Positions 1 through 64,000 of a stretch of 64,000 nucleotides of DNA are shown here, in pieces (the stretch's first letter is position 1; every line of letters starts with the position of its first letter). The notes below the pieces were generated by a model. The model made no database searches. It was not told where the DNA came from and was given only the letters and a program-made list of their open reading frames with translations. Origin of the DNA: a virus; the IMG/VR virus record IMGVR_UViG_3300042288_000930, positions 39,228 through 103,227 of that record. One strand, 5' to 3'. The translations under genes and the position numbers were made by a program.

Positions 1-735
1 TGTAGTAACTGCTCTGTCAGAATCAACTAAAGGACTACTCTTTAGTTTGGAAGAATCTACTGCTCCACCTGCTAACTTTCCAGTAGTGATGTTTAAATCA
101 CGAATATGATTTGTGGTGACAGCTCTATCAGCATCTATTGAAGCACTTGACTTCAATTTTAAGTTGTCTACCGCACCGTCAGCAATCTTGCCATTTGTTA
201 CAGCGGTATCAGCAAGTTTAGCAGTTGTGACATTTAAATCACGAATCTTAGCAGTAGTTACTGCTTCTGCTCCAGCTGTACCATCTAACTTAATTGTGGT
301 GATAGCACCGTCACCTACATCAGCTGCGATTACTGTGCCAGGAGCAATCTTATCAGAAGTGATCGCATTATCAGCAATCTTGGCAGTAGTAACAGCAGAA
401 TCTTTTATAGTTTCTGTAGTTACGGTATCTGTTCCAGGTTTGTTGAGAGAAATTCTATCTCCAATAATAGCAAAGAAAATTGCTCCAGAAGATGGCGCAA
501 TCGCAAAAGTAATGATGTTACTTTGAATAAAGAAATCTACTTTTGGATTTAACTGACCGCCATTAAGTACTGCTTGTACTAATAGTTCTGTATCTGGATA
601 AACTGGTTCCCCTTCAATCGTTAGATAGAATTGAGTTGCGGAACCATTAAATCCAACGCCACCGCCAACTCTTTGGAGGGGAGTATCAATTTTTCTATTA
701 TCTGTCCTTGTGGGACTTATACCTAAGTATGGCAT
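1..735 (-). CDS. Tail-fibre-like structural protein, C-terminus cut by window edge
   Basis: The gene starts at ATG 735, preceded by a strong AGGAGG ribosome site, and runs off the left edge, so only its first 245 residues are visible. After an N-terminal region of about 100 residues it becomes a string of imperfect repeats of the type TTAKIADNAITSDKIA and TTGKLAGGAVDSSKL. Such 'AK(I/L)AD-A-T' repeats are typical of fibrous trimeric phage tail-fibre shafts. It is the last visible gene of the leftward late operon that begins at the promoter near 1390. A fibre or fibre-associated role is inferred from the repeats. The adhesive tip would lie outside the window. Confidence 0.75.
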   Translation of the reverse strand, partial: MPYLGISPTRTDNRKIDTPLQRVGGGVGFNGSATQFYLTIEGEPVYPDTELLVQAVLNGGQLNPKVDFFIQSNIITFAIAPSSGAIFFAIIGDRISLNKPGTDTVTTETIKDSAVTTAKIADNAITSDKIAPGTVIAADVGDGAITTIKLDGTAGAEAVTTAKIRDLNVTTAKLADTAVTNGKIADGAVDNLKLKSSASIDADRAVTTNHIRDLNITTGKLAGGAVDSSKLKSSPLVDSDRAVTT

Positions 736-746
736 TACTCCTCCTA

Positions 747-1079
747 TTAATTAGTAATTTCTAAGAAACTTAATAAGACATCCATACCGCCAGCAGTGTC
801 ACATCGTACTCTTACTTGATCCCCAACTTCCAATACAATCTTTTGCCCTGATAGAACTTCGAAAGAAGCACCAGTAGGAATGGGAATATTTTTAATTAAA
901 TTAGCATCAGCACCAGACGCCTTATCAATTTGAACATCGGCAACTACAGAAGAGGTTGCTACACAAGCAAGGTTTAGTCCAATGATGATTGCTACACTAT
1001 TGGCAGGGCAAGTATATACTGAGGTATATGTTGTACCAACAGCTGCGCTTACTCTGGATCTAAAGGTATTAGTTGCCAT
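747..1079 (-). CDS. Small virion-type protein of unknown function
   Basis: This gene encodes 110 residues beginning MATNTFRSRV. It is rich in V, A, I and T with alternating hydrophobic residues, as in a small beta-sandwich such as a decoration or head-fibre protein. It lies 12 bp upstream of the fibre-like gene and only 1 bp after the preceding gene, so the three form one late transcription unit. No catalytic motif is visible. The structural role is inferred from position and composition. Confidence 0.7.
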   Translation of the reverse strand: MATNTFRSRVSAAVGTTYTSVYTCPANSVAIIIGLNLACVATSSVVADVQIDKASGADANLIKNIPIPTGASFEVLSGQKIVLEVGDQVRVRCDTAGGMDVLLSFLEITN

Positions 1080-1080
1080 T

Positions 1081-1350
1081 TTATCCTAACGCGATTGATA
1101 ATGCCAAAACATCTTCAACAAAAACAGGTGTTACCCACGATAGATCTCCCGACCCATTCGTTTGTAACACCTGTCTGTCTACGCCAGCAGTTGTGGGTAG
1201 AGTCAATGTGTAATTAGCGGAAAGAGATGATGGCGCTCGAAGCGAAACAGAATTGTCTCCATTCGAAGATAATTCTTGTAACTCTAATCTATTCTGATTT
1301 TGTACGACGACGCCGTTTTTTACGACGAACGCCTTAGCATTCGTTGCCAT
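1081..1350 (-). CDS. Small fibre-domain-like structural protein
   Basis: This gene encodes 89 residues. The middle part (NYTLTLPTTAG...QVLQTNGSGDLSWV) matches a module found in many phage tail-fibre and tail-collar proteins, where it precedes a shaft or tip. Here it stands alone as a tiny protein. It is the first gene of the leftward unit, 39 bp downstream of a TATAAATA late promoter. It may be a fibre accessory or a detached fibre domain. Confidence 0.7.
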   Translation of the reverse strand: MATNAKAFVVKNGVVVQNQNRLELQELSSNGDNSVSLRAPSSLSANYTLTLPTTAGVDRQVLQTNGSGDLSWVTPVFVEDVLALSIALG

Positions 1351-1388
1351 GAAGGTTCACTCTCCCCTTCCGCTAAATTTTCTATCTT

Positions 1389-1396
1389 TATTTATA
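1389..1396 (-). promoter_or_regulatory. T4-type late promoter, leftward
   Basis: The minus strand reads exactly TATAAATA, the consensus late-promoter box of T4-like phages recognised by gp55-type sigma factors. It lies 39 bp upstream of the gene starting at 1350. Confidence 0.8.
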
Positions 1397-1413
1397 CAAT
1401 TAAAATACTGAAT

Positions 1414-1421
1414 TATAAATA
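1414..1421 (+). promoter_or_regulatory. T4-type late promoter, rightward
   Basis: The plus strand reads exactly TATAAATA, 28 bp upstream of the ATG at 1450. It diverges from the leftward copy 17 bp away, so both flanking late units start in one short intergenic gap. Confidence 0.85.
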
Positions 1422-1449
1422 CTATTACGGAAAAATGTAGGAAATCATA

Positions 1450-4131
1450 ATGCCATCACAAAACCAATTTCCTTGGTCAACCGTTGAAAAAATTGCCGCA
1501 AATCTATTCACCAATGGTTTTCATAGTGGAATTAGTTTTGCTTATGATTCACAGAATGGAAGAATAAACGCAACTTCTACGGGCGGCGGTGGCGGCGGTT
1601 CAACACCACCAAGTTTAAGCATAACTACTCAGGGAGCGTCTGGGTCTGGAGCATTAACATATAATAGTACATCTGGCGTTCTAACTTTTACTCCACCACT
1701 ACTAACTGGATACGCACAAAAGAATGCTGCTGAAACATTCTCTTCATTAGTGGTTGGAACAAGTACAACATCGCCAACTGTTTTAGCAAACACTATTACG
1801 AATACAACTGGTGGTCCAGTTTCATTTAGCGCAGGACTGGATACACCTTCACTAAGAATTAATGGATCAAATGGTATATCTGGTCAATATCTAACAAGCA
1901 CTGGTGCGGGTGCTACGTGGACAACTACCAGTTTTATCTCGGAAAATTCCTCACCAACATTATCAAATTTAAGTATAACTGGTAATCTTAATGTAGTTGG
2001 AACGATTACAACAAATAATCTAACAACATTAAATGTTACTAACAATCAAATTATATTAAATGATAGTGTTGTTGGACAACCAACAGCTAATGCCAGTATC
2101 ATCGTTGAAAGAGGATCTTCAAATGATACTGTTATTCGTTGGAATGAATTGAGTGACAGGTGGGAGTTTACTAATGATGGAATTACATACCAGAACATTC
2201 CAGTTCCAACTGATTATAATAATTACAATAATTTACTGAATAGACCAACTATTCCAGCAGCACAAGTGAATGCTGATTGGACAGCAACAACTGGGGTTAG
2301 TGCTATTCTAAACAAACCAACATTGTTTAGTGGAGCATATGCTGATCTAACTGGCAAACCAACAATTCCTACATTACTACAAAATCTTGGTAATGTTTCA
2401 TCTGCCACTCCAATAACAGGAAACATTTTGCGTTGGGATGGCACTCAATGGGCGCCTGCTTCCGCTGGTGGATCTGGAAGTGGTGGTGGAACCATGATTG
2501 GTCCAGTCACATCAACTGATAAAGCAATCGCAAGATGGAATGGAACAACAGGAAATGAAGTTCAAGACTCATTAGTTACTATATCTAATGATGGAGCAAT
2601 TACTGCTCCAAGAACTAATAACCTTATTCCATTTTATTATGCCAGTATTGCTGAATTTCCTTCTGCTTCTGGAAACGAAGGTGCTTTGGTTTACTCGCAG
2701 TCTGGCGGTGCTCTATATTATTCTCATTCTGGTAGTTGGACAAATCAAAGAGTTGTAACAACTTCAAGCTCTACATCTTCAGATCTTCAAACACTCATTG
2801 GAAACTTTCAACAAACATACTCTACATCGGTACAAGATTATACTGTTGGCAATACACAGCAAAATGCCGAAAGAAAAATTTTAAGACTCTCTGCTTCTGG
2901 TGGTGCCACGAGTGATGTTATTGTCAGAGCAACAAGCGGACTCAACATTTCCAGAGTCAACAATGAACTCACAATTACAGGAAGAACATATAATTTTAGT
3001 AGTGAAGCATCTGCTGGCAATACTGTTAAATTAAGATTACAAGAAATCGGTATTGCTACTACAAATACCGATATCACTTTTGCTGGTGCTGATGGATTAT
3101 TGGTTGAAAGAACCAACGCAACCACAATCACATTCAGAGCTCCAGCAAATACAGTAACTCAATATACAGATGCGGCGGCAAAAGATGCTGCTGCGTTGAT
3201 GTTGATTAATGGTAGTAAAGTTGGAGTTACATATACTTATGATAGTGTCAATAAAGTATTAAACACTATTGTTAGCGGCGGCGGTGGTGGTGGCACTGTT
3301 ATTACATATGATTTACAAGGCAGAAATACTACCAGTAACAACGCATTCGTTGATCTTGTTCCAAGTAGTGGATTAACGGATAGCATTGAATTTGTTGGTA
3401 GTGCTGGCACGACTGTAAACTGGGATTCTGGAAACAGAAGAATCACGATTGGTAGCGTTGCTCCAGTTCAAGCAGACTGGAATCAAACTAATAATTCTTC
3501 TCTTGATTTTATTAAGAACAAACCAACCATTCCTGCTGCGTACACACTTCCAACTGCTTCTGGTTCTGTCCTTGGTGGAATTAAAGTTGGTGCTAACTTA
3601 AGTATTGATGTCAATGGTGTTCTTAGCGCAAACACAGGTAGTTATACATTACCAACAGCAACCGCAACAGTTCTTGGCGGTATCAAGATTGGATCTGGAT
3701 TAACCATTGATGGAAATGGAGTTGTCAGTGCTTCTGTAGCAGCAAGTGTTCCAACAATTCAAGAATTAAGTGGAACTACTGCGTCATTAGCTCCTGACAC
3801 AACAGCAGAACTAAATATTACTGGATACAAAGCATATTCACTATTTAAAATTACAACAACTGCTGAGGCATGGGTTCGTGTATATACAGATGACGTATCA
3901 AGAGATGCTGATTCAACAAGAAGTGAAGGAACAGATCCAACAGCAGGTTCTGGTGTTATCGCTGAAATAAGAACTGATGGTGTTACAAATACAGTATTAA
4001 TCAGTCCAGGTATCTTGGGATTCAATAATGATAGTCCAAGAACCACAACAATCTATCTCTCTGTTACAAACAGAAGTACCTCATCCACCCCAATTACAGT
4101 AACTCTAACAGCATTAAAGATCGGAGAATAA
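1450..4131 (+). CDS. Large tail-fibre-like protein
   Basis: This is an 893-residue protein on the plus strand, opposite to its neighbours. It has glycine-rich linkers (six consecutive glycines near residue 46 and again near residue 613), repeated NKPT/NRPTIPA motifs, a module reading STDKAIARWNGTTGNEVQDS, and two copies of LGGIK(V/I)G followed by L(S/T)IDxNGV. These segments recur in long fibrous tail-fibre proteins of cyanophages and other myoviruses. The C-terminal 100 residues have no linkers and may form a folded tip. It is the first gene of the inverted cassette driven by the late promoter at 1414. A receptor-binding role is inferred. Confidence 0.8.
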   Translation: MPSQNQFPWSTVEKIAANLFTNGFHSGISFAYDSQNGRINATSTGGGGGGSTPPSLSITTQGASGSGALTYNSTSGVLTFTPPLLTGYAQKNAAETFSSLVVGTSTTSPTVLANTITNTTGGPVSFSAGLDTPSLRINGSNGISGQYLTSTGAGATWTTTSFISENSSPTLSNLSITGNLNVVGTITTNNLTTLNVTNNQIILNDSVVGQPTANASIIVERGSSNDTVIRWNELSDRWEFTNDGITYQNIPVPTDYNNYNNLLNRPTIPAAQVNADWTATTGVSAILNKPTLFSGAYADLTGKPTIPTLLQNLGNVSSATPITGNILRWDGTQWAPASAGGSGSGGGTMIGPVTSTDKAIARWNGTTGNEVQDSLVTISNDGAITAPRTNNLIPFYYASIAEFPSASGNEGALVYSQSGGALYYSHSGSWTNQRVVTTSSSTSSDLQTLIGNFQQTYSTSVQDYTVGNTQQNAERKILRLSASGGATSDVIVRATSGLNISRVNNELTITGRTYNFSSEASAGNTVKLRLQEIGIATTNTDITFAGADGLLVERTNATTITFRAPANTVTQYTDAAAKDAAALMLINGSKVGVTYTYDSVNKVLNTIVSGGGGGGTVITYDLQGRNTTSNNAFVDLVPSSGLTDSIEFVGSAGTTVNWDSGNRRITIGSVAPVQADWNQTNNSSLDFIKNKPTIPAAYTLPTASGSVLGGIKVGANLSIDVNGVLSANTGSYTLPTATATVLGGIKIGSGLTIDGNGVVSASVAASVPTIQELSGTTASLAPDTTAELNITGYKAYSLFKITTTAEAWVRVYTDDVSRDADSTRSEGTDPTAGSGVIAEIRTDGVTNTVLISPGILGFNNDSPRTTTIYLSVTNRSTSSTPITVTLTALKIGE

Positions 4132-4134
4132 AAA

Positions 4135-6447
4135 ATGGCAATTTTTAAATCAGTTATTAATGTTAATAATGGAAATACTGGATGGACAAGTCAGCATGTT
4201 TTAGATGCGTTAGAAACTGCTTTTAGTCAGTTGGGGTTTAATGGTGGTAGTGCGGTTGCTGGTTCTCCTGTAGCGTTTGAAGCGCCAGGAAATAATTCAA
4301 CTACCCTTGGAGATTCTAACTGGAGATTTTGTGGTGGTCCTGCGGTAACACAAACGTCAAATATTAACAGATATTTTTATGTTACTAACAATGGAACATC
4401 ATCATATAGTGTACTGGAACAGTGGTTTACGAGTTCGGTAAACGCAGCAAATGATACACTATCATACACAAGACATGGATTACAAACTGGAAATCCTGTA
4501 AGATGGAATCCTGGTGGAGCAGTTACTGGGGGATCTATTACTGGATTAACAAACGATACAACCTATTATATTATTAGAGTTGATGGTAATACCATTAGAT
4601 TAGCAGCAACACTTGATGATGCCACAAATGGTATTCCTGTAAACATTACAGGGACTTCTGGTAATTTTGGTTTTATTCCATTGAGAAGAGAATTTAATGT
4701 TTTATACAACAATTTTCAGATTGATGCTGAAATGGGGGATACTCTAAATTTTACAGTTGATGACACAACAAGTGGTGGTAATTTCTTTTTGGTAAATGAC
4801 CCAACAAGTGGATATAATACAAATAAAATTTTAAATACATCAAACTACCAATCAGTATCTTATCGAGTTTTCCCAACAGGGCAAGGAACTTCAAGCGTGA
4901 CATGGCAAGTGAGAGGATGGCCGCAGACAGAAGATGAAGTATCAAATCCACAAGAAATTTCTGGGACTGGTTTTTCGGGAGTTTATTCGTATGGATATAT
5001 TAACTCAGCAAATCCATCTATGCGTGGAGTTATTAGAATTCTGCCATCGGTAAACAGTAATAACGCTACCACATTTTATCCATATTGGAAATATACTATA
5101 CCAGCATCTGGTGGTAGATCATCTTTAAAAGTTCGTGTTTATCGTTTTCCTTCATCTCCATTCTCATACACTGGTAGTGTAGCTGGCATAACTATCCACA
5201 ATATAGGTTCTGGGTGGAACGCAAATGAAGTTCTGACAATTCCTGGTTCCGCTGTTGGTGGTGTTGATATAACGAATGACATTTTAGTTGGCGTAAATAG
5301 CGCAACAACCGCACAGCAAAATGCTGGAAATGGAGTTTGTGATGTTGTTGTCACGAACTATGGCGCTGGAAGCACCATGTATCAAAAGAGTTCATTTGGA
5401 CATTTTGCGGTTTTGAGAAATGTAAATGACAATACAAAAACATTTGGAACAACATTCTATGGGTTTGGCATGGATCAAAACAACTATAGAATGTATTTAA
5501 ATTCTGGGGCAATGTGGTGTTCCTTGAATAGAAAAGGAACAAACACAACTTCCACAAATGGTGGGTATGAATATGGATTCTACGGGGGCGATAGGGGACT
5601 GGATTATCAAGAATACAACAATCAAATATCAACGAGCGATACATCGTTTACATACATTGATTACGCAACATCATCAACTCCAACTGCGTATCCTCTTTCT
5701 ATAAGAATTTATAAAGCACAATCACCTCAAGATACTAACTTTGCTGTTATACAGTTTACACAAACAATTAACAACGCCATCATTCCATTTGGATCTTTCA
5801 CAATCCACAAAGGAAGTAATTTTGGAGCAAATATTTGGGATTTAAATAATGTTTGGAATGGTGGAATGACTTTTTATAGTTCAAGTGGAAGGACTGTGAG
5901 TTTAATTCATCAAGTTCCTGGATATCATTATTCTAGCTCAAATACTCAAGCAGAACCAACAACTAATTATTCTCTATCAAGAGAAGCAAATTACGGTTAT
6001 TTACGAGAGACAAGTGGATCATGGAACTTTACCTTCCCAGTAAGCACTTATTCAGCAAATATTGATACTGATAATGATAGTACAAGTATTTTGACTTATT
6101 ATAGAAACTCTACTTACGACAGATATCAAAGTAGTGATACATCAGTCAGTTATGCCAATAGAGATAAATCAGTATCATCTTTAGCTAATTATTACAAACC
6201 AATGAAAGGAATTCCTATTTCGAATAATTTAATGCCTTGCCCATATTATATTCCAGATGATTTTATTATGCTACAAGTAGCAACATCTCCTGGATTAACT
6301 CAATTCAGACCTGGAGATACTATTACTGTTAGTCCTTCGGAAATATATGAAATCATTCTATCTGGATATCAAACATCTCAAAATGGTCTTGATAATGTAA
6401 GTGGCAATAATTCAATAGGAATGTTATTCTGTGCGAGGACAACCTAA
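4135..6447 (+). CDS. Large virion/fibre protein of the inverted cassette
   Basis: This is a 770-residue protein starting 4 bp after the preceding stop. It is rich in N, S, T, G and Y, as in beta-structured virion surface proteins. It has no long coiled coil and no obvious catalytic motif. Tyrosine- and asparagine-rich stretches dominate residues 440-700. It is probably a fibre tip, a second fibre subunit or an adhesin that works with the 893-residue protein. This is inference from operon position and composition. Confidence 0.7.
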   Translation: MAIFKSVINVNNGNTGWTSQHVLDALETAFSQLGFNGGSAVAGSPVAFEAPGNNSTTLGDSNWRFCGGPAVTQTSNINRYFYVTNNGTSSYSVLEQWFTSSVNAANDTLSYTRHGLQTGNPVRWNPGGAVTGGSITGLTNDTTYYIIRVDGNTIRLAATLDDATNGIPVNITGTSGNFGFIPLRREFNVLYNNFQIDAEMGDTLNFTVDDTTSGGNFFLVNDPTSGYNTNKILNTSNYQSVSYRVFPTGQGTSSVTWQVRGWPQTEDEVSNPQEISGTGFSGVYSYGYINSANPSMRGVIRILPSVNSNNATTFYPYWKYTIPASGGRSSLKVRVYRFPSSPFSYTGSVAGITIHNIGSGWNANEVLTIPGSAVGGVDITNDILVGVNSATTAQQNAGNGVCDVVVTNYGAGSTMYQKSSFGHFAVLRNVNDNTKTFGTTFYGFGMDQNNYRMYLNSGAMWCSLNRKGTNTTSTNGGYEYGFYGGDRGLDYQEYNNQISTSDTSFTYIDYATSSTPTAYPLSIRIYKAQSPQDTNFAVIQFTQTINNAIIPFGSFTIHKGSNFGANIWDLNNVWNGGMTFYSSSGRTVSLIHQVPGYHYSSSNTQAEPTTNYSLSREANYGYLRETSGSWNFTFPVSTYSANIDTDNDSTSILTYYRNSTYDRYQSSDTSVSYANRDKSVSSLANYYKPMKGIPISNNLMPCPYYIPDDFIMLQVATSPGLTQFRPGDTITVSPSEIYEIILSGYQTSQNGLDNVSGNNSIGMLFCARTT

Positions 6448-6722
6448 TGCCAGACATCGTATTGTCAGATTTACAACCAACAACAGCAGCAACAGCAGTA
6501 GATAACTCTATTGCTTTTTTACAGACAACAGCAACACCATTTATTACTCCCACACTTTCTTCTGTGACAAGAGCTTCGAGCAATACCGCATTTTCTTCAA
6601 ATTACAACATAAACAATTTAGATTCTCCTGTTACTGGAAATCGTTCTTCTGTTCCTGGTATTCTTAGTGGTAGACGACCAAGATTTGGTCAATTATTCCC
6701 AAGGGGATATTTCAACCGATAA
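6447..6722 (+). CDS. Small protein ending the inverted fibre cassette
   Basis: This gene encodes 91 residues. The start overlaps the previous stop (TAATG), indicating translational coupling. The C-terminus is basic (GRRPRFGQLFPRGYFNR). The gene ends directly at a bidirectional terminator. It may be an attachment, chaperone or minor virion protein; its family is not recognised. Confidence 0.6.
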   Translation: MPDIVLSDLQPTTAATAVDNSIAFLQTTATPFITPTLSSVTRASSNTAFSSNYNINNLDSPVTGNRSSVPGILSGRRPRFGQLFPRGYFNR

Positions 6723-6752
6723 AAAAAGACCCCCTTTTGGGGTCTATTTTTT
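6721..6752. terminator. Bidirectional intrinsic terminator between convergent genes
   Basis: A perfect 7 bp stem, AGACCCC (6727-6733) and GGGGTCT (6739-6745), has a 5-nt loop. It is flanked by seven A on the left and a T-run on the right, so it can stop transcription from both sides. It separates the rightward cassette from the leftward virion operon. Confidence 0.9.
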
Positions 6753-6936
6753 ATTCTGCTGCTGGGGCTTCTTCTTCGGACTCTTGTGAAGATAGCAGCT
6801 CTAACGTTTCCAAACCACCTTGTAGTTTGAGTTTATATTCTTCTAACTTTTCTAATTCGCCTTTCAGTTTAGCAATTTGACCTTCAGTTTCTTTCAACTG
6901 ATTATTAAAATTAGTTCTCAGGGTATCAGCATTCAT
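6751..6936 (-). CDS. Small coiled-coil protein
   Basis: This gene encodes 61 residues. Residues 12-48 are a strongly heptad-patterned coiled coil (LKETEGQIAKLKGELEKLEE), followed by an acidic tail. A near-consensus late promoter (CATAAATA) lies 28 bp upstream, inside the end of the giant gene. It may be a small virion or assembly factor. Confidence 0.7.
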   Translation of the reverse strand: MNADTLRTNFNNQLKETEGQIAKLKGELEKLEEYKLKLQGGLETLELLSSQESEEEAPAAE

Positions 6937-6963
6937 GTTTACAAAAAATTAACAACGCTGTTT

Positions 6964-6971
6964 TATTTATG
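6964..6971 (-). promoter_or_regulatory. Near-consensus late promoter
   Basis: The minus strand reads CATAAATA, 7 of 8 matches to the T4 late box. It overlaps the stop of the giant fibre gene and lies upstream of the coiled-coil gene at 6936. Confidence 0.5.
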
Positions 6972-9900
6972 TGAGGAAGTCTCTGCTTAATCTAATCGTG
7001 TTAGAAATTACATTTTCTACACCACTCCAGAATCCACCAGGATTTCCTGCTGGCATTCCATTTACAGCAGTGGGTGTGTATGTTACCGAAATGATATTAT
7101 TGTTTAATGTAGCTGTAAATTCACCTAAATTTTTAGTCCATAGAGTACCATATTCACTGATTAAAACATCAACACCATCATGTACGATCATCAATTCAGT
7201 GGAGTGTAAATATTTTGTTTCTTGATTTTGTACGTTAGTTGGTCCAATTGGTTTGTTGTGAATTTGAAGTAAGTACTTAGCAGTGTAAATATCTTTTGCT
7301 GAGAAAGTATCAATCACAACTGGAGCAATCGTTGAGAAAGTCTGTGATACATTGACAGTGCTTCCTCTGAAGTTGGTAATGTTAATAACACCATAATTAT
7401 CTGGGTCAGAACCGTCTTGATAATATAATACAGATGGTGTATCTTGAGTTACTGTTACAATAATCTCCCCAACTTCAACACCAGAACCATTACTCTGAAC
7501 ACTACTTACAAATTTTGTAATACCTATATTATAAATTGATGCGGGTGGATTTGCTATTGTGCCTGTTTGACCAGGAACAGTAGTGATAAACATTGGGTGA
7601 CCAACATTAGATTGTTTCAATATGAATTTAATTGATTGCCCAACCACCATCTGTAGTTGTGGTCTTTCTCCTATGCTTCTGTTAGTAACTAATTCATTAA
7701 TTTCCCATTTGCCACTTACATTAGGAACAGTTTCGTATTCAAAAATTTCAGCAGCAAATCCCCTCAGTGGAACTTCTGCTACGTTTTGTTCCGAATAAAA
7801 AGTATTTCCAAGTAATGAACGAGGACCAATATTCTCAATCTTGGATAGTGAAACACCTTTATCTCTAAGAGTTACTGAGAAACCAGTTGATGATAACATC
7901 TCGAAGGTGTTGTAATCAAAGCTGGCAACACCATATTCACTGCTTCCTGTAGATTGCCCAGAAGCAAACTTAGCAATGTTTACATCAAGATCAAGGAATC
8001 CAGTTCTATATGGATCACCCTTAGTTACAGTTCCACCAGTTACATATACACCTGGGTTTACAGCAGCGGGAACAGTAAACGTATCTCCATCAATTACGGT
8101 TACTTGATAATAACCATTATAAGAACCTGGGGATATACCATCAACTTCAACATAATCTCCGTTTACTAATCCGTGAAGTGTTGATGTGTTAAATGTAAAT
8201 ATTGGAGAACCACCACTGGTGTAAAATGCCGATGAGATATTAGCAGGTGTAGATGTTCCTTTAACGGAAATGGGACCATCGCTACCTAATGTAATAATTG
8301 TTGTTCCTGAAATTTGATTGGGAACAGCTCTTACGCCTTTTGGTAGAGGAACATATTTGCTTAGACCAGAAAGGAATGTATTTTGGTTAGCAATTCTTGT
8401 TCCTAAACGAGCTGGAGATACAATGCCAGAAACGATCTGACTGGCATCAACTTGTTCAGATGAAATAACCTGCCAGTTGTTGTTTATTGTTGCTGGTAGA
8501 GATGCTAAGATGTAAGATCTTGATGGTGGGGTTGTTGTATTTGTTTGAACAACGAAGTCACCCACTTTTAGGGGAGTGGCATTTTTAATTGTAATTGTTC
8601 CAGAAATTTGTGATGTAAAGTTTGCTCCAGGAACATCAAGAGTAATTTGATTTGTACCCGTATCAATCGCAACAATTTTGGCATCTGTTAGACCATTTGG
8701 TGGCACATTAGTACCAGTTACCGCATATCCAATTTCAACCTGAACAAGATTGTTTAGTGTCAATACATTACTGCCGATTGTATGAGCAGTAACAGTTTTA
8801 GATAATGTAGGAATAGCGGCAACTAAACGCTCAGCATCTGTATCAACAACATAAACGTTGAATGGTTCTTGTGGTGGAATTTGGTCTCGGTTGATTTTAC
8901 CAGTACCATCCAACTGAACAACAAGTCCAGGTTGTGGTGAAGTACCTACATCCAGATCAAAGAAAGGACCAACTTTATCTACAACGAAATCACGTACAGC
9001 TTTTTGTGTTGGTAAAACTTGATCTGATCTACCAGAAGATCCACCCAAATCTGTATTGGTTGAGAACGCAAAAATTGGTGTACCAGGCGATCCTTTTAAT
9101 TGAAGCGAATCAAGAATACCAATAGCAACCGCACCAGTAAAAGTAGCCTTACCTGTTCTTAGGTCAACGTTGAAGTTTGGTCCAACTGTAAAGTTACCAT
9201 CTTGGTCGGTAGCAGAAACATAGCACTTACCTGCGTTGATTTCTATACTTTGTTTTGCTGGTATCGCTCTACCACCATTTGTAGGTAGAGCCATGTAGTT
9301 TGTACCAGAACCAACATATTCAAATGTATGACCAGAACTGTTAACACTTGATGGGGTGCGAAGTTCAATAGCAGCATTATTTGGAACTAATGGAAGATCA
9401 GCATTTGGAACTTTTTGAACCAAACTAAATTCGCAAGTGTTTGCTTCATCTGGGGGAGAAAAAATGAAAATTTCGTCAACAATATATTCTCCATCAGGAA
9501 GTCCTGGCAATTGATCAATTTTTACAATCTGGTTTGCTAAGGGAGCTTTCTGGAAGTTGATAGCGGTTACTTTAGTGTAAGTAGAACCGCTGGTAATTGT
9601 CACCAATCCAGTAGATCCACCAGCATAAGGAGGAGCATAAGATTGTAAGAATGGGGTATTTAAAATAAATGTGAATAAGTTGTCACTGAATCTTACTGTT
9701 TCAATTTCTATACCAGTTCCATTGATGTTTGGTGTTGCTGTATGGTTAGCAATCGTAATAATTTGCCCCCTTTCAAATTTACTAATATCGTTAGCGGAGA
9801 CTCTAACAGTTACTCTTGTCTTTGCTCCACTTAGTACTGAACTGAAAGAAGTTCCTACGATAGCAGACGCTGTTGTAGCGAATGATGTTTTTGTGATGTT

Positions 9901-12900
9901 GGTAATGCCAGCAACTCTACCGTTAGCGTAGAATGGAAGCGCCACAGGACTGAATCCAATCGCTTTAAGACCTTCGTTACCGAAGTTCGTCGCAGAGTTC
10001 GTTACAGAGGCATATCCACCAGTCTCACAAAGCACACCAACGTCTTCGAAGATTTCAAAGACAGATACCAACTGAGCATATGCGTCATTCTTTAAGTGGA
10101 AACCAACAGAGTTGAAAACAACCTGTGTAAACGCATCAGCAACCATTGATTTCAATGGTGTATCTGAAAGCAAGTTTCCTCCATCAATTAATAATCCACC
10201 CGCTCTTGTCTTGGAGGCATCATATGCTTTTGTCGTGGAGTTATATGAAGTCTGACCAAGAACAGAAATTACTGAGCAGTTCTGTACATATGGAGATAGG
10301 AAAATTCTTTCTTTTGGTGGAATGAATCTGTAAATAGTAGCAGAAACAGATGAAGTTGGTACAGTCGCTAATGTTAATTGAGTATCTGACTGTACAGATA
10401 AAATAGTATATGAACTATTTCCTACTTTTATCAAACCACCAGCAAAAGTTTGGGATCTAAATTTAGTGTTTGTTCCAGTTACAATTGAATTGGAAGAACT
10501 TACATTGATTCTTCCAGCACCTTTGATTCCATTTTGATCTGGATAGGAAACAGCATATCTGAAAATTCTACCGCCTTGAGTTACAACAGCACCATTTGGA
10601 TGTTCTGCTGCTACTGTTGCTGCTCCAGTGATTGGATTAGGAACTCCTCTACCATTTGTAGATACTGTTACTGTATTGCCAGTGATATCATCTACTCTCA
10701 TCCACTCCTGATCAACAACTAAGTATCCAGGACCAGGATTGTAAACTGGACTATCAGCGCCGTCTAAGATAGAAACTACGATACCAAACAAAGTATCAAT
10801 ATTTGTCTGTACATTTGTACAATCACCAACTGTTACTGCTGGATACTGTGCTAAGAATCCAGACTCAGTGATGATGGATGTATCAGTAACAACTTGTCTT
10901 GCCCTTAGTCTTAGTTGATCAATAGCATATTTTGTCTCAACAAATTCTGTTGTGATATATTGTAGATTGCCGTTAGCGTCTCTATAAGACTCTCCAGCTA
11001 AAATAGATTTGACGTTGCCGCCAACCTTTAAGTCGTGAATAACAGCATCTAAGATCAAACCAAGATCTCTCTTACACTTTCCATCTCCAGGAACACTCAA
11101 TGCTGCTCCATTCTCGTTTGCTAATGCTGGGGCAGATAAAGTTATTTGTGTGGCACTATCAATGCTTGAGATTGTTGTTCCTACAGTGATATTTGTGCCT
11201 GTTACTACGTCACCAATTTCCAGTCCCTCTGTGCTACTTACGCCAGTGACTACAGCATTTCCATTAGTAAGATTTCCAGTAAAGTTAGTTGGTGGAATAA
11301 CAAGAGAAGGATATCCGCCGACTAACTGACCATAAGCATAATTAATTGTATCTGTTCTCTTATACTGGAGCATATTAGCTCCATCTTTATAAATTCCACT
11401 GATATCTTTTAGGTTGTGACCAGGGAATAGATTAAATGTTGTAGTTGAGTTGCTAATAAATGAGTTAATGCCAGAATTTAATTGACCAACACCACGAAGA
11501 GCATCTGCTGAATTGCTTGGATCGCCATAGTTATCTCTCATAACAAATTGAGCAACATAGCATCCACTTGTTACCCAGAACATATCAACACCATCATTCA
11601 GTGGTCTTACAATTGTTTCACGAAGGTTGTCTCCGATAATAGTAGTACCCTTTGGCAAGTAAATTGGGTTATCTTCATAGTAATCGCCAGAAGCAACTTT
11701 AATCGTAGTGTTTCCTGTAGTTGCTCTTGCTGCTTCTGCTGCTCTCTTAATAGTTTTAAATGCCTTTGCTGGAGTAGAACCATCATAAGTAGTATCACTA
11801 CCACCTTTGCTGACGTAAATTACGTTCTCTACTTTATCCTCTTTAATACAAATAGGAGTGGGCCAACTTCCACCCTCTTTTGGTCCATAGAAATCTTGTT
11901 TTACTTTATCGAAATAGAAGTCTCCATTATTTCCTAAAGTGTTTGATGGAGCAGTAATACCATATCTAAATTGATCTGTCAAAGAAACATATTCATTGTC
12001 AATAAATGATTCTAATTCATTAGTTGTTGTATTGAATCTTACCAAACCGTTTGTAGCGATTGGTGTGGTAGGTCTCTGTGCTGTTGTTCCTTTTGGAACT
12101 ACAAAACCAGAACGAGTATCAAGAATGACTACTCTATCCGTTCCTGGGGTGATTGTAATATCAGAAGCGGTTGTATTGTCATTGACGATCGCATTTTGAG
12201 AAATTTTTAGACCATCTTGAATCTTTACAGGAGTATTAAATTCCCACGCTCCAGATGACTGTAACCACTTGATGGTTTTATCTGAGGTAGCTTTTAGTGT
12301 AATACCGCCACCATCAGCTGTAGCGTCTGAAGGGGTTGCTACAGAACCAAGTTCTATATTTTTATCGTCTACAGATACGGTTGTCGAATTAATTGTCGTG
12401 GTCGTTCCAGCAACGAACAAATCTCCAAGAATATCTACGTTCTTGTGAAGTGTTACTTTTTCTGCGCCATTTACAGTATCAATAGAAACATATTTGTTTG
12501 TTCCTTCTTTAATTTGGAAAGCATCTGTAGTATTGTCTTGCATGGCAATACCACTTGGAATGGTGATGCCTCCAGTCAGATATACGTCTCCATTAGAACT
12601 GTCAATTCTAAATTTCTCTACAGTTCCATCATTAATAACGAAATTTTGACCCGTGCCACCCTTGAATACAAAATCCCCAGTACCATTTGGATCAATTGTG
12701 ACATCAGCATTTGAACTACTGGTGATAGTAGATACAAATAATGAGGACCATATTTGACCAGATGATCCTAAATTATAAGTATTATTTGTATTTGGTATGA
12801 TGCTAGAATTTACATCTGCTCCAAAAACAATATTATCAGTATTACCATCTCCAAGAGTTATTGATCCAGCCGCACCATCTCCAGCTCTAAATGTTATATC

Positions 12901-13275
12901 ACCGTTTACTGTTAGATTTCCACCAATTAGTGTATTCTTATGAATAGTTACTAATTCTGAACTATTCGTAGTATCTATACTAATATATGGATTTGCTCCT
13001 TCGGTAATCAAAAGAGCGTTTAATACATTGTCTCTTATGAAAATGTCGGTAGCAGCATTTTGTAAATAAATGTCTCCGCCGTTTATCGTTAGATCTCCCG
13101 ATAAATTGGCATCAACTAGAGATTGAGCGCCACTAACAATATCATTGATAGCTTGTGTTACTATCTTTGATGTAGTAGAAAGAGAACTGGCATCACCAAC
13201 ATCGCTCGATAGGCGATTGATTTCTTGACGCTGCTGTTCAAACGTAAATGTTTTTAAAACTTCTCTAACCGCCAT
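6967..13275 (-). CDS. Giant fibre/baseplate-associated structural protein (2102 aa)
   Basis: This is an uninterrupted 2102-residue protein. The N-terminal 400 residues contain repeated fibre modules (LTINGGDIYLQN, ITLKATSDKTIKWLQSSGAWEF). Around residues 485-580 a segment reading YVSKGGSDTTYDGSTPAKAF then FKTIKRAAEAA and KGTTIIGDN resembles right-handed beta-helix (pectate-lyase-like) domains common in cyanophage structural proteins. Near residues 1870-1960 a stretch with SNVGHPMFITT resembles a cupredoxin-like fold. Position downstream of gp8 suggests the place of the T4 gp9-gp12 peripheral baseplate and short-fibre genes, but no direct similarity to these was recognised. A host-contact role is inferred. 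Confidence 0.75.
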   Translation of the reverse strand: MAVREVLKTFTFEQQRQEINRLSSDVGDASSLSTTSKIVTQAINDIVSGAQSLVDANLSGDLTINGGDIYLQNAATDIFIRDNVLNALLITEGANPYISIDTTNSSELVTIHKNTLIGGNLTVNGDITFRAGDGAAGSITLGDGNTDNIVFGADVNSSIIPNTNNTYNLGSSGQIWSSLFVSTITSSSNADVTIDPNGTGDFVFKGGTGQNFVINDGTVEKFRIDSSNGDVYLTGGITIPSGIAMQDNTTDAFQIKEGTNKYVSIDTVNGAEKVTLHKNVDILGDLFVAGTTTTINSTTVSVDDKNIELGSVATPSDATADGGGITLKATSDKTIKWLQSSGAWEFNTPVKIQDGLKISQNAIVNDNTTASDITITPGTDRVVILDTRSGFVVPKGTTAQRPTTPIATNGLVRFNTTTNELESFIDNEYVSLTDQFRYGITAPSNTLGNNGDFYFDKVKQDFYGPKEGGSWPTPICIKEDKVENVIYVSKGGSDTTYDGSTPAKAFKTIKRAAEAARATTGNTTIKVASGDYYEDNPIYLPKGTTIIGDNLRETIVRPLNDGVDMFWVTSGCYVAQFVMRDNYGDPSNSADALRGVGQLNSGINSFISNSTTTFNLFPGHNLKDISGIYKDGANMLQYKRTDTINYAYGQLVGGYPSLVIPPTNFTGNLTNGNAVVTGVSSTEGLEIGDVVTGTNITVGTTISSIDSATQITLSAPALANENGAALSVPGDGKCKRDLGLILDAVIHDLKVGGNVKSILAGESYRDANGNLQYITTEFVETKYAIDQLRLRARQVVTDTSIITESGFLAQYPAVTVGDCTNVQTNIDTLFGIVVSILDGADSPVYNPGPGYLVVDQEWMRVDDITGNTVTVSTNGRGVPNPITGAATVAAEHPNGAVVTQGGRIFRYAVSYPDQNGIKGAGRINVSSSNSIVTGTNTKFRSQTFAGGLIKVGNSSYTILSVQSDTQLTLATVPTSSVSATIYRFIPPKERIFLSPYVQNCSVISVLGQTSYNSTTKAYDASKTRAGGLLIDGGNLLSDTPLKSMVADAFTQVVFNSVGFHLKNDAYAQLVSVFEIFEDVGVLCETGGYASVTNSATNFGNEGLKAIGFSPVALPFYANGRVAGITNITKTSFATTASAIVGTSFSSVLSGAKTRVTVRVSANDISKFERGQIITIANHTATPNINGTGIEIETVRFSDNLFTFILNTPFLQSYAPPYAGGSTGLVTITSGSTYTKVTAINFQKAPLANQIVKIDQLPGLPDGEYIVDEIFIFSPPDEANTCEFSLVQKVPNADLPLVPNNAAIELRTPSSVNSSGHTFEYVGSGTNYMALPTNGGRAIPAKQSIEINAGKCYVSATDQDGNFTVGPNFNVDLRTGKATFTGAVAIGILDSLQLKGSPGTPIFAFSTNTDLGGSSGRSDQVLPTQKAVRDFVVDKVGPFFDLDVGTSPQPGLVVQLDGTGKINRDQIPPQEPFNVYVVDTDAERLVAAIPTLSKTVTAHTIGSNVLTLNNLVQVEIGYAVTGTNVPPNGLTDAKIVAIDTGTNQITLDVPGANFTSQISGTITIKNATPLKVGDFVVQTNTTTPPSRSYILASLPATINNNWQVISSEQVDASQIVSGIVSPARLGTRIANQNTFLSGLSKYVPLPKGVRAVPNQISGTTIITLGSDGPISVKGTSTPANISSAFYTSGGSPIFTFNTSTLHGLVNGDYVEVDGISPGSYNGYYQVTVIDGDTFTVPAAVNPGVYVTGGTVTKGDPYRTGFLDLDVNIAKFASGQSTGSSEYGVASFDYNTFEMLSSTGFSVTLRDKGVSLSKIENIGPRSLLGNTFYSEQNVAEVPLRGFAAEIFEYETVPNVSGKWEINELVTNRSIGERPQLQMVVGQSIKFILKQSNVGHPMFITTVPGQTGTIANPPASIYNIGITKFVSSVQSNGSGVEVGEIIVTVTQDTPSVLYYQDGSDPDNYGVINITNFRGSTVNVSQTFSTIAPVVIDTFSAKDIYTAKYLLQIHNKPIGPTNVQNQETKYLHSTELMIVHDGVDVLISEYGTLWTKNLGEFTATLNNNIISVTYTPTAVNGMPAGNPGGFWSGVENVISNTIRLSRDFLT

Positions 13276-13480
13276 GTTTGATTAATTCTCTTAGAAGATT
13301 TTTAATATCCGTTATTTCATGCTTTAAATCCTCAAGATCGTTCTGTAACTGTTTAATAGAACTGTTACTGCTGCGAGCTTTTTTTATATCTTCAAATAAA
13401 CCCTTATCAGTATTTATAACTGCTCCAGTGGAGTTATCTTTAATTAGATAATCATGATCTTGTATTCTACTGTAGTTCAT
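13265..13480 (-). CDS. Small coiled-coil protein between two giant virion genes
   Basis: This gene encodes 71 residues. The C-terminal half is a coiled coil (SIKQLQNDLEDLKHEITDIK). It lies 3 bp after the 2716-residue gene and overlaps the start of the next giant gene by 11 bp, so it is translationally coupled to it. It may be a trimerisation or assembly helper for the fibre-like giant, judged only by position. Confidence 0.75.
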   Translation of the reverse strand: MNYSRIQDHDYLIKDNSTGAVINTDKGLFEDIKKARSSNSSIKQLQNDLEDLKHEITDIKNLLRELIKHGG

Positions 13481-13482
13481 TA

Positions 13483-16400
13483 TTAGAAGGAAGCAACAAC
13501 TCTTAAGTCTTGAATTTTTGGTACATAAACGGGGTTAGCACTCCTCATAACAATTTTTACAGCAAAAGAAGTAAATTCCTGTAAATTGTTAACAGAATAC
13601 TTATATTCCTTGTAAGCACTTTGATTTTCAATATAACCAGCAATTAAATTATCTGTTGATGGAATTACTTGAATATCTGGATTGCCAGATTGATTGAAAT
13701 ATTCCCATCTAACATCATCAAAATTGTATTGGGATGTAGCATAATTTACTTTATAAAGAACTTGAACATCATCTATTTCAAACATATTAGCAGTTAATCT
13801 AACATCAATAGAAGTTGCTGGGGTTTCTAAAGTTATTTCTTTGGTTACATATTTTGCCAAAGAAGAACTATTGTTATTATTCTCTGGAACATATAGTACG
13901 CCAGGAGCATAAGAAACACTCTTAACTTCTAAGAATGATTTTGTATCCGCTGGTTGATTTTCGTACCCAACTAAATCATTAACTCTAAAAATATCTTTAG
14001 ATTGATTTGATGCGCTTGAAATGGAAATTCTAGCATAAGCAGAACCAATGGTAGACGCAGCAGTATAATTATCATTGATGGGTTGCTTGTTACAAGATAC
14101 TCTCAACCTCTTTTTGTTGTTATCCCAGGAAACAACTTTTCCATTAATTAAGTTGTCATATGATTTTGTAGTGTCTGTTTTATCAATCGCAGTAACAGTA
14201 GAATTTGCATTAAATGAAAATACTACTTCTGTTACTCCGCCAGAAGAAACTGTCAAACCAGTTAACGACGGTTGAGAAGCAAATGATAAAGACTCACTTG
14301 GAGAGAATAAAGTATCTGTTAACATTTTTACGAATAATTCGGCAGTTGTTGTGTCAAATTTAACAATTACTGCTTGAGCTCTTGATGTATTTCCAGAAAC
14401 CAACTTAGTATTCGCAGCATCACCAGCAATTATAGAATTAACATTTGTTCCGTTTACTGTAAATTTATAAATCGGGTAAAATTCTATAATTTGATCTCTC
14501 CTTCCATATCTGTCTTCAACACCAGAAGATTTTTCAACATTATTATTTGATAAAATAACATTCGAAGATCTTAAATCAATCAGTGGTGACAAATATGATT
14601 TTGTTGAAGATAAAGATAACTTATATTGTAATGAATATTTTTTATCGCCCGTAATATTTTTTAACTCATTGACCCTTGAACACACTACTTTTTGATTATT
14701 GAAGAAATGTTCTTCATTTAAAAATGTTTTTTCATATTCTGATTGGGAATACGATTGATAGTTTACGACTTTTACATCTGCTGGCAAAATATTGGTAGTT
14801 TTTATTTCAGCATTTACTTTTGTTTCGGGAAAATTCAAATAAGCAAGTTGAGCAAATGATTTTTCATATTTTCTGTTGTATGATGCTAATACTTTAGAAC
14901 CACCGCCAAAAGCATTTGATGATGCCAATGTATTTGCAGTTATATTATAGAAATTTAATCCACTATTTGATACTTCATATAGTGTATTATTGATTTGTGA
15001 ACTATCAAATCCACCAAAACTATTTGAATTTTTAAAACTCACATAAGATTTTCCACTATCTTCAAATCCATTTAATCTATGATTTACTTTAATAACTTGA
15101 TTATTGTTTCTATACAGAGTAGAAGTTGCTGTAGTATCTGATAAGGAATCTGCTTCAAATGGATTTTCATCCAATACTTCATAATCTAAGAATTCATTAG
15201 TTAATTCGACTATACCATTTCTAGAAATATCAAACTCAGCTCTATACAAAGTAAATTTGATATCTTCTAATAAGTCTTCTGTCCATGTATCTACGTTTTG
15301 GGATTTAAATACAGATCCTAATAATGGTTGAGAAGTTACTACAGAATTAGAAGCAATTTCTACTTCACCCAACTTTGAAGACCACATGTTGTAATCCGTA
15401 GAGTCAGATTCAATAACCAAAGCATATTCTGTTTCATTTTGTAAATATACTGGATTTTCAAAAGTAAATCTTGTTGGTGTAGTCGAACGAGTAGTTGTAT
15501 CAATATCTGTTGCTACTCCCATTCTTACTGCTGGGGTGTCAATTTCGATAAATGACTGAATAGAAGCCGCAGAGGCAGAAGAACCAGTTCCAGTAATAAT
15601 AATAGATGGTGGATCAGTATAACCACTTCCAGCAACTAAAATATCAGCATCAAATATATTACCAGAAGAAACAGAACAAACCGCTCTAGCCTGTACGCCA
15701 CCTGGAAGTTGGGGACTTTCTACCTGAATAGAAGCACTGTCATAACCTGAACCCAAATTATCAACTCTAAGATCAACTAATCTTCCAGAATCTCTTGCTA
15801 CGGTAACTCTTAAATTTGTGTTCTGAGCAGCATTATAAGTAGTTAATGAAGCAAATCTTAATTCTTCGTTTTCAATAAATGATTTTCCATTGTGGTTACT
15901 TAAAACTACTGTATAAACTTGATCATTTGTTAGAGTATAACTTCCTGTTGTAGATGGAGTTAATACAATATTGTTTCTATCATAAACATCTTTTACAGGT
16001 CCAACTGATCCAGATGTTACACCACTACAATTTTCTCCTTTATTAATTGTTAGAGTTCCATTTGTATAGACTCTTAAATATGTGTCTGGATTTAAAACAC
16101 TTTCGCTGCCAGGTAAAATATACTTTCCTGGTTTGCCACTTTCTATGTTTGTTAGATAAACTTTAATTGGTATAGAAGAACTCTTTGTGCTAAAGAATAA
16201 ATCAATACCAGTTAAGAATAATCCACCAGGGAATTTTTCAACTTTAAATGATTGTGATAGTGGATTTGGTTTTACTTGTGCTCTTGTATTCTCAATATAT
16301 TGAATTCCTTCTTTTGCCTTGAAAATTGCTGGAGTAGTTGAAATAATTGATGCTGGTTGTTCTGGTAAGTTACCAGACACATAATAATTGATTTCTGCGT

Positions 16401-19400
16401 AAGAATCAACAGTGCTATCAATTAATCCTGTTGAATCAGAAGTAAATTTAATATTTTTTATCCCAGTAGTGAAGAATAATTCTACTGTCGTATCATATTG
16501 AACATCATTAATTGATCCAGTCCAAGCAGAACCAGACTGAGGAGCATTTCCAGAAGGAATTAAAATCATTCCACTTAAATTGCCATTTGCGTCAGATGTA
16601 AGACCACTATTAAAGGTACTTAAAGAGTTTCCAGATACACCAGTATATCTGTAATCTTGATTGACCCATCTATCTATTGGTTGATTGTCCATGAAGACAT
16701 AAAACTTGGTAAATGGCTTCATTCTGGTCAGTGTAAAGAATACAGGAACCGAGCGACAGAATTGCTGTAGTGAATTTGCTACAGTATTTTTTCCACTCTT
16801 TCTGGATGGAACATTTTGAGCTAATTGATTATTTTGAGGACTAATATTAGAATTGCTAGAGATATTTGCGTTCGTTGAACTAGAAGTAGCAAGATTGCTC
16901 GAAATATTACTTAAAGAAGTAGTATTGAAAAATACTCTATCTGTTCCCACCCAATTTACAATAAAGTTGTTATGTAAACTAGCATATGCATCTCTAGAAT
17001 CACTCTTGGCATAGAACGTCGAGAAAACTTGACTGTCATTGTCTAAAATTAATGGGAATTGTTTTTGCTCATACCATCTGTCTATATTTGGATTTAAATG
17101 AGCATCACCAACATATTGAAGTACTACAAATGGATTTACGGGTACAGTTTTAGTGGCGAATGGGTTTTTTACGAAAACAATATTATCATAAGGTAATGTT
17201 AATACTTCACCCGTTTTTCTGTAGTGATTTAAATCTCTTTGGTCCTTATTTACATTAACTTCAGTTAACTTTAAGGATGTTTCATATGAGGGTGTTCTTA
17301 ATACGGACTGCTGTGTATCAATCGCACACTTATAATCTAAAGATTTTAAGTTGCCAATGCCATGATTTTCAAAATTATCTACAAGGAATCCACTCTTAAA
17401 TCTATCGAGACCAACATCATCTTTAATCTGCATGTTCAATGCTTGTTGTTCTAATACACTCAGTAGTGTGTATTTTTCTAGTCTTTCTACTCTTTTTTCT
17501 AGTTTGGCAATATCGCGCATTGTGTAACGCTTGTTGTCAACTGGAATAATACGAACATCATCTGATGTCGCAGTATAGGCAGGAACATACAGATAATAAA
17601 GTGGGATAGCATCATCTACATCAGCTGGTTTTGTTGGATTTAATGAAGAATTTCCTTCTTTTACTATAAATTCTCCTTTTTTGTCTAAGAAAATCCCATC
17701 AATTCTATCTAAAAATTGAGACGAAGAATATGAGATAGTGTATGATAAATTGCTATCAGACGCTGGAGTATTGGAGGTTACCCCAGCAGATCCAGTAAAA
17801 CTATTATAATCAACTAAAGAAAGAATAGATATGTCTTGATATCCACTGATAATTGAAGACGAATCAACTTTTGGACGGAAATCAAATACATCTCTGAGAG
17901 AAATTTTTCCGTATACCGATGAATTGAAATCAGGAATTTCAGACAAACCAACTCCAGATTCGTGTACATAAGAATCTACGGTACAAAAATCTCCTTGCGA
18001 ATGTTCAAAATAGTCAAATGATATAATTAGTTGTCCTGTTGGTGTTTCGTATCCTGGTTTTAAAACAAGGCGAGAAATATCATAGAATGTATCTCTCTGT
18101 CCATCGTCAAAAGTAAATCTTTCTGTTACATCAGTTCCTGTGACCAAATCTCCAGTTGACGAAACTACAGGAGGTGTTTGAGAAGTCCCTTCATACACAT
18201 AGTTAATTTTCACTACATCAGAATATGAAATAACCTCATCGCTACTTGAGTCTACGTCAATTCCTCTAAGTGGTATAACTTTATCGCCAGGGGTTACCAC
18301 CAATACTCTTTTGTTTGAGTTAAATGTTTTTAATCTTGGTCTAGCTTTTAAAACTTCAATCGTTGCGGTTAATTTTAATATTGGGAAATTTGTTGTAGTG
18401 CCGAAGAAACTAGATGGCAGAGAAATCGTTACACTACCAGCAGTTACTCCACCTATAGTGGAGGTAGTTGAATTTTGAACAGAAACTTGATCATCTTTTA
18501 AGAAAATAATATCACCGTTATTAACGGTAGTTGAAGATTTTTTATCTAGAACAGTCAGTAAGAAATTTTCTTTTGAGAATGGAGCGAATCTCTGTGTGCC
18601 ATAAGGAAGTTGAGCAGCAAATGTAATGTTTCCTCCACTTGTAGACGCAGTTGTTACGAAGTCTCTTCTAAAGAAATATGATATTTCGGAATTTTCTGGA
18701 TCTTGAACAATTTTACTTAAATATTTTGTTCCAGATGGAATTACCAAAGAAGCCTTAGAAGCATTTCCAATTATAGAACGTACTTTAATAACACTAGTGT
18801 TTGTTACATTATTTTGTAAAACATTGTCAAAATAAATTCTTGCTTTTATTAGTCCTTCTGGGAAATCTACCCTTTGTACAATAACACGAACAACATTATT
18901 TGCTGTGTCTGTGAATTGTATCAAATCACCAGGAACTACTTCTGTTGCTGGATTGCCAGAGAATCCATTGCACTCAATAAATTTGGAACCCTTAGTTCCA
19001 GAAAATGTAAAGTCAGTTAATACTTTATTTGTTAAATAAGCAGAATCAAATGACTCTACATCGCAAGTAAATGTGTAAACATTTCCTGCTCCAAAAGACG
19101 AATGTAGAGATTTGACATTTTCTGGACCATAATTTTGTACAGAGTTTCTATATAAAACGGGTGTTACTACGGCGGATGATATTGGATTAGTTGTTCCAGT
19201 ATCGAAAGAAACTACTGGAGTTGAAGCATAAGTTTGTGATACTAAATTACGATCTTTGATTATAATTTTAAAGATAATGTTTCCAAGTATTCCTAGTTCT
19301 ACAGCCGAATTATCGTAAGTTATTCCATTAATTTTTAATTTTGTTGATGATGGATATCCTTCTCCTCTACTATTTACAGTAAAGTGTGAGATTGTGCCAT

Positions 19401-21633
19401 CTCTAGCAATTCTTTGTGTATTTCCTGCTTCATCAACTATGGTTTCGCCAGAAATAAATTGCCCAGATAAAACTCTAACATAAAGTATACTACCTGATGT
19501 GTATTTTGACCCCTGAGAACCTTCTATCACACCATAAGCATCACTGGTTAATCCAGTGACATATTTTCCTGGAACAAATGTTTGAGTAGCAATTACTTGA
19601 TCTAGCGTTAATTGTGTGAAAAAAGTGGGATTAAAATAAGAAAACTTAAATACTGAATTGTAAGTATTTGTTCCTGTACTAAGTCTTCCCTTAGAGATTA
19701 CAATATCAGTATCAACATTAAACCCAGATCCTATTTTTTCTAGATTAAAATCTTTTGGTTTACAAACACCGACGATTGGAGTTATTACATTATTGTAATC
19801 TACAATATGCGAGTATGGAGAAATGGATGCGTTTTGTCCTTGACCCTGGAAATAAAACTCTCTGGCATCATCTTGAGTTAAGAACAACTTTCTTCTTTTT
19901 ACAGTATCGAAATCGTCGTATTCTTTTAAAAATACTTGTAAATCTTCTTTATTTCCAAGAACAGTTAATTCCAAATAATTTGGTTCTGTTGTACCAGTGT
20001 AAGGAATATCTGGTCTTTTAACCACTGAGAAAGATAAAACATCAATACTTCTAGCAATAGTGGCGGCAGCCGAACTGCCCAAGTTTACCACAAACCACAA
20101 TTTAGTAAATGTGGTGCCAAATTCCGCATCGGTTGGAAAAGTTCTGGCAGCAAAATTCGCAGGATCCGAAAGATACAACGTCATGATACCATCATCTAAT
20201 GTATATTTCAGACCGCGCCTTTGAATAGTTTGTTTTGGACTAGATGCAGTTTCGATATTATTCAATCCAACAGAACCATCATTAAAAATTGAATTCATAT
20301 AAACGGTGGGATATGCCGTCAATTCTTGACTATCGGCATTTAATGGTATACTACCATAAACATTAGTTACATTAAAATACGAAAGCGGAGAAAACTTTAG
20401 TCTATTATTGCTTTGTACTAAAGTATCCCTAGCTTTATTAATTTCTAAATATTTCTTTTCTTTATTTACAACTTCAAATCCTTTGATGTAAGCTTTGCCA
20501 GACTCTAATCCAGCAACCATCAAATTAGATGCCGCCGATACAGTTTTTGTATTTACTAATTTCGTTTCTTCATTAAATGGATATAATCCTTTATTGCCTT
20601 CTTTTTGATAATATTCTCTCAAATCCAACGAAAAATTATCAACAACATAATCTCCAGATTCGTCAAAAGTTCTTCTTGCTAATGTTTCCTCTAAAACATT
20701 ATAATCAGTTGACTTGACAAGTTGTTGAATTTCTCCATTTTTGATTGTAACTAATTGGACGTATTGATTATCTGTAAGAGAATCGTAGTCTAATACAATT
20801 AATTGTAAATCAATATTAAATCTATGTGCTCCAGGAGCAGAAAAATTGGAAGATCCTTGAGAATTATCGTATAAGGACGAATCTTTTTCTGGAGTAACTA
20901 TATTTTCGCTGATAGCAAATCCAACTTTTGCCGATGGTTTATTGTAATATTTGTCAACAATAATAAGTTGTTCTGGATTATTAACAAAATAACCATTTAC
21001 AAAATATACTCCCGACTCTACCTTTACGGCAGAGGCATAACCCATTGCTGGACTGTCAATAATTCTACTAAGTCCTGTGTCATAATCTTTGACTGTAATG
21101 GTTGTTGGGAGAACACTGCCGTCAGTACCAACAACCAACGTTGGCGTGTCAAGCAAATCTAAAACTTCTAAATTCTCTCCCTGTCGGAAAGTAGTTTCGT
21201 TGTTGGCATTGCCACTATTAATATATTTTACAAATAAAATATCAGATTCAACTTCAGAAGAAAAGGCATACCAAACAACGGAAGCTTGAACACCAGAAGA
21301 TAATCCTTGTAAAGTCTTTCCTACTAACTGTGAAATATCATATTTTTCAAATACAATATTTCCATTTTGATTGACGGCAACATCATCAACAGATGCTAAT
21401 TTGACATAATCTAATTTATTATTAAATGATACCTCTCCAGGAACAACCATTTGTCCCTGTTTAAATCTACTTCTGCCAAAATTTTCAATTTGATTTTGTA
21501 AAACAGATTGTAAAGTAGTTAACTCTCTGGTTTGTATGCTGTATCCAGGGCGAAACAATACTTTGTAAAACCCTTTGTCTACATTAAAATCATCGTTATA
21601 TGGTGGGACGCTAAGATTTGTCTTTTGAGGCAT
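13483..21633 (-). CDS. Giant virion protein, DUF4815-like N-terminus (2716 aa)
   Basis: This is a 2716-residue open frame. The first 60 residues (PYNDDFNVDKGFYKVLFRPG then QTRELTTLQSVLQNQIENFG) are the hallmark of a large virion protein found after gp8 in cyanomyoviruses, usually assigned to DUF4815. A helical segment around residues 1370-1400 (LEKRVERLEKYTLLSVLEQQ) looks like a coiled coil. The rest is beta-rich with many SGN/TGT turns. It starts 41 bp after gp8 in the same operon. A peripheral baseplate or fibre-network role is likely; the exact function is unknown. Confidence 0.8.
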   Translation of the reverse strand: MPQKTNLSVPPYNDDFNVDKGFYKVLFRPGYSIQTRELTTLQSVLQNQIENFGRSRFKQGQMVVPGEVSFNNKLDYVKLASVDDVAVNQNGNIVFEKYDISQLVGKTLQGLSSGVQASVVWYAFSSEVESDILFVKYINSGNANNETTFRQGENLEVLDLLDTPTLVVGTDGSVLPTTITVKDYDTGLSRIIDSPAMGYASAVKVESGVYFVNGYFVNNPEQLIIVDKYYNKPSAKVGFAISENIVTPEKDSSLYDNSQGSSNFSAPGAHRFNIDLQLIVLDYDSLTDNQYVQLVTIKNGEIQQLVKSTDYNVLEETLARRTFDESGDYVVDNFSLDLREYYQKEGNKGLYPFNEETKLVNTKTVSAASNLMVAGLESGKAYIKGFEVVNKEKKYLEINKARDTLVQSNNRLKFSPLSYFNVTNVYGSIPLNADSQELTAYPTVYMNSIFNDGSVGLNNIETASSPKQTIQRRGLKYTLDDGIMTLYLSDPANFAARTFPTDAEFGTTFTKLWFVVNLGSSAAATIARSIDVLSFSVVKRPDIPYTGTTEPNYLELTVLGNKEDLQVFLKEYDDFDTVKRRKLFLTQDDAREFYFQGQGQNASISPYSHIVDYNNVITPIVGVCKPKDFNLEKIGSGFNVDTDIVISKGRLSTGTNTYNSVFKFSYFNPTFFTQLTLDQVIATQTFVPGKYVTGLTSDAYGVIEGSQGSKYTSGSILYVRVLSGQFISGETIVDEAGNTQRIARDGTISHFTVNSRGEGYPSSTKLKINGITYDNSAVELGILGNIIFKIIIKDRNLVSQTYASTPVVSFDTGTTNPISSAVVTPVLYRNSVQNYGPENVKSLHSSFGAGNVYTFTCDVESFDSAYLTNKVLTDFTFSGTKGSKFIECNGFSGNPATEVVPGDLIQFTDTANNVVRVIVQRVDFPEGLIKARIYFDNVLQNNVTNTSVIKVRSIIGNASKASLVIPSGTKYLSKIVQDPENSEISYFFRRDFVTTASTSGGNITFAAQLPYGTQRFAPFSKENFLLTVLDKKSSTTVNNGDIIFLKDDQVSVQNSTTSTIGGVTAGSVTISLPSSFFGTTTNFPILKLTATIEVLKARPRLKTFNSNKRVLVVTPGDKVIPLRGIDVDSSSDEVISYSDVVKINYVYEGTSQTPPVVSSTGDLVTGTDVTERFTFDDGQRDTFYDISRLVLKPGYETPTGQLIISFDYFEHSQGDFCTVDSYVHESGVGLSEIPDFNSSVYGKISLRDVFDFRPKVDSSSIISGYQDISILSLVDYNSFTGSAGVTSNTPASDSNLSYTISYSSSQFLDRIDGIFLDKKGEFIVKEGNSSLNPTKPADVDDAIPLYYLYVPAYTATSDDVRIIPVDNKRYTMRDIAKLEKRVERLEKYTLLSVLEQQALNMQIKDDVGLDRFKSGFLVDNFENHGIGNLKSLDYKCAIDTQQSVLRTPSYETSLKLTEVNVNKDQRDLNHYRKTGEVLTLPYDNIVFVKNPFATKTVPVNPFVVLQYVGDAHLNPNIDRWYEQKQFPLILDNDSQVFSTFYAKSDSRDAYASLHNNFIVNWVGTDRVFFNTTSLSNISSNLATSSSTNANISSNSNISPQNNQLAQNVPSRKSGKNTVANSLQQFCRSVPVFFTLTRMKPFTKFYVFMDNQPIDRWVNQDYRYTGVSGNSLSTFNSGLTSDANGNLSGMILIPSGNAPQSGSAWTGSINDVQYDTTVELFFTTGIKNIKFTSDSTGLIDSTVDSYAEINYYVSGNLPEQPASIISTTPAIFKAKEGIQYIENTRAQVKPNPLSQSFKVEKFPGGLFLTGIDLFFSTKSSSIPIKVYLTNIESGKPGKYILPGSESVLNPDTYLRVYTNGTLTINKGENCSGVTSGSVGPVKDVYDRNNIVLTPSTTGSYTLTNDQVYTVVLSNHNGKSFIENEELRFASLTTYNAAQNTNLRVTVARDSGRLVDLRVDNLGSGYDSASIQVESPQLPGGVQARAVCSVSSGNIFDADILVAGSGYTDPPSIIITGTGSSASAASIQSFIEIDTPAVRMGVATDIDTTTRSTTPTRFTFENPVYLQNETEYALVIESDSTDYNMWSSKLGEVEIASNSVVTSQPLLGSVFKSQNVDTWTEDLLEDIKFTLYRAEFDISRNGIVELTNEFLDYEVLDENPFEADSLSDTTATSTLYRNNNQVIKVNHRLNGFEDSGKSYVSFKNSNSFGGFDSSQINNTLYEVSNSGLNFYNITANTLASSNAFGGGSKVLASYNRKYEKSFAQLAYLNFPETKVNAEIKTTNILPADVKVVNYQSYSQSEYEKTFLNEEHFFNNQKVVCSRVNELKNITGDKKYSLQYKLSLSSTKSYLSPLIDLRSSNVILSNNNVEKSSGVEDRYGRRDQIIEFYPIYKFTVNGTNVNSIIAGDAANTKLVSGNTSRAQAVIVKFDTTTAELFVKMLTDTLFSPSESLSFASQPSLTGLTVSSGGVTEVVFSFNANSTVTAIDKTDTTKSYDNLINGKVVSWDNNKKRLRVSCNKQPINDNYTAASTIGSAYARISISSASNQSKDIFRVNDLVGYENQPADTKSFLEVKSVSYAPGVLYVPENNNNSSSLAKYVTKEITLETPATSIDVRLTANMFEIDDVQVLYKVNYATSQYNFDDVRWEYFNQSGNPDIQVIPSTDNLIAGYIENQSAYKEYKYSVNNLQEFTSFAVKIVMRSANPVYVPKIQDLRVVASF

Positions 21634-21674
21634 TTTATTCTCAATCTCTTACGTGTAATTTACTTTAAAAAAAA

Positions 21675-23504
21675 TCAGAATTCAATAACAAGTTTGATAT
21701 CTTCTACTTGGTCTGGAGCTCTGGTTATTAGTCTTCTGTTTTCAATATAAATGATTTCTCCAGAATTTGGTTGTAGTTCTGGAAGTGCTAATCCATTCGT
21801 GAACGTAGAACCCAACGCCGAAGCATTGAAAGTGGTATCAACAGTTCCTGTGATATTGGATGTTTGTCCAGTTACTGCGAAAGTAGCATTTGAAATAAAT
21901 GCTCTTACTACACCATTGTTTAGGTGATTTTCTGGCGATTGGAAATATTTCAAAACACCTGAAGTTGTAGAACCAGAATCTAGAGTCCAAGCAACTACAG
22001 TTCCCTTAGCAACTCCACCACCAGGAAGAGATTGAGTAATTTCTTCGTCTTGCTGGAAAATGCCAGTAACATTGGTTAATTTAATCGCTCTAAGATTAGA
22101 AAGTGTGTCAACTGTGGCAAAGTTTGATGTGCCATAGAGATATGGGTCTTGTAGAATTCCAATTCTTCTAAAATCATTCTCTACTGGAAAGTCTCCACCG
22201 CCCTCAGCATATGTCAAGCGAATATTTGTCATAATTCGCTTAGCATTTAATTCTACAATAGGATCGGCACCGTGTCCTCCCTGTGGTGATAACACACATT
22301 CAATCGCACCAATAGCAGTTGAAGAAACTGTTACGGGAGTTGTTAGTGCTGCGTCAGAATATACATTTCCATTTGTCAGCAAAACATTTGCGTAAGTATA
22401 CCCAGTGCCAGCAGCGTGGAGAATAGCATAAGTAATGTTTCCAGATGAATTTGTTCCGAATTTGACGATTCCTCCACTTCCATCGCCAAAGATAGGAGTA
22501 TATAGAGATGTTTGACTAGTTGGTAAATCAGATCCAATTGCTTTTAGTACAACTGTACTGATAGATCCATTAACTGCCGCTGCTTGAACTGCACCGTCAG
22601 CAACAATGGGAATAAAATCTGTTGATAGGAATCTAAGAACATCATTTGTTGTAATGGTGTACATATACTTCCAAATATAATTACAAAAACCATTAGCGTC
22701 TACAGGTTCTTTGTAAATTCCATTAGAATATGTACCACTCGAAGGAGTTGTGGATGGTTCATATGCTACTGTAGGAAGAACACCACCAGGAAGAAGAGAA
22801 GCAGGTCTCTCACCGTTATATAAACACTTAAAAACTTCGTACTTGTTATTTACAACATAAAATTTGGCGGTTGAAATATTTTGGGAACCAGTGGAGCCAC
22901 CAGATAAAACTACCGAAGAAGTTTTTTGTTCTGAATAGTCGGGTCTCCACATATCAAAACGACTGTTGGTTGAAATGTCCCAATTATATCTTCTTACAAC
23001 TGGTCTAGCAAATTCACCAGTAATGCGTTTAGCAGCAAGAATGTCGGCATATGCTAGATATTTTTCTGTCTGGTTGTCGTAAGGAATTGTAGGAATATCA
23101 TCAGTAGCAAAACGATATACACCCGTTAGAGCAGTAGCAGCAGTATTGCTACTTGTAATTGGATTGTATCCAGTTAATGTTGAACCCTGTGGTGGGACGG
23201 CAGAAGCAGTTGGACCAATAGCAGAAAGAAGAAGTGAGTTTGGATATGAAGCTACAACATCTGCTTTGAACGTAGCAGAAGCGAAATTAGCACCAACAAA
23301 AACTTTGTCACGACCAGCAACGAAATCAGTAGCTGACTTGTTATACACTTCTAGGTAAGCATACCATCTTTGTGGTCTACCAACAAAGAAGTACATTCTT
23401 GTTCTTTCTGAAGATGAATCTGAACCAGATAGCGGTTCTGTCAAAGACTCATAAAATTGTTTGGCATTAAAGATTCTAAACTTTTCAGAGATTATTGCGG
23501 CCAT
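21675..23504 (-). CDS. 8: Baseplate wedge subunit gp8
   Basis: This 609-residue protein matches T4 gp8 landmarks in order. They are EKFRIFNAKQFYESL near the N-terminus, FVGRPQRW around residue 41 (T4 FGRSEPW), VFKCLYNG with a following FCNYIWKYMYTI (T4 VYRCLD, YVWEYLFEI), and a C-terminal SGEIIYIENRRLI...DQVEDIKLVIEF (T4 SGEMIYMENRPPI...DQTEEINILFTF). It is nearly twice the T4 length (334 residues), with the extra sequence in the middle. Gp8 joins gp6 and gp7 in the wedge. A double late promoter stands 37 bp upstream. Confidence 0.9.
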   Translation of the reverse strand: MAAIISEKFRIFNAKQFYESLTEPLSGSDSSSERTRMYFFVGRPQRWYAYLEVYNKSATDFVAGRDKVFVGANFASATFKADVVASYPNSLLLSAIGPTASAVPPQGSTLTGYNPITSSNTAATALTGVYRFATDDIPTIPYDNQTEKYLAYADILAAKRITGEFARPVVRRYNWDISTNSRFDMWRPDYSEQKTSSVVLSGGSTGSQNISTAKFYVVNNKYEVFKCLYNGERPASLLPGGVLPTVAYEPSTTPSSGTYSNGIYKEPVDANGFCNYIWKYMYTITTNDVLRFLSTDFIPIVADGAVQAAAVNGSISTVVLKAIGSDLPTSQTSLYTPIFGDGSGGIVKFGTNSSGNITYAILHAAGTGYTYANVLLTNGNVYSDAALTTPVTVSSTAIGAIECVLSPQGGHGADPIVELNAKRIMTNIRLTYAEGGGDFPVENDFRRIGILQDPYLYGTSNFATVDTLSNLRAIKLTNVTGIFQQDEEITQSLPGGGVAKGTVVAWTLDSGSTTSGVLKYFQSPENHLNNGVVRAFISNATFAVTGQTSNITGTVDTTFNASALGSTFTNGLALPELQPNSGEIIYIENRRLITRAPDQVEDIKLVIEF

Positions 23505-23540
23505 TGAAAATTTCTCTCTTGCTAATAGGTTCGTAATTCT

Positions 23541-23554
23541 TATTTATATTTATA
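23541..23554 (-). promoter_or_regulatory. Tandem overlapping late promoter boxes for gp8
   Basis: The minus strand reads TATAAATATAAATA, two overlapping perfect late boxes (23547-23554 and 23541-23548), between the 2982-residue gene and the gp8 start. Confidence 0.85.
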
Positions 23555-23557
23555 GTA

Positions 23558-26500
23558 CTAATTTGTAGTTCTTAAGTAATCACCAGCATCGTGTGTCTTT
23601 GCTGTTGTATTATTTTGTCCTCGTAAAACTCCAATAAAACGATCAACTAATTTTGAAGTATAAGTTACTATTTCGTCACCAACCAGTAACTTGCCAGATG
23701 AAGGAAAACCATTGGTATTAGCAACATAGATGATAGTGCTGCTTGTCGTTAGTGGCATTTGTAGATATGCTCCTAGTTCATTCGTTGAACCATACCCAAG
23801 ATTCATCAAGGTTTCTTCCGTAACTCCTTTGGATGACATTGAACGAACTTCGAAATCTTCTATGGTAATATCTCCATAAAGTCTATCGAATTGATCTAAA
23901 GAAATTCCGCCAAGTTGTAAGTAACCCATGTCATTGAACGCACCATTTTCAAATTTCTTTAATGTTGACCCCAAAGTTAATGGAGCAAATGATACGATAG
24001 ATATTCCTGGTTCAGCATAAGTATCGGAAAATCCTGTAGGAATAGATTTAACTATTTCTTGTTTTACAGAATTGACAGAAGTAGATTTGACATTTTCCCA
24101 AAGAGTGTGTACATTAACAACAATTTGATTTTTTAAGGATACTACTGAATTTGGTGATATTAATATATTAAATTGTGTTTCGGATCTTGAAGAATCATAT
24201 TTAACATCTGCTACTGGTATGGTTTCAAAAAGTGGATGAATGCCAGTGGTTATTACTCTAGATGGTTCTAGAAGTTCTGTTGGACTAATAATAGATTCTG
24301 CTTCATGTACGGCAAATCCATATTCTAGATTTATGAGTGCCGAAACTAATAGTGTTGTCTTAATTTCTGGGAAGAAAGTTAATTCAACTTTTGTTGTTAC
24401 TTTTTTCTCTGGATTTTTAATAATATCAAATCCTTTAGCAACATATACCCTTGGCGGTGTCAAATAACCGCTTCCACCATTAGTTAAAATAATATCAATA
24501 ATTTCTCCCTTACTTTCTACAGCAAAACCGCTCGCACCTCCCCCCTGAGCAGGCGAAATAATAGTTCCGCCTTCATCTCTTAATGGTTGAGGAACAAAAA
24601 TTAACTTAGGAGCATTTTCATACCCATAAGCTCCTGGTTGGATTCTAGATAATCCATATTGAGAATAATTTCTATCATTCCATTCTAACTGAGTAACAGA
24701 TCCATTTTGTATACTGGCAGTTACTGATAGTCCTTCCCCTCTTCCAACTTCCTCATTTGGAGTTACACTTAGTCTACCAAAGAAGTTGTTGGCTATTGAA
24801 GAATTTGAATTATATTGAGTTTTGAAAACTTTCTGTGGGAGAGATAAAATTTTTCTATATGATTTTTCCCCATCAACTCGGATTCTATCTCCAATGTCAA
24901 TAAAATTTGGAGAAGTTCTTGATATTGAGGATCCTATCAACCACCCACTATTTGTTTTTTGTAAAATACCTAGTGTTTCATCGTCTCGTTCGAAATCGGA
25001 AACAGATATAATTGATGAAGAAGGAATTGTCAGATCACCCAAACCAGATGCTAAACCATTTATGATAGTAATATTTTTTGATGGATCAAAAGGAGCATTT
25101 TGAGATTCAATGTATAAAATAGAACCCGTATTAGTTACAGATACTCCTTTTGCTTTACCAATAGCAGTGTAATTAGTCGTTGACGTTCCTTGGTAACAAA
25201 TTCTATCAGCGTATTGTGCTAATGGAGGAACATAATTCAAGTCTATTTTAATTAAATTAAAATAAGTGTCTTCTTCATAATTGAAAGCGGTTATTGATGT
25301 AGAAACGGATCTTCCATAATAATATAATATAACTATTTTTTGCCCTGGTAATGGTGGGTTGGTGAATCTAATAGAAGAACCTTGGATAGAATAATCTTTT
25401 GTTTTCTTTTGTAATACTCTATCAACAAAAACTAATATATTGTTATCAATAAAAACTTCTAGAGGTTTTTTATTGATAACTCTTCGCATAATAAATGGAC
25501 CGTATGTAATTCCATCAACAAGTGATGTATCAATTTCAGCTATTTCATAACTAGAAATTGAATATGCGCCAAAAACTTGACCAGACTTAGGTGGTTCTAT
25601 AAAAACAATTTCATTTGGAGTTACTGTTCTTCTGATGTAATAGGATCTATCTATTGGGAAAGTTGGAGTAATTCCTGCAGTCTGTAAAACTCCATCAATT
25701 GTAACTAATAAATTGTTACCTGACTCTAGAACAATATTGTTATTTGAATCATCAATCAATTGGAAGGTGGTTTTTACTCCATCAAATTGATTTGATATAT
25801 TTTTAATTTTCTTGAAAAATTGTGAATTGACGGTAGTATCTTTGTATCTTAAAATTTTACCAACAAATTTCTGTGATGGTGTATCAACTCCCTCTACATA
25901 TTGAGATGGTGTAATACTTTGCCCTTGATTATTTCTATATCCAAGTGGCGCTTCTTTGAAGGTAATTTGTGTATTTGATACAGTAAACGCTAGTCCTGGT
26001 TGCTGAAGAATACCATCTAACGAAATAACAAGATTCTCTTGTTGTGGAACAGCAACAGGATTGTTGCTTCCTAATATTTTCATAGTAAATATTTTATTTC
26101 CAGCTCTATTTCCATTCGAATCAAAATAACCATTAAATGGTGGATCTAAAACTATTTCAAAACTTGATGTCTCGGCGTCATCGAATGAATTTACAAATAA
26201 TGCTCCCTTTCCTCTTTGGACATCCATGAAAGAAGAATTTAATATAGACTGAGTAACAGTTCTATATGTGTTTTGAACAGTAACTTTATTTTTTTGTGGA
26301 TCCCACAATTGAATAGTCGAAACCGAATCCAAACTAGGTGGATTTGGCTTCATTCTTGCTATAGCATCAGATTCAATAAAAACTTCACCAAATAATTTAA
26401 ATCCAGCTGGGTGGGTTGACGCCTTTATAAGAGCTCGCCATATGTCAATAGGAGTTCTAGACCTAATAACATAAGAGTAGTCTTGATAAAAATTGGAATC

Positions 26501-29500
26501 TGTTAATTTTTGCGAAGACGTACTTAATTTCGATTTATCGGAAGCATAATATCCTAAATTGTCATAATATGACTTAATATCGTAATTAAATTCTCCAACG
26601 AACGAAGATGTGACCTTGGCAGTTTTTAGTTGAGTTTTCCCTGTAATTTGAAAATTGTTTCTAAATTCTCCTTCAACTCTATTCAATTTAAGGATATTAC
26701 TTCCTTCCTTCCATCCATCTTTTGATACATATCCTTTTGCTATCAATACACTTCCATCATATTGTTCTACTATTTCTCCTTCAAAAAATGCTTTTTCTGG
26801 AAAATCTTTTAATATTAAAATTCTATGTGAAGTTATCTTTCTCTTTGTGGTATAATCAGCATTAAATGCCTTTCCATTTTGAATAATAGAAACTTTTTTT
26901 GGAATACCAATATTTGTACTTTCAAAATATAATTTTACGTCAGTTTCGATAATTCTAACTTCTGGTTTGTAAGTAAATCCAGTTCCACCATTCACCAAAA
27001 TTACTGCTGCTATTGAATTATCCGTAGATTTTCTTATATCAAAAACAGCATTTCTTCCATCTCCATTCACCACAATTGCTTTTGGTTTAGAATAGTTTCT
27101 GCCAGGATTAATAATAGAGACGCCAATAATACTTTGTGTTTGTGGATTCCATTCGATATTCACGGTACATTCTGAAGACGCAGCTGGACGAACACCAGCA
27201 ACAACAGGAACGGAAGACATACTGTTGCCAGAATTAACTAATTTTATAGTGTTTATTTGACCAACAGCGTTTGTTGATGTAGTTGTGTATGAAATTATTC
27301 CATACCCAGAATATTGTGGGTAATTAGATACTTCATACACCATCTCAGATGGCGTTGTATAGATAATTCTGTGTTCACCTTGTAAAGGATCATCAATCAA
27401 TCTCAAATATGCTTTTTCCGAATCAATGATGTTATTCTTATCATAAAAATAATAGTTGGTAAATTCGCTAATTTTTTTATCACTGAAATTATTTGAAGAA
27501 ATATTTGCGCCAAATCCTATCTTCAGAGAAATAAAAGAATTGGCAAATCCAGGTTTTTCTATACTTTTTTCTACTTCATTGGTTAATATGTTCAAATTGC
27601 CACTTGGAGAAAATTCTAAGAAACTACCAGCTAAAGAAGGATGTGAAGTATCAAATTTATACTTATAGAATTTTTGAATAGGTATAACTGGATTTTTTCT
27701 CCAATTGACATTATCATATGAAAATTCAAATTTAAATTTTGGTGATTCTATAACATCTACAACTCCAACCAATTTTCTTGGAGTATTTTGATCATAAAAG
27801 AAACTAGATGAAGTTATAGGATTGATAGTAGTTATTGTGTTTCCAGACTCAAATGTTAGTACCAATTCACCAGTTTCGGGGTCATATGAGTCTACAAAAG
27901 GATCGGCAACCGTTGTACCTAATTGATAATTAAATCCTAATTTATATTGAGGAGATTCCGAAGAAACAATTCTGTTGAAAATGTGGTCAGCAGCAATTGT
28001 ATTTTTTTGACCGCGCAATACAACCACAGAATTTTCGTTGGCATTAATACTAACTACTTCCATTATTTCACTATCTATTTTTAAGTAATCTCCATTTGAT
28101 ATAGAAGTAATCTCATTTAAAAATAATTTAGTATTTGAAGACGCAAAACCAGCGTGATCTACCTCAACAAGCAAACTTCTGGCAGAAGATGATAGAGGAT
28201 TTTGGTATCCAGAAGATGGTGAAATAGTTAATATGTCTCCTTTCTTGTAAAATTTTCCTTTGGATGTAATGATAATTGAGGTAATCAATCCATTAGTTAC
28301 AGTTAAAGTAGCTCTGGCATTATTTTGATTGCCAGGATTGCCAATAACAGACTCTGAGATATTAGAAACTATTTGCCCAGTCTCACCTCTACATTTGGTT
28401 TGATCTACAAATATTAATTCTACATTGGTTAATGTGGAATTACCACTAGTGTCGTAAGCATAATCCGAACCACTATTTAATAATATTATTCTACCCACAC
28501 CACTATCTACAAGTGTTTTGTTGTAAAATGGAGTGCTTAATTTTACTTTTTGGTATATTCTTTTTCTGGTGTATACTGTTGTAGTAGTATTAAAATCGTC
28601 TGGAATGATATCAACTATAATGTTTTCATTCACTGATACACCATGATTTTCTGTGGTTTTTAAAACAGCAATCTTATCAGTTGATGTTAATACTTTTATG
28701 CCAGAACTTAATGGTATTTTTTGGACAATTCTACTGCCGACAGTATCTCTTAAATTATTAGTCCTCAGAAAATATGTGGCATCAACATCAAAATTTCCTC
28801 TTTGTACTCTAACCTTACAAATGTTTTTTTGATCCGTTGATTCTAATACTACTCCATACCCTCTTTGACTTAAAACAACAGATCCAGGGGAAGAGATATC
28901 AGGCAACAATAATGCAGGACCATTTGGTGTTGTTGCTACTTGAAAATTTGTGGGGGAAGAATTTACAACATAATAAATTTTGTTTGTCAATAAACCAGCA
29001 AAAGCACTTGAAAAAATAATTGGTTCTCCATTGACAAACGTATTTGATGCTAGATTTATTTTATTTGAAGATGTAGACAAAATAATTGCTTGTTTTCCAT
29101 TTGTTAGGAAAATTTCGGAATCAGCTGTATATGATGAGATTTTATCAACTACTAAATTTACAACTTCTATGCTCGATGTAGCAAAATTAGTATTTGATGG
29201 TTCGAAATTTTTTGTTACTTCTTTTAGAATAATAGTTTTTCCATTGAATACATTTCCAATGATTTTTCCAGAAGCAAAAGTTCCCGATTGTGTCAATGTA
29301 TCGCCATCATACAAATAACAGGGGGATTCTGTAGTAATTTTTACGCACTTATCCAAAGATGGTGGTAAAAGTACCAAAATACTACCATCTCTTAATAAAA
29401 CATCAGTTGTGTTTAAATTGTAATCTGGGATATCTTTAGCATCAATAGTAATAGAAAATCCCAAACCACCAACATTTACTGGATAGTTAGTAATTCCTGT

Positions 29501-32500
29501 CGAAGTTAACTGCGAAGTGATACTGGCGGAGAAATAATCAAAAAATGTGTATATACCAAAAGAAGATAAAAGAGAAGATACTGGTTTTCCTTTTACACTA
29601 GAAACTTCCGCTAAAATATCCTTACCACCAGAATTAGTGTAGTCAATATCTACAATACTTCCGATAGAAAAATTTGACGGGGAAGAAAAAACAGAAACAT
29701 CGGAGACAGAACCTGTTGTGATATCTTCAACGAAAGCTACTACCCCATCTCCATTATTTTCAGTTCTACTTGTTCTTAATCGAGTAATGTTGTTGGGTAA
29801 ATCATCTTGTGAGATAGTTTTATTGTAATTAGAATCTACAGGAATAGAATAGTAATTTTTCCCCAAGAAATAAGGATATGCTGGTACATTATTAGACTCT
29901 ATAGTTAGAAAATAGGCATACACTCCATCTGGATAATCTGGAGTAACACAAAATCTTCCGTTATTTTCATCCAAATCTCCGAAACGATGAGAATATTCAT
30001 AATCTTCAATAAACGATCCCAAAGCATACGCATTTGTTGATGGTCCCCCTGGTCTGTTTATTTTTAATCTATAACTAGAACGCATTCTAGTAATGGGTGA
30101 CTGTGGATTTCCTGGTGTCTGATATCCATATGGACCATATATTGGATTACCATCATAAGCATAACCAATAATTGGAGAATGTGTTAATGTTGATGCGACA
30201 TTACCGACATTATCTAAATTGTCGTTTAAAGCAACCCTTAAATCTTTTGGATTTGCGACATGAGAATATCCATATCCAAACGCTAAATTGTTGTTGATAA
30301 AATAATGCCCATAATTATTATCTAAGTTTGTCTTTAGTTTCTCAAATCTATTTTTTGTCCAAGTTCTAACAACAGAAATTGCCTGTGCTCCAGAACCAAT
30401 AGATTGAATTTCGATAGTTGTTGTTCGTGGATCATAAAACTTTCCTTCATTATTTTTGACAAATCCCGTGAGCTGACCTTCATCAGAAATTACAGCAGTG
30501 AAATCAGCGAATCTTCCTTTTCCTGAAGAATCTTTAACTACAACTCGTGGAGCGGTTGTATAGTACTCACCAGCGTTTGTTATTTTTATACTTGTAATTC
30601 TACCATTCGTGATGATTGGTTCTACAGTAGCATTTCTTCCTGAAGTTATAACTATTGTAGGAACGGGTGGGAAAAATCCACTTCCAGCACCAATAACATC
30701 AATTCTATCAATTGTGTCTCCAGATAATACCGCTTGAACGTTTGCTACTCCGCTAACTCCAGCACTATCAATCACCAAAACCTTTGGTGGGTTTAAATAT
30801 CCACTACCTTTGTTAGTTACTTGAATATTTGTGATCTCGCCAAAAGTTATTGTTTCTTCGTCTTTTACACCTCTTATGGGAACACCATTGATCAATACAC
30901 CGACATCTTTATTACTGGTTTCGTAAATCTCTGTAGTTCTTGTGGGAGTTTTTCTGATTAATTTTAAGTGTTTTTGGTCAGCAAGAGTAATATTCCATGT
31001 ATTCTTACCAATATTGTAATTAGGATACCCAGAAGAAGCAATATAATAATACTGTTCGTCTTCATAAACAGCGGAAACATTTACTGGTACTTCCGCTAAT
31101 GAAGTTATAGAAGAAAATGTGTTGTTTTCATTTAATAACCAACGAATACTATTTGTTTGCTTTCTGAAAATGATTGGATTTTTTGTTTCAAATCCAGATG
31201 GAGCAATCTGAATAGAATCTCCAACAGAAGAATATGGAGTTGGAGTTTTTTGGTCTAAATTATATAAAATACCTAAAATCAATAAACCCTTTGTTTGAGT
31301 AGCTCCTGTACTATCAATATAAGAAACAGAAACATTAGATTTCTCATATACAGGAGTATTTGCTGAATATGTTATTGGGTTTGAACCCCTTGATTCAATA
31401 ATAAATTGATTTACTGTTTTTGATCTAAATTTTACGATTTCTGTACCGACAACAAACTGCCCGCTTGTATTTTTCCACCCAGCAGTTGAATATACATTTA
31501 CTCTATTATTTGTAGAAGCGGTGGATAACAGTGGTGAGGTTAGGTATGTTTGCGAAATTACAGAAAATTGACCTATTACACTGGATTCTGCGAGGATAAC
31601 CTCGTAAAATCCCTCACCAATAGAAATAATATTATCAATAACAGCAGAAGCATAAAGAATAGAAGAATTACTGGGATCTTCTACTTGATTAATCCTGGAA
31701 CCAATTAATTGACGAATATCTGATACACTTCCTAAGATTTTAACTTTTAGCGAATAATTATTAATCCATTCGCCGCTCGAAGCTTTGTATGTTGAGTCTT
31801 TTGGATACCAAACCGTAGGGTCATTTGGTAAATCTGATGGAACTAAAGAATTGAATAAAAACTTGATTGATGACTCTGTTCCCTTAGCAGCATAAAACTT
31901 TTTGATATTCTTGATCAATAAAGATTTGTCTGCTGTTGTTTTAAGATTTGCTTCTGGGAAAGATGACAAATATTCTTTTTCAAAATTTTTAACTAAAGAA
32001 TATAGAAAAAGATTACTGATATTAAGGACAACATCTCCAGACAAAAATCCTACCGTTGTTGGTGTTCCTACACCAACTTGATTGTTTGGAACTGACTTAA
32101 AATCAATCGAAGAATAAAGATCACCTAGTTTAGTTGCTGCGCTTACATTTCTGTAACAGTTTACGAATGAAGTAGCAGTTTTGGTTTTGTAAAAAATAAC
32201 TTCGCTGCCAATCAGAACATATCCATTTGTACTTGGGAATGAAGAAGTATTTTCTACTAAAATCGTAGTATCTGTTGGTAATACGTTTTGCGTTAGAACA
32301 GTTTCTTGACGTAATAAATCGTGAGCATAAGTATCAATATCACGATACTTAACTACGTTATTAACTAAATCAAGAGGTTGTCCTGGCAACTCAAGTTGTT
32401 CATAATATTTCTGTATGAACGCAGAAAATTTAGGGTACTCAGATGCTATAAAATCTGGTAACTGATGATCAACGAGAGCAGAAAGACTTTTTACTTTGGA

Positions 32501-32506
32501 TGCCAT
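23558..32506 (-). CDS. Giant baseplate protein in the gp7 position, YHYH-containing (2982 aa)
   Basis: This 2982-residue frame lies between gp6 and gp8, exactly where T4 has gp7 (1032 residues). The N-terminus (ALVDHQLPDFIASEYPKFSA, then FIQKYYEQLE) is conserved in large cyanophage virion proteins. Residues about 770-870 carry a YHYH-type segment (SPIIGYAYDGNPIYGPYGY and, later, DGVYAYFLTIE). Many short repeats of the form ITNxGxGYxxPP (for example VTNKGSGYLNPP, LTNGGSGYLTPP) occur through the protein, as in beta-solenoid or multi-domain wedge proteins. Homology to gp7 is positional; sequence similarity was not demonstrated by eye. Confidence 0.8.
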   Translation of the reverse strand: MASKVKSLSALVDHQLPDFIASEYPKFSAFIQKYYEQLELPGQPLDLVNNVVKYRDIDTYAHDLLRQETVLTQNVLPTDTTILVENTSSFPSTNGYVLIGSEVIFYKTKTATSFVNCYRNVSAATKLGDLYSSIDFKSVPNNQVGVGTPTTVGFLSGDVVLNISNLFLYSLVKNFEKEYLSSFPEANLKTTADKSLLIKNIKKFYAAKGTESSIKFLFNSLVPSDLPNDPTVWYPKDSTYKASSGEWINNYSLKVKILGSVSDIRQLIGSRINQVEDPSNSSILYASAVIDNIISIGEGFYEVILAESSVIGQFSVISQTYLTSPLLSTASTNNRVNVYSTAGWKNTSGQFVVGTEIVKFRSKTVNQFIIESRGSNPITYSANTPVYEKSNVSVSYIDSTGATQTKGLLILGILYNLDQKTPTPYSSVGDSIQIAPSGFETKNPIIFRKQTNSIRWLLNENNTFSSITSLAEVPVNVSAVYEDEQYYYIASSGYPNYNIGKNTWNITLADQKHLKLIRKTPTRTTEIYETSNKDVGVLINGVPIRGVKDEETITFGEITNIQVTNKGSGYLNPPKVLVIDSAGVSGVANVQAVLSGDTIDRIDVIGAGSGFFPPVPTIVITSGRNATVEPIITNGRITSIKITNAGEYYTTAPRVVVKDSSGKGRFADFTAVISDEGQLTGFVKNNEGKFYDPRTTTIEIQSIGSGAQAISVVRTWTKNRFEKLKTNLDNNYGHYFINNNLAFGYGYSHVANPKDLRVALNDNLDNVGNVASTLTHSPIIGYAYDGNPIYGPYGYQTPGNPQSPITRMRSSYRLKINRPGGPSTNAYALGSFIEDYEYSHRFGDLDENNGRFCVTPDYPDGVYAYFLTIESNNVPAYPYFLGKNYYSIPVDSNYNKTISQDDLPNNITRLRTSRTENNGDGVVAFVEDITTGSVSDVSVFSSPSNFSIGSIVDIDYTNSGGKDILAEVSSVKGKPVSSLLSSFGIYTFFDYFSASITSQLTSTGITNYPVNVGGLGFSITIDAKDIPDYNLNTTDVLLRDGSILVLLPPSLDKCVKITTESPCYLYDGDTLTQSGTFASGKIIGNVFNGKTIILKEVTKNFEPSNTNFATSSIEVVNLVVDKISSYTADSEIFLTNGKQAIILSTSSNKINLASNTFVNGEPIIFSSAFAGLLTNKIYYVVNSSPTNFQVATTPNGPALLLPDISSPGSVVLSQRGYGVVLESTDQKNICKVRVQRGNFDVDATYFLRTNNLRDTVGSRIVQKIPLSSGIKVLTSTDKIAVLKTTENHGVSVNENIIVDIIPDDFNTTTTVYTRKRIYQKVKLSTPFYNKTLVDSGVGRIILLNSGSDYAYDTSGNSTLTNVELIFVDQTKCRGETGQIVSNISESVIGNPGNQNNARATLTVTNGLITSIIITSKGKFYKKGDILTISPSSGYQNPLSSSARSLLVEVDHAGFASSNTKLFLNEITSISNGDYLKIDSEIMEVVSINANENSVVVLRGQKNTIAADHIFNRIVSSESPQYKLGFNYQLGTTVADPFVDSYDPETGELVLTFESGNTITTINPITSSSFFYDQNTPRKLVGVVDVIESPKFKFEFSYDNVNWRKNPVIPIQKFYKYKFDTSHPSLAGSFLEFSPSGNLNILTNEVEKSIEKPGFANSFISLKIGFGANISSNNFSDKKISEFTNYYFYDKNNIIDSEKAYLRLIDDPLQGEHRIIYTTPSEMVYEVSNYPQYSGYGIISYTTTSTNAVGQINTIKLVNSGNSMSSVPVVAGVRPAASSECTVNIEWNPQTQSIIGVSIINPGRNYSKPKAIVVNGDGRNAVFDIRKSTDNSIAAVILVNGGTGFTYKPEVRIIETDVKLYFESTNIGIPKKVSIIQNGKAFNADYTTKRKITSHRILILKDFPEKAFFEGEIVEQYDGSVLIAKGYVSKDGWKEGSNILKLNRVEGEFRNNFQITGKTQLKTAKVTSSFVGEFNYDIKSYYDNLGYYASDKSKLSTSSQKLTDSNFYQDYSYVIRSRTPIDIWRALIKASTHPAGFKLFGEVFIESDAIARMKPNPPSLDSVSTIQLWDPQKNKVTVQNTYRTVTQSILNSSFMDVQRGKGALFVNSFDDAETSSFEIVLDPPFNGYFDSNGNRAGNKIFTMKILGSNNPVAVPQQENLVISLDGILQQPGLAFTVSNTQITFKEAPLGYRNNQGQSITPSQYVEGVDTPSQKFVGKILRYKDTTVNSQFFKKIKNISNQFDGVKTTFQLIDDSNNNIVLESGNNLLVTIDGVLQTAGITPTFPIDRSYYIRRTVTPNEIVFIEPPKSGQVFGAYSISSYEIAEIDTSLVDGITYGPFIMRRVINKKPLEVFIDNNILVFVDRVLQKKTKDYSIQGSSIRFTNPPLPGQKIVILYYYGRSVSTSITAFNYEEDTYFNLIKIDLNYVPPLAQYADRICYQGTSTTNYTAIGKAKGVSVTNTGSILYIESQNAPFDPSKNITIINGLASGLGDLTIPSSSIISVSDFERDDETLGILQKTNSGWLIGSSISRTSPNFIDIGDRIRVDGEKSYRKILSLPQKVFKTQYNSNSSIANNFFGRLSVTPNEEVGRGEGLSVTASIQNGSVTQLEWNDRNYSQYGLSRIQPGAYGYENAPKLIFVPQPLRDEGGTIISPAQGGGASGFAVESKGEIIDIILTNGGSGYLTPPRVYVAKGFDIIKNPEKKVTTKVELTFFPEIKTTLLVSALINLEYGFAVHEAESIISPTELLEPSRVITTGIHPLFETIPVADVKYDSSRSETQFNILISPNSVVSLKNQIVVNVHTLWENVKSTSVNSVKQEIVKSIPTGFSDTYAEPGISIVSFAPLTLGSTLKKFENGAFNDMGYLQLGGISLDQFDRLYGDITIEDFEVRSMSSKGVTEETLMNLGYGSTNELGAYLQMPLTTSSTIIYVANTNGFPSSGKLLVGDEIVTYTSKLVDRFIGVLRGQNNTTAKTHDAGDYLRTTN

Positions 32507-32512
32507 TTACTT

Positions 32513-34318
32513 CTATTCTTGAATTAGTGTAAAAGAACTCTTTTCAATGTCTACATCAAGATAAATTTGACGCTTTGCGATAATATCATTATATTGTGGT
32601 TTTAATCTTATTTCTATTTTGTTGTCGGAGAATGATCCCTTGATGATATTTAAATTATATAATCTGACATCACCTTTCGCATAATCAATTTCGCCTTGTT
32701 CAGAATTTAGGACTATCTTATCACCAGTTTGCGAATCTAAGCGATATAAAACTACTTTGGAACCTCTATCCTCAAGGTAAACAATATTATTTGGATATTG
32801 CTGAACAACAAATCCAGTAGACACTAAAGTTTGTGTATCAATGTCATCATCAAATGGATTACTCAAGCAAAATTCATAATAAGCACTACTATTTAATGCT
32901 GGATAAAAATCTTTTCTCATGATAACATCAGTCAAATTAGATTTGATTGCCTTTTCAGAAGCATCAATTGTGCTAATTGCTTTACTGTATCTAAATTTGC
33001 CACCAAATTTTTCAGTATCTGATAACTGAATATACTTAGTTAAATTAGAGATAACTTTTTCCTTAAGTTGATTTGAATTTAAGTTTGTTGAGGACTGGTC
33101 ATAATAGACTCTCGAATTCAATTCTACAAAAATAATTGAAGGGTCAACAATTTCAGGAGTGACAGCAGCCACCGCATATTTTTTAATTTCTTGTAGAATT
33201 AAATTTTTGGTGTACGATGAAAGAAAACTTAACTCTCTTGGTTTGATTGATACCTTTACTTTTCCATATTCAGGTGGATTATCTTCTTCGCCACCATATG
33301 AAATAATATCAGCGATTGCTGGGTATATTCTTCTTACAATCGCTTCATAGTCTAGTGTCGTAACAGCACGATTCTGCGCTCCAAAACTCGCTGGAGCGTT
33401 CTGTTTGATGCTTTCTATACTTTCTATGCCAGCGCCACCAAACGCCTTCGTGAGCGTTGTAACGTTATTAACAGCAACGGTGAAATTGGTATTTCCAGCA
33501 ACGTCTGCGATTAGACCGTTGTATGTAAAAACAGAAGCTCCATTCGTCGCATCGGCGTTTGTTGTTAAGTAACTTATTTCAATAACTTGACCAGCAATGA
33601 GTTTCTTACCAAAAATTCCGTCGCCAAATGTAATCTTATAATTTTCATCTTCAACTTCAGTGACAAAATATGTCGGAGAAGTGGCGCCAACATTTAAAAT
33701 ATTATCTGACTGTACAAATTTTTGAAAAGAAGAGGAATTAGAACTCTCATAAACATTGATTCTAATTGATGAGGTATCAATGTTTTGGTTTTGTAAAAGT
33801 ACGCTATATGAACCAGTATAAGCAGGAACAGTATATGTGTTTGAAATGTATAGTCCCTCGTAAATTTTAACGTCTGTGAAATTTACAGTATTGTCGGGCA
33901 AAACATTTGCCTGTACATCATCAAGTAAAACATATTGATATACAGTTTCATCTATATTTGTTAAAAATGAATTTCCTCTTTTTAAAAATACAGATTGTGG
34001 CAAGTTAACTCCACTTAGAATAATATTCAGATTTACAGCAGCTGATGCTGCCACCGCTGAACGTGGAGTGTAACCCAATTCTTTTGCTCTCGCAACAACA
34101 TTATCTCTTAAAGTTGCTGAGTCAAGAAAAGTCTCATTAACGCTCATGTTAGCGTTAAATGATGTGTAATACGTGTTATATGCCAACACGTCAAGCAATG
34201 TTCCAAGGGTTGATCCCTCGAAGTCATAATCAGTAAATTCAGAATTCGCTCTCAGATAATCTCTAAGAGCATTTTTTATTTCAAAATAATCTAAACTTGT
34301 TAACTGATTATATGCCAT
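32513..34318 (-). CDS. 6: Baseplate wedge subunit gp6
   Basis: This 601-residue protein has the gp6/baseplate-J layout. An N-terminal helical part reads FEGSTLGTLLDVLAYNTYYT, followed by NETFLDSATLRDNVVARAKE and LGYTPRSAVAA, the most conserved gp6 stretch. A central part reads GDGIFGKKL, and then ENPPEYGKVKVSIKPRE. Gp6 forms the inter-wedge ring of the baseplate. Its start overlaps the gp25 stop (TAATG), giving coupled synthesis of two direct partners. Confidence 0.95.
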   Translation of the reverse strand: MAYNQLTSLDYFEIKNALRDYLRANSEFTDYDFEGSTLGTLLDVLAYNTYYTSFNANMSVNETFLDSATLRDNVVARAKELGYTPRSAVAASAAVNLNIILSGVNLPQSVFLKRGNSFLTNIDETVYQYVLLDDVQANVLPDNTVNFTDVKIYEGLYISNTYTVPAYTGSYSVLLQNQNIDTSSIRINVYESSNSSSFQKFVQSDNILNVGATSPTYFVTEVEDENYKITFGDGIFGKKLIAGQVIEISYLTTNADATNGASVFTYNGLIADVAGNTNFTVAVNNVTTLTKAFGGAGIESIESIKQNAPASFGAQNRAVTTLDYEAIVRRIYPAIADIISYGGEEDNPPEYGKVKVSIKPRELSFLSSYTKNLILQEIKKYAVAAVTPEIVDPSIIFVELNSRVYYDQSSTNLNSNQLKEKVISNLTKYIQLSDTEKFGGKFRYSKAISTIDASEKAIKSNLTDVIMRKDFYPALNSSAYYEFCLSNPFDDDIDTQTLVSTGFVVQQYPNNIVYLEDRGSKVVLYRLDSQTGDKIVLNSEQGEIDYAKGDVRLYNLNIIKGSFSDNKIEIRLKPQYNDIIAKRQIYLDVDIEKSSFTLIQE

Positions 34319-34713
34319 TAGACTCTAGTTCTTTCTAGGAAGAGGGTAATACTGTCGGTTTTTTCTGGTAATCCAACAATAGAGTAATCAATCTCTACGT
34401 CATACCCATCATCACTATCATTTATATCAACACTTACTGAGTTTAATAGCACTCTTGGTTCAAACGCATTGATGGTATATTCGATTTCTTCTCTAATAGA
34501 AGTGGCATTAATGAAATCTAATGGTTCAAATAGTAGTTGGGTGATGCGACTGCCAATATTTGGATTGAAAAATCTTTCACCAGGGTAAGTGGTCAAGAGA
34601 TTTTCGACGGATTTTTTAATCGCAACGAAATCCTTGACCACCATAAGATCATTTGTAATAGGATTTTTAGCAAATGTAATGCTAAGATCTTTAAATGACC
34701 TACTTTCAGGCAT
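34318..34713 (-). CDS. 25: Baseplate wedge subunit gp25
   Basis: This is a 131-residue protein of normal gp25 length. It shows the gp25/lysozyme-like signatures KSVENLLTTYPGERFFNPNIGS and the EPR motif (FEPRVLL) that contacts gp6 and sheath initiators. It is the first gene of the gp25-gp6-giant unit, with a perfect late promoter 22 bp upstream. Confidence 0.95.
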   Translation of the reverse strand: MPESRSFKDLSITFAKNPITNDLMVVKDFVAIKKSVENLLTTYPGERFFNPNIGSRITQLLFEPLDFINATSIREEIEYTINAFEPRVLLNSVSVDINDSDDGYDVEIDYSIVGLPEKTDSITLFLERTRV

Positions 34714-34734
34714 GAGAATACTCTATTTTATTAT

Positions 34735-34742
34735 TATTTATA
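34735..34742 (-). promoter_or_regulatory. Late promoter upstream of gp25
   Basis: The minus strand reads exactly TATAAATA, in the 37 bp gap between the small gene ending at 34751 and gp25. Confidence 0.85.
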
Positions 34743-34750
34743 CCCCATTC

Positions 34751-34942
34751 TCAATGCCAACGCTCCACATAATCATCAAATCCACCCTTGCCCCCACAAG
34801 GTCTAGACATTCTATCTTCTGGTGGGTTGTTTTTTCTTGAGTTATTTGTCGGAGTCATCGCTCCATAGTCTGTAATTAGCTTTGTAGTACCCCAATTTTC
34901 TTTCATAAACGAAATATCGCGGTCTACTTGATATTTTGCCAT
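34751..34942 (-). CDS. Small unknown protein
   Basis: This gene encodes 63 residues starting at ATG 34942 behind a GGAG ribosome site. It is polar and basic in the C-terminal half (MSRPCGGKGGFDDYVERWH). No domain was recognised. It lies in the late virion region, so it may be a minor virion or assembly protein. Confidence 0.6.
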   Translation of the reverse strand: MAKYQVDRDISFMKENWGTTKLITDYGAMTPTNNSRKNNPPEDRMSRPCGGKGGFDDYVERWH

Positions 34943-34987
34943 CTGTTTTTCTCCAAAAAGGTTAAAACAGAACTTTTTACGGGGTTC

Positions 34988-35647
34988 CTATCCCGTTATA
35001 TCTTTTTCTTCGGTAGTTTTCCAAAAATATTCATCGGTATCCCCCAATCTTCCCCACTTCAGACCAATCTCAGTGCGATAAAACCGAGTAGATATCTTAA
35101 AATCGGGAGTTTTGGGTACTTCTGGCGTCCTAGACGGACTATAAACGCGCATACGATTGTTAGGATACAAGACAAATTGCCCATTTTCTAACAAAATACA
35201 GTTGTGAGACTTGTGCTCTTCGGGCAATTCACTTGTTCCACAGTCAATTTTGTCGTTGTATGGGTGATAATTGTCTAAGCTAAACAAATATTGCCCGCGC
35301 AACTGACCAAAATCGCGGGTGAAGACCTCAAAATCCAGTTCTCCAATGTGTTTTTTCTGTACACAGACGACTCCATAGCTCATACAATCCCAAAATTGTA
35401 GATTTTGAAGGTTCATATCTGGGTTTGGAGTCTGCGGAGAACCACAAAATGCGCTAATTGGTAGTTTATCGTAGAGTGCTCCGTATTCTGGGAGGTACGT
35501 TTCAAAATAAAAAGCACGCCCAGGTATGCTTTTCGCACATACCCAGACGCCCTCTACAAATTCACCATGACCATCTTGTAGGTCTCGCAAATATTCTTTA
35601 CGAACCCAGACCTTTTGAGGTGGCAGATTGGTGATTAATTGACTCAT
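34988..35647 (-). CDS. Conserved-looking cyanophage protein of unknown function
   Basis: This gene encodes 219 residues. It is rich in W, Y and F with many charged residues, and has no signal peptide or membrane segment. Segments such as YGALYDKLPISAFCG, LQFWDCMSYGVVCVQKK and LENGQFVLYPNNRMRVYSP look like a compact globular fold. It sits between a tiny basic protein and gp25 in the late region. The function is unknown; an enzymatic motif could not be named. Confidence 0.75.
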   Translation of the reverse strand: MSQLITNLPPQKVWVRKEYLRDLQDGHGEFVEGVWVCAKSIPGRAFYFETYLPEYGALYDKLPISAFCGSPQTPNPDMNLQNLQFWDCMSYGVVCVQKKHIGELDFEVFTRDFGQLRGQYLFSLDNYHPYNDKIDCGTSELPEEHKSHNCILLENGQFVLYPNNRMRVYSPSRTPEVPKTPDFKISTRFYRTEIGLKWGRLGDTDEYFWKTTEEKDITG

Positions 35648-35650
35648 TTT

Positions 35651-35794
35651 TTATGAACCCTGCCCACGATAGCGTTTTTTGCGTCCATTACGTGAGGATG
35701 CAGCAAGATTTGTATTTTTACTGCGACCTTGACGAGTACACTTAGGTTTTCCAGGGACATAACTTGACTTGTTGAAACTTGTTGTTTTTGCCAT
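35651..35794 (-). CDS. Tiny basic protein (47 aa)
   Basis: This gene was read from ATG 35794 to TAA 35651. The protein is very basic and polar, with stretches such as SSYVPGKPKCTRQGRSKN and NGRKKRYRGQGS. It lies 3 bp before the 219-residue gene and 6 bp after the PAAR-like gene. Composition suggests nucleic-acid binding or a packaged virion peptide. A longer frame over the same bases (35644-35853) looks like a shadow. Confidence 0.7.
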   Translation of the reverse strand: MAKTTSFNKSSYVPGKPKCTRQGRSKNTNLAASSRNGRKKRYRGQGS

Positions 35795-35800
35795 AATACA

Positions 35801-36145
35801 TTAATTCGAAAATACGTTACTTGTGACGGAGACAATTTTAATATTGTTCGCAATATTTAGTTGATCTCCGATATGTGCGATAGGTTGCTTCATGTGAAAC
35901 ACTGTGCCATCGGCTTTTACTACTCTTTCGACGGAGCATGTAGATGAAGGATTCGTACATGTGTTGCCTTGAGAAGGACTCAAAGATTCTCCATTTACCA
36001 TTACAGGAATTTTGTTGACATAAACTTTGTTACTACTTCCAGTTCCAGATAGTTCTCTCGGTGGAACTTGACAAGGGGTTGGGCATGTGCTTCCACTGTC
36101 AGATCCCCTATACGTTGCTACTGGTCTTCCTTTTCCTGCTGCCAT
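35801..36145 (-). CDS. Possible PAAR-like baseplate spike protein
   Basis: This gene encodes 114 residues. It begins MAAGKGRPVATYRGSDSG and contains GSSNKVYVNKIPVMVNGESL then a second half with KQPIAHIGDQLNI. Paired 'VxVNGxPV...GD' beta-hairpin repeats resemble PAAR spike-tip proteins (T4 gp5.4 type), which sharpen the central spike. Four cysteines are present (C21, C25, C63, C70). The fold assignment is tentative; a small unrelated virion protein remains possible. Confidence 0.6.
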   Translation of the reverse strand: MAAGKGRPVATYRGSDSGSTCPTPCQVPPRELSGTGSSNKVYVNKIPVMVNGESLSPSQGNTCTNPSSTCSVERVVKADGTVFHMKQPIAHIGDQLNIANNIKIVSVTSNVFSN

Positions 36146-36401
36146 TTGAACATTTTGTTCCTTTCAATTTATTTAGTTTGTCATACAAATCATCCAAAGC
36201 CTCATTGAGTTTTACATAATCCTCCCCTTCGGGTGGTTTGTACATGATAATGAATGGATCTGGTAGTTTTGTAAGGCGTTCTTCAATTTTTCTTATTCTT
36301 TTTTCTAGGCTTTGAAGTTGATTCTCCAAAACCCTGACCTGCTGATTCGTTTCGGATGTCAACAATTTGCTTAAGCTCGTCCTCCAAACTTGATTGTTCA
36401 T
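36108..36401 (-). CDS. Coiled-coil protein with basic tail
   Basis: Reading from ATG 36401 gives 97 residues. Residues 15-48 form a coiled coil (VRVLENQLQSLEKRIRKIEE), followed by LPDPFIIMYKPPEGEDYVKL and a basic tail (SNGSRKRKTSSNV). The start is uncertain: the frame is also open from ATG 36458, and both choices overlap the upstream gene by more than 100 bp. Confidence 0.6.
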   Translation of the reverse strand: MNNQVWRTSLSKLLTSETNQQVRVLENQLQSLEKRIRKIEERLTKLPDPFIIMYKPPEGEDYVKLNEALDDLYDKLNKLKGTKCSNGSRKRKTSSNV

Positions 36402-36627
36402 CCATCGTCTCTCCAAATGTTGCTGTGTCGGTGTAAATAAGTTCGCCAGTCTTATCAAATGTTGAAATCTCTAAAGAATCATCAGCATCATACAAACCAT
36501 TATACCACTTATCCGCTAAAGTTAACATGTGATCTGCTAATTTGTCATAATCATTAAATGATTGATCATCAATCACTTCACCGTTCTTGCCGATGATTTT
36601 GTACTGTATGGTTTTATCTTCAGTCAT
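36283..36627 (-). CDS. Acidic small protein with lysine-rich end
   Basis: This gene encodes 114 residues from ATG 36627, chosen because it overlaps the previous stop as ATGACTGA, a coupling arrangement. Residues 4-60 are acidic and aromatic (DYDKLADHMLTLADKWYNGL); the C-terminus is SKPRKKNKKN. It resembles small cyanophage proteins of the gp5.4/gp25 neighbourhood, function unknown. Confidence 0.7.
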   Translation of the reverse strand: MTEDKTIQYKIIGKNGEVIDDQSFNDYDKLADHMLTLADKWYNGLYDADDSLEISTFDKTGELIYTDTATFGETMDEQSSLEDELKQIVDIRNESAGQGFGESTSKPRKKNKKN

Positions 36628-36817
36628 TTTCTTCGCTTTCGTCAAAAAATTCGTCAACTTTTTCCAATGAAACTGAACCGTCTTTGTTCACTCTCCATTC
36701 TATTACATTACCTTCTTCCCAACCAACGGATTGAACAAGTTCGTCAGGTAACGTAAGAAAATATTCATCAAAATCTTCGTTGTATTCTACAGTTGTTTCG
36801 TATACTTTTGGTGTCAT
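36620..36817 (-). CDS. AbrB/SpoVT-like small DNA-binding protein
   Basis: This gene encodes 65 residues. The pattern YFLTLPDELVQSVGWEEGNV then IEWRVNKDGSVSLEKV matches the swapped-hairpin AbrB/MazE fold (LPxELxxxLGWxxGDxLxWxxxxDGxVxLxK). Members dimerise to bind DNA as transition regulators or antitoxins. It is the first gene of the small late block and sits at the border between virion genes and the early-type region. A regulatory role is inferred. No toxin partner is adjacent. Confidence 0.65.
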   Translation of the reverse strand: MTPKVYETTVEYNEDFDEYFLTLPDELVQSVGWEEGNVIEWRVNKDGSVSLEKVDEFFDESEEND

Positions 36818-36906
36818 AATTGTAACATAACTGACTTTATATAGTTAGTAAAAATATAAAATATGTTGCCTAAGCATACGTTGCTGTAAATATTCCAAAG
36901 CATTGT

Positions 36907-36954
36907 AAAAAGCAACCGAGTGAAATTTCAAATGTCTCTGAGATCCTCGGTTGC
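36907..36954 (-). terminator. Intrinsic terminator after the secreted-protein gene
   Basis: A perfect 9 bp stem, GCAACCGAG (36912-36920) and CTCGGTTGC (36946-36954), encloses a 25-nt loop with small internal palindromes. On the minus strand it is followed by TTTTT. It closes the transcript of the gene at 37012 before the virion module. Confidence 0.75.
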
Positions 36955-37011
36955 CAAATACAACGATTGTAAATTCTCGTTCGCTTACTAATACGTGAGT
37001 AACTTGCTCCA

Positions 37012-37425
37012 TCAGCAGTCGGAAGATTCTACATCAAAGAACAAAAACAAATTGATGCGTTTCTGACGACAGCGATTCGGTTGAGTATTAATTACAGTTG
37101 GAGGGACAACTACAGGACCACCAGATCCTTGAAAGAAACTCGGCGGGTGGTATTGAATCTGAGATTGAGGTGCGTACTGAGCAACGTTAACGTAGTTTTG
37201 GCGTAGTTTGCCATACCTACGAATAAGATCTGCTTCTACCTGTTTCATATTCTGAGTGATGCCAGGTCCAGGGCTGATGCGAATCTTACCGCCGTCTGGG
37301 GTGTTATATACAGCACCTTGGGGTTTATCAGACCATTCGGTAGCATACTGTTGGGCAATAGCATGAGAGCTCAAAGGAAATGCGATGGTCGAAGCCATGG
37401 CACTCGCAATTACGAAGTGTTTCAT
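37012..37425 (-). CDS. Secreted or periplasmic small protein
   Basis: This gene encodes 137 residues with a classical signal peptide: MKHF, a hydrophobic core (VIASAMASTIAFPLSS) and a HAIAQQ cleavage region near residues 22-25. The mature part is polar, with a proline-rich centre (PPSFFQG...PVVVPPTVI) and a C-terminal stretch with two cysteines. No enzymatic motif was seen. A near-ideal sigma-70 promoter lies directly upstream, and the terminator at 36907 ends the unit, so it is a stand-alone gene. It may act in the host envelope during infection (inference). Confidence 0.75.
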   Translation of the reverse strand: MKHFVIASAMASTIAFPLSSHAIAQQYATEWSDKPQGAVYNTPDGGKIRISPGPGITQNMKQVEADLIRRYGKLRQNYVNVAQYAPQSQIQYHPPSFFQGSGGPVVVPPTVINTQPNRCRQKRINLFLFFDVESSDC

Positions 37426-37448
37426 AGTCTTATTGATTTCTTGCTTTT

Positions 37449-37477
37449 ATCCTAACAGGTTTTCTGGGACTTGTCAA
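37449..37477 (-). promoter_or_regulatory. Sigma-70-type promoter of the secreted-protein gene
   Basis: The minus strand has TTGACA (37472-37477), a 17 bp spacer and TAGGAT (37449-37454). The predicted transcript starts only about 15 nt before ATG 37425, so the leader is very short and lacks a clear Shine-Dalgarno site. Confidence 0.75.
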
Positions 37478-37682
37478 GCTTTCTGTGAGCATCTTCAAAA
37501 GTTCTTTGAGGACTATGAAGATATACGAAAACTCTTCGCTTGGCGTGGTTCGAGTACTTAGAGGTTTTTGAGTCATTTTTTTGTGGGAAAAATTTTTTTT
37601 ATGAAAGCGAAAACAGTCGAGCGTTTTCAAAGTTTTGTAGGTTAATAGTATCTATCAATTTTGGTATCGCTCGGCCGCGCCG

Positions 37683-37702
37683 TTATAACGATAACGTTAT
37701 AA
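37683..37702. repeat. Short perfect inverted repeat
   Basis: TTATAACG (37683-37690), ATAA, CGTTATAA (37695-37702). It is a dyad in an otherwise GC-rich stretch and a possible operator or part of a tandem terminator. Confidence 0.6.
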
Positions 37703-37717
37703 AATAACTGTCCGAGT

Positions 37718-37736
37718 GCCCCCCTGCTCGGGGGGC
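37718..37736 (-). terminator. GC-rich terminator hairpin after the HicA-like gene
   Basis: Stem GCCCCCC/GGGGGGC (37718-37724 and 37730-37736) with a TGCTC loop. On the minus strand the sequence becomes AT-rich about 12 nt downstream (TTATTTT), so it probably ends island transcripts. Confidence 0.65.
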
Positions 37737-37752
37737 GTGGTAGGATGGCGGG

Positions 37753-37962
37753 TCAGGTGGCAGCGGCGAGCGCCTTGCGAACGACTGCCGACATGCCAGG
37801 TGAGATGGTGCTGCGTCCCTTGCTGCCATGGGTCGGGACGATCAGATCAGACTGCCAGGCGGGATGCCTCCAGACTTGATGCGACGCTGTGGTTCGCTTG
37901 AGCACAGCGCCAACCTGTCTCAGCTGGCGCTCGGCGTCTCGGCACTTGAGAGGGGATGCCAT
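37753..37962 (-). CDS. HicA-like mRNA interferase toxin
   Basis: This gene encodes 69 residues. KCRDAERQLRQVGAVLKRTT then ASHQVWRHPAWQSDLIVPTH and a C-terminal STISPGMSAVVRKAL follow the HicA/YcfA pattern: an N-terminal helix, the catalytic-type SH motif, beta strands ending in VPxH and a terminal helix. HicA toxins cleave mRNA and are normally paired with HicB. No HicB-like frame was recognised. Instead a 64-residue unknown gene lies 3 bp upstream. It is the last gene of the GC-rich island. Confidence 0.7.
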   Translation of the reverse strand: MASPLKCRDAERQLRQVGAVLKRTTASHQVWRHPAWQSDLIVPTHGSKGRSTISPGMSAVVRKALAAAT

Positions 37963-37965
37963 GGG

Positions 37966-38160
37966 TCAGTCCTCGTGGGTGAACAGGGGCAGGCGGGCGA
38001 GCGCCTCATCACGGTAGCGGTCGGCGTGGGCACCTGCCAACCACGATGCCTCTACGGTGATGGGGACCAGGCGCCCCATGGTCTGCTGTGCGTCATCAGT
38101 CGGGCGACCTGCCCACACGATCTGGCGGGTCTGGAGGTCGGATGCCATGGAGAGGATCAT
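37966..38160 (-). CDS. Unknown protein coupled to the HicA-like toxin
   Basis: This gene encodes 64 residues from ATG 38160 (an internal ATG gives 60 residues). It reads as a small globular protein with TRQIVWAGRPTDDAQQTMGR and HADRYRDEALARLPLF. It ends 3 bp before the HicA-like start, the spacing usual in toxin-antitoxin pairs, but it shows no HicB partial-RNase-H pattern. A degenerate copy of the island repeat (AGTCTACAGG, 38187-38196 on the plus strand) lies 27 bp upstream. Confidence 0.6.
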   Translation of the reverse strand: MILSMASDLQTRQIVWAGRPTDDAQQTMGRLVPITVEASWLAGAHADRYRDEALARLPLFTHED

Positions 38161-38205
38161 CGGTGTCTGTCGGTTGAACTGAGAGAAGTCTACAGGCGGC
38201 GCCGC

Positions 38206-38391
38206 TCAGTGGCGGTCGCTGATGTTCCAGATGCCCCACTGTCCACCGTTGGCGTGGGCGTCCCGAACTTCGATCGCTTCCATACGCTGGGCGCTGGTGT
38301 AGGTCGCCCAACCCTCAGCGGTCTCGCTGGCGAGGGTGCTGCCGTAGCAGGCGTTCCAGATCAGGTTGGCGGTTTCGAGGGTCATGGTCAT
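38206..38391 (-). CDS. Small unknown protein, MTMTL leader
   Basis: This gene encodes 61 residues beginning MTMTLETANLIWNACYG and ending GQWGIWNISDRH. The first five codons and the untranslated leader are nearly identical to those of the gene at 38740, showing that promoter, leader and start were duplicated as a unit. The function is unknown. Confidence 0.65.
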   Translation of the reverse strand: MTMTLETANLIWNACYGSTLASETAEGWATYTSAQRMEAIEVRDAHANGGQWGIWNISDRH

Positions 38392-38406
38392 GGGTCGTTT
38401 CGTTTC

Positions 38407-38428
38407 GATGCTGTTAGTCTACAGGGTC
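38407..38428 (-). repeat. Island repeat copy 1 (promoter-like)
   Basis: On the minus strand the core reads CTGTAGACTAACAGCAT, preceded by GACC. It lies 16 bp upstream of the start at 38391. TAGACT may serve as a -10 element, but no TTGACA-like -35 stands at the right distance. Confidence 0.8.
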
Positions 38429-38470
38429 GGGCGGCAGGATCGGGGGCATCAGTGGACACCCCCTCAACCG

Positions 38471-38740
38471 TCACAGCTCTGCCATCATGGCGTTCATCTC
38501 GTCGGCATCAATGGCGACGCTATCCCATGCCACCCCGTCACGGGTCTGCCCGAGGTGGCGACCGATCATGCCATCCATCATGCAGCGAACGAACTTCTCC
38601 CAGGGGGTCTCATCATCGCCACAGTACTCTACACATGCCTTGGCGGTGTTGTAGAGGAATTCATCGTTGCCGATCCACAGGGCGGCATTCCAGGTCTCGT
38701 AGGTTGCCCAACCGTTGTAGGTGCTGAGGGTCATGGTCAT
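38471..38740 (-). CDS. NGW-ATYETWNAALWIGND family phage protein
   Basis: This gene encodes 89 residues. After MTMTLSTY the segment NGWATYETWNAALWIGNDEF is the signature of a small family widespread in phages and plasmids (NGWxNYETWNVALWI, which I associate with DUF7249). The rest is acidic and helical (WEKFVRCMMDGMIG, DADEMNAMMAEL). The function of the family is unknown. It has its own copy of the island repeat 20 bp upstream. Confidence 0.75.
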   Translation of the reverse strand: MTMTLSTYNGWATYETWNAALWIGNDEFLYNTAKACVEYCGDDETPWEKFVRCMMDGMIGRHLGQTRDGVAWDSVAIDADEMNAMMAEL

Positions 38741-38759
38741 GGTCTCGTTTCGTTTGGTT

Positions 38760-38781
38760 GATGCTGTTAGTCTACAGGGTC
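38760..38781 (-). repeat. Island repeat copy 2 (promoter-like)
   Basis: Identical to copy 1 over 22 bp. It lies upstream of the gene starting at 38740 and immediately downstream of the stop at 38785. Confidence 0.8.
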
Positions 38782-38784
38782 GGG

Positions 38785-38925
38785 TCAGCGGATCTCTGCC
38801 AGGATGGACACCTTCTCAGCTGTCACACGGTCAAGGGTCTGGGCGAGGGCGAACACGCTGCCGAGGGTCTGAGCGAACATCAGGCAGATGCCAGCGATCA
38901 GGGAGAGGCGGATCAGGTTTGCCAT
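38785..38925 (-). CDS. Tiny membrane or secreted peptide (46 aa)
   Basis: Read from ATG 38925 to TGA 38785. Residues 4-29 form a hydrophobic helix (LIRLSLIAGICLMFAQTLGS) followed by a short polar tail (DRVTAEKVSILAEIR). It is probably a single-pass membrane or exported peptide. It is placed between repeat copies 2 and 3. Confidence 0.6.
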   Translation of the reverse strand: MANLIRLSLIAGICLMFAQTLGSVFALAQTLDRVTAEKVSILAEIR

Positions 38926-38939
38926 GGTTGTCTGTGGTT

Positions 38940-38961
38940 GATGCTGTTAGTCTACAGGGTC
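38940..38961 (-). repeat. Island repeat copy 3 (promoter-like)
   Basis: Identical to copy 1 over 22 bp. Together with the next 13 bp toward the gene (leader CAACCACAGACA) it is shared with copy 4. Confidence 0.8.
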
Positions 38962-38972
38962 AGCGCCGCCGA

Positions 38973-39173
38973 TCAGGCGAGGCAGTGACGGTTCACCCAC
39001 TGTCCCAGGGAGAGGGGGCGGATCACCAAGGCGCTCACCATGGCACGACGGGAGACACCTTCGAAGCGGTAAACCTTCCTGCTGCTGGTGAACTGTACCC
39101 GAGCGGTGCCCGTGATAGGATTGACGGTCAGGCGATGGATGGCGCTGCTGTTCTGGCGGATTCGGAAGATCAT
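38973..39173 (-). CDS. KTSC-domain protein
   Basis: This gene encodes 66 residues. SSAIHRLTVNPITGTARVQF then KVYRFEGVSRRAMVSAL and a final LGQWVNRH follow the KTSC pattern (SSxIxxIxYDxxxxxLxVxFxSGxxYxYxxVpxxxxxxLxxAxSxGxFfN). The domain occurs in small bacterial and phage proteins and at the end of some lysyl-tRNA synthetases; its role is unclear. A second, divergent member lies at 42604. The leader is CAAACG directly abutting the ATG. Confidence 0.75.
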   Translation of the reverse strand: MIFRIRQNSSAIHRLTVNPITGTARVQFTSSRKVYRFEGVSRRAMVSALVIRPLSLGQWVNRHCLA

Positions 39174-39188
39174 CGTTTGTCTGTGGTT

Positions 39189-39210
39189 GATGCTGTTAGT
39201 CTACAGGGTC
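39189..39210 (-). repeat. Island repeat copy 4, overlapping a stop codon
   Basis: Identical to copy 1 over 22 bp. The TAA of the upstream 54-residue gene lies inside it, so the repeat is both the end of one gene and the presumed promoter of the next. Confidence 0.8.
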
Positions 39211-39360
39211 AGGGGGCGGCGTCTCGCTGCCTTGTGCCAGTTGATCAGGCGTCCCAGCCGTGAGTTTAATCAGGGCGACAATCGCCGCCACTCCTGCGGG
39301 TCCAAACCACATGCAGAGGATGATACCCAGCAGGAGATAACGCTTGCGAATGTTAATCAA
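39196..39360 (-). CDS. Tiny membrane protein with TTG start (54 aa)
   Basis: The frame starts with TTG at 39360, overlapping the previous stop as TTGA, the TTG equivalent of the common ATGA coupling. Residues 5-30 contain a transmembrane helix (YLLLGIILCMWFGPAGVAAI) and the tail is polar (QGSETPPPDPVD). The last four codons and stop are supplied by repeat copy 4. Confidence 0.55.
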   Translation of the reverse strand: MINIRKRYLLLGIILCMWFGPAGVAAIVALIKLTAGTPDQLAQGSETPPPDPVD

Positions 39361-39791
39361 TAGTCGCTGAAGATGTGGCAGGAACGATAGGACGTGCCAT
39401 CATCACAAGAGGTGAAATCGTAGCGCAGGTTGCGATCGTAAGTTGCCTCCCAATCAATCACCAAACCATCGGGAACATTCATGGTTTCGTTATAGTAATC
39501 CTCAGCGAAGTCTGCCTCAGAATCGTAACACCCACGGTAGCGATCATCGCAACCTTCGATGTTATCAATTCCATCCTCACTGGCGAGTGCATCTACTGCC
39601 TCGTATCCGATCGCTTCACCACAGCGAACATACTCCTCGTAGATGTTAACGAAGGCACGCTCATTGTACTCATCAATGAACTCCAGAATGTCATCCAGAG
39701 CGTAGTTATCTTCGAGCAATTCTTCGATCTTCTCGACAGTTTCAGTGCTGAGAACTTCTTTGTAGTTAGCGGTCAAAGTGATGGACATTTG
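39357..39791 (-). CDS. ArdA-like antirestriction protein
   Basis: Read from ATG 39791 (144 residues, very acidic). YRGCYDSEADFAEDYYNET then VPDGLVIDWEATYDRNLRYD and a terminal SCHIFSDY follow the C-terminal half of ArdA-type antirestriction proteins (SExDFAxEy...lPxxlvIDWEATaxxL..Dy...f.F.y). ArdA mimics B-form DNA to block type I restriction. The N-terminal ArdA domain is shortened. An ATG at 39854 would add 21 residues, but these look like untranslated leader behind the promoter at 39906. Confidence 0.65.
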   Translation of the reverse strand, partial: QMSITLTANYKEVLSTETVEKIEELLEDNYALDDILEFIDEYNERAFVNIYEEYVRCGEAIGYEAVDALASEDGIDNIEGCDDRYRGCYDSEADFAEDYYNETMNVPDGLVIDWEATYDRNLRYDFTSCDDGTSYRSCHIFSDY

Positions 39792-39905
39792 TGAAGTGAA
39801 ATGGTTTGGGGTGGGGCACCGATCTCCCCTACGGTGGTGAAGGATCTTACCCATGACCTGTCCCGATGTCGGGTGGTTTCGCTGGGAGGGTTCGCTTCTG
39901 AAGGT

Positions 39906-39934
39906 AGTATGGAGCAGATCGGGGGGAAAGTCAA
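39906..39934 (-). promoter_or_regulatory. Sigma-70-type promoter of the ArdA-like gene
   Basis: TTGACT (39929-39934), a 17 bp spacer starting TTCCCCCC, and CATACT (39906-39911) on the minus strand. The same TTGACTTTC...CATACT design recurs at 42181-42209. The leader is about 110 nt long. Confidence 0.75.
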
Positions 39935-39959
39935 GCGGTCTGTGCCACTTGTTGAACTG

Positions 39960-40121
39960 TCACATCCCGTTCAGGAAATCGGCAAGCGCCTCCCTATACT
40001 CTGCCTCAGTCTCAAAGGTGCGACCGTGGATAGTACGGGGGTACTCTGCCTTAGGAGCAGGTGCCTTGCTGGGCTCCTTGCCCTGGGCGATGATCTGAGC
40101 GATGTAGGGGTTGTTTGTCAT
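39960..40121 (-). CDS. Tiny unknown protein (53 aa)
   Basis: Read from ATG 40121 to TGA 39960. It is polar and proline-rich in the middle (GKEPSKAPAPKAEYPRTIHG), then helical (TFETEAEYREALADFLNGM). The start codon is formed by the last bases of repeat copy 5, so if the repeat is a -10 region the mRNA would be essentially leaderless. Confidence 0.6.
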   Translation of the reverse strand: MTNNPYIAQIIAQGKEPSKAPAPKAEYPRTIHGRTFETEAEYREALADFLNGM

Positions 40122-40140
40122 GCTGTTAGTCTACAGGGTC
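40119..40140 (-). repeat. Island repeat copy 5, containing a start codon
   Basis: 21 of 22 bp identical to copy 1 (40120-40140). The one difference turns GCATC into GCATG and creates the start codon of the 53-residue gene. Confidence 0.8.
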
Positions 40141-40144
40141 AGGT

Positions 40145-40161
40145 GGGGGATCCGATCCCCC
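40145..40161. terminator. Perfect GC-rich dyad
   Basis: GGGGGATC (40145-40152), C, GATCCCCC (40154-40161). It stands 14 bp after the stop at 40175 and just before repeat copy 5. It is terminator-like, but its one-base loop and lack of a T-run make a protein-binding dyad equally possible. Confidence 0.5.
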
Positions 40162-40174
40162 TTGTGCCAGTGTG

Positions 40175-40366
40175 TCAGGCGTCCATCCCCATCGCTGCCT
40201 TCAGGTCGTTGTATGCCTTCAGGTAGTAGTCTGCATCGCTGCCCTTACCTGCCACGCGGCAGTCACAGGCAAGGCACAGGAGAGCGGTACGGATCGTGCT
40301 CCACTGTGCCTCGGTGAGGGTCACCGTGGCGAGGTCAAGGGGAAGGACGTTGGTTCGGACGGTCAT
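40175..40366 (-). CDS. Small unknown protein of the GC-rich island
   Basis: This gene encodes 63 residues from ATG 40366, chosen because a TATACT element (40392-40397) and the leader CAAACGACCCG precede it. Segments are LPLDLATVTLTEAQWSTIRT, ALLCLACDCRVAGKGSDAD and YYLKAYNDLKAAMG. It looks helical, with a Cys-x-Cys pair. The function is unknown. Confidence 0.65.
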   Translation of the reverse strand: MTVRTNVLPLDLATVTLTEAQWSTIRTALLCLACDCRVAGKGSDADYYLKAYNDLKAAMGMDA

Positions 40367-40446
40367 CGGGTCGTTTGATTGAACTGGAATCAGTATAGAG
40401 GTTGACGGGGTGGGGTGGGAGTGGTAGTGTACCACTCCCTGAACTG

Positions 40447-40581
40447 TCACTCCTCGGGTCCGAAGCAGCACTCAAGGCAGAACGCCTCCAGCTCTGCATC
40501 ATCATCCATGGGCCAGGGTTGATCGAAGATCTCACCCTCGCAGTCCTGAATCTCATCCCAAAGGCAGGTGTCGAAGTCCAT
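40447..40581 (-). CDS. Tiny acidic cysteine-containing protein (44 aa)
   Basis: Start chosen at ATG 40581, behind the leader CAAACGACCCG and a TATACT box at 40607-40612. The protein is very acidic (EIQDCEGEIFDQPWPMDDDA, ELEAFCLECCFGPEE), with five cysteines. Acidity suggests a DNA-mimic or inhibitor peptide, which is speculation. Confidence 0.6.
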   Translation of the reverse strand: MDFDTCLWDEIQDCEGEIFDQPWPMDDDAELEAFCLECCFGPEE

Positions 40582-40682
40582 CGGGTCGTTTGCTGTTGAC
40601 TCCCTTAGTATAGGGTCAGCAGCGCCCCCTACAACCCCCCCGTGTGCCACCTCTCAAACTGGCCGCGGCGACCTAGACAGAT

Positions 40683-40709
40683 GCCCTCTAGGCGACTAAC
40701 CTAGAGGGC
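40683..40709. terminator. Perfect 10 bp hairpin at the right end of the GC-rich island
   Basis: GCCCTCTAGG (40683-40692), a 7-nt loop and CCTAGAGGGC (40700-40709). There is no T-run on either side. It stands upstream of the island genes and downstream of the gene ending at 40756, so it may stop transcription entering the island. Confidence 0.6.
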
Positions 40710-40755
40710 GGGAGGGGAGGGAAGCAAGGGGGCAGCGAAGCGGCCGCTCAGTTTG

Positions 40756-40950
40756 TTATACTAATACGTGGCGATAATCAATGGATTTAATACACCAACC
40801 CATCGCACATGTAACCTCTTCAACTAGATCATCTTCATCATCTGCCTCCCAGATGTGTCCTACTGTGTCACCGATAATGTCATCACGCTCTGCATCTGTG
40901 AGGTCTTCATCATCAAAATCAAACTCAATTTCAGTGATTTGGTACAACAT
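40756..40950 (-). CDS. Small acidic unknown protein
   Basis: This gene encodes 64 residues, very acidic: LYQITEIEFDFDDEDLTDAE, then GHIWEADDEDDLVEEVTCAM and GWCIKSIDYRHVLV. It resembles small acidic proteins common in cyanomyovirus early regions, function unknown. It follows the gene at 40953 by 2 bp in a three-gene coupled set. Confidence 0.7.
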   Translation of the reverse strand: MLYQITEIEFDFDDEDLTDAERDDIIGDTVGHIWEADDEDDLVEEVTCAMGWCIKSIDYRHVLV

Positions 40951-40952
40951 GA

Positions 40953-41135
40953 TCAGTCAAGAAGATCGGGATAGTAAGACTCAACCTCAGAAATTAACTC
41001 CTCATCAGTATAGCTGGTGAGATTTTCTTCCATCTGGTCACCAACAATACGGAGCAAATCTTTGGTGCTCATGTTATCAAGCAAACGATCAATGTATGCT
41101 TCAACCAATGCTTCACGATCAAAAGTGTTTGTCAT
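40953..41135 (-). CDS. Small acidic helical protein
   Basis: This gene encodes 60 residues with helical segments EALVEAYIDRLLDNMSTKDL and EENLTSYTDEELISEVESYY. Its ATG overlaps the stop of the preceding membrane peptide gene (ATGA). The function is unknown. Confidence 0.7.
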   Translation of the reverse strand: MTNTFDREALVEAYIDRLLDNMSTKDLLRIVGDQMEENLTSYTDEELISEVESYYPDLLD

Positions 41136-41257
41136 TTCCGAAGGGGAGAATTGTAGTAGCGAGTGAAGGCAGTTACGATGATAATCGCAGTGGAGATGAC
41201 ACCAACTAACCCGAGGAAAGTAACAGCGTCGCCAGTGAAAGTGTAAGTGTCAGGCAT
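41132..41257 (-). CDS. Tiny membrane protein (41 aa)
   Basis: Read from ATG 41257 to TGA 41132. One transmembrane helix (VTFLGLVGVISTAIIIVTAF) is followed by a basic end (TRYYNSPLRK). It is the first gene behind a strong promoter at 41278-41306. Confidence 0.65.
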   Translation of the reverse strand: MPDTYTFTGDAVTFLGLVGVISTAIIIVTAFTRYYNSPLRK

Positions 41258-41277
41258 GAAATCTCGTGAACAAATGT

Positions 41278-41306
41278 AGAATAGATCATCAGGGGGTGAA
41301 AGTCAA
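41278..41306 (-). promoter_or_regulatory. Sigma-70-type promoter with -35 inside a hairpin loop
   Basis: TTGACT (41301-41306), 17 bp, TATTCT (41278-41283). The -35 lies in the loop between perfect arms TCAGGGGG (41289-41296) and CCCCCTGA (41307-41314). Confidence 0.8.
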
Positions 41307-41317
41307 CCCCCTGAGCG

Positions 41318-41332
41318 ATAAGCATTGCTTAT
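41318..41332 (-). promoter_or_regulatory. Upstream dyad box of an early promoter
   Basis: ATAAGCAATGCTTAT, a perfect 7+1+7 dyad, 11 bp upstream of the -35. The same element recurs at six other promoters in this window (see findings). Confidence 0.7.
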
Positions 41333-41366
41333 GTTACATATTAGAGATAGTTATTTGACAATGATA

Positions 41367-41504
41367 TCAGAATTCGATAGTCTCAAGGGTAGGAGAATTC
41401 TGATACTCATCCACCGAATCTTCGGTCAGAGTGTCAAGAACTGCCATCAGTTCGTTACCATCAGCGGCACGATTGAGCAGGGAAAGCATCACTTCTTTGG
41501 TCAT
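41367..41504 (-). CDS. Tiny helical protein (45 aa)
   Basis: Read from ATG 41504 to TGA 41367. It begins MTKEVMLSLLNRAADGNELM and is acidic at the C-terminus (SVDEYQNSPTLETIEF). It is similar in style to small cyanophage early proteins. The function is unknown. Confidence 0.65.
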   Translation of the reverse strand: MTKEVMLSLLNRAADGNELMAVLDTLTEDSVDEYQNSPTLETIEF

Positions 41505-41535
41505 AATGTTGTTGGGGGTAAGGTATACTAAAGGG

Positions 41536-41564
41536 ATTGAATATGATTAGATATCATATTCAAT
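41536..41564. repeat. 12 bp inverted repeat spanning a gene end
   Basis: ATTGAATATGAT (41536-41547), a 5-nt loop and ATCATATTCAAT (41553-41564). It covers the last codons and stop of the 42-residue gene at 41547. It could be a transcript-stabilising or terminating hairpin. Confidence 0.65.
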
Positions 41565-41675
41565 TTCCATTACATTATCAATGGAATAATCATCAACAAT
41601 GTAACCATCTTCATCAAGGAAGATATCAGCCATTTCTTGTTCTACAATTTCAGTGTACATTTCAGAAGTGGTCAT
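41547..41675 (-). CDS. Tiny acidic protein (42 aa)
   Basis: Read from ATG 41675 to TAA 41547: acidic throughout, with EIVEQEMADIFLDEDGYIVD and NVMEIEYDI. It ends in a hairpin. The function is unknown. Confidence 0.6.
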   Translation of the reverse strand: MTTSEMYTEIVEQEMADIFLDEDGYIVDDYSIDNVMEIEYDI

Positions 41676-41700
41676 TCATTAACTCCTTTGATTGTTAATT

Positions 41701-41728
41701 AAATTTATAACTTTAAAGTTATAAATTT
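41701..41728. repeat. Perfect 28 bp AT-rich palindrome
   Basis: AAATTTATAACTTT joined directly to its reverse complement AAAGTTATAAATTT, with no central spacer. It lies in the gap between genes at 41675 and 41842. Confidence 0.85.
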
Positions 41729-41752
41729 TAAGTTTTGTTAGAATTTAAAAAC

Positions 41753-41845
41753 TTAAAGATTCTGAGGTTTCTGAGAATTTTAAGTTTTCAAGGTTTCTGA
41801 GAATTCAAGATTTCGTAAAATTCTCAGAAACCTCAGAATCTTTAA
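41753..41845. repeat. Perfect 30 bp inverted repeat with 33 nt spacer
   Basis: Left arm 41753-41782 begins TTAAAGATTCTGAGG; right arm 41816-41845 is its exact reverse complement. The right arm overlaps the stop codon of the gene at 41842, so the mRNA end would fold into a long hairpin. The spacer repeats part of the arm (GGTTTCTGAGAATT). Confidence 0.9.
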
Positions 41846-42156
41846 TTCAGACGCATTCCAGAAAAGAAAGGAATCGCGCCGCCCGCTTGACTCACAAACC
41901 ACTGACCTTTCTTCTGAAAGACACGCTCACCAGGAACACCATGCTCGGTGAGAATAGCATTCAGGCGAGACTTGGTGGTGACAGTCTGCCAACCACCATC
42001 AAACAGGCGAATCCAATTGTCACCAACCTCGGCAATCAAGTTACCATGAAGGCGAACCTGAGACACACCATCAATATTCATGACGCTGGTATTGTCACCA
42101 CGCCAATCAACCTCACGGGTGATGGCAGCGTTCATTTGGCGTTCGATGAGGCGCAT
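41842..42156 (-). CDS. Conserved small protein, LHGNLIA...GGWQTVTTKSRLNA type
   Basis: This gene encodes 104 residues. VSQVRLHGNLIAEVGDNWIR, LFDGGWQTVTTKSRLNAIL then FQKKGQWFVSQ is a pattern I associate with small proteins shared by phages and plasmids of unknown function. It has its own TTGACT-17-CATACT promoter and a CAAACGACCC leader directly before the ATG. Confidence 0.7.
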   Translation of the reverse strand: MRLIERQMNAAITREVDWRGDNTSVMNIDGVSQVRLHGNLIAEVGDNWIRLFDGGWQTVTTKSRLNAILTEHGVPGERVFQKKGQWFVSQAGGAIPFFSGMRLN

Positions 42157-42180
42157 GGGTCGTTTGCTCTTGACTTAGTT

Positions 42181-42209
42181 AGTATGGCAGGGGTGGGGGT
42201 GAAAGTCAA
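42181..42209 (-). promoter_or_regulatory. Sigma-70-type promoter
   Basis: TTGACT (42204-42209), 17 bp, CATACT (42181-42186). The -35 stands between GGGGG and CCCCC arms. An ATAAGCAA...GAT box (42221-42235) lies 11 bp upstream. Confidence 0.8.
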
Positions 42210-42259
42210 CCCCCCTAACCATCACCTTTGCTTATGGGTCAGATTAGAGGGGCTTATAG

Positions 42260-42327
42260 AGTTTTCCACAGGGCTGTGGAAAACTTTCAATAGTTTTCCA
42301 CAGGTTTTGTTATATCTGTGGAAAACT
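42260..42327. repeat. Two inverted pairs of TTTTCCACA (DnaA-box-like)
   Basis: The four nonamers are TTTTCCACA at 42262-42270 (+), 42275-42283 (-), 42294-42302 (+) and 42317-42325 (-), all within perfect 12 bp arms AGTTTTCCACAG/CTGTGGAAAACT. They match the DnaA-box consensus TTWTNCACA. They could alternatively act as two tandem terminator hairpins after the gene at 42333. Confidence 0.7.
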
Positions 42328-42332
42328 TTTAC

Positions 42333-42497
42333 TTACCATTGTATATCATCACCGTCAAACTTAAGTTTCTTCTGCTTCTTGGGAGTTCGTCCCTTGTTTT
42401 GTACTTTCACGCCATACTGGATTTCTAAATCTTGCTCATCAAATTCATCGAAGTCGTTATAGAATTCTTTGAAGTTGTTTCCCTTTGCTTTAGCCAT
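42333..42497 (-). CDS. Small basic/acidic protein (54 aa)
   Basis: Read from ATG 42497 to TAA 42333: KGNNFKEFYNDFDEFDEQDL, then a basic KNKGRTPKKQKKLKFDG-type tail ending DDIQW. Its charge split is typical of small nucleic-acid or protein-binding early proteins. The function is unknown. Confidence 0.65.
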   Translation of the reverse strand: MAKAKGNNFKEFYNDFDEFDEQDLEIQYGVKVQNKGRTPKKQKKLKFDGDDIQW

Positions 42498-42603
42498 TAG
42501 ATTGAAATGTGTCCTGAGAGGTGTCTAGAATCGTCTGTAAGGGATATTGACAACCAAATTGGTGTCTTTACCCCTTGACAAACTTATTTAGTGTGTGGTA
42601 GGG

Positions 42604-42846
42604 TCAGTCAACCAGCAGTTTCAGAGTGCCTTGATTGACACTCTGACTCACAAATCGTCCCACCGAAACATCTTCGGTGTCGAATTCTGCCAACAGTTGC
42701 TGATCAAAACCCTCAGCATCTTCGGTACTGTAAGTATACTGTTTGTTACCATTGTTATATTCAATGGCTACAGTGTTCTTCTCAGTATCAATAACAATGT
42801 TTTTAATGGCAGAACTAGGAAGATCCTGGTAGTTTTTAACAGTCAT
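42604..42846 (-). CDS. Second KTSC-like protein
   Basis: This gene encodes 80 residues. LPSSAIKNIVIDTEKNTVAI then EYNNGNKQYTYSTEDAEGF and SVGRFVSQSVNQG fit the KTSC pattern (SSxI, beta hairpin, YxY, S-G-F). It differs strongly from the GC-rich island copy at 38973, so the two are old paralogues or separate acquisitions. It has a strong promoter (42874-42902). Confidence 0.65.
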   Translation of the reverse strand: MTVKNYQDLPSSAIKNIVIDTEKNTVAIEYNNGNKQYTYSTEDAEGFDQQLLAEFDTEDVSVGRFVSQSVNQGTLKLLVD

Positions 42847-42873
42847 TGAATCCCTTTGATTGATTACTTAGTA

Positions 42874-42902
42874 ATAATACCAGTCTTTTCCAGTCTTGTC
42901 AA
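42874..42902 (-). promoter_or_regulatory. Sigma-70-type promoter of the KTSC-like gene
   Basis: TTGACA (42897-42902), 17 bp, TATTAT (42874-42879). A dyad TTACTAAGTAA follows the -10, and an upstream ATAAGCAGAACTTAT box (42913-42927) lies 10 bp before the -35. Confidence 0.85.
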
Positions 42903-42956
42903 CCCTTTTTTGATAAGTTCTGCTTATTATAACCATAAGTTATAATTATAAGACTT

Positions 42957-43078
42957 CAAAAATCTCAAAAATCTCAAAAAACTCAAATTTTAAGTTTTCT
43001 AAAAACTCGAAAAACTCGAAAACCCTTGGAAATACAGGATTCTCAGATTTTGCCGTTTTGAGATTTTTGAGATTTTTG
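42957..43078. repeat. 23 bp inverted repeat of AT-rich short repeats
   Basis: Arms 42957-42979 (starting CAAAAATCTCAAAAATCTC) and 43056-43078 are exact reverse complements, 76 nt apart. Between and after them lie further degenerate copies (AAAAACTCGAAAAACTCG, GATTTTGAGATTTTTGAG). Confidence 0.8.
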
Positions 43079-43294
43079 GGGATTTTGAGATTTTTGAGTT
43101 TTCTGACAAAGGCTTGACAATCGTTAGGTCGCGTGCTAAGACTACAACAAACTCAGACATTTCGTAGCATATACGAGGTCTCTGAGGCACCTTGACAACT
43201 TAATACACCTTATTGCTAATGATTCTCAATAGCACTATAAAGAACCAATACCTATTTTTTTAACCATTTAAATTATGTAACAATTTCAAACACT

Positions 43295-43315
43295 TTTTCC
43301 ACAACCTGTGGAAAA
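43295..43315. repeat. Inverted pair of TTTTCCACA (DnaA-box-like)
   Basis: TTTTCCACA at 43295-43303 (+) and its complement at 43307-43315, with a 3-nt loop. They stand 5 bp after the stop of the gene at 43321, so they could also be its terminator. Confidence 0.65.
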
Positions 43316-43320
43316 CTCTA

Positions 43321-43572
43321 TTACTTATCTCTATATGGATTCCAATTATCATTACCTACACTCTTATGATATGGTATAAAGAGTACGTTTTGTTTACTAT
43401 CTGAATGTCTAGCAGCAAACCAATCAAAGAACTCTTCTTCTACTGCTTGAGCATTAAGACGATAGTATGTTTTATTCTTTGGTGTTTTACGTTTCTTGGC
43501 TGTAGAAAGCAGGGAATCAATACGATCCCCCGCCCAGTCAATTAATTCATTGTATTGTTGTTCATGCGACAT
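43321..43572 (-). CDS. Small unknown protein
   Basis: This gene encodes 83 residues: helical N-terminus (QQYNELIDWAGDRIDSLLST), basic KKRKTPKNKTYYRLN, then EEFFDWFAARHSDSKQN. It overlaps the upstream gene by 11 bp. The function is unknown. Confidence 0.65.
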   Translation of the reverse strand: MSHEQQYNELIDWAGDRIDSLLSTAKKRKTPKNKTYYRLNAQAVEEEFFDWFAARHSDSKQNVLFIPYHKSVGNDNWNPYRDK

Positions 43573-43765
43573 AGAGAGTCATGTTATAATGGTCATAGGA
43601 AGCGAAGGTTTGATCTTCGGGTAGAGCATCAATCAACATGTGAACAAACTCAGCAGGAAAGAGATCACGCTTTCTGAGTAACTTAGTGCGTTCTTCATCA
43701 GTAAGATCAGAAGAATCAATAATCACTTTGTAGCTAGTGGGAGTGAGCGGGGAGAGAGTAATCAT
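43562..43765 (-). CDS. Small unknown protein
   Basis: This gene encodes 67 residues (TSYKVIIDSSDLTDEERTKL, RDLFPAEFVHMLIDALPED). It overlaps the preceding stop by 4 bp (ATGA) and the next gene by 11 bp, so the three genes 43968 to 43321 are translated in series. Confidence 0.65.
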   Translation of the reverse strand: MITLSPLTPTSYKVIIDSSDLTDEERTKLLRKRDLFPAEFVHMLIDALPEDQTFASYDHYNMTLYVA

Positions 43766-43968
43766 TTTACTTTGTCTGTAAGTTGAAGTTGACGTTCACG
43801 AGCGAGACTGTTAATCTGCTCTATGTAGTAGAATAGAGACGCATAGAACTCAATATCCTCATCATTATGATGAGTCATGGTAATACGTTCTGTTTTACCA
43901 TTGGAGCGCACATAGAGACCATCAGGTTGTTGCCAGAAGATCTCATTACCAAGTGCGACGTAGTTCAT
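43762..43968 (-). CDS. Small unknown protein; start set by promoter
   Basis: This gene encodes 68 residues from ATG 43968 (MNYVALGNEIFWQQPDGLYV). An upstream ATG at 44034 is rejected because a TTGACA-17-TAAACT promoter lies between the two. The C-terminal half is helical (FYYIEQINSLARERQLQ). Confidence 0.65.
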   Translation of the reverse strand: MNYVALGNEIFWQQPDGLYVRSNGKTERITMTHHNDEDIEFYASLFYYIEQINSLARERQLQLTDKVK

Positions 43969-43990
43969 AGCGTTAGTTGCGACTTGATTC

Positions 43991-44019
43991 AGTTTAACAG
44001 AAAATCTATTGAGTGTCAA
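43991..44019 (-). promoter_or_regulatory. Sigma-70-type promoter
   Basis: TTGACA (44014-44019), 17 bp, TAAACT (43991-43996), overlapping the end of the gene at 44006. Confidence 0.7.
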
Positions 44020-44179
44020 GAGATCTACGAGCAAAGAACTTCATACAATTTTGAAAGTCATTCCATTCTTTATCAGTGATATTATCTGTAGCGTATGGAA
44101 TGTTAAGCGCAGTGGCACAGAATTTTTGATGTTCTGGATTGTGTGCGATGAGTTGTGTAATAAGGAAGAGATCAATCAT
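44006..44179 (-). CDS. Small unknown protein
   Basis: This gene encodes 57 residues from ATG 44179, which overlaps the previous stop (ATGATTGA). LFLITQLIAHNPEHQKFCAT and KEWNDFQNCMKFFARRS suggest a small helical fold. Confidence 0.6.
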   Translation of the reverse strand: MIDLFLITQLIAHNPEHQKFCATALNIPYATDNITDKEWNDFQNCMKFFARRSLDTQ

Positions 44180-44294
44180 GATTCTCAAACTCTTTCATGA
44201 ATCCTTCCAAACGTTTGTTGGCACGATAGTTTTGAATGATGTCCATGATAGAATAACCAAACGAAAATCCAGCCATGATAGCAATAATAGTCAT
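44172..44294 (-). CDS. Tiny membrane protein (40 aa)
   Basis: Read from ATG 44294 to TGA 44172. Residues 2-20 are a membrane helix (TIIAIMAGFSFGYSIMDII), followed by a charged tail. The ATG overlaps the stop of the zinc-ribbon gene. Confidence 0.6.
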   Translation of the reverse strand: MTIIAIMAGFSFGYSIMDIIQNYRANKRLEGFMKEFENHD

Positions 44295-44503
44295 ACAGTT
44301 TCTCCTTTAAGTGTACCGTCAAGATTAAAGATTGTGCCACAGTCAGGGCAATGGTAAGAATGTGTTCTATCTGTCTCCCACGATTGAAGAGCGATGACTC
44401 TCGAATAGAAATAGGGAGGAGAGTATGAATCGTGAAGATGTTCGGGAATAGGAATCGTATGCCACAGCGCGTTACATGCGGGGCAGTGAGAGAGTTTTTC
44501 CAT
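44291..44503 (-). CDS. Zinc-ribbon protein
   Basis: This gene encodes 70 residues with two zinc knuckles, CPAC (residues 7-10) and CPDC (residues 52-55), about 41 residues apart. The spacing suits a single treble-clef or zinc-ribbon domain, perhaps for nucleic-acid or RNA-polymerase binding. Both ends overlap neighbouring genes (TAATG, ATGA). Confidence 0.7.
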   Translation of the reverse strand: MEKLSHCPACNALWHTIPIPEHLHDSYSPPYFYSRVIALQSWETDRTHSYHCPDCGTIFNLDGTLKGETV

Positions 44504-44664
44504 TATGCGGTCATGATTTTGTTGTACAAATCTTCGAAGATTTCACGCTCTGTTGTATCAAGATTACTGACAAACTCAGAATCCACCAGCATTAACAGTA
44601 TATCCTGAAGTAGAATATACTCTTCATACAACAGCGGTTCACCTTGATAAATTGCGTGTGTCAT
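44503..44664 (-). CDS. Small acidic helical protein (53 aa)
   Basis: Read from ATG 44664 to TAA 44503: YQGEPLLYEEYILLQDILLM and SNLDTTEREIFEDLYNKIM. It overlaps both neighbours by 1-4 bp. The function is unknown. Confidence 0.65.
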   Translation of the reverse strand: MTHAIYQGEPLLYEEYILLQDILLMLVDSEFVSNLDTTEREIFEDLYNKIMTA

Positions 44665-44822
44665 TTACAATCAGGATGCCAAACTTTCAGTTGCTCACAA
44701 TACTGTTTCTGTTTCGCATCATAAGCATCAAACAATTTATTGTCACGCACAATGAGAAATGCGTTCCAACCAAACATTGCCGCAAACAGCAATGTAAAAG
44801 TTACAATGTACTTAGAAGACAT
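44661..44822 (-). CDS. Small membrane-anchored protein (53 aa)
   Basis: Read from ATG 44822 to TGA 44661. An N-terminal hydrophobic helix (YIVTFTLLFAAMFGWNAFLI) is followed by a charged tail with two cysteines. It is probably a single-pass membrane or exported peptide. Confidence 0.65.
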   Translation of the reverse strand: MSSKYIVTFTLLFAAMFGWNAFLIVRDNKLFDAYDAKQKQYCEQLKVWHPDCK

Positions 44823-45079
44823 CAGCAAGCACCGTGAAAAGGATTACCGAGTTGAGGAAGATTCGAATTGTCGCGGGTTTCGATATAACCATGAGCAAGA
44901 CGCTCACGAATATCCAGTGCCATCTCAATACGATTCAGAAACTTTTTAGACACTTGACCATGAGGAGCAAAAGTCACAGCACGAAGAAACCATTCCTTGC
45001 TGATGTCACCATACGGCGTCTTCACAGGATAGAAATCAACAACCATGTTACCATCTTTGCTGGTCAGTTGCGGGGTCAT
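44822..45079 (-). CDS. Small unknown protein; start set by promoter
   Basis: This gene encodes 85 residues from ATG 45079. The longer reading from 45115 is excluded by the TTGACT-17-TATATT promoter at 45104-45132. NMVVDFYPVKTPYGDISKEW and QVSKKFLNRIEMALDIRERL look like a compact alpha/beta fold. It is the first gene of a coupled chain running to 44172. Confidence 0.7.
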   Translation of the reverse strand: MTPQLTSKDGNMVVDFYPVKTPYGDISKEWFLRAVTFAPHGQVSKKFLNRIEMALDIRERLAHGYIETRDNSNLPQLGNPFHGAC

Positions 45080-45103
45080 GTCGGTTCCCTTGATTACCTT
45101 AGT

Positions 45104-45132
45104 AATATAGGGCATCAGTCAGCAAAAGTCAA
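45104..45132 (-). promoter_or_regulatory. Sigma-70-type promoter inside the methyltransferase 3' end
   Basis: TTGACT (45127-45132), 17 bp, TATATT (45104-45109), followed by the dyad ATTACTAAGGTAAT. The upstream box ATAAGCAACGCTCAT (45144-45158) is part of the methyltransferase coding sequence. Confidence 0.85.
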
Positions 45133-46023
45133 GCGCCCAGCCGATGAGCGTTGCTTATCAATCACAGATTGTATTCTCGTTGTGCTTATGTCTGTGTAGT
45201 GTTGTGACAAATCAATTCCTACAAAATTTCTATTTTCTTCAATCGCCGCAACGCCTGTGCTGCCTGAACCACAGAAGGGGTCCAGCACCGTAGAATTGAC
45301 AGGAGAATAGATTCTGATAAGATATGCCATCAAATCAATCGGTTTGACTGTAGGATGGTCGTTGAAATCTCCTTTCTCTTTACGAGTAGCACGGGGAGCA
45401 TAGAAATACTTCTGATGCTCTGAATCTACTTCACCAATAATATTGGAAGGATAACGCCCAGCAGGATTCGCATCCACTGTCCCACACTCAGCACCAGAAC
45501 CTTTGGTGTTACCATCACGACCAAATGTACGGCGACTGGCACCACCTTTCACCCAACCAGTAGGAGGTTTCTTATCCCACGGCACACGAGTATTCTCAAC
45601 ATCAATCAGACCACATCCCCACTGCTCAAAGTTATCCTTGAGTGTGCCTTTGTAAGGCTTCTGTGCCACTACAATCGGTTCGTGTGCGGGTTTGAGACGA
45701 TTGTGTTTAGGCATCTTGGTGGTGGTCATCCACATAATCTGATCCTTGATTTCAAACCCAGCATCCTCCACATTCACCGCCAGACGATGATACAATTCAG
45801 GAGAACAGAAAGCTAAACAAAAAGCACCAGGGCGAAGTGTACGAAACACCTCGCGCCAGATGTCTACACTGGGCACAGAATGATCCCAGTGATCCATACC
45901 CATACCATAGGGAGGATCAGTGATACAAGAATGAAAAGTGTTCTCCCCATATGTGGAGAGAACATCTTGACAATTACCAGTTGTGATTGAGAACGTTGAA
46001 TTCACAGGTTTGTCTGTCGGCAT
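45115..46023 (-). CDS. DNA methyltransferase (beta class, N6-adenine/N4-cytosine)
   Basis: This gene encodes 302 residues from ATG 46023. The catalytic motif IV (CITDPPYG, residues 33-40) comes first and the S-adenosylmethionine motif I (VLDPFCGSGSTG, 246-257) near the end, the order of beta-class amino-methyltransferases; DPPY favours N6-adenine. HPTVKPIDLMAYL, just before motif I, is the usual motif X region. The start overlaps the nuclease gene by 50 bp, so modification and nuclease are co-expressed. It may protect phage DNA from host enzymes or from the neighbouring nuclease. A longer frame to 46179 is unlikely. Confidence 0.9.
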   Translation of the reverse strand: MPTDKPVNSTFSITTGNCQDVLSTYGENTFHSCITDPPYGMGMDHWDHSVPSVDIWREVFRTLRPGAFCLAFCSPELYHRLAVNVEDAGFEIKDQIMWMTTTKMPKHNRLKPAHEPIVVAQKPYKGTLKDNFEQWGCGLIDVENTRVPWDKKPPTGWVKGGASRRTFGRDGNTKGSGAECGTVDANPAGRYPSNIIGEVDSEHQKYFYAPRATRKEKGDFNDHPTVKPIDLMAYLIRIYSPVNSTVLDPFCGSGSTGVAAIEENRNFVGIDLSQHYTDISTTRIQSVIDKQRSSAGRLTFAD

Positions 46024-46507
46024 GAGTGAAATAATCGGTTTTGTCTTTACCACCAGACTGAGTATACATGTTGCGAATGTAGAAGTCAAATCCACGATTA
46101 TCGTTCTGCCATTCCTCATCCAGTTGATAAGTTTTGAGAACAGCGTTGAGATCTTCCACCAGTTGAGCGTAGAGTTCACGCTTACGGTGAGAAACTACAT
46201 CATCAGCAAAGAAAATTGTTGTATCGTTGTATTTCTTGGTGCTGAAGATATAGACTACACCTTCTTTAGGAAGTCCACCGTTGTATGTAGGAAATGTTTG
46301 TTTCGAAGACTTACATTCAATGTCAACAGTTTTACCGCTGGGAAGTGTCACGCGAAAGTCAGGCGATGCCTGTGAACCATTCGGTTGATACACATATGTA
46401 TAACCATATTTGTCAAGCAAATCTTTTACTTGCTGTTCGTGAAGCGGATTGTCTTGCGAATTGGATTTGTAAGGAAGTGTAAGAACTTCTTGCCAGAATT
46501 GTTTCAT
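45974..46507 (-). CDS. PD-(D/E)XK nuclease, likely type II restriction endonuclease partner
   Basis: This gene encodes 177 residues from ATG 46507. P49-D50 in SQASPDFRV and E64-C-K66 in VDIECKSSK form the PD-x13-ExK active site. A preceding helix with E24 (HEQQVKDLLDKYG) fits the fold. The following stretch YNGGLPKEGVVYIFSTKKYN resembles several type II restriction enzymes. It overlaps the methyltransferase gene and is first in the unit, with a strong promoter (46548-46577). It probably cuts the site its partner methylates; a repair or phage-exclusion nuclease is the alternative. Confidence 0.75.
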   Translation of the reverse strand: MKQFWQEVLTLPYKSNSQDNPLHEQQVKDLLDKYGYTYVYQPNGSQASPDFRVTLPSGKTVDIECKSSKQTFPTYNGGLPKEGVVYIFSTKKYNDTTIFFADDVVSHRKRELYAQLVEDLNAVLKTYQLDEEWQNDNRGFDFYIRNMYTQSGGKDKTDYFTHADRQTCEFNVLNHNW

Positions 46508-46547
46508 GAATTTCTCGGACTCGATTGCCCGTTGAAAGAACAAATAG

Positions 46548-46577
46548 AATATAGCATGGGCGGTGGGAGTCTGTCAA
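46548..46577 (-). promoter_or_regulatory. Sigma-70-type promoter of the nuclease-methyltransferase unit
   Basis: TTGACA (46572-46577), 18 bp, TATATT (46548-46553). An upstream dyad GGCAAATTGCC replaces the usual ATAAGCAA box. The promoter rules out the TTG start at 46543 and supports ATG 46507. Confidence 0.85.
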
Positions 46578-46762
46578 CCCCCCTCAAGCGGCAATTTGCC
46601 CCGCCCCTTGGGCTTTTTTGTTTTCGTGTTTTTTTGTTGATTTCGAATGTAGGCGACCGCCTCTGCTGCCGAATTTACGTCCGCAATCTGCTGCCCATTG
46701 TAAAGTATAACGTATTTAGTGTCATACCAGGGCACTGCGGCATATCCATCTTTAGTAATCAT
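46574..46762 (-). CDS. Small unknown protein with basic tail
   Basis: This gene encodes 62 residues: YAAVPWYDTKYVILYNGQQI, VNSAAEAVAYIRNQQK, then KTKKPKGRGKLPLEGG. The stop codon lies inside the -35 of the nuclease promoter. The leader contains CAAACGA. It may bind nucleic acid through its tail. Confidence 0.65.
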   Translation of the reverse strand: MITKDGYAAVPWYDTKYVILYNGQQIADVNSAAEAVAYIRNQQKNTKTKKPKGRGKLPLEGG

Positions 46763-46811
46763 AGGTGTTCGTTTGTACTTTGGTATTTTTCGGTGATCTG
46801 GCTGCGAGAAA

Positions 46812-46837
46812 GGGGCAACAGGTCATCCCGCTGCCCC
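46812..46837 (-). terminator. Hairpin after the helicase gene
   Basis: GGGGCA (46812-46817) and TGCCCC (46832-46837) with a 14-nt loop. On the minus strand it is followed by TTTCTC, a weak intrinsic terminator 9 bp after the helicase stop. Confidence 0.55.
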
Positions 46838-46845
46838 CTTGACAA

Positions 46846-48102
46846 TTATGCGATAATGGAAGTGGGAGGGACACCCTGAACGAAGATAGCATCAACAACA
46901 TTCTGAAGACGCTTCTGAATCTGAGCACCGTAGTTGCCGTAGATAGGCACAGTCACGAAACCAAACGGTTTGCGATAGCTACCCAGGTCACCAGCAGTGA
47001 TACGACCTTCCGCAATGTCACGCGCATCATCCATATTCATGCGGATAACGCGACCGATCGTTTGCGCCATCTCCACAATGTTGAGGTTACGAAGGAGCAC
47101 ACAATGCGTCAGACCAGGAACATTCATGCCTTCAGACAGAATGCTGTAGTGAAACACCACAAACTTACGATTAGGATCTTTGCCCCACGCAGTCAGCGTG
47201 TCAAAGAATACCTCACGATTCACTTTCTGCTTGTTGACATAGGCACCATGCTTGGCGGTGATGTGAAGCACATCATAACCACGCTCAGACAGTTCCTGAA
47301 GCATCGCAGTTTGTGCTACCATACCCCAGATAATCTTGCTGCTAGGTGCTGCTACCAGAATCTTCTGACCAGCATCAGCATCAAGATTGTCAATAATATC
47401 AAGCACAGTGTTGCTGTCACAGTTGGCAGCATTATCCTTAGTGCGAGTCACCATGTCCTGCTCATGAATAACAATCTGAGGAGGAATGATACTACCAGAC
47501 TGAATCAGTTCTTGAGCAGGTACAGTATGAAGAACCTTGCCAAACACAAGCGAATTGTTCATACCACGACCCATCGGATTCTTAGACTGACGAGGAGTAG
47601 CAGTAAAGAAATAGCAAGCGTCAGACATCTGCGAAACCATAGCAGTTTTAGGAAAGAACTGCTTGCTGGTAGCATTATGCGCTTCATCGAAGTAAGCTAC
47701 ATCAATGTCAATACCTGCCTCAACAATCTGGTGAAGAGAATGATAGGTGGTGAAGATAACCTGATGAGCACCAGCAGCAAGACAGACGCCAGTGTGAACA
47801 GCAATCTGAGCAGGTTTGGTGGTGCTGTAATAATGAGTGTCGCCAGAGTGAACATGAAGCACCTCAACATTCATGTTGTAGGTGTTGATAACCTCCATGT
47901 ATTCCTCACACAACTGGTTGACCAGCAGCAACCTGGGACAAATAACAACCGCCGTGAGAGGGCGCTGAGAGGCGCTCAGACGGCGCACAAGGTCCATAAT
48001 GGCAATCAGGGTCTTGCCACCGCCAGTGGGCACATAGACGCTGCCGTGGGTGGCAGTCAGCATCGCATCAATGGCACGTTGCTGGTGGGGACGAAGTTTC
48101 AT
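46846..48102 (-). CDS. SF2 helicase, type III restriction Res/DEAD-like
   Basis: This gene encodes 418 residues from ATG 48102. Motifs in order are KLRPHQQRAIDAM (Q-like), Walker A VPTGGGKT (24-31), DEAH (139-142), TATP (167-170), and motif VI QTIGRVIR (347-354). It is a bare two-domain SF2 motor without a nuclease or long N-terminal domain, so it differs from T4 UvsW, which carries an extra N-terminal domain. Its neighbours are a ParB-fold protein upstream and the nuclease-methyltransferase pair downstream. Strand separation or translocation in a restriction-like or repair system is inferred. The leader carries CAAACGAC. Confidence 0.9.
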   Translation of the reverse strand: MKLRPHQQRAIDAMLTATHGSVYVPTGGGKTLIAIMDLVRRLSASQRPLTAVVICPRLLLVNQLCEEYMEVINTYNMNVEVLHVHSGDTHYYSTTKPAQIAVHTGVCLAAGAHQVIFTTYHSLHQIVEAGIDIDVAYFDEAHNATSKQFFPKTAMVSQMSDACYFFTATPRQSKNPMGRGMNNSLVFGKVLHTVPAQELIQSGSIIPPQIVIHEQDMVTRTKDNAANCDSNTVLDIIDNLDADAGQKILVAAPSSKIIWGMVAQTAMLQELSERGYDVLHITAKHGAYVNKQKVNREVFFDTLTAWGKDPNRKFVVFHYSILSEGMNVPGLTHCVLLRNLNIVEMAQTIGRVIRMNMDDARDIAEGRITAGDLGSYRKPFGFVTVPIYGNYGAQIQKRLQNVVDAIFVQGVPPTSIIA

Positions 48103-48125
48103 GTGAATGTCGTTTGTATGAATAT

Positions 48126-48154
48126 AGTATGGCACGAAAAAGCAGGGAGCGCAA
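48126..48154 (-). promoter_or_regulatory. Sigma-70-type promoter of the helicase gene
   Basis: TTGCGC (48149-48154), 17 bp, CATACT (48126-48131), with the dyad box ATAAGGAATGCTTAT (48166-48180) 11 bp upstream. Confidence 0.75.
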
Positions 48155-48183
48155 GCCCCCTGCCGATAAGCATTCCTTATTGC

Positions 48184-49227
48184 TCAGTTCCAAACAAGAT
48201 AGTAAAGCTTAGCAGGATCTTCTTCTTGTAGATCTTGAGCAAGAAAGCGATGTTCACACTCAACATGATTCCAAGGAAAATTAGAACCACAACGTTCATG
48301 AATCATACCCATGATAGTACAGATTTGACGCTCAACGCTCTTCAAATCATCGGTAAATACCTTTGCGCGAGTAGTATCAAGTTCTTGTTTTTGATAGAGT
48401 TTAACCGAAATCAGCAGGTGAAGAGGTTTGTTGGCAGCAGATGCTTGTGCCGCCATGTTAATCAGACTATTGATTCGAGAATCAAAATTGTTCATGTTGA
48501 TATACATGGTATACTCAGAAGTATTGTTCCAATACTCATTCACCCAAGGATCTTCAGTATTTTGAAAAAACAGATCCAGTTTCTCATCATTCCAATCAGT
48601 AAAACGAGTTTCTGAAGTTACTTTACCACTAAAGATACGCTCAGCAATCAAACGATTGTATACAGATTTGATAGAACTTTCAGAAATAGCTCCAGTACCA
48701 AGAAAACGGACTTCGGTTTTAATATCTTCGTCAGTGATAATAGCACCAAGATTGATGAGAGCACGAATAGCAGATTCTACATCTTCGCGGGAAGGAGGAT
48801 TGTAAACATCTTCACGCTTTTTATTAGAAGCAAGGGCAAACTTAATCTTTGCTACTTCATCGGCAAAACGAACACCTTGCGCCATCCATCCATCAATACC
48901 AAGTATATTAGATGCAAGGAAACGATGCTCACCATTGATACGATCAAGCGTATCTACATCATAGTAAATAACAGGTTTGTCAGTATCAATGCCATTAGTT
49001 TCAATATCCAATTTAAGTTTTTCTACCTGACCAAGATTAGCACCAAAAGCGCGACCAGGATTCTTCCAAGGATTCAAAAGATCCCACTTCATCATATGAG
49101 GTGTGCCGACAAGTTCAACACCATCAATATTGTATGTACTAGGAGTGTAACACCAAGAATCAGGATCACAAGCAATAGCATCCCAATAAGTAGAAACAAA
49201 ATTGTGTTCGGCAACAGAAGCAATCAT
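48184..49227 (-). CDS. ParB/Srx-fold DNA-binding or nuclease-like protein
   Basis: This gene encodes 347 residues. Residues 68-125 (VEKLKLDIETNGIDTDKPVI then DRINGEHRFLASNILGIDGW) follow the ParB N-terminal pattern, with INGEHRFLAS as the 'GxxR' box. The middle part is helical with SESSIKSVYNRLIAERIFSG, perhaps a helix-turn-helix; the C-terminal 130 residues are unrecognised. ParB-like folds in phages occur as nucleases, CTPases and modification-system partners. It precedes the helicase gene by 81 bp and has its own promoter. Confidence 0.7.
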   Translation of the reverse strand: MIASVAEHNFVSTYWDAIACDPDSWCYTPSTYNIDGVELVGTPHMMKWDLLNPWKNPGRAFGANLGQVEKLKLDIETNGIDTDKPVIYYDVDTLDRINGEHRFLASNILGIDGWMAQGVRFADEVAKIKFALASNKKREDVYNPPSREDVESAIRALINLGAIITDEDIKTEVRFLGTGAISESSIKSVYNRLIAERIFSGKVTSETRFTDWNDEKLDLFFQNTEDPWVNEYWNNTSEYTMYINMNNFDSRINSLINMAAQASAANKPLHLLISVKLYQKQELDTTRAKVFTDDLKSVERQICTIMGMIHERCGSNFPWNHVECEHRFLAQDLQEEDPAKLYYLVWN

Positions 49228-49250
49228 GTGTTTGGATCAAGAATAGAAGT

Positions 49251-49279
49251 ATAATACCAGTTTTGAGGGGATCTGGCAA
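49251..49279 (-). promoter_or_regulatory. Sigma-70-type promoter of the ParB-fold gene
   Basis: TTGCCA (49274-49279), 17 bp, TATTAT (49251-49256) on the minus strand, 23 bp upstream of the start. Confidence 0.65.
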
Positions 49280-49303
49280 CCCCATGTTAGCAATCCGTAA
49301 CGA

Positions 49304-49711
49304 TTACTTATTCATCTGAAGTGTAGGCACAGGCATACCACCTTCAGTAGGCACATAGATGGTCACGTTACCTTTCTGCGAACCTTCTTCAATACCAGTG
49401 ATGTACAGATACTGAAGATACTCACGGTTATCTTTCAGTGAATCACCGATGATTTGGTTTGCTTTAGCAACACCACCAGCACGAATAATCTCTGCCTCAG
49501 CAAGCTGTTGAGCACTATCTTTCTTTGCTTGTGCTTCCAACACTGCTACCTGACGAGTATATTCTGCTTTTTGAAGTTCTGCTTTACCAGCAAGAGATTG
49601 TTGCCACACATTATATTGTGGACCACCGATGAATACGATGGCAGCAAACACACCCACACCAAGCGCAACAGCAGCAACGGTAGGGTCAATAAATCCAGAA
49701 TTACGAGTCAT
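49304..49711 (-). CDS. SPFH/prohibitin-like membrane protein
   Basis: This gene encodes 135 residues from ATG 49711, chosen for the AAGGAG ribosome site 8 bp upstream. One transmembrane segment (VAAVALGVGVFAAIVFIGG) is followed by a coiled-coil rich in A, E and Q (LQKAEYTRQVAVLEAQAKKD, QLAEAEIIRAGGVAKANQII) and REYLQYLYITGIEEGSQKGN. The second half resembles the C-terminal part of SPFH proteins (prohibitin, HflK/C), but the SPFH domain proper is missing. It might modulate host membrane proteases such as FtsH, a known link of the family. Confidence 0.65.
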   Translation of the reverse strand: MTRNSGFIDPTVAAVALGVGVFAAIVFIGGPQYNVWQQSLAGKAELQKAEYTRQVAVLEAQAKKDSAQQLAEAEIIRAGGVAKANQIIGDSLKDNREYLQYLYITGIEEGSQKGNVTIYVPTEGGMPVPTLQMNK

Positions 49712-49925
49712 AATCAATCTCCTTGTAGGTATAACCAAAGCCGCGTTGTGCCTTGATGTTGTTTTGAATTTGTTTTTTCAGTTGTTTATACTTGTATGTT
49801 TGCTTTTTAAAATCTACATATTGACTAACGTAATTAACCCGAGTATTCTCTTCGGGAGAAGGAGAATTCTCCTCCTCCACCACTTCTTCAGATGTTACGT
49901 CAATAACTTGTTCTTCGTTCAACAT
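49701..49925 (-). CDS. Small charged protein
   Basis: This gene encodes 74 residues: an acidic half (DVTSEEVVEEENSPSPEENT) and a basic half (FKKQTYKYKQLKKQIQNNIK). It overlaps both neighbours by 7-11 bp. The function is unknown. Confidence 0.65.
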   Translation of the reverse strand: MLNEEQVIDVTSEEVVEEENSPSPEENTRVNYVSQYVDFKKQTYKYKQLKKQIQNNIKAQRGFGYTYKEIDYDS

Positions 49926-50311
49926 GCGAGTGCTCCAGTAGGAATTTCAGCGATGGTGGGCATAGTGTTTTCTTCAAACAGATGAAGATTGTAGCACACC
50001 CAGTCACCATTTACATACAGGTAAGCATACTCTTCACCAGAGTTGTTACCACAGAGATAATCATATTTGTTTTCATCAAGGCGAGGAGGAGTATACTCTT
50101 CACCGCGATCAGTATAATACTCAGGTTCGTTGTTATCGTTCCAGCAAGTGCTCATGTCACCACCATCAATCAGTTCAGCAACTTTATCTTTGGTGTTGTA
50201 ATGAGTCTTCAGAATACGACCAAGCCACTCAGGATAACCATCCCAGTGATGATACACAGAGAGCACAGATTCGTCAGCGAGTTGAATACCAATGCGAGAG
50301 CGAGTTGCCAT
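49919..50311 (-). CDS. HWDGYPEWLG family phage protein
   Basis: This gene encodes 130 residues. MATRSRIGIQLADESVLSVY then HHWDGYPEWLGRILKTHYNT and VAELIDGGDMS is a pattern I recall from many tailed phages, function unknown. The C-terminal half is rich in Y, E and W. It is co-translated with its neighbours. Confidence 0.75.
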   Translation of the reverse strand: MATRSRIGIQLADESVLSVYHHWDGYPEWLGRILKTHYNTKDKVAELIDGGDMSTCWNDNNEPEYYTDRGEEYTPPRLDENKYDYLCGNNSGEEYAYLYVNGDWVCYNLHLFEENTMPTIAEIPTGALAC

Positions 50312-50316
50312 GATGT

Positions 50317-50403
50317 TCAGCGGTAAATGGTTTTGAAAAAGAATACGATGCCACCAACTAAAAGAATGTAGGTGGCAAGCACAGAAAGATTAACAATATC
50401 CAT
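50317..50403 (-). CDS. Micropeptide, single membrane helix (28 aa)
   Basis: Read from ATG 50403, overlapping the previous stop as TGATG, to TGA 50317. Almost the whole peptide is a transmembrane helix (LSVLATYILLVGGIVFFF), ending KTIYR. Confidence 0.5.
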   Translation of the reverse strand: MDIVNLSVLATYILLVGGIVFFFKTIYR

Positions 50404-50597
50404 CAGAGAAGACAGAAAGAACCACAATAGTTTTGTGCCCAGTTAAGTGCTTCATTCAACGGGCGAGGATTAGAAACCACCATGCTGTTACCTTCAACCT
50501 CAGCAACACAGACATATTCAGGGTTGCGAAGAGACATAGAAGGAACAAGAGTCAGGGTGCCTTGCTTGCCGCGACCAGCAGTGTAGTGGAAGACCAT
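50403..50597 (-). CDS. Small unknown protein
   Basis: This gene encodes 64 residues: FHYTAGRGKQGTLTLVPSMS, YVCVAEVEGNSMVVSNPRPL, LNWAQNYCGSFCLL. It is the first gene behind the promoter at 50624-50652. The function is unknown. Confidence 0.65.
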   Translation of the reverse strand: MVFHYTAGRGKQGTLTLVPSMSLRNPEYVCVAEVEGNSMVVSNPRPLNEALNWAQNYCGSFCLL

Positions 50598-50623
50598 CGG
50601 GGGTGTGTCTCGATTACCTATGT

Positions 50624-50652
50624 AATATACTGGATTTGGGCGCTGGAGTCAA
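50624..50652 (-). promoter_or_regulatory. Sigma-70-type promoter with start-site dyad
   Basis: TTGACT (50647-50652), 17 bp, TATATT (50624-50629), followed by ATTACATAGGTAAT. The dyad box ATAAGCAACGCTGAT (50664-50678) lies 11 bp upstream. Confidence 0.85.
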
Positions 50653-50664
50653 GGGGTTGAACGA

Positions 50665-50805
50665 TCAGCGTTGCTTATGCTGTTGCCGATACCGATAAGA
50701 CGCGGACGGGTCGGGGTCATAGAGACCACCACCAGCACGGTCATCAAGGTAGAACATAACAGAGAATGTGGCAAGAATAATACCACCAACGATTGCGGTT
50801 ACCAT
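50665..50805 (-). CDS. Tiny membrane-anchored protein (46 aa)
   Basis: Read from ATG 50805 (TGATG overlap with the previous stop) to TGA 50665. N-terminal helix TAIVGGIILATFSVMFYL, then a polar tail. Its last codons (HKQR) are the promoter box of the next unit. Confidence 0.6.
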   Translation of the reverse strand: MVTAIVGGIILATFSVMFYLDDRAGGGLYDPDPSASYRYRQQHKQR

Positions 50806-50945
50806 CAGAATTTAACGTTGACTCCGATTACTTTTGCTTTGGGATTACGAGCGAGAGCAGTTTCCCTCGCATCTTGAGGATTTACAGCTTGGACTTCTTC
50901 GTTGAAGACCTTGCCACCGACGTAGAGTTGAACAACGTAAGTCAT
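50805..50945 (-). CDS. Tiny beta-strand protein (46 aa)
   Basis: Read from ATG 50945 to TGA 50805: TYVVQLYVGGKVFNEEVQAV and DARETALARNPKAKVIGVN. It resembles a small conserved cyanophage peptide, function unknown. Confidence 0.65.
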   Translation of the reverse strand: MTYVVQLYVGGKVFNEEVQAVNPQDARETALARNPKAKVIGVNVKF

Positions 50946-50952
50946 AATAAAA

Positions 50953-51318
50953 TCACTTCATGTAAAGGTAAGCGCCTGCCCAATCAGCGTGGGCAAACAG
51001 ATATTCACGATCACGAATCAGACGCAGATCGTAACGAACGCCCTTGGCAGGTTGCCTCCAAGACGCAGACTTGTAGACTTCACCCGTCTTCTTGTCAACA
51101 AAAGCGTGAACAGAACGTTGACCACCATTGTCAATCATGATGATCTTGTGATACTTCTTGCCAGACACAAAGGTATAATCATAACCTTCGGGAGCAGCAT
51201 CACGCAGAGCATCACAGAATTGCCATACCCACTTGACAACATTAAGTTGAAGAGTATTGCGAGCATCTTGCTGAGCGCAATAGTCGCTGAAGTCTTTGGT
51301 GAGAAAAGCGGAAGTCAC
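50953..51318 (-). CDS. Conserved phage protein, GTG start
   Basis: This gene encodes 121 residues from GTG 51318, the only start behind the promoter. KYHKIIMIDNGGQRSVHAFV then DKKTGEVYKSASWRQPAKGV and RYDLRLI is a pattern I recall from phage proteins of unknown function. It is the first gene of a three-gene chain (to 50665). Confidence 0.7.
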   Translation of the reverse strand: MTSAFLTKDFSDYCAQQDARNTLQLNVVKWVWQFCDALRDAAPEGYDYTFVSGKKYHKIIMIDNGGQRSVHAFVDKKTGEVYKSASWRQPAKGVRYDLRLIRDREYLFAHADWAGAYLYMK

Positions 51319-51343
51319 TTGGGTGTCTCTCGATTACCTATGT

Positions 51344-51372
51344 AATATACAGGAGATCCAGCGCCGTGTCAA
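51344..51372 (-). promoter_or_regulatory. Sigma-70-type promoter with start-site dyad
   Basis: TTGACA (51367-51372), 17 bp, TATATT (51344-51349), followed by ATTACATAGGTAATCGAGA, nearly identical to the leader at 50605-50627. Confidence 0.85.
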
Positions 51373-51698
51373 GCACTCCACCCATTAGAGCTTCTCATGA
51401 ATGCTTCAAGCACTGATAAGCGAGACTTAACATCGCACATATCACGCTGTAGATATTCGTAATCATCCTTCAGATAGTTATGCTGAAGAGCTTCATTGAT
51501 AAACTTATCACGATACTCATTCAGTTCATCTTCTGTTTCAACATAGATGTTTTGAAGTTCTTCATATTTAATTTTGAGTTCTTCAAAGTTACGACGCCAC
51601 GAGTCACGCTCTTTCTTCACGGCATCGTATTCCATTTTCATCAACACTTCATCACTATACTGTGCCATGTATTTAAGATCCTGTATTGTTTGATTCAT
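51369..51698 (-). CDS. Coiled-coil protein
   Basis: This gene encodes 109 residues, nearly all alpha-helical coiled coil (RRNFEELKIKYEELQNIYVE, YLQRDMCDVKSRLSVLEAF). The stop codon lies inside the -35 of the following promoter. A scaffold or protein-binding role is possible. Confidence 0.7.
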   Translation of the reverse strand: MNQTIQDLKYMAQYSDEVLMKMEYDAVKKERDSWRRNFEELKIKYEELQNIYVETEDELNEYRDKFINEALQHNYLKDDYEYLQRDMCDVKSRLSVLEAFMRSSNGWSA

Positions 51699-51870
51699 CT
51701 TCCTGACATTTTGCTATGAATTCTTCTAATGCTTTGGTAAAATACTCCTGTAGTTCTTCCTGAGTCATTTCATTAAAAATAGCATACTTTGGGTCATTTG
51801 GATCCCATTCAATAGCAAGGGTGCCGTCATCATTCTCACTGACTTTTAGAGAATCTTCAGTATACGTCAT
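51673..51870 (-). CDS. Small acidic protein, IEWDPNDP type
   Basis: This gene encodes 65 residues: ENDDGTLAIEWDPNDPKYAI then FNEMTQEELQEYFTKALEEF. This acidic 'DGxxxxEWDxNDP' layout is common in small cyanophage proteins. The function is unknown. Confidence 0.7.
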   Translation of the reverse strand: MTYTEDSLKVSENDDGTLAIEWDPNDPKYAIFNEMTQEELQEYFTKALEEFIAKCQEDESNNTGS

Positions 51871-52039
51871 TTGGTCTCTCCCAATCTTTTAGTGACATGG
51901 TATAATTAATCAACGCATCAATTTGTGCCTGAAGACGATTCTCCAGTTCATACAATGCGTTGGTGGTTTCAATGTTTTCTTGTTCCAAAATTCTAACCTT
52001 GTCTTCAAGAAATGTCAAGCGTTCTTTGTCTGTCATCAT
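51857..52039 (-). CDS. Small coiled-coil protein
   Basis: This gene encodes 60 residues from ATG 52039 (ATGA overlap with the previous stop). Residues 5-40 are coiled coil (LTFLEDKVRILEQENIETTN, LYELENRLQAQIDALI). The function is unknown. Confidence 0.65.
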   Translation of the reverse strand: MMTDKERLTFLEDKVRILEQENIETTNALYELENRLQAQIDALINYTMSLKDWERPNDVY

Positions 52040-52245
52040 TCTTCCATCGGGTGACCTTTGCGCCAAATAGTTGTGTCGGGGGGTTCGCACTTTGCGTCCC
52101 AGGAACGAACCAAAAGTTCGGTGAAAAGTTCCATCTTATCGGGGTGAACAGCAGCAGGATTTTGATTGATTTGCTTTTTCAAAGCTACCAACTCTTTCCA
52201 TTCCTCTTGAGTTAGATCAGAATTGGTAGAATTTGAATAGGACAT
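52036..52245 (-). CDS. Small unknown protein
   Basis: This gene encodes 69 residues: DLTQEEWKELVALKKQINQN, DKMELFTELLVRSWDAKCEP, TTIWRKGHPMEE. It heads the coiled-coil chain down to 51369. No strong promoter is visible in the 97 bp upstream. Confidence 0.65.
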   Translation of the reverse strand: MSYSNSTNSDLTQEEWKELVALKKQINQNPAAVHPDKMELFTELLVRSWDAKCEPPDTTIWRKGHPMEE

Positions 52246-52342
52246 GGACTCATTGCGATTTACTACACTAATTTATCAGCAAATCCACACAAATGGGGAT
52301 TTCTTAATATTCTCTTTTTCTTTATGTAACAAAAAGTTACAA

Positions 52343-52510
52343 TTATATAATTCCCATGTATTTGAGATATCTACGATATGCGTGATATCTACCTAATTTA
52401 GGTTGATCCTTAACTCCCAACTGATGACAAATCTCACAATACATCAAAAACTCATACCATGGCGTAGTTGGGTCTAGCTCATGGTATGGGTAATCTTTAG
52501 AGTTTTCCAC
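52343..52510 (-). CDS. Small GTG-start protein (55 aa)
   Basis: Read from GTG 52510, behind an AGGGA ribosome site and overlapping the previous gene by 14 bp, to TAA 52343. KDYPYHELDPTTPWYEFLMY, CEICHQLGV and RYHAYRRYLKYMG give an aromatic, basic C-terminus with a Cys-x-x-Cys pair. It is followed by a small GTAAC-AAAAA-GTTAC hairpin (52327-52341). Confidence 0.65.
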   Translation of the reverse strand: MENSKDYPYHELDPTTPWYEFLMYCEICHQLGVKDQPKLGRYHAYRRYLKYMGII

Positions 52511-52733
52511 CTACTGTTCCCTCGTATGTTGTGGTAGCAGACCAGCCTTCTTGGCATCCTTTAAGGTAAAATCTGGTTGCTGTAATACAAGAGTCTCGCT
52601 GTAGTGAGGTGATGAGTTCTTTACCATCTTTGGCAAAACTCCTATAAGTTTTCCAGCGAGTTTCTTCAACACGGAATGTATCATCAATCCAATCGTGCTC
52701 AGCTATTTCTGGGTGCTCGTTTGGGTGGTTCAT
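52497..52733 (-). CDS. Conserved small cyanophage-type protein
   Basis: This gene encodes 78 residues. GKELITSLQRDSCITATRFY then LKGCQEGWSATTTYEGTVGG KL (split here) ends in the strand-rich motif 'TTYxGTVGGKL' that I recall from cyanophage small proteins. The function is unknown. Confidence 0.7.
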   Translation of the reverse strand: MNHPNEHPEIAEHDWIDDTFRVEETRWKTYRSFAKDGKELITSLQRDSCITATRFYLKGCQEGWSATTTYEGTVGGKL

Positions 52734-53059
52734 TCAAATTCTCCAGTGCGATTTTTGATTGTTCCTGTGTGATATACGCCCTCAATTCGGGTGTTTCCAA
52801 CCATTCCCAGATTGTGCCGTCTTTCTGGGTATAAGACTTCGGAACTGTTTGGATTTTCATAGATTTCTACCTCAACGTTAATGTCTCTGTCATTCCAGTG
52901 TCTCACCACACCAGCCACAATAAAGCAGTTGGTGATGAGATATGTAGCAAAGATAAGAGTGCGAATGATAGCAACCTTATCTGATTCTTTATCGCAGTCG
53001 CTTGCCTTTTGCCCCAGCGACTTCGCCCACCAGCGCCACATCATTTGTAAGTGCTTCAT
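52730..53059 (-). CDS. Small membrane protein
   Basis: This gene encodes 109 residues. MKHLQMMWRWWAKSLGQKAS then KVAIIRTLIFATYLITNCFI (residues 28-47) and AGVVRHWND give one transmembrane helix with a cationic N-terminus. The C-terminal half is polar (VEIYENPNSSEVLYPERRHN). It overlaps the upstream gene by 71 bp, an unusually long overlap. Confidence 0.7.
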   Translation of the reverse strand: MKHLQMMWRWWAKSLGQKASDCDKESDKVAIIRTLIFATYLITNCFIVAGVVRHWNDRDINVEVEIYENPNSSEVLYPERRHNLGMVGNTRIEGVYHTGTIKNRTGEFE

Positions 53060-53357
53060 ACTGTGTTACTTTGTATCGTGTAATGTGTTTTTCAAAATGA
53101 TTGTAGCATTGAAACCAGCAGGTTTTCTTGTCGTTACCGTCTTTGTATTCTAGACGAATGGGAAACTCATTGTAAGGAAACTTCTCAACATCATTACTGA
53201 ATTTGAGATTACATCCCTGTTGGGTAACGGTAGGGGTCTTGGTATCCTTCTTTTGTTTCGTTAGTTTCCCCCAGTTTTGATCCGTTTCCGCTTTGGCGGT
53301 AACGCGGGTGCTCTTGGCAGACTTCGTAGCAGGCATCGTAGAAACTTTTTTCGGCAT
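52989..53357 (-). CDS. Small protein with basic N-terminus and aromatic core
   Basis: This gene encodes 122 residues from ATG 53357. The first 50 residues are basic and low-complexity (ATKSAKSTRVTAKAETDQNW). The core reads LKFSNDVEKFPYNEFPIRLE, DKKTCWFQCYNHFEKHITRY. The first part lies over the end of the gene at 53209 in another frame (149 bp overlap), so one end of one of the two genes may be wrong. Confidence 0.6.
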   Translation of the reverse strand: MPKKVSTMPATKSAKSTRVTAKAETDQNWGKLTKQKKDTKTPTVTQQGCNLKFSNDVEKFPYNEFPIRLEYKDGNDKKTCWFQCYNHFEKHITRYKVTQYEALTNDVALVGEVAGAKGKRLR

Positions 53358-53511
53358 AACCACATCCTAACATGAAAGATTTAAAAATGTCAAGCAACTC
53401 ATGTGCGTTAAGATCATCGCACTTCGTTGAGATTGTCAGTGTCTTGGATGGGTAGCGTTCACCCATACACACCAGTTCGTCACTTTTGTAAGTGAAAGTC
53501 GTTGTGCTCAT
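53209..53511 (-). CDS. Small unknown protein, ELLDIFKSFMLGCGY type
   Basis: This gene encodes 100 residues. YKSDELVCMGERYPSKTLTI then LNAHELLDIFKSFMLGCGYA resembles small phage proteins of the 'ELLdxFkxFlxGcGy' kind, function unknown. The last 45 residues (RYRQSGNGSKLGETNETKEG) are polar and overlap the next gene; they may be a tail or a misread end. Confidence 0.65.
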   Translation of the reverse strand: MSTTTFTYKSDELVCMGERYPSKTLTISTKCDDLNAHELLDIFKSFMLGCGYAEKSFYDACYEVCQEHPRYRQSGNGSKLGETNETKEGYQDPYRYPTGM

Positions 53512-53903
53512 CGTCCTGTCACATCCTCATAATCCTGTAGTTTACCATATTTGAAGTGAATACGCAAGCGAGGCCAATCCTCCCATTCACCTTTCCAGTT
53601 AGCAGGATGGATTTCAATATACTTTGTAATCATACATGGTTGATATTTACCATGTACACCAGTAGGAATCCATTCAAAGTTTAACCACTTCTTGTTAGCC
53701 TCATACTTTGGATGACCCTCTTCATAGATTTCCATCGTGTGACAACCAATGTAACTTGGATACCACAATTGACCACTGGGATCTAACCAGTAGTCAGTCA
53801 TTGTGCCACCAATACCTTCTTCAATGTCTTTGGTTTGACACACTGTATTTGTAAACTGCTCGCCCAAATCATATGAGCTTCTTAGATAGTCAAACATTCC
53901 CAT
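53508..53903 (-). CDS. MGMFDYLRSSYDLGE family phage protein
   Basis: This gene encodes 131 residues. MGMFDYLRSSYDLGEQFTNT then VCQTKDIEEGIGGTMTDYWL and DPSGQLWYPSY is a pattern I recall from tailed-phage proteins (small metal-binding-like fold, function unknown). It overlaps the next start by 4 bp. Confidence 0.75.
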   Translation of the reverse strand: MGMFDYLRSSYDLGEQFTNTVCQTKDIEEGIGGTMTDYWLDPSGQLWYPSYIGCHTMEIYEEGHPKYEANKKWLNFEWIPTGVHGKYQPCMITKYIEIHPANWKGEWEDWPRLRIHFKYGKLQDYEDVTGR

Positions 53904-53904
53904 G

Positions 53905-54072
53905 TTACGTTACCGTCATGTTAAAGTTAAAACTATCTATAAAGGTTTCCCATGCTCTATCATTAAACTCTTTGGTTTCATAAGAGAAACGATATCCATT
54001 CTCTTCCTGTAGAGCATATTCAATCTCACACCGAATCAGTGCTCTCAGTTGTTCTATTTGTTCTTTAGTCAT
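53905..54072 (-). CDS. Small helical protein (55 aa)
   Basis: Read from ATG 54072 to TAA 53905: TKEQIEQLRALIRCEIEYAL, ETKEFNDRAWETFIDSFNFN. It begins at the stop of the zinc-finger gene. The function is unknown. Confidence 0.65.
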   Translation of the reverse strand: MTKEQIEQLRALIRCEIEYALQEENGYRFSYETKEFNDRAWETFIDSFNFNMTVT

Positions 54073-54272
54073 TAGTAAATACTCCCCAGTTGTCCTGGAT
54101 CATTACTGCCAGTACATTCTAGCATGTGGTCTGATGCTTTGGGGCATCGTTTGTTGCCGCAGGTAGGACACAACACCATCTGAAATAGATGATGATGCCC
54201 TGTTGCTTCAGCACAACACCTTTGACACCAACAGGATAGATTCATTTGTTTTTCGTATAACTCCTCCATCAT
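54072..54272 (-). CDS. Zinc-binding small protein
   Basis: This gene encodes 66 residues from ATG 54272 (ATGATGG overlap). Cysteines and histidines cluster as CWCQRCC, GHHHL, CPTCGNKRC and SDHMLEC, enough for two zinc sites. Role unknown; nucleic-acid binding is likely. Confidence 0.65.
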   Translation of the reverse strand: MMEELYEKQMNLSCWCQRCCAEATGHHHLFQMVLCPTCGNKRCPKASDHMLECTGSNDPGQLGSIY

Positions 54273-54904
54273 TCTGTTTGCTCCCAAAGTTTTTCACGCA
54301 TCATTCTAACACATTTATCCCATTGTAGCGTATCATATGATGGTCGTGGGTCTTCCTTCGGCAACCATCGCTCAACTGCTTCTACAATCTCGTCACACAT
54401 ATCAATAGAGAATCCTAGCTCATCTCTCATGATTTTCCATAATGATGGTGGGCGATTGAAATGCTTTTCAAGTAGTTTATCAAAATCAAATACACCATCT
54501 TCCTTTGCTTGTTTCATAGCATTACGCAGACCTTCATTTACTTGTTCTGGTGTTTGTGGGGTTGGTTGATATTCAGTCATGATTGTCCTCGTCAAATAAT
54601 TTTCTGCTAGTTTAATACCATCTAAATTATCACCCAACATTCCAATGCCAGTGTTACATTTTCTACAAATCCAACCACGATATTTTCCTGTTTCATGACA
54701 ATGATCAATTAACAATCCATCAGTTAGTTTACCGCAACATTCACAATATTTTGGTTTAGGATGAGATTTTTTAAGTGCTTTTACTTCTTGTTGATGTCTT
54801 TTAGTACAACTTTTACAATACGGACTTAAATTATCACCTTTACATGAATTTTTACCAAATTCATTTAATGGCAAATTTTGTTTACATCCAGAACAATACT
54901 TCAT
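54269..54904 (-). CDS. Endonuclease-VII-like HNH nuclease fused to an unknown C-terminal domain
   Basis: This gene encodes 211 residues from ATG 54904. Cysteine pairs C4/C7, C30/C33 and C54/C57 precede LLIDHCHETGKYRGWICRKC (residues 64-83) and NTGIGMLGDN, the T4 endonuclease VII (His-Me) signature with catalytic DH and N. From residue 109 (MTEYQPTPQTPEQVN) an unrelated helical domain follows (LWKIMRDELGFSIDMCDEIV) that looks like a complete small gene fused in frame. It may be a mobile (homing-type) nuclease inserted in front of a phage gene. Confidence 0.8.
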   Translation of the reverse strand: MKYCSGCKQNLPLNEFGKNSCKGDNLSPYCKSCTKRHQQEVKALKKSHPKPKYCECCGKLTDGLLIDHCHETGKYRGWICRKCNTGIGMLGDNLDGIKLAENYLTRTIMTEYQPTPQTPEQVNEGLRNAMKQAKEDGVFDFDKLLEKHFNRPPSLWKIMRDELGFSIDMCDEIVEAVERWLPKEDPRPSYDTLQWDKCVRMMREKLWEQTE

Positions 54905-55083
54905 GAATCGTAAGGCACCTGTAAATCTTTTTTCCATTGATCGGTGAAGCACAACCAAGGCTCTTCTTTGTGTGACATTTCTGCCATCCAGTGTTGACCA
55001 TGCTCGTCAATCGCATCCAAGTAATGAATGCGTGTCTTAGGGTCAATCGTGCGAGTTACATAGACAAACTTAACTTTATTCAT
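54901..55083 (-). CDS. Small unknown protein
   Basis: This gene encodes 60 residues: KFVYVTRTIDPKTRIHYLDA, DEHGQHWMAEMSHKEEPWLC, FTDQWKKDLQVPYDS. It ends in an ATGA overlap with the nuclease gene. The function is unknown. Confidence 0.65.
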   Translation of the reverse strand: MNKVKFVYVTRTIDPKTRIHYLDAIDEHGQHWMAEMSHKEEPWLCFTDQWKKDLQVPYDS

Positions 55084-55298
55084 TTCACAAAAGCTCCAAT
55101 AGCAGGAACATCACCACAAATCTCATTCACTCTTCCTACTGTTTGGTCTTTGAGTGCTTGACGACACTCTAAGTTCTTATTGTATGTTTGTTGGAAGAGT
55201 GCTCGTTGTTGTTGAGAATCATAGGTGATAATAGCACCAGCAACGATTATAATAAAAAAGAAAGACAAAATTGCCCAATCAATTCCTTCAAATTTCAT
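55080..55298 (-). CDS. Small membrane-anchored protein
   Basis: This gene encodes 72 residues. A transmembrane helix (WAILSFFFIIIVAGAIITY) near the N-terminus precedes a polar part (LFQQTYNKNLECRQALKDQT) with two cysteines (C43, C61). It probably faces the periplasm. Confidence 0.65.
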   Translation of the reverse strand: MKFEGIDWAILSFFFIIIVAGAIITYDSQQQRALFQQTYNKNLECRQALKDQTVGRVNEICGDVPAIGAFVK

Positions 55299-55522
55299 AG
55301 TGCCTCCAATTCATCACAAATAGCATCAATCTCTTTGAGACATTCATCCCATCCAGCATTAAACATTACATCCAGTTCATCAGTAAAATCAATCTTATTC
55401 GTTCCTGATAGTTGCTTACGAAGATGTTGAAGAACCTCTTGAAGCATCCAAGCAGTATTGTGTGCTTCACTTTTACAAATAACTTTTAGGAGTTCTTCTG
55501 CTCTTTCTTTATTCGTAGTCAT
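55295..55522 (-). CDS. Small helical protein
   Basis: This gene encodes 75 residues from ATG 55522 (a longer frame overlaps the upstream gene). TTNKERAEELLKVICKSEAH, LQEVLQHLRKQLSG, MFNAGWDECLKEIDAICDEL. All-helical; function unknown. Confidence 0.65.
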   Translation of the reverse strand: MTTNKERAEELLKVICKSEAHNTAWMLQEVLQHLRKQLSGTNKIDFTDELDVMFNAGWDECLKEIDAICDELEAL

Positions 55523-55691
55523 AATACATCTCCTCCTCATAACGAACATAATCACTTTGAAGATAGTTAAAAAACTCTCCATCTTCACTTCTCATAGTAT
55601 AACACCATTCATCAAAGATTTCTCCTACCCACCACCAACCAACTTGGATTTTCTCAAAGAAATTCATAGGACGATTGTAGAGTTTCGTCAT
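55509..55691 (-). CDS. Small aromatic acidic protein
   Basis: This gene encodes 60 residues: NFFEKIQVGWWWVGEIFDEW, FFNYLQSDYVRYEEEMYYDY. It is very rich in W, Y, F and E, overlapping both neighbours. The function is unknown. Confidence 0.65.
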   Translation of the reverse strand: MTKLYNRPMNFFEKIQVGWWWVGEIFDEWCYTMRSEDGEFFNYLQSDYVRYEEEMYYDYE

Positions 55692-55891
55692 CGTGCTCCC
55701 TCTTTAATCATTTTACGCATAGTTGCTTCACTAATAATGTCTTGTTCCAGTTCGTGTGGTGGTGCTACTTTGAGGTAGATTTCATAATGAAACTCATTCA
55801 TATCTTTGGACGGGATATATCCTTTGTAGGACAACATTTTTTGGATTGCTTTTTTGGTTGGTTCTTCCCAGTCCTCTTTGAAGTTAAACAT
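55688..55891 (-). CDS. Small unknown protein
   Basis: This gene encodes 67 residues: NFKEDWEEPTKKAIQKMLSY, LEQDIISEATMRKMIKEGAR. The C-terminus resembles a short helix-turn-helix. The function is unknown. Confidence 0.6.
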   Translation of the reverse strand: MFNFKEDWEEPTKKAIQKMLSYKGYIPSKDMNEFHYEIYLKVAPPHELEQDIISEATMRKMIKEGAR

Positions 55892-56183
55892 TATACTTTA
55901 ATTCCGTTTCTTTCATACGCAGCAGGAAACTATCATCACCAATGTCACCACTGTAAAGATAGTCAATGTGCTTCATAATCTCTGCCATCTTACGCAGTTT
56001 GGGTATCTGCTCCCGTAAAACATCAATCACATCAGGGTCGTGGTTGGGATACCATTCATAACCATAAGTGCGGTCTTCATTCCTTTCCTTACCATTATTC
56101 TCAATCTCTACTTCCAACTCATCAGCAAACTGTGAGACCTTGTAGTAATCGTATCCGTTGTCAGTGAAGTGTCCGCCGCTCAT
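55884..56183 (-). CDS. MSGGHF family phage protein
   Basis: This gene encodes 99 residues. MSGGHFTDNGYDYYKVSQFA then DELEVEIENNG and DVLREQIPKLRKMAEIMKHI follow the 'SGGHFxxxxY' pattern that I recall from phage and bacterial small proteins, function unknown. Confidence 0.7.
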   Translation of the reverse strand: MSGGHFTDNGYDYYKVSQFADELEVEIENNGKERNEDRTYGYEWYPNHDPDVIDVLREQIPKLRKMAEIMKHIDYLYSGDIGDDSFLLRMKETELKYNV

Positions 56184-56392
56184 TTTGCCTCCTCGTATTC
56201 GTCAATCTTTTCGTTGATAAAACCAGTCATATCAATGGTGTATGGATTTGTGCCCTCAATCTCGCAATCAAAGAGAAACTCCATAACAGCACCAAGAATC
56301 AGACAAGCACGGCGTTTGTCATGCTTGGTGATAGCTGTGTGAGGCAGAGCAACATAGTTTACGATGTGCTCGTAGAGTTCGTCGTAGGTCAT
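56180..56392 (-). CDS. Small helical protein
   Basis: This gene encodes 70 residues: TYDELYEHIVNYVALPHTAI, KRRACLILGAVMEFLFDCEI. It is coupled on both sides by 4 bp overlaps. The function is unknown. Confidence 0.65.
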   Translation of the reverse strand: MTYDELYEHIVNYVALPHTAITKHDKRRACLILGAVMEFLFDCEIEGTNPYTIDMTGFINEKIDEYEEAK

Positions 56393-56577
56393 TTTAGTTT
56401 AGATAAGCAAAGGGAGCAAAGGGAATCGTCAGTTTTAGGAACTCTAAACATAATGTGATTTCCAGAGCAACAATCTCTATCACCACATTTCATACAATTA
56501 TCACAAACCCACTCTTTTTGATTACGACACTTGACGAAATCTTCAAGAGTGTAGTTTTGGAGGAAAATAGTATTCAT
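56389..56577 (-). CDS. Small zinc-finger protein
   Basis: This gene encodes 62 residues with CDNCMKCGDRDCC in the middle and CSLCLSK at the end, probably one or two zinc sites. It starts at the stop of the gene at 56577. Confidence 0.65.
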   Translation of the reverse strand: MNTIFLQNYTLEDFVKCRNQKEWVCDNCMKCGDRDCCSGNHIMFRVPKTDDSLCSLCLSKLK

Positions 56578-56756
56578 CAGAAATCCTCTTCGTCAAAGGT
56601 AAAGTATTCGTAGATTTGAGACATCACAGCGTCTTCAATGCGCTCAATAATAGCACCTTCAGAAGGATTCTCAACGTGTTTGTGTGCCAACGCATATCCA
56701 CGACGCACACCTTCTTCAATCGCCATTTCTAAGATGACACGGGTTTTAGGTTTCAT
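56577..56756 (-). CDS. Small helical protein
   Basis: This gene encodes 59 residues from ATG 56756, which overlaps the previous stop (ATGA); the upstream ATG at 56786 lies inside that gene. TRVILEMAIEEGVRRGYALA, IIERIEDAVMSQIYEYFTFD. The function is unknown. Confidence 0.65.
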   Translation of the reverse strand: MKPKTRVILEMAIEEGVRRGYALAHKHVENPSEGAIIERIEDAVMSQIYEYFTFDEEDF

Positions 56757-56875
56757 CGTTGCCAATCTCCATTGATTACATTCCAAAACATTTTACTATT
56801 GAAACCAATAATGTGGGGGTAGTTGGTTTCCCAGTATCCTGTGATGTGACGATACCAGATAGTATAGACAGTCAT
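56753..56875 (-). CDS. Tiny aromatic protein (40 aa)
   Basis: Read from ATG 56875 to TGA 56753: TVYTIWYRHITGYWETNYPH, GFNSKMFWNVINGDWQR. It overlaps both neighbours. The function is unknown. Confidence 0.6.
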   Translation of the reverse strand: MTVYTIWYRHITGYWETNYPHIIGFNSKMFWNVINGDWQR

Positions 56876-57045
56876 TCTTCTTCCTCCACTGGAAACATTG
56901 TAGCATACTCTTCATCGGTGAGCGTGAGATACTCTACATCAGCATCTTGGTGCTCTTCAGCATACACCAATTGATAGTGAGCGAAGTCACTCAAACTGGT
57001 GCTACCATATTCTACCACACCATCAACAAGACAAAGGTAGTTCAT
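56872..57045 (-). CDS. Small acidic protein (57 aa)
   Basis: Read from ATG 57045 to TGA 56872: YLCLVDGVVEYGSTSLSDFA, VEYLTLTDEEYATMFPVEEE. Its start overlaps the previous stop (ATGA). The function is unknown. Confidence 0.65.
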   Translation of the reverse strand: MNYLCLVDGVVEYGSTSLSDFAHYQLVYAEEHQDADVEYLTLTDEEYATMFPVEEEE

Positions 57046-57299
57046 TCATCCCATCCCGCAAAGTATTCTGTGAAAAATTCAAAAGCAAGAGATTGTTTAT
57101 CGTTATTAAGTTCTACACCAAAAAGAGAACTGGCAAGAAAAGAAAGTGTGACATGAAATCCACCAGAACACCAATGATGAGCGGTAGGATTTTCATAATT
57201 CACCCACAGAAATGAATGATTTTTGAAGACACCAAACTGCCAAGTATAAGAGGTTTCACCATTTTCCCAAACTTTTTTATCGTATTGAAAGAGTTTCAC
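57042..57299 (-). CDS. Small aromatic protein
   Basis: This gene encodes 85 residues: KVWENGETSYTWQFGVFKNH, AHHWCSGGFHVTLSFLASSL, FEFFTEYFAGWDE. It is beta-rich and the function is unknown. Confidence 0.65.
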   Translation of the reverse strand: MKLFQYDKKVWENGETSYTWQFGVFKNHSFLWVNYENPTAHHWCSGGFHVTLSFLASSLFGVELNNDKQSLAFEFFTEYFAGWDE

Positions 57300-57532
57300 A
57301 AGATTACATCCTTGATTTCAGTGATAACTTCCCAGTGTGCGTCAGCTTTATCACCGAAGCGATTAGTGCCAGTGCGAGTGCTGACCCAGAAGAAGTATTT
57401 GCGATTCTCAGCAGCGAGAAACAACTCACTGCCAGTATCCTGCTCTACAACACAGACAGGATTACCTTCCATGCTGTTAGCAAGGCGATTCTTTGCCTTG
57501 CTACTCTTAGGTTTGACTACAACTTTTCTCAT
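57296..57532 (-). CDS. Small basic protein
   Basis: This gene encodes 78 residues: RKVVVKPKSSKAKNRLANSM, GSELFLAAENRKYFFWVSTR, DAHWEVITEIKDVIL. Basic N-terminus and beta-rich core; possibly nucleic-acid binding. Confidence 0.65.
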   Translation of the reverse strand: MRKVVVKPKSSKAKNRLANSMEGNPVCVVEQDTGSELFLAAENRKYFFWVSTRTGTNRFGDKADAHWEVITEIKDVIL

Positions 57533-57726
57533 TTGCCAGCAATAACAGCGAGAATGACAAAGATAACAAGGAAAGCGAGAGCAATCAGGGCACTAATCCA
57601 CAGCGGCGACAGCACCCACACCCACGGCCAAGTAATATGACCCGTGAGTTTCAGACCGACAAACAGAACGGTCAGAAGACCAGGAAAACCGATACCGCTG
57701 GAGGAAGAAGAGGAGTTGCTGGACAT
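57529..57726 (-). CDS. Small two-helix membrane protein (TMEM185-like)
   Basis: This gene encodes 65 residues from ATG 57726, chosen because the longer frame would start upstream of the promoter at 57751. A serine run is followed by GIGFPGLLTVLFVGLKLTGH then ITWPWVWVLSPLWISALIAL, a pattern of the transmembrane Fragile-X-F/TMEM185-like family often found in phages. Two membrane helices. Confidence 0.7.
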   Translation of the reverse strand: MSSNSSSSSSGIGFPGLLTVLFVGLKLTGHITWPWVWVLSPLWISALIALAFLVIFVILAVIAGK

Positions 57727-57750
57727 GGCGTGTCTTTCGTTGATGTATGT

Positions 57751-57779
57751 AATATAACACCCCCCAACGCTGGTGTCAA
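57751..57779 (-). promoter_or_regulatory. Sigma-70-type promoter
   Basis: TTGACA (57774-57779), 17 bp, TATATT (57751-57756). A degenerate dyad box (57790-57804, ATCCGTAATACTTAT) lies 10 bp upstream. Confidence 0.85.
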
Positions 57780-57796
57780 GGGGTGATTGATAAGTA

Positions 57797-58327
57797 TTAC
57801 GGATACCTGCCGACAATCTCAATAGAATATCTTATCTGTCCTCCAAATCCAGTAAATGATTGATCTACTTCTGCTGAGATAGCTGATAACACTGCTTTTC
57901 CTTTTGCTAAATCATCCATCACCTTACACAAATGCTTATCCATTTGTGTGTTTTGTGGCAACATGAATGTGTTTGGTGTATGTGGTGATACTGTTGTGCC
58001 GTTACTAATCAATGCGTTTGGTCTGATATAGCTACCATCCATAGTTATGGCACCATTGTTTACAGTAGCAGCAGGAATAACAAACGCACCACTATCCATG
58101 ATTTCTGACCCACCATTGATAGTTAATCCTGGATTAGTGTTAGGTTGAATGGATGTAATACTATTAGCACGACCAAAAGAGAGAAGATCATCTCCCATAC
58201 CTCCAAGCAGGCCAGGTAATAGAGATTCTCTGAAGTCTTCTACTGTCGGTGATTTTTTTTCTTCTACGACTTCCTCTTTCTTCTCACCGTAGATTTCTTC
58301 GTATTTGTCAATCAGTGGGTTGCTCAT
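57797..58327 (-). CDS. Unknown acidic/low-complexity protein
   Basis: This gene encodes 176 residues. A charged N-terminus (DKYEEIYGEKKEEVVEEKKS) precedes a middle part rich in N, G, I and T (NGGSEIMDSGAFVIPAATVN), which may form a small beta-helix. The end is SFTGFGGQIRYSIEIVGRYP. The function is unknown. Confidence 0.65.
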   Translation of the reverse strand: MSNPLIDKYEEIYGEKKEEVVEEKKSPTVEDFRESLLPGLLGGMGDDLLSFGRANSITSIQPNTNPGLTINGGSEIMDSGAFVIPAATVNNGAITMDGSYIRPNALISNGTTVSPHTPNTFMLPQNTQMDKHLCKVMDDLAKGKAVLSAISAEVDQSFTGFGGQIRYSIEIVGRYP

Positions 58328-58530
58328 TTCTTTTTCTTCCTATCAATAACTTCAACATGTTTTAGATGACCTGCTGGTGTTTGTAACCATCGTGCGATAA
58401 CTTCATCATACCATTCGTATGCTTCTACTTTACCACTGGCATAGAATAGTTTGTATTTGTGCCTGTCATATGGTTTATAACAGCTCTGCTCAAAGTATTC
58501 TGATGATGTTTTAGGAATCAGTTGTGTCAT
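58324..58530 (-). CDS. Small basic protein
   Basis: This gene encodes 68 residues: YKPYDRHKYKLFYASGKVEA, WYDEVIARWLQTPAGHLKHV, ending DRKKKK. It overlaps both neighbours by 4 bp. The function is unknown. Confidence 0.65.
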   Translation of the reverse strand: MTQLIPKTSSEYFEQSCYKPYDRHKYKLFYASGKVEAYEWYDEVIARWLQTPAGHLKHVEVIDRKKKK

Positions 58531-58802
58531 AGATATGAGTCTCCGCGATGGTATCTGTCAAAGTTTCGTGGGCAAGATGTCAGAAAATCGCAGCGAATCT
58601 CAAACCACTTCCAGCGGAATGAGAATCCTGTAAGTGAGCGACTACCGAAGCTAATCAGCAGCATTGGGAATATTTCTGTGGCAGGAAACTCATCCCACTG
58701 AATGACAACATCCATCAATGCGAAATATGGATACCATCCAAGCAGTTGGAAATACCATTCGTGCCCGTAATCTTCGTAGTGATAATAGTCAAAGAGTTTC
58801 AT
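58527..58802 (-). CDS. Small aromatic protein
   Basis: This gene encodes 91 residues: YYHYEDYGHEWYFQLLGWYP, FRWKWFEIRCDFLTSCPRNF. Very rich in W, F and Y; a hydrophobic stretch around residues 25-35 is not long enough for a clear membrane helix. Confidence 0.6.
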   Translation of the reverse strand: MKLFDYYHYEDYGHEWYFQLLGWYPYFALMDVVIQWDEFPATEIFPMLLISFGSRSLTGFSFRWKWFEIRCDFLTSCPRNFDRYHRGDSYL

Positions 58803-59014
58803 TCTGCTAACCTCAATTTACGCTCAGGTGAAGGGATGTGAATAACAAATGGATCGTCATATGGATAGACATATTCATAATACCAACCTACGTTAATGGT
58901 CTCCCAAAACTCTCCATACCCCCATTCATCGCCAGCATTATAGGCGTCAAGGGCACTACAGATATAGTGGAATCCTTCAAGGAATTCCTGCCATTTAGAT
59001 TCTTTAAGTCTCAT
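58799..59014 (-). CDS. Small unknown protein
   Basis: This gene encodes 71 residues: SKWQEFLEGFHYICSALDAY, GEFWETINVGWYYEYVYPYD. It overlaps both neighbours. The function is unknown. Confidence 0.65.
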   Translation of the reverse strand: MRLKESKWQEFLEGFHYICSALDAYNAGDEWGYGEFWETINVGWYYEYVYPYDDPFVIHIPSPERKLRLAE

Positions 59015-59198
59015 CCCATTCCTCGTATCTGGTATTGATTCTACCGTTATTGAGGAAAATATTCAAGTGCCCTGTGTTACCATTCTCAAGGTAGAATGCC
59101 ATCCACACATGATGCCCCTCATCCATCACCTCATAGTGATAGGATTTGATATTATCCAGCAGAAACTCGTCTGGGTTGAATAGTGTTTTGTCGTCCAT
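59004..59198 (-). CDS. Small unknown protein
   Basis: This gene encodes 64 residues: LFNPDEFLLDNIKSYHYEVM, HHVWMAFYLENGNTGHLNIF. It overlaps the next gene by 11 bp. The function is unknown. Confidence 0.65.
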   Translation of the reverse strand: MDDKTLFNPDEFLLDNIKSYHYEVMDEGHHVWMAFYLENGNTGHLNIFLNNGRINTRYEEWDET

Positions 59199-59551
59199 TA
59201 TGAATAGTTAAAGTAGAAGTGTGTTTCCCAATCAAATCCTGGCTGGTCTCTACGCTCAATCATCTTCACAATATATGGTGGAATCAGATTAGCATACTGA
59301 GTCATAAACTCTTCTTGTGTAGGCTGTGTTAGACCATAAATGTAATGGTCGGCACCTTCACCAATAAACTTAACAAACCTCTCAAGGTCTCTGTCTCTAT
59401 CATCAAACTGTTGATAGTTACGACATACTTTCAACCAGAAAGACATACCCTCTCCAGTGGCAAAGTATTCAATCGCAAAGAAACGATAGAATGGTCGCTC
59501 GTTTTCTTCTTCTCGTTTCGCTGCTTCTTCAAGCATTTCTTCATGCGTCAT
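59198..59551 (-). CDS. Unknown acidic protein
   Basis: This gene encodes 117 residues from ATG 59551 (a TTG two codons earlier is possible). HEEMLEEAAKREEENERPFY then FFAIEYFATGEGMSFWLKVC and FVKFIGEGADHYIYGLTQPT. Helical, acidic; overlaps the upstream gene by 11 bp. The function is unknown. Confidence 0.65.
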   Translation of the reverse strand: MTHEEMLEEAAKREEENERPFYRFFAIEYFATGEGMSFWLKVCRNYQQFDDRDRDLERFVKFIGEGADHYIYGLTQPTQEEFMTQYANLIPPYIVKMIERRDQPGFDWETHFYFNYS

Positions 59552-59882
59552 TTTCAATCACCACACATTCTTGTACAATAAAAATAGGGATGTTATTTCC
59601 CTGTTCATCAAACTGAGGTAATGGTTTACCATCTTCACCCAACTCAAAAGGAGCATTCTGAATAATATAATGAACAGATCCACCAACTTCTGCTTCTTCA
59701 ATCTGTTGTTTAATACCCTCGATGGTAGTAAATTTGGGATTAAGCGAAGCATCAAGTAATTCGAATGCTTCTTCAATATTTTTCCAATCAGTCTGCGATA
59801 AAGTTTTCATTTTTTGTTTTAATAAATCGGGATGTCGTGCGTATAGCGGTCCTGGGTAGTTACCAGCAAATTTTTTGTCCAT
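59541..59882 (-). CDS. Unknown protein
   Basis: This gene encodes 113 residues: TDWKNIEEAFELLDASLNPK, IKQQIEEAEVGGSVHYIIQN, GNNIPIFIVQECVVIENDA. Mixed alpha/beta. It begins at the stop of the first oxygenase gene. The function is unknown. Confidence 0.65.
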   Translation of the reverse strand: MDKKFAGNYPGPLYARHPDLLKQKMKTLSQTDWKNIEEAFELLDASLNPKFTTIEGIKQQIEEAEVGGSVHYIIQNAPFELGEDGKPLPQFDEQGNNIPIFIVQECVVIENDA

Positions 59883-60502
59883 TAATTAATATCTATCTCC
59901 AATCCTTCTGCTTTATCATAGCTTCCAATTTTACCACAAGGAAATGTGTTGAAAGAAATAGTATATCTATCGTAATCTACATTTGTATTTTCGTCAACAC
60001 TATGATAGAGATACGAAGGAAAAATTAACAAATTACCACGGATTGTTTTCTCTTTGTGTATAACTCTACTGAAATTTTCACGATCAAAATAAGGTTTTAA
60101 TCCTAGTGAATTTGACCATAAATCCCAAATATTTTCGACACTGAACCAAGTACAGGAATCAGAATTTACTAAGTAGAATATACCACTAATTAAAGAATTG
60201 TGATGTACATGTGGATGATGCCATTGCTGAAATTCAGAACGATTACCCCACATTTGTATTATTTTTAATTTATCACACTGTAATTTTATTTCTTGCTGAA
60301 CTTGATATAAGCAATCATCAAACCAATCAACTATATTTTTATAGTTTTTATCTTTTTCTAGTCTTGAGTTTTTAGTGAAAAAATTATTAGTATTCTTGAC
60401 CCAATTTTCATTCTGTAGATTATTGTATATGTTTAAAATTAATTCTTCATCAAGACATTCAAACTTGAATATAGATTGAGGGCATAGTGATATTTTTTCC
60501 AT
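59882..60502 (-). CDS. 2OG-Fe(II) oxygenase
   Basis: This gene encodes 206 residues. WHHPHVHHNSLISGIFYL (metal-binding H98-x-H100 type), a distal H167 in FPSYLYHSVDEN and R179 in DRYTISFNTF (2-oxoglutarate binding) match the putative 2OG-Fe(II) oxygenase family common in cyanomyoviruses. The substrate is unknown; hydroxylation of a protein or small molecule is presumed. It is the second of two adjacent oxygenase genes. Confidence 0.85.
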   Translation of the reverse strand: MEKISLCPQSIFKFECLDEELILNIYNNLQNENWVKNTNNFFTKNSRLEKDKNYKNIVDWFDDCLYQVQQEIKLQCDKLKIIQMWGNRSEFQQWHHPHVHHNSLISGIFYLVNSDSCTWFSVENIWDLWSNSLGLKPYFDRENFSRVIHKEKTIRGNLLIFPSYLYHSVDENTNVDYDRYTISFNTFPCGKIGSYDKAEGLEIDIN

Positions 60503-60511
60503 AGTATTTAA

Positions 60512-61069
60512 TTAATTGCGTATAAATTGATACCAACCAGTAGCAATATATTTTACACCAATATTTGGAGTAACACCTTTATGGGCATGTGTCCACCCCG
60601 CACTCCACACCACACATCTCCCCGCTCTAGATTCTGTAATTAAATTTTGATAGGGAAATTCAGTACCACACTGAGCATCATTTAAATATATCATCCATGC
60701 TAGTATTCTATCTGGGTTAGAAATTTCATGTTCACAATGTAGACGAAAATATCCTTCGCCATTTTCATATTTTTGGATATTATACACATCATCTACTCTC
60801 CATAGAGATATCATTTTCAATATCTCATATTGTGACACAAATTTGTCAACCGCACTATGAAGTGCTGGTAATAATATTTTATTGTAATTATTATCCGCAA
60901 TATCAGTAAAATTACAGCATACATCAGTAGATTTTTTAACACTATCTACAATTTGATAATTACCAACAACTCCAGGAGTTTTTCTTTTATCAGATTCATA
61001 CAATGAAATAAGTTCTTGACATTGATCAGATGTCAAAACATTATCATATATTTCAATTCCTAATTTCAT
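60512..61069 (-). CDS. 2OG-Fe(II) oxygenase, prolyl-4-hydroxylase-like
   Basis: This gene encodes 185 residues from ATG 61069. YNIQKYENGEGYFRLHCEHE then LAWMIYLNDAQCGTEFPYQN and AGRCVVWSAGWTHAHKGVTP and KYIATGWYQF outline a P4H-like jelly roll: H111-x-E113, distal H161 or H163 and K173. The usual HxD is HxE here, a permitted but less common variant. The substrate is unknown. Confidence 0.8.
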   Translation of the reverse strand: MKLGIEIYDNVLTSDQCQELISLYESDKRKTPGVVGNYQIVDSVKKSTDVCCNFTDIADNNYNKILLPALHSAVDKFVSQYEILKMISLWRVDDVYNIQKYENGEGYFRLHCEHEISNPDRILAWMIYLNDAQCGTEFPYQNLITESRAGRCVVWSAGWTHAHKGVTPNIGVKYIATGWYQFIRN

Positions 61070-61265
61070 AAGTTGGTGGGTGATATTTAAGATACTCAAA
61101 GAACGTGAGTTTCATTTCTTTCTTTGTCATACCGCAATGAGCAGCAGCGGCAGGAAGTGTCATCTTTGATTGAAACAATCCTTCGTTTGCTTCTTTAACA
61201 TTCTCTGGAGTTGTTTTAACAGGCACTTCATACAGTGCTGCTTTATTAATTTTGAAAAGGTCCAT
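61053..61265 (-). CDS. Small protein with helix-turn-helix-like end
   Basis: This gene encodes 70 residues. TLPAAAAHCGMTKKEMKLTF then FEYLKYHPP looks like a helix-turn-helix (PAAAxHxGMTxxEM), suggesting DNA binding. I recall near-identical wording from cyanophage small proteins. It overlaps the oxygenase start by 17 bp. Confidence 0.7.
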   Translation of the reverse strand: MDLFKINKAALYEVPVKTTPENVKEANEGLFQSKMTLPAAAAHCGMTKKEMKLTFFEYLKYHPPTYEIRN

Positions 61266-61452
61266 CTTTAGCCATCATGTCAAGTTGATCTAAGATACCA
61301 TCGAAAGATTTCATCTGGTCAATACGACACAGAATCTCTGAAATACTATTACAAACCACTGGACGCTCTTGACGAGCAGCGTATGCCAAAGCATTGCGAA
61401 GTGCGGCAGATGCTTCATTCAGTGATTCTTCTACAGATTGTGATAATGCCAT
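61246..61452 (-). CDS. Small helical protein
   Basis: This gene encodes 68 residues: SVEESLNEASAALRNALAYA, ISEILCRIDQMKSFDGILDQ. All-helical, coupled to neighbours. The function is unknown. Confidence 0.7.
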   Translation of the reverse strand: MALSQSVEESLNEASAALRNALAYAARQERPVVCNSISEILCRIDQMKSFDGILDQLDMMAKDGPFQN

Positions 61453-61640
61453 CAGTCAGATGCCCTCCATTGTGTAAGTTTATTGCGAACGGTTTGAAAT
61501 TCTTCTACATGCTGAAGAATGCGTTGTGCCGTTTCACGAACACATTCTTGAGTTTCTTCACAATCCCATTCACAGATTTCAGTCCACACATAGTAGATTT
61601 CATCAACGATGGAATCAATCAGTTTATCATAATGAGTCAT
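61452..61640 (-). CDS. Small acidic helical protein
   Basis: This gene encodes 62 residues: DKLIDSIVDEIYYVWTEICE, CVRETAQRILQHVEEFQTVR. It overlaps both neighbours by 1-4 bp. The function is unknown. Confidence 0.65.
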   Translation of the reverse strand: MTHYDKLIDSIVDEIYYVWTEICEWDCEETQECVRETAQRILQHVEEFQTVRNKLTQWRASD

Positions 61641-61762
61641 TTAGTAACCTCCAGAAGACGCTTGAGCGCCTGTTTGCGAGCTTTTGCTTGACGCAGTGCC
61701 TGAGGTTTCAGGGTGCGCTTCTGTTCTTTCTTAGAGTGATGCTGCCAGTTCGGGATGGTCAT
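61637..61762 (-). CDS. Tiny highly basic protein (41 aa)
   Basis: Read from ATG 61762 to TGA 61637: TIPNWQHHSKKEQKRTLKPQ, RQAKARKQALKRLLEVTK. Over a third of residues are K or R; it probably binds nucleic acid. Confidence 0.65.
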   Translation of the reverse strand: MTIPNWQHHSKKEQKRTLKPQALRQAKARKQALKRLLEVTK

Positions 61763-61791
61763 TGTCCTACTGTTTCTATGATTATATAGGA

Positions 61792-62025
61792 TTATTCAAA
61801 AGACGGGCAGACAAAATAGGAGAGTTCGTCGCCTGCTTCAGCGGAACCCCACTCATAAAACTCTTGACAAAGTGCCATGATGTCACCATCACGACCACCT
61901 TTCTTGTCAAGAAGTTCAAAACGATTTTCAACGTATTCAAGGATATTTTCTACAACATTTTCAACGTCGTCCGATTCAATCATCGGAACAACGCCGTCAT
62001 CGCCGTAGTCTTGAATGCCGATCAT
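61792..62025 (-). CDS. Small acidic protein; start set by promoter
   Basis: This gene encodes 77 residues from ATG 62025; the longer frame to 62079 would begin inside the -35. SDDVENVVENILEYVENRFE, ALCQEFYEWGSAEAGDELSY. The function is unknown. Confidence 0.7.
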   Translation of the reverse strand: MIGIQDYGDDGVVPMIESDDVENVVENILEYVENRFELLDKKGGRDGDIMALCQEFYEWGSAEAGDELSYFVCPSFE

Positions 62026-62049
62026 GGGTGTCCTGTTCAGTGCTCCGCT

Positions 62050-62079
62050 ACTGTAGCACAGGCGGTGGGGGTCTGTCAA
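62050..62079 (-). promoter_or_regulatory. Sigma-70-type promoter
   Basis: TTGACA (62074-62079), 18 bp, TACAGT (62050-62055), with GGGG/CCCC arms around the -35. An AAAAAATATAATTTTTT dyad lies just upstream. Confidence 0.75.
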
Positions 62080-62957
62080 CCCCTAGAAAAAATTATATTT
62101 TTTTCCAAAATTTTTGTATCCTCAAATATTATTTCATAAACAATTTTTGATTGTTCTTCATTTTTTATTTTGTCTTTTAAAAGATCATTAACATTCATGT
62201 TATTAATTAATCCATCAAATCCCAATGATATTGACCATTTATTTTGTTCTTCTCCCACAAAATAAAAACCCATTTTCATGATTTTATTGAAGCGAAAATC
62301 GTTAAAGAGCCTTTCTAATTCTTCTTTGTGATCGTAACTCATATTCCATTTCAAAAAATTTTGAACTGAAATATAAAAATCAAATTTCTTTGGTGTGCTA
62401 TCTGGATTTACAGTAATTGATGCCATACCAATATCATATTTTGTTACATCATCAATTTTTTCCGAACAAAATTCATATAATTTTGGCATAAAATTAACGT
62501 ATTTTTTTAAATCAACATCAGAAAAAATATTTAAAGGAATATAATTTAAATTATACTCTGTATGTAAAATGTACTCCATGTTTGGAGTAAAACTAGAACC
62601 AAATATATTCGAAGATTCAAAAAAATATGTATTTTTTAGACTAGGAAAATATTCCAAAAATTGAATCATATTTTCTATGTCTTTACGATTTTGATCATCA
62701 AAAATTACACCAGCATCACTATATGGATTATATCGAGACACACTTTTAATTTCAGCTGTTTCACTATCATAGCAAGTTGTGTTTATAAGTGCTTCAAAAT
62801 ATTTCCTAGATCTTGCTTTCGCATCTAACAACACAGGAAATATGTCTTCAAATCCTTGATACAAATCTTCTACTTTTTCAAAAGATAATGTAATATTTCT
62901 TTTTTCCAAACAATCAATTATTTTACTAACATCAAAAGCCGAATATTCAAAATTCAT
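62076..62957 (-). CDS. Unknown AT-rich gene (293 aa)
   Basis: This gene encodes 293 residues. Acidic and aromatic, with KIIDCLEKRNITLSFEKVED, FIPVL-like and SRYNPYSDAGVIFDDQNRKD segments and a long middle part rich in N, Y and F. No membrane helix or catalytic motif was recognised. It is clearly more AT-rich than genes to its left, like the next two genes. Its stop codon lies in the -35 at 62074. Confidence 0.65.
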   Translation of the reverse strand: MNFEYSAFDVSKIIDCLEKRNITLSFEKVEDLYQGFEDIFPVLLDAKARSRKYFEALINTTCYDSETAEIKSVSRYNPYSDAGVIFDDQNRKDIENMIQFLEYFPSLKNTYFFESSNIFGSSFTPNMEYILHTEYNLNYIPLNIFSDVDLKKYVNFMPKLYEFCSEKIDDVTKYDIGMASITVNPDSTPKKFDFYISVQNFLKWNMSYDHKEELERLFNDFRFNKIMKMGFYFVGEEQNKWSISLGFDGLINNMNVNDLLKDKIKNEEQSKIVYEIIFEDTKILEKNIIFSRG

Positions 62958-62961
62958 AATT

Positions 62962-63324
62962 TTATATTCCTATAACTGGAAGTCCTTCTGGATCTACGCA
63001 TTCCATACTTATATAGTAATCCATATCAATGTCAGTATACTCTGGATCTTGAATTAAAGAAATGGATGGAAACCAATTAGAGGCACTCACTTGTGCGTCA
63101 TTTTTCGTGCGAAAATAACAATAAATGTCTCCATAACTAATTAATTCATCAAGAATTTCATATGGCACTTTATCTTCATAATATTGCCAAATTTTTTTTA
63201 CTTTTTCTTGATCTTGACATTTTAATGGACCTTCAGCACGTATTCTCATAACTATTTTACCAGAATATCTTGCCAAATCTTTAATAAATTCTATAGTAGG
63301 TTTCACATCTTCTTGTAAAATCAT
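62962..63324 (-). CDS. Unknown AT-rich gene (120 aa)
   Basis: This gene encodes 120 residues: KDLARYSGKIVMRIRAEGPL, YEILDELISYGDIYCYFRTK, YISMECVDPEGLPVIGI. It overlaps the next gene by 4 bp and ends 4 bp before the 293-residue gene, so the three are one unit. The function is unknown. Confidence 0.65.
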   Translation of the reverse strand: MILQEDVKPTIEFIKDLARYSGKIVMRIRAEGPLKCQDQEKVKKIWQYYEDKVPYEILDELISYGDIYCYFRTKNDAQVSASNWFPSISLIQDPEYTDIDMDYYISMECVDPEGLPVIGI

Positions 63325-64000
63325 TCTTTTTCCTCCGTTTCAGTATTATTTAAATCTTGAAGAATATCAATCACTTCCTGTGTTAATGCATTGCCGTTCA
63401 TAGTTTTATAATGTGAAATTAATGAAGATACTGATAGTTCTGTGCCAAGCATTTTTAATTGATTATCAATTTTTTCAGAGAATTTTTCCCAATCAGTAAT
63501 AAATTCTTCCACAGTATTTTCAAAACCATTAAAGACATTATTTTCCAAATCTATTAATGGAAGTCTAAATCTCATTAAACATTGTATAACATTATTTTTA
63601 AAAGCAAACTCACAATAATTACTTACGAGATTCGCCATCTTTTCTTCAAAATCTTCATCACCTTGGATACTATCAATATAGTTACCTACCACAGAATCTT
63701 TAATGCCAATTTCTTTCATAATATTATAGGTATACCCATCCTTTTCATCAGGAGAAATAGGCAATTTTATTTTGTGAATTTCTCCAGTCGCCCATTCGGT
63801 TTGTTTTGTGATATCTCTCCATTTTTGGCGATATTCTGCCCACGCCGATCTTCTTTCATCTGTTATAGAATAATCCGCCAGAAAAAGATAATCCGTTTGT
63901 TTCAAAATTTCTTTTCTGGTATTTAAAATAGTTGATTGAATAAGAGAAAAATCTTGTATGTTTTTTAAAATATTTTGTTGAAGATCTTTTTCATATTGTA
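63321..64000 (-). CDS. Tail-assembly-chaperone-like protein, 5' end beyond the window
   Basis: The frame is open from the stop at 63321 to the right edge (about 226 residues visible); a TTG at 63905 is not needed as start because the coding pattern continues upstream (QSTILNTRKEILKQTDYLF). The segment YLFLADYSITDERRSAWAEY then RQKWRDIT matches the 'DW...D...W..YRqxLRDi' motif of phage tail-fibre assembly chaperone-like proteins. The C-terminal part is acidic and helical. The real start lies outside the window. Confidence 0.6.
   Translation of the reverse strand, partial: QYEKDLQQNILKNIQDFSLIQSTILNTRKEILKQTDYLFLADYSITDERRSAWAEYRQKWRDITKQTEWATGEIHKIKLPISPDEKDGYTYNIMKEIGIKDSVVGNYIDSIQGDEDFEEKMANLVSNYCEFAFKNNVIQCLMRFRLPLIDLENNVFNGFENTVEEFITDWEKFSEKIDNQLKMLGTELSVSSLISHYKTMNGNALTQEVIDILQDLNNTETEEKE

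What the first reader, a model, noticed from the sequence alone, without database searches (positions are those of the whole stretch)
45115..46577. Overlapping DNA methyltransferase and PD-(D/E)XK nuclease: a phage-borne restriction-modification-like pair
Seen: a beta-class amino-methyltransferase (DPPY at residues 36-39, FCGSGSTG at 250-257) whose start overlaps by 50 bp a 177-residue protein with PD-x13-ExK. One strong promoter serves both, nuclease first. Known: solitary methyltransferases are common in phages, whereas a matched nuclease is rare because it must not cut the phage itself. Inferred: a compact type II-like system used either to degrade unmodified host or rival phage DNA or to protect the phage.
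Basis: partly seen in the sequence, partly recalled or inferred. Interest (0 to 1): 0.78.

Follow-up and report, generated by a model that had tools for sequence, protein, structure and literature searches.

The report
Cyanophage restriction-modification-like gene pair
A virus of cyanobacteria carries a DNA-cutting enzyme gene overlapping a DNA-methylating enzyme gene; the pair recurs in many such viruses and probably lets the virus mark its own DNA and cut unmarked DNA, a role that phages already in culture would let one test.

Summary
The 177-residue ORF (46507-45974, minus) overlaps a 302-residue beta-class amino-methyltransferase (46023-45115) by 50 bp, or 32 bp from an in-frame GTG. The ORF has no Pfam, NCBIfam or PADLOC family but folds confidently into a PD-(D/E)XK core (pLDDT 86). 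Its PD-x13-ExK motif is intact in all 78 relatives checked, and both genes are under purifying selection (dN/dS about 0.12 and 0.14). Comparative evidence strongly favours a type II-like restriction-modification pair over chance neighbours. The same nuclease family abuts or overlaps three unrelated methyltransferases: beta class (cyanophages, other phages), gamma class (a Helicobacter phage record, Mycoplasmopsis) and a third 'SPPY' type (other phages). Conversely, a different PD-(D/E)XK nuclease can replace it beside the same methyltransferase. Cultured phages S-SKS1, S-CAM4 and ACG-2014j carry the pair, the nuclease unannotated. In about a third of relatives a ParB-like gene sits between the two. 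Cleavage, cognate specificity and methylation were not testable. Whether the target is the host chromosome or rival phages is open; I slightly favour the host. I found no publication on such a pair in cyanophages, but chloroviruses and marseilleviruses have analogous virus-borne pairs.

The parts
45974..46507 (-). Nuclease N, PD-(D/E)XK, 177 aa (phrog_18119, unknown function)
   Evidence: PD-x13-ECK invariant; AlphaFold pLDDT 85.9; Foldseek matches in the PD-(D/E)XK superfamily
45115..46023 (-). Methyltransferase M, beta-class N6-adenine/N4-cytosine type, 302 aa (ATG start; an alternative GTG start lies at 46005)
   Evidence: Pfam PF01555 E 1e-36; PADLOC MTase_II E 1.6e-40
46548..46577 (-). 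sigma-70-type promoter-like site TTGACA-18-TATATT upstream of the nuclease
   Evidence: 11 of 12 matches, best site in the region; consensus match only
46061..46089 (-). second promoter-like site TTGACT-17-TATACT inside the nuclease gene, 38 bp before the methyltransferase ATG
   Evidence: 10 of 12 matches; consensus match only

Best explanation
The two genes are a compact type II-like restriction-modification pair carried by a T4-like cyanophage. M methylates an amino group (N6-adenine or N4-cytosine) in a specific DNA motif of the phage genome, so virion DNA enters the next cell already marked. N, a PD-(D/E)XK endonuclease (probably a homodimer, by analogy with its fold class), cuts DNA in which that motif is unmarked. 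The nuclease comes first behind a sigma-70-type (probably early) promoter; M is translationally coupled or has its own internal promoter. Nuclease-first order is tolerable for a lytic phage because only its own, already methylated, DNA must survive. The most likely targets are the host chromosome early in infection, as in chloroviruses, and co-infecting phage DNA. Shown here: gene structure, predicted fold and active site, linkage, selection, partner swapping. Inferred: activity, cognate specificity, timing, target.
For: Confident PD-(D/E)XK core with P49, D50, E64 and K66 invariant in 36 aligned relatives and the motif present in all 78 relatives checked; matches to SPARDA nuclease, I-Ssp6803I, EcoRV, Hjc and viral nucleases. 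M is a PF01555 enzyme. In the phage collection, the nine records with N above 60% identity are exactly the nine with M above 60%. In viral contigs 54 of 78 N loci carry M overlapping or one gene away; 13 more have no adjacent methyltransferase, but the three of those contigs that reach 10 kb upstream encode M there. Partner swapping: N relatives overlap a gamma-class MTase in a Helicobacter pylori phage record and in Mycoplasmopsis cynos and abut or overlap a third MTase type in other phages; conversely M keeps its place beside a different PD-(D/E)XK nuclease, N2. Both genes are under purifying selection and their distances correlate (Mantel r 0.64).
Against: No activity, recognition site or methylation was measured. 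In one group of contigs N and M lie about 10 kb apart. N has no Pfam, NCBIfam or PADLOC restriction-enzyme match. Fold matches in the PDB are at superfamily level only (best E 1.3e-3), so they do not single out a restriction enzyme. The Mantel correlation may partly reflect the phages' own phylogeny. Bacterial relatives could not be surveyed: two genome-contig scans found none.
Confidence: 0.77

Rival explanations
1. Unlinked functions: M is a solitary anti-restriction methyltransferase and N is a separate nuclease for recombination, host DNA breakdown or homing (a free-standing homing endonuclease or resolvase), merely adjacent.
For: The fold search lists the cyanobacterial homing endonuclease I-Ssp6803I and Hjc resolvase beside EcoRV. 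One contig group has N without adjacent M, about 10 kb apart, next to a DUF6267 gene.
Against: N pairs with three unrelated MTase types in distant genomes, nearly always overlapping or abutting, and M keeps a PD-(D/E)XK neighbour even when N is replaced. The separated N contigs that are long enough still encode M.
Confidence: 0.13
2. Same restriction-modification pair, but its selected role is exclusion of co-infecting phages rather than attack on the host chromosome (a question of use, not exclusive of the best explanation).
For: Marseillevirus R-M pairs do not degrade host DNA (PMC7253447). The pair is patchy among cyanophages, as expected of a competition gene: the neighbouring core helicase is in 418 phage records, N above 60% identity in nine.
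Against: In chloroviruses virion restriction enzymes are credited with host DNA breakdown within minutes and do not cause mutual exclusion (PMC7019647). Nuclease-first order behind an early-type promoter suits host attack.
Confidence: 0.35
3. Modification-dependent (type IV-like) nuclease: N cuts methylated host or rival DNA and M serves another purpose.
For: A modification-dependent enzyme is known from an archaeal virus (PMC10101028).
Against: M in the same operon would then mark the phage for self-destruction; no modification-reading domain is seen in the 177-residue N, which is one PD-(D/E)XK domain.
Confidence: 0.03

Closest known systems
Bacterial type II restriction-modification systems (separate PD-(D/E)XK endonuclease and amino-methyltransferase)
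   Same: Two separate, overlapping genes; intact PD-(D/E)XK nuclease; beta-class MTase with PADLOC MTase_II match; relatives of N pair with MTases in a Helicobacter phage record and Mycoplasmopsis
   Different: Carried by a T4-like phage; nuclease family without Pfam, NCBIfam or PADLOC model; recognition site unknown
Chlorovirus and marseillevirus R-M pairs (PMC7019647, PMC7253447)
   Same: Virus-borne adjacent nuclease and MTase; best viral fold match of N is a protein of Micromonas pusilla virus SP1, an algal virus
   Different: Those infect eukaryotes; here a T4-like cyanophage; no activity or virion packaging shown
Jumbo-phage Mom/REase fusions (PMC7824862)
   Same: Modification plus REase-fold nuclease, proposed there to protect phage DNA while attacking host or rival DNA
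   Different: Mom-type acyl modification fused to the nuclease, not a separate SAM methyltransferase
I-Ssp6803I, PD-(D/E)XK homing endonuclease of a cyanobacterium
   Same: Same fold superfamily, similar size
   Different: Only superfamily-level similarity (E 4.4e-3); homing enzymes have no partner MTase

Membership tests
Type II restriction-modification | Separate endonuclease with an intact catalytic site | tested here: met
   PD-x13-ECK invariant, confident PD-(D/E)XK fold; activity itself not tested
Type II restriction-modification | Separate SAM-dependent DNA methyltransferase with catalytic and SAM motifs | tested here: met
   DPPY and FCGSGSTG, PF01555 E 1e-36
Type II restriction-modification | Nuclease and methyltransferase genes linked and conserved as a pair | tested here: met
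   54 of 78 N contigs have M adjacent or one gene away; partner swaps preserve pairing
Type II restriction-modification | Both enzymes recognise the same DNA sequence and methylation blocks cleavage | not testable with these tools
   No REBASE, methylome or assay available
Type I or III restriction-modification | ATP-dependent helicase/translocase subunit specific to the system | tested here: not met
   N has no ATPase domain; the nearby ResIII-type helicase is a core cyanophage gene in 418 phage records
Free-standing homing endonuclease | No dedicated modification partner | tested here: not met
   Persistent pairing with MTases of three types

The most novel reading that the evidence does not exclude
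The pair is the minimal form of a modular cyanophage R-M operon in which a third, ParB-like protein (three sequence families, always between nuclease and methyltransferase) serves as a DNA-sliding, specificity or regulatory subunit, so that nucleases, ParB-like proteins and methyltransferases are exchanged as parts of a new phage R-M architecture.
Probability: 0.17. Interest if true: 0.78.

Novelty: new variant of a known kind. Interest (0 to 1): 0.6.

Why it matters
Complete R-M pairs in lytic phages are considered unusual because the nuclease could destroy the phage. Here a nuclease family with no functional annotation is tied to methyltransferases in many cyanophage contigs and in cultured isolates (S-SKS1 on Synechococcus WH7803, S-CAM4, ACG-2014j). 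The question of what a virus gains from its own restriction enzyme, host demolition or exclusion of rivals, thus becomes directly testable in a marine phage-host system. It also yields a new PD-(D/E)XK family and a candidate three-gene variant.

Tried and rejected
Helicase (48135-46846) as a system subunit: rejected, it is a core gene in 418 cyanophage records. The window's ParB-like gene (49227-48184) as a system part: not supported; its relative in S-H9-1 sits beside the same helicase, and it does not match family XA. Sequence search of N against the PDB: no significant hit. Recognition sequence: not attempted by motif avoidance, because methylated phage DNA need not avoid its own motif. Remnant or pseudogene: rejected by dN/dS 0.12 and 0.14. 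Alignment A4 was too divergent for a collection scan.

Full report
WHERE IT IS. The window is part of a 103-kb IMG/VR virus record. T4-type baseplate proteins and a ferredoxin and similarity to Synechococcus phages mark it as a cyanomyovirus. The two genes lie on the minus strand: nuclease N (46507-45974, 177 aa) and methyltransferase M (46023-45115, 302 aa).

OBSERVATION. Motifs, sizes and the 50-bp overlap are as reported. M may start at a GTG giving 32 bp of overlap; relatives overlap by 23 to 143 bp depending on the start taken. The strong promoter-like site (46577-46548) is the best of the region, but a second one sits just before M (46089-46061), so M may also be transcribed alone.

THE PROTEINS. 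M is a clear PF01555 enzyme of the beta class. N matches only phrog_18119, unknown function. An alignment of 36 relatives has P49, D50, E64, C65 and K66 invariant. AlphaFold2 gives pLDDT 85.9 and pTM 0.81. Foldseek finds SPARDA nuclease, I-Ssp6803I, EcoRV and Hjc, all at superfamily level; the best viral match is a protein of Micromonas pusilla virus SP1 at E 4e-6.

PAIRING. In 50,697 phage records, the nine with N above 60% identity (S-SKS1, S-CAM4, ACG-2014j, marine virus AG-345-F15) are the nine with M above 60%; the next M is about 45% identical. Of 78 N contigs in IMG/VR, 54 have M adjacent or one gene away and three have another MTase; eight are cut short downstream, and 13 lack an adjacent MTase. 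The latter form one group; the three contigs reaching 10 kb upstream encode an 86% identical M there. These counts are contigs, not independent events. Searching from M gives the same picture: exceptions are contigs cut short upstream, the 10-kb group, one XA-M contig, and contigs where a different nuclease, N2 (225 aa, with its own PD...ECK motif), replaces N. N2 lies before a ParB-like gene and M in all six of its loci; profile comparison with N gives E 6.5e-6 over the catalytic region.

PARTNER SWAPPING. A 28% identical N relative in a Helicobacter phage record overlaps a gamma-class MTase (PADLOC MTase_II, E 7e-208) by 8 bp. The equivalents in Mycoplasmopsis cynos overlap by 11 bp; the two MTases are 44% and the two nucleases 33% identical. 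In other phages N relatives overlap or abut a third MTase type with DPTAGWGG and TSPPY motifs, or more distant beta MTases (L170-L175). E24, P49, D50, E64 and K66 are invariant across cyanophage, other-phage, Helicobacter and Mycoplasmopsis members. Repeated pairing of one nuclease family with unrelated MTases is what cognate restriction-modification predicts, and what two unrelated neighbours would not show.

SELECTION. Median dN/dS is 0.116 for N and 0.140 for M (60 pairs each). N and M distances correlate (Mantel r 0.64, p 0.001), although shared phage ancestry contributes.

THIRD GENE. In about a third of N-M loci one gene lies between N and M, often with start and stop overlaps. It comes in three families (XA about 320 aa, XB about 385 aa, XC about 420 aa) carrying ParB-like boxes. 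The XA model is confident only in its N-terminal domain; its best PDB matches are Caulobacter ParB (E 0.03) and sulfiredoxin (E 0.66), so the ParB-like label is suggestive. The window lacks this gene between N and M.

MECHANISM. A lytic phage need protect only its own genome: DNA methylated by M in the previous cell is safe on entry, so a nuclease-first operon with an early-type promoter is tolerable. N would then cut unmarked DNA. Chlorovirus enzymes are credited with host DNA breakdown within minutes and do not cause mutual exclusion (PMC7019647); marseillevirus enzymes do not degrade host DNA (PMC7253447). I weight host attack slightly above exclusion. A jumbo-phage survey proposes the same logic for modification-linked nucleases (PMC7824862).

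LITERATURE. Full-text searches found no description of this pair in cyanophages; the library holds open papers only. GenBank annotations name only the methylase.

LIMITS. No activity, specificity or methylation data; REBASE not available; bacterial distribution not surveyed.

Noticed in passing
L046:6631-7584, L048:6534-7691, L083:4503-5900 and similar: A ParB-like gene of one of three unrelated-looking families sits between nuclease and methyltransferase in about a third of the loci, giving a three-gene operon.
   Followed up: partly
L130:2280-2957, L132:2144-2818, L160-L165: A different PD-(D/E)XK nuclease (N2, 225 aa) replaces N in front of the ParB-like gene and the same methyltransferase.
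   Followed up: yes
L036:1995-3301 and L015:7559-8867: Second small ORF plus beta-class MTase pairs in the same cyanophage contigs as N-M; the 191-aa partner in the L036/L033 pair has a weak PADLOC REase_II match (E 3e-4), so some phages may carry two R-M-like pairs.
   Followed up: partly
L176:5281-7554 (Prochlorococcus phage P-SSM7): A 178-aa protein with a D-x-ExK-like motif lies directly before two tandem dam-type methylases, near a gene (PSSM7_052) related to ParB-like family XB.
   Followed up: partly
L002 (S-CAM4) 5844-6731: S-CAM4 records annotate the methyltransferase as a 165-aa fragment and call an opposite-strand ORF, although an intact 294-aa frame is present (as annotated in ACG-2014j).
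   Followed up: yes
window 48184-49227 (-) and 46846-48135 (-): ParB-like candidate gene directly upstream of a core cyanophage ResIII-type helicase; the same two-gene order occurs in Synechococcus phage S-H9-1.
   Followed up: partly
L039:5790-6767 and 38 other loci: A DUF6267 gene with a ligase-like KxDG motif is a frequent neighbour of N, directly upstream of it in the contig group where M is 10 kb away.
   Followed up: no
L075:6001-7341, L033:6494-7358: Frame breaks in N and M (L075) and in M (L033): sequencing errors or decaying copies.
   Followed up: no
window 34988-35647 (-): Phage-borne ferredoxin gene (phrog_3704) near the baseplate genes.
   Followed up: no
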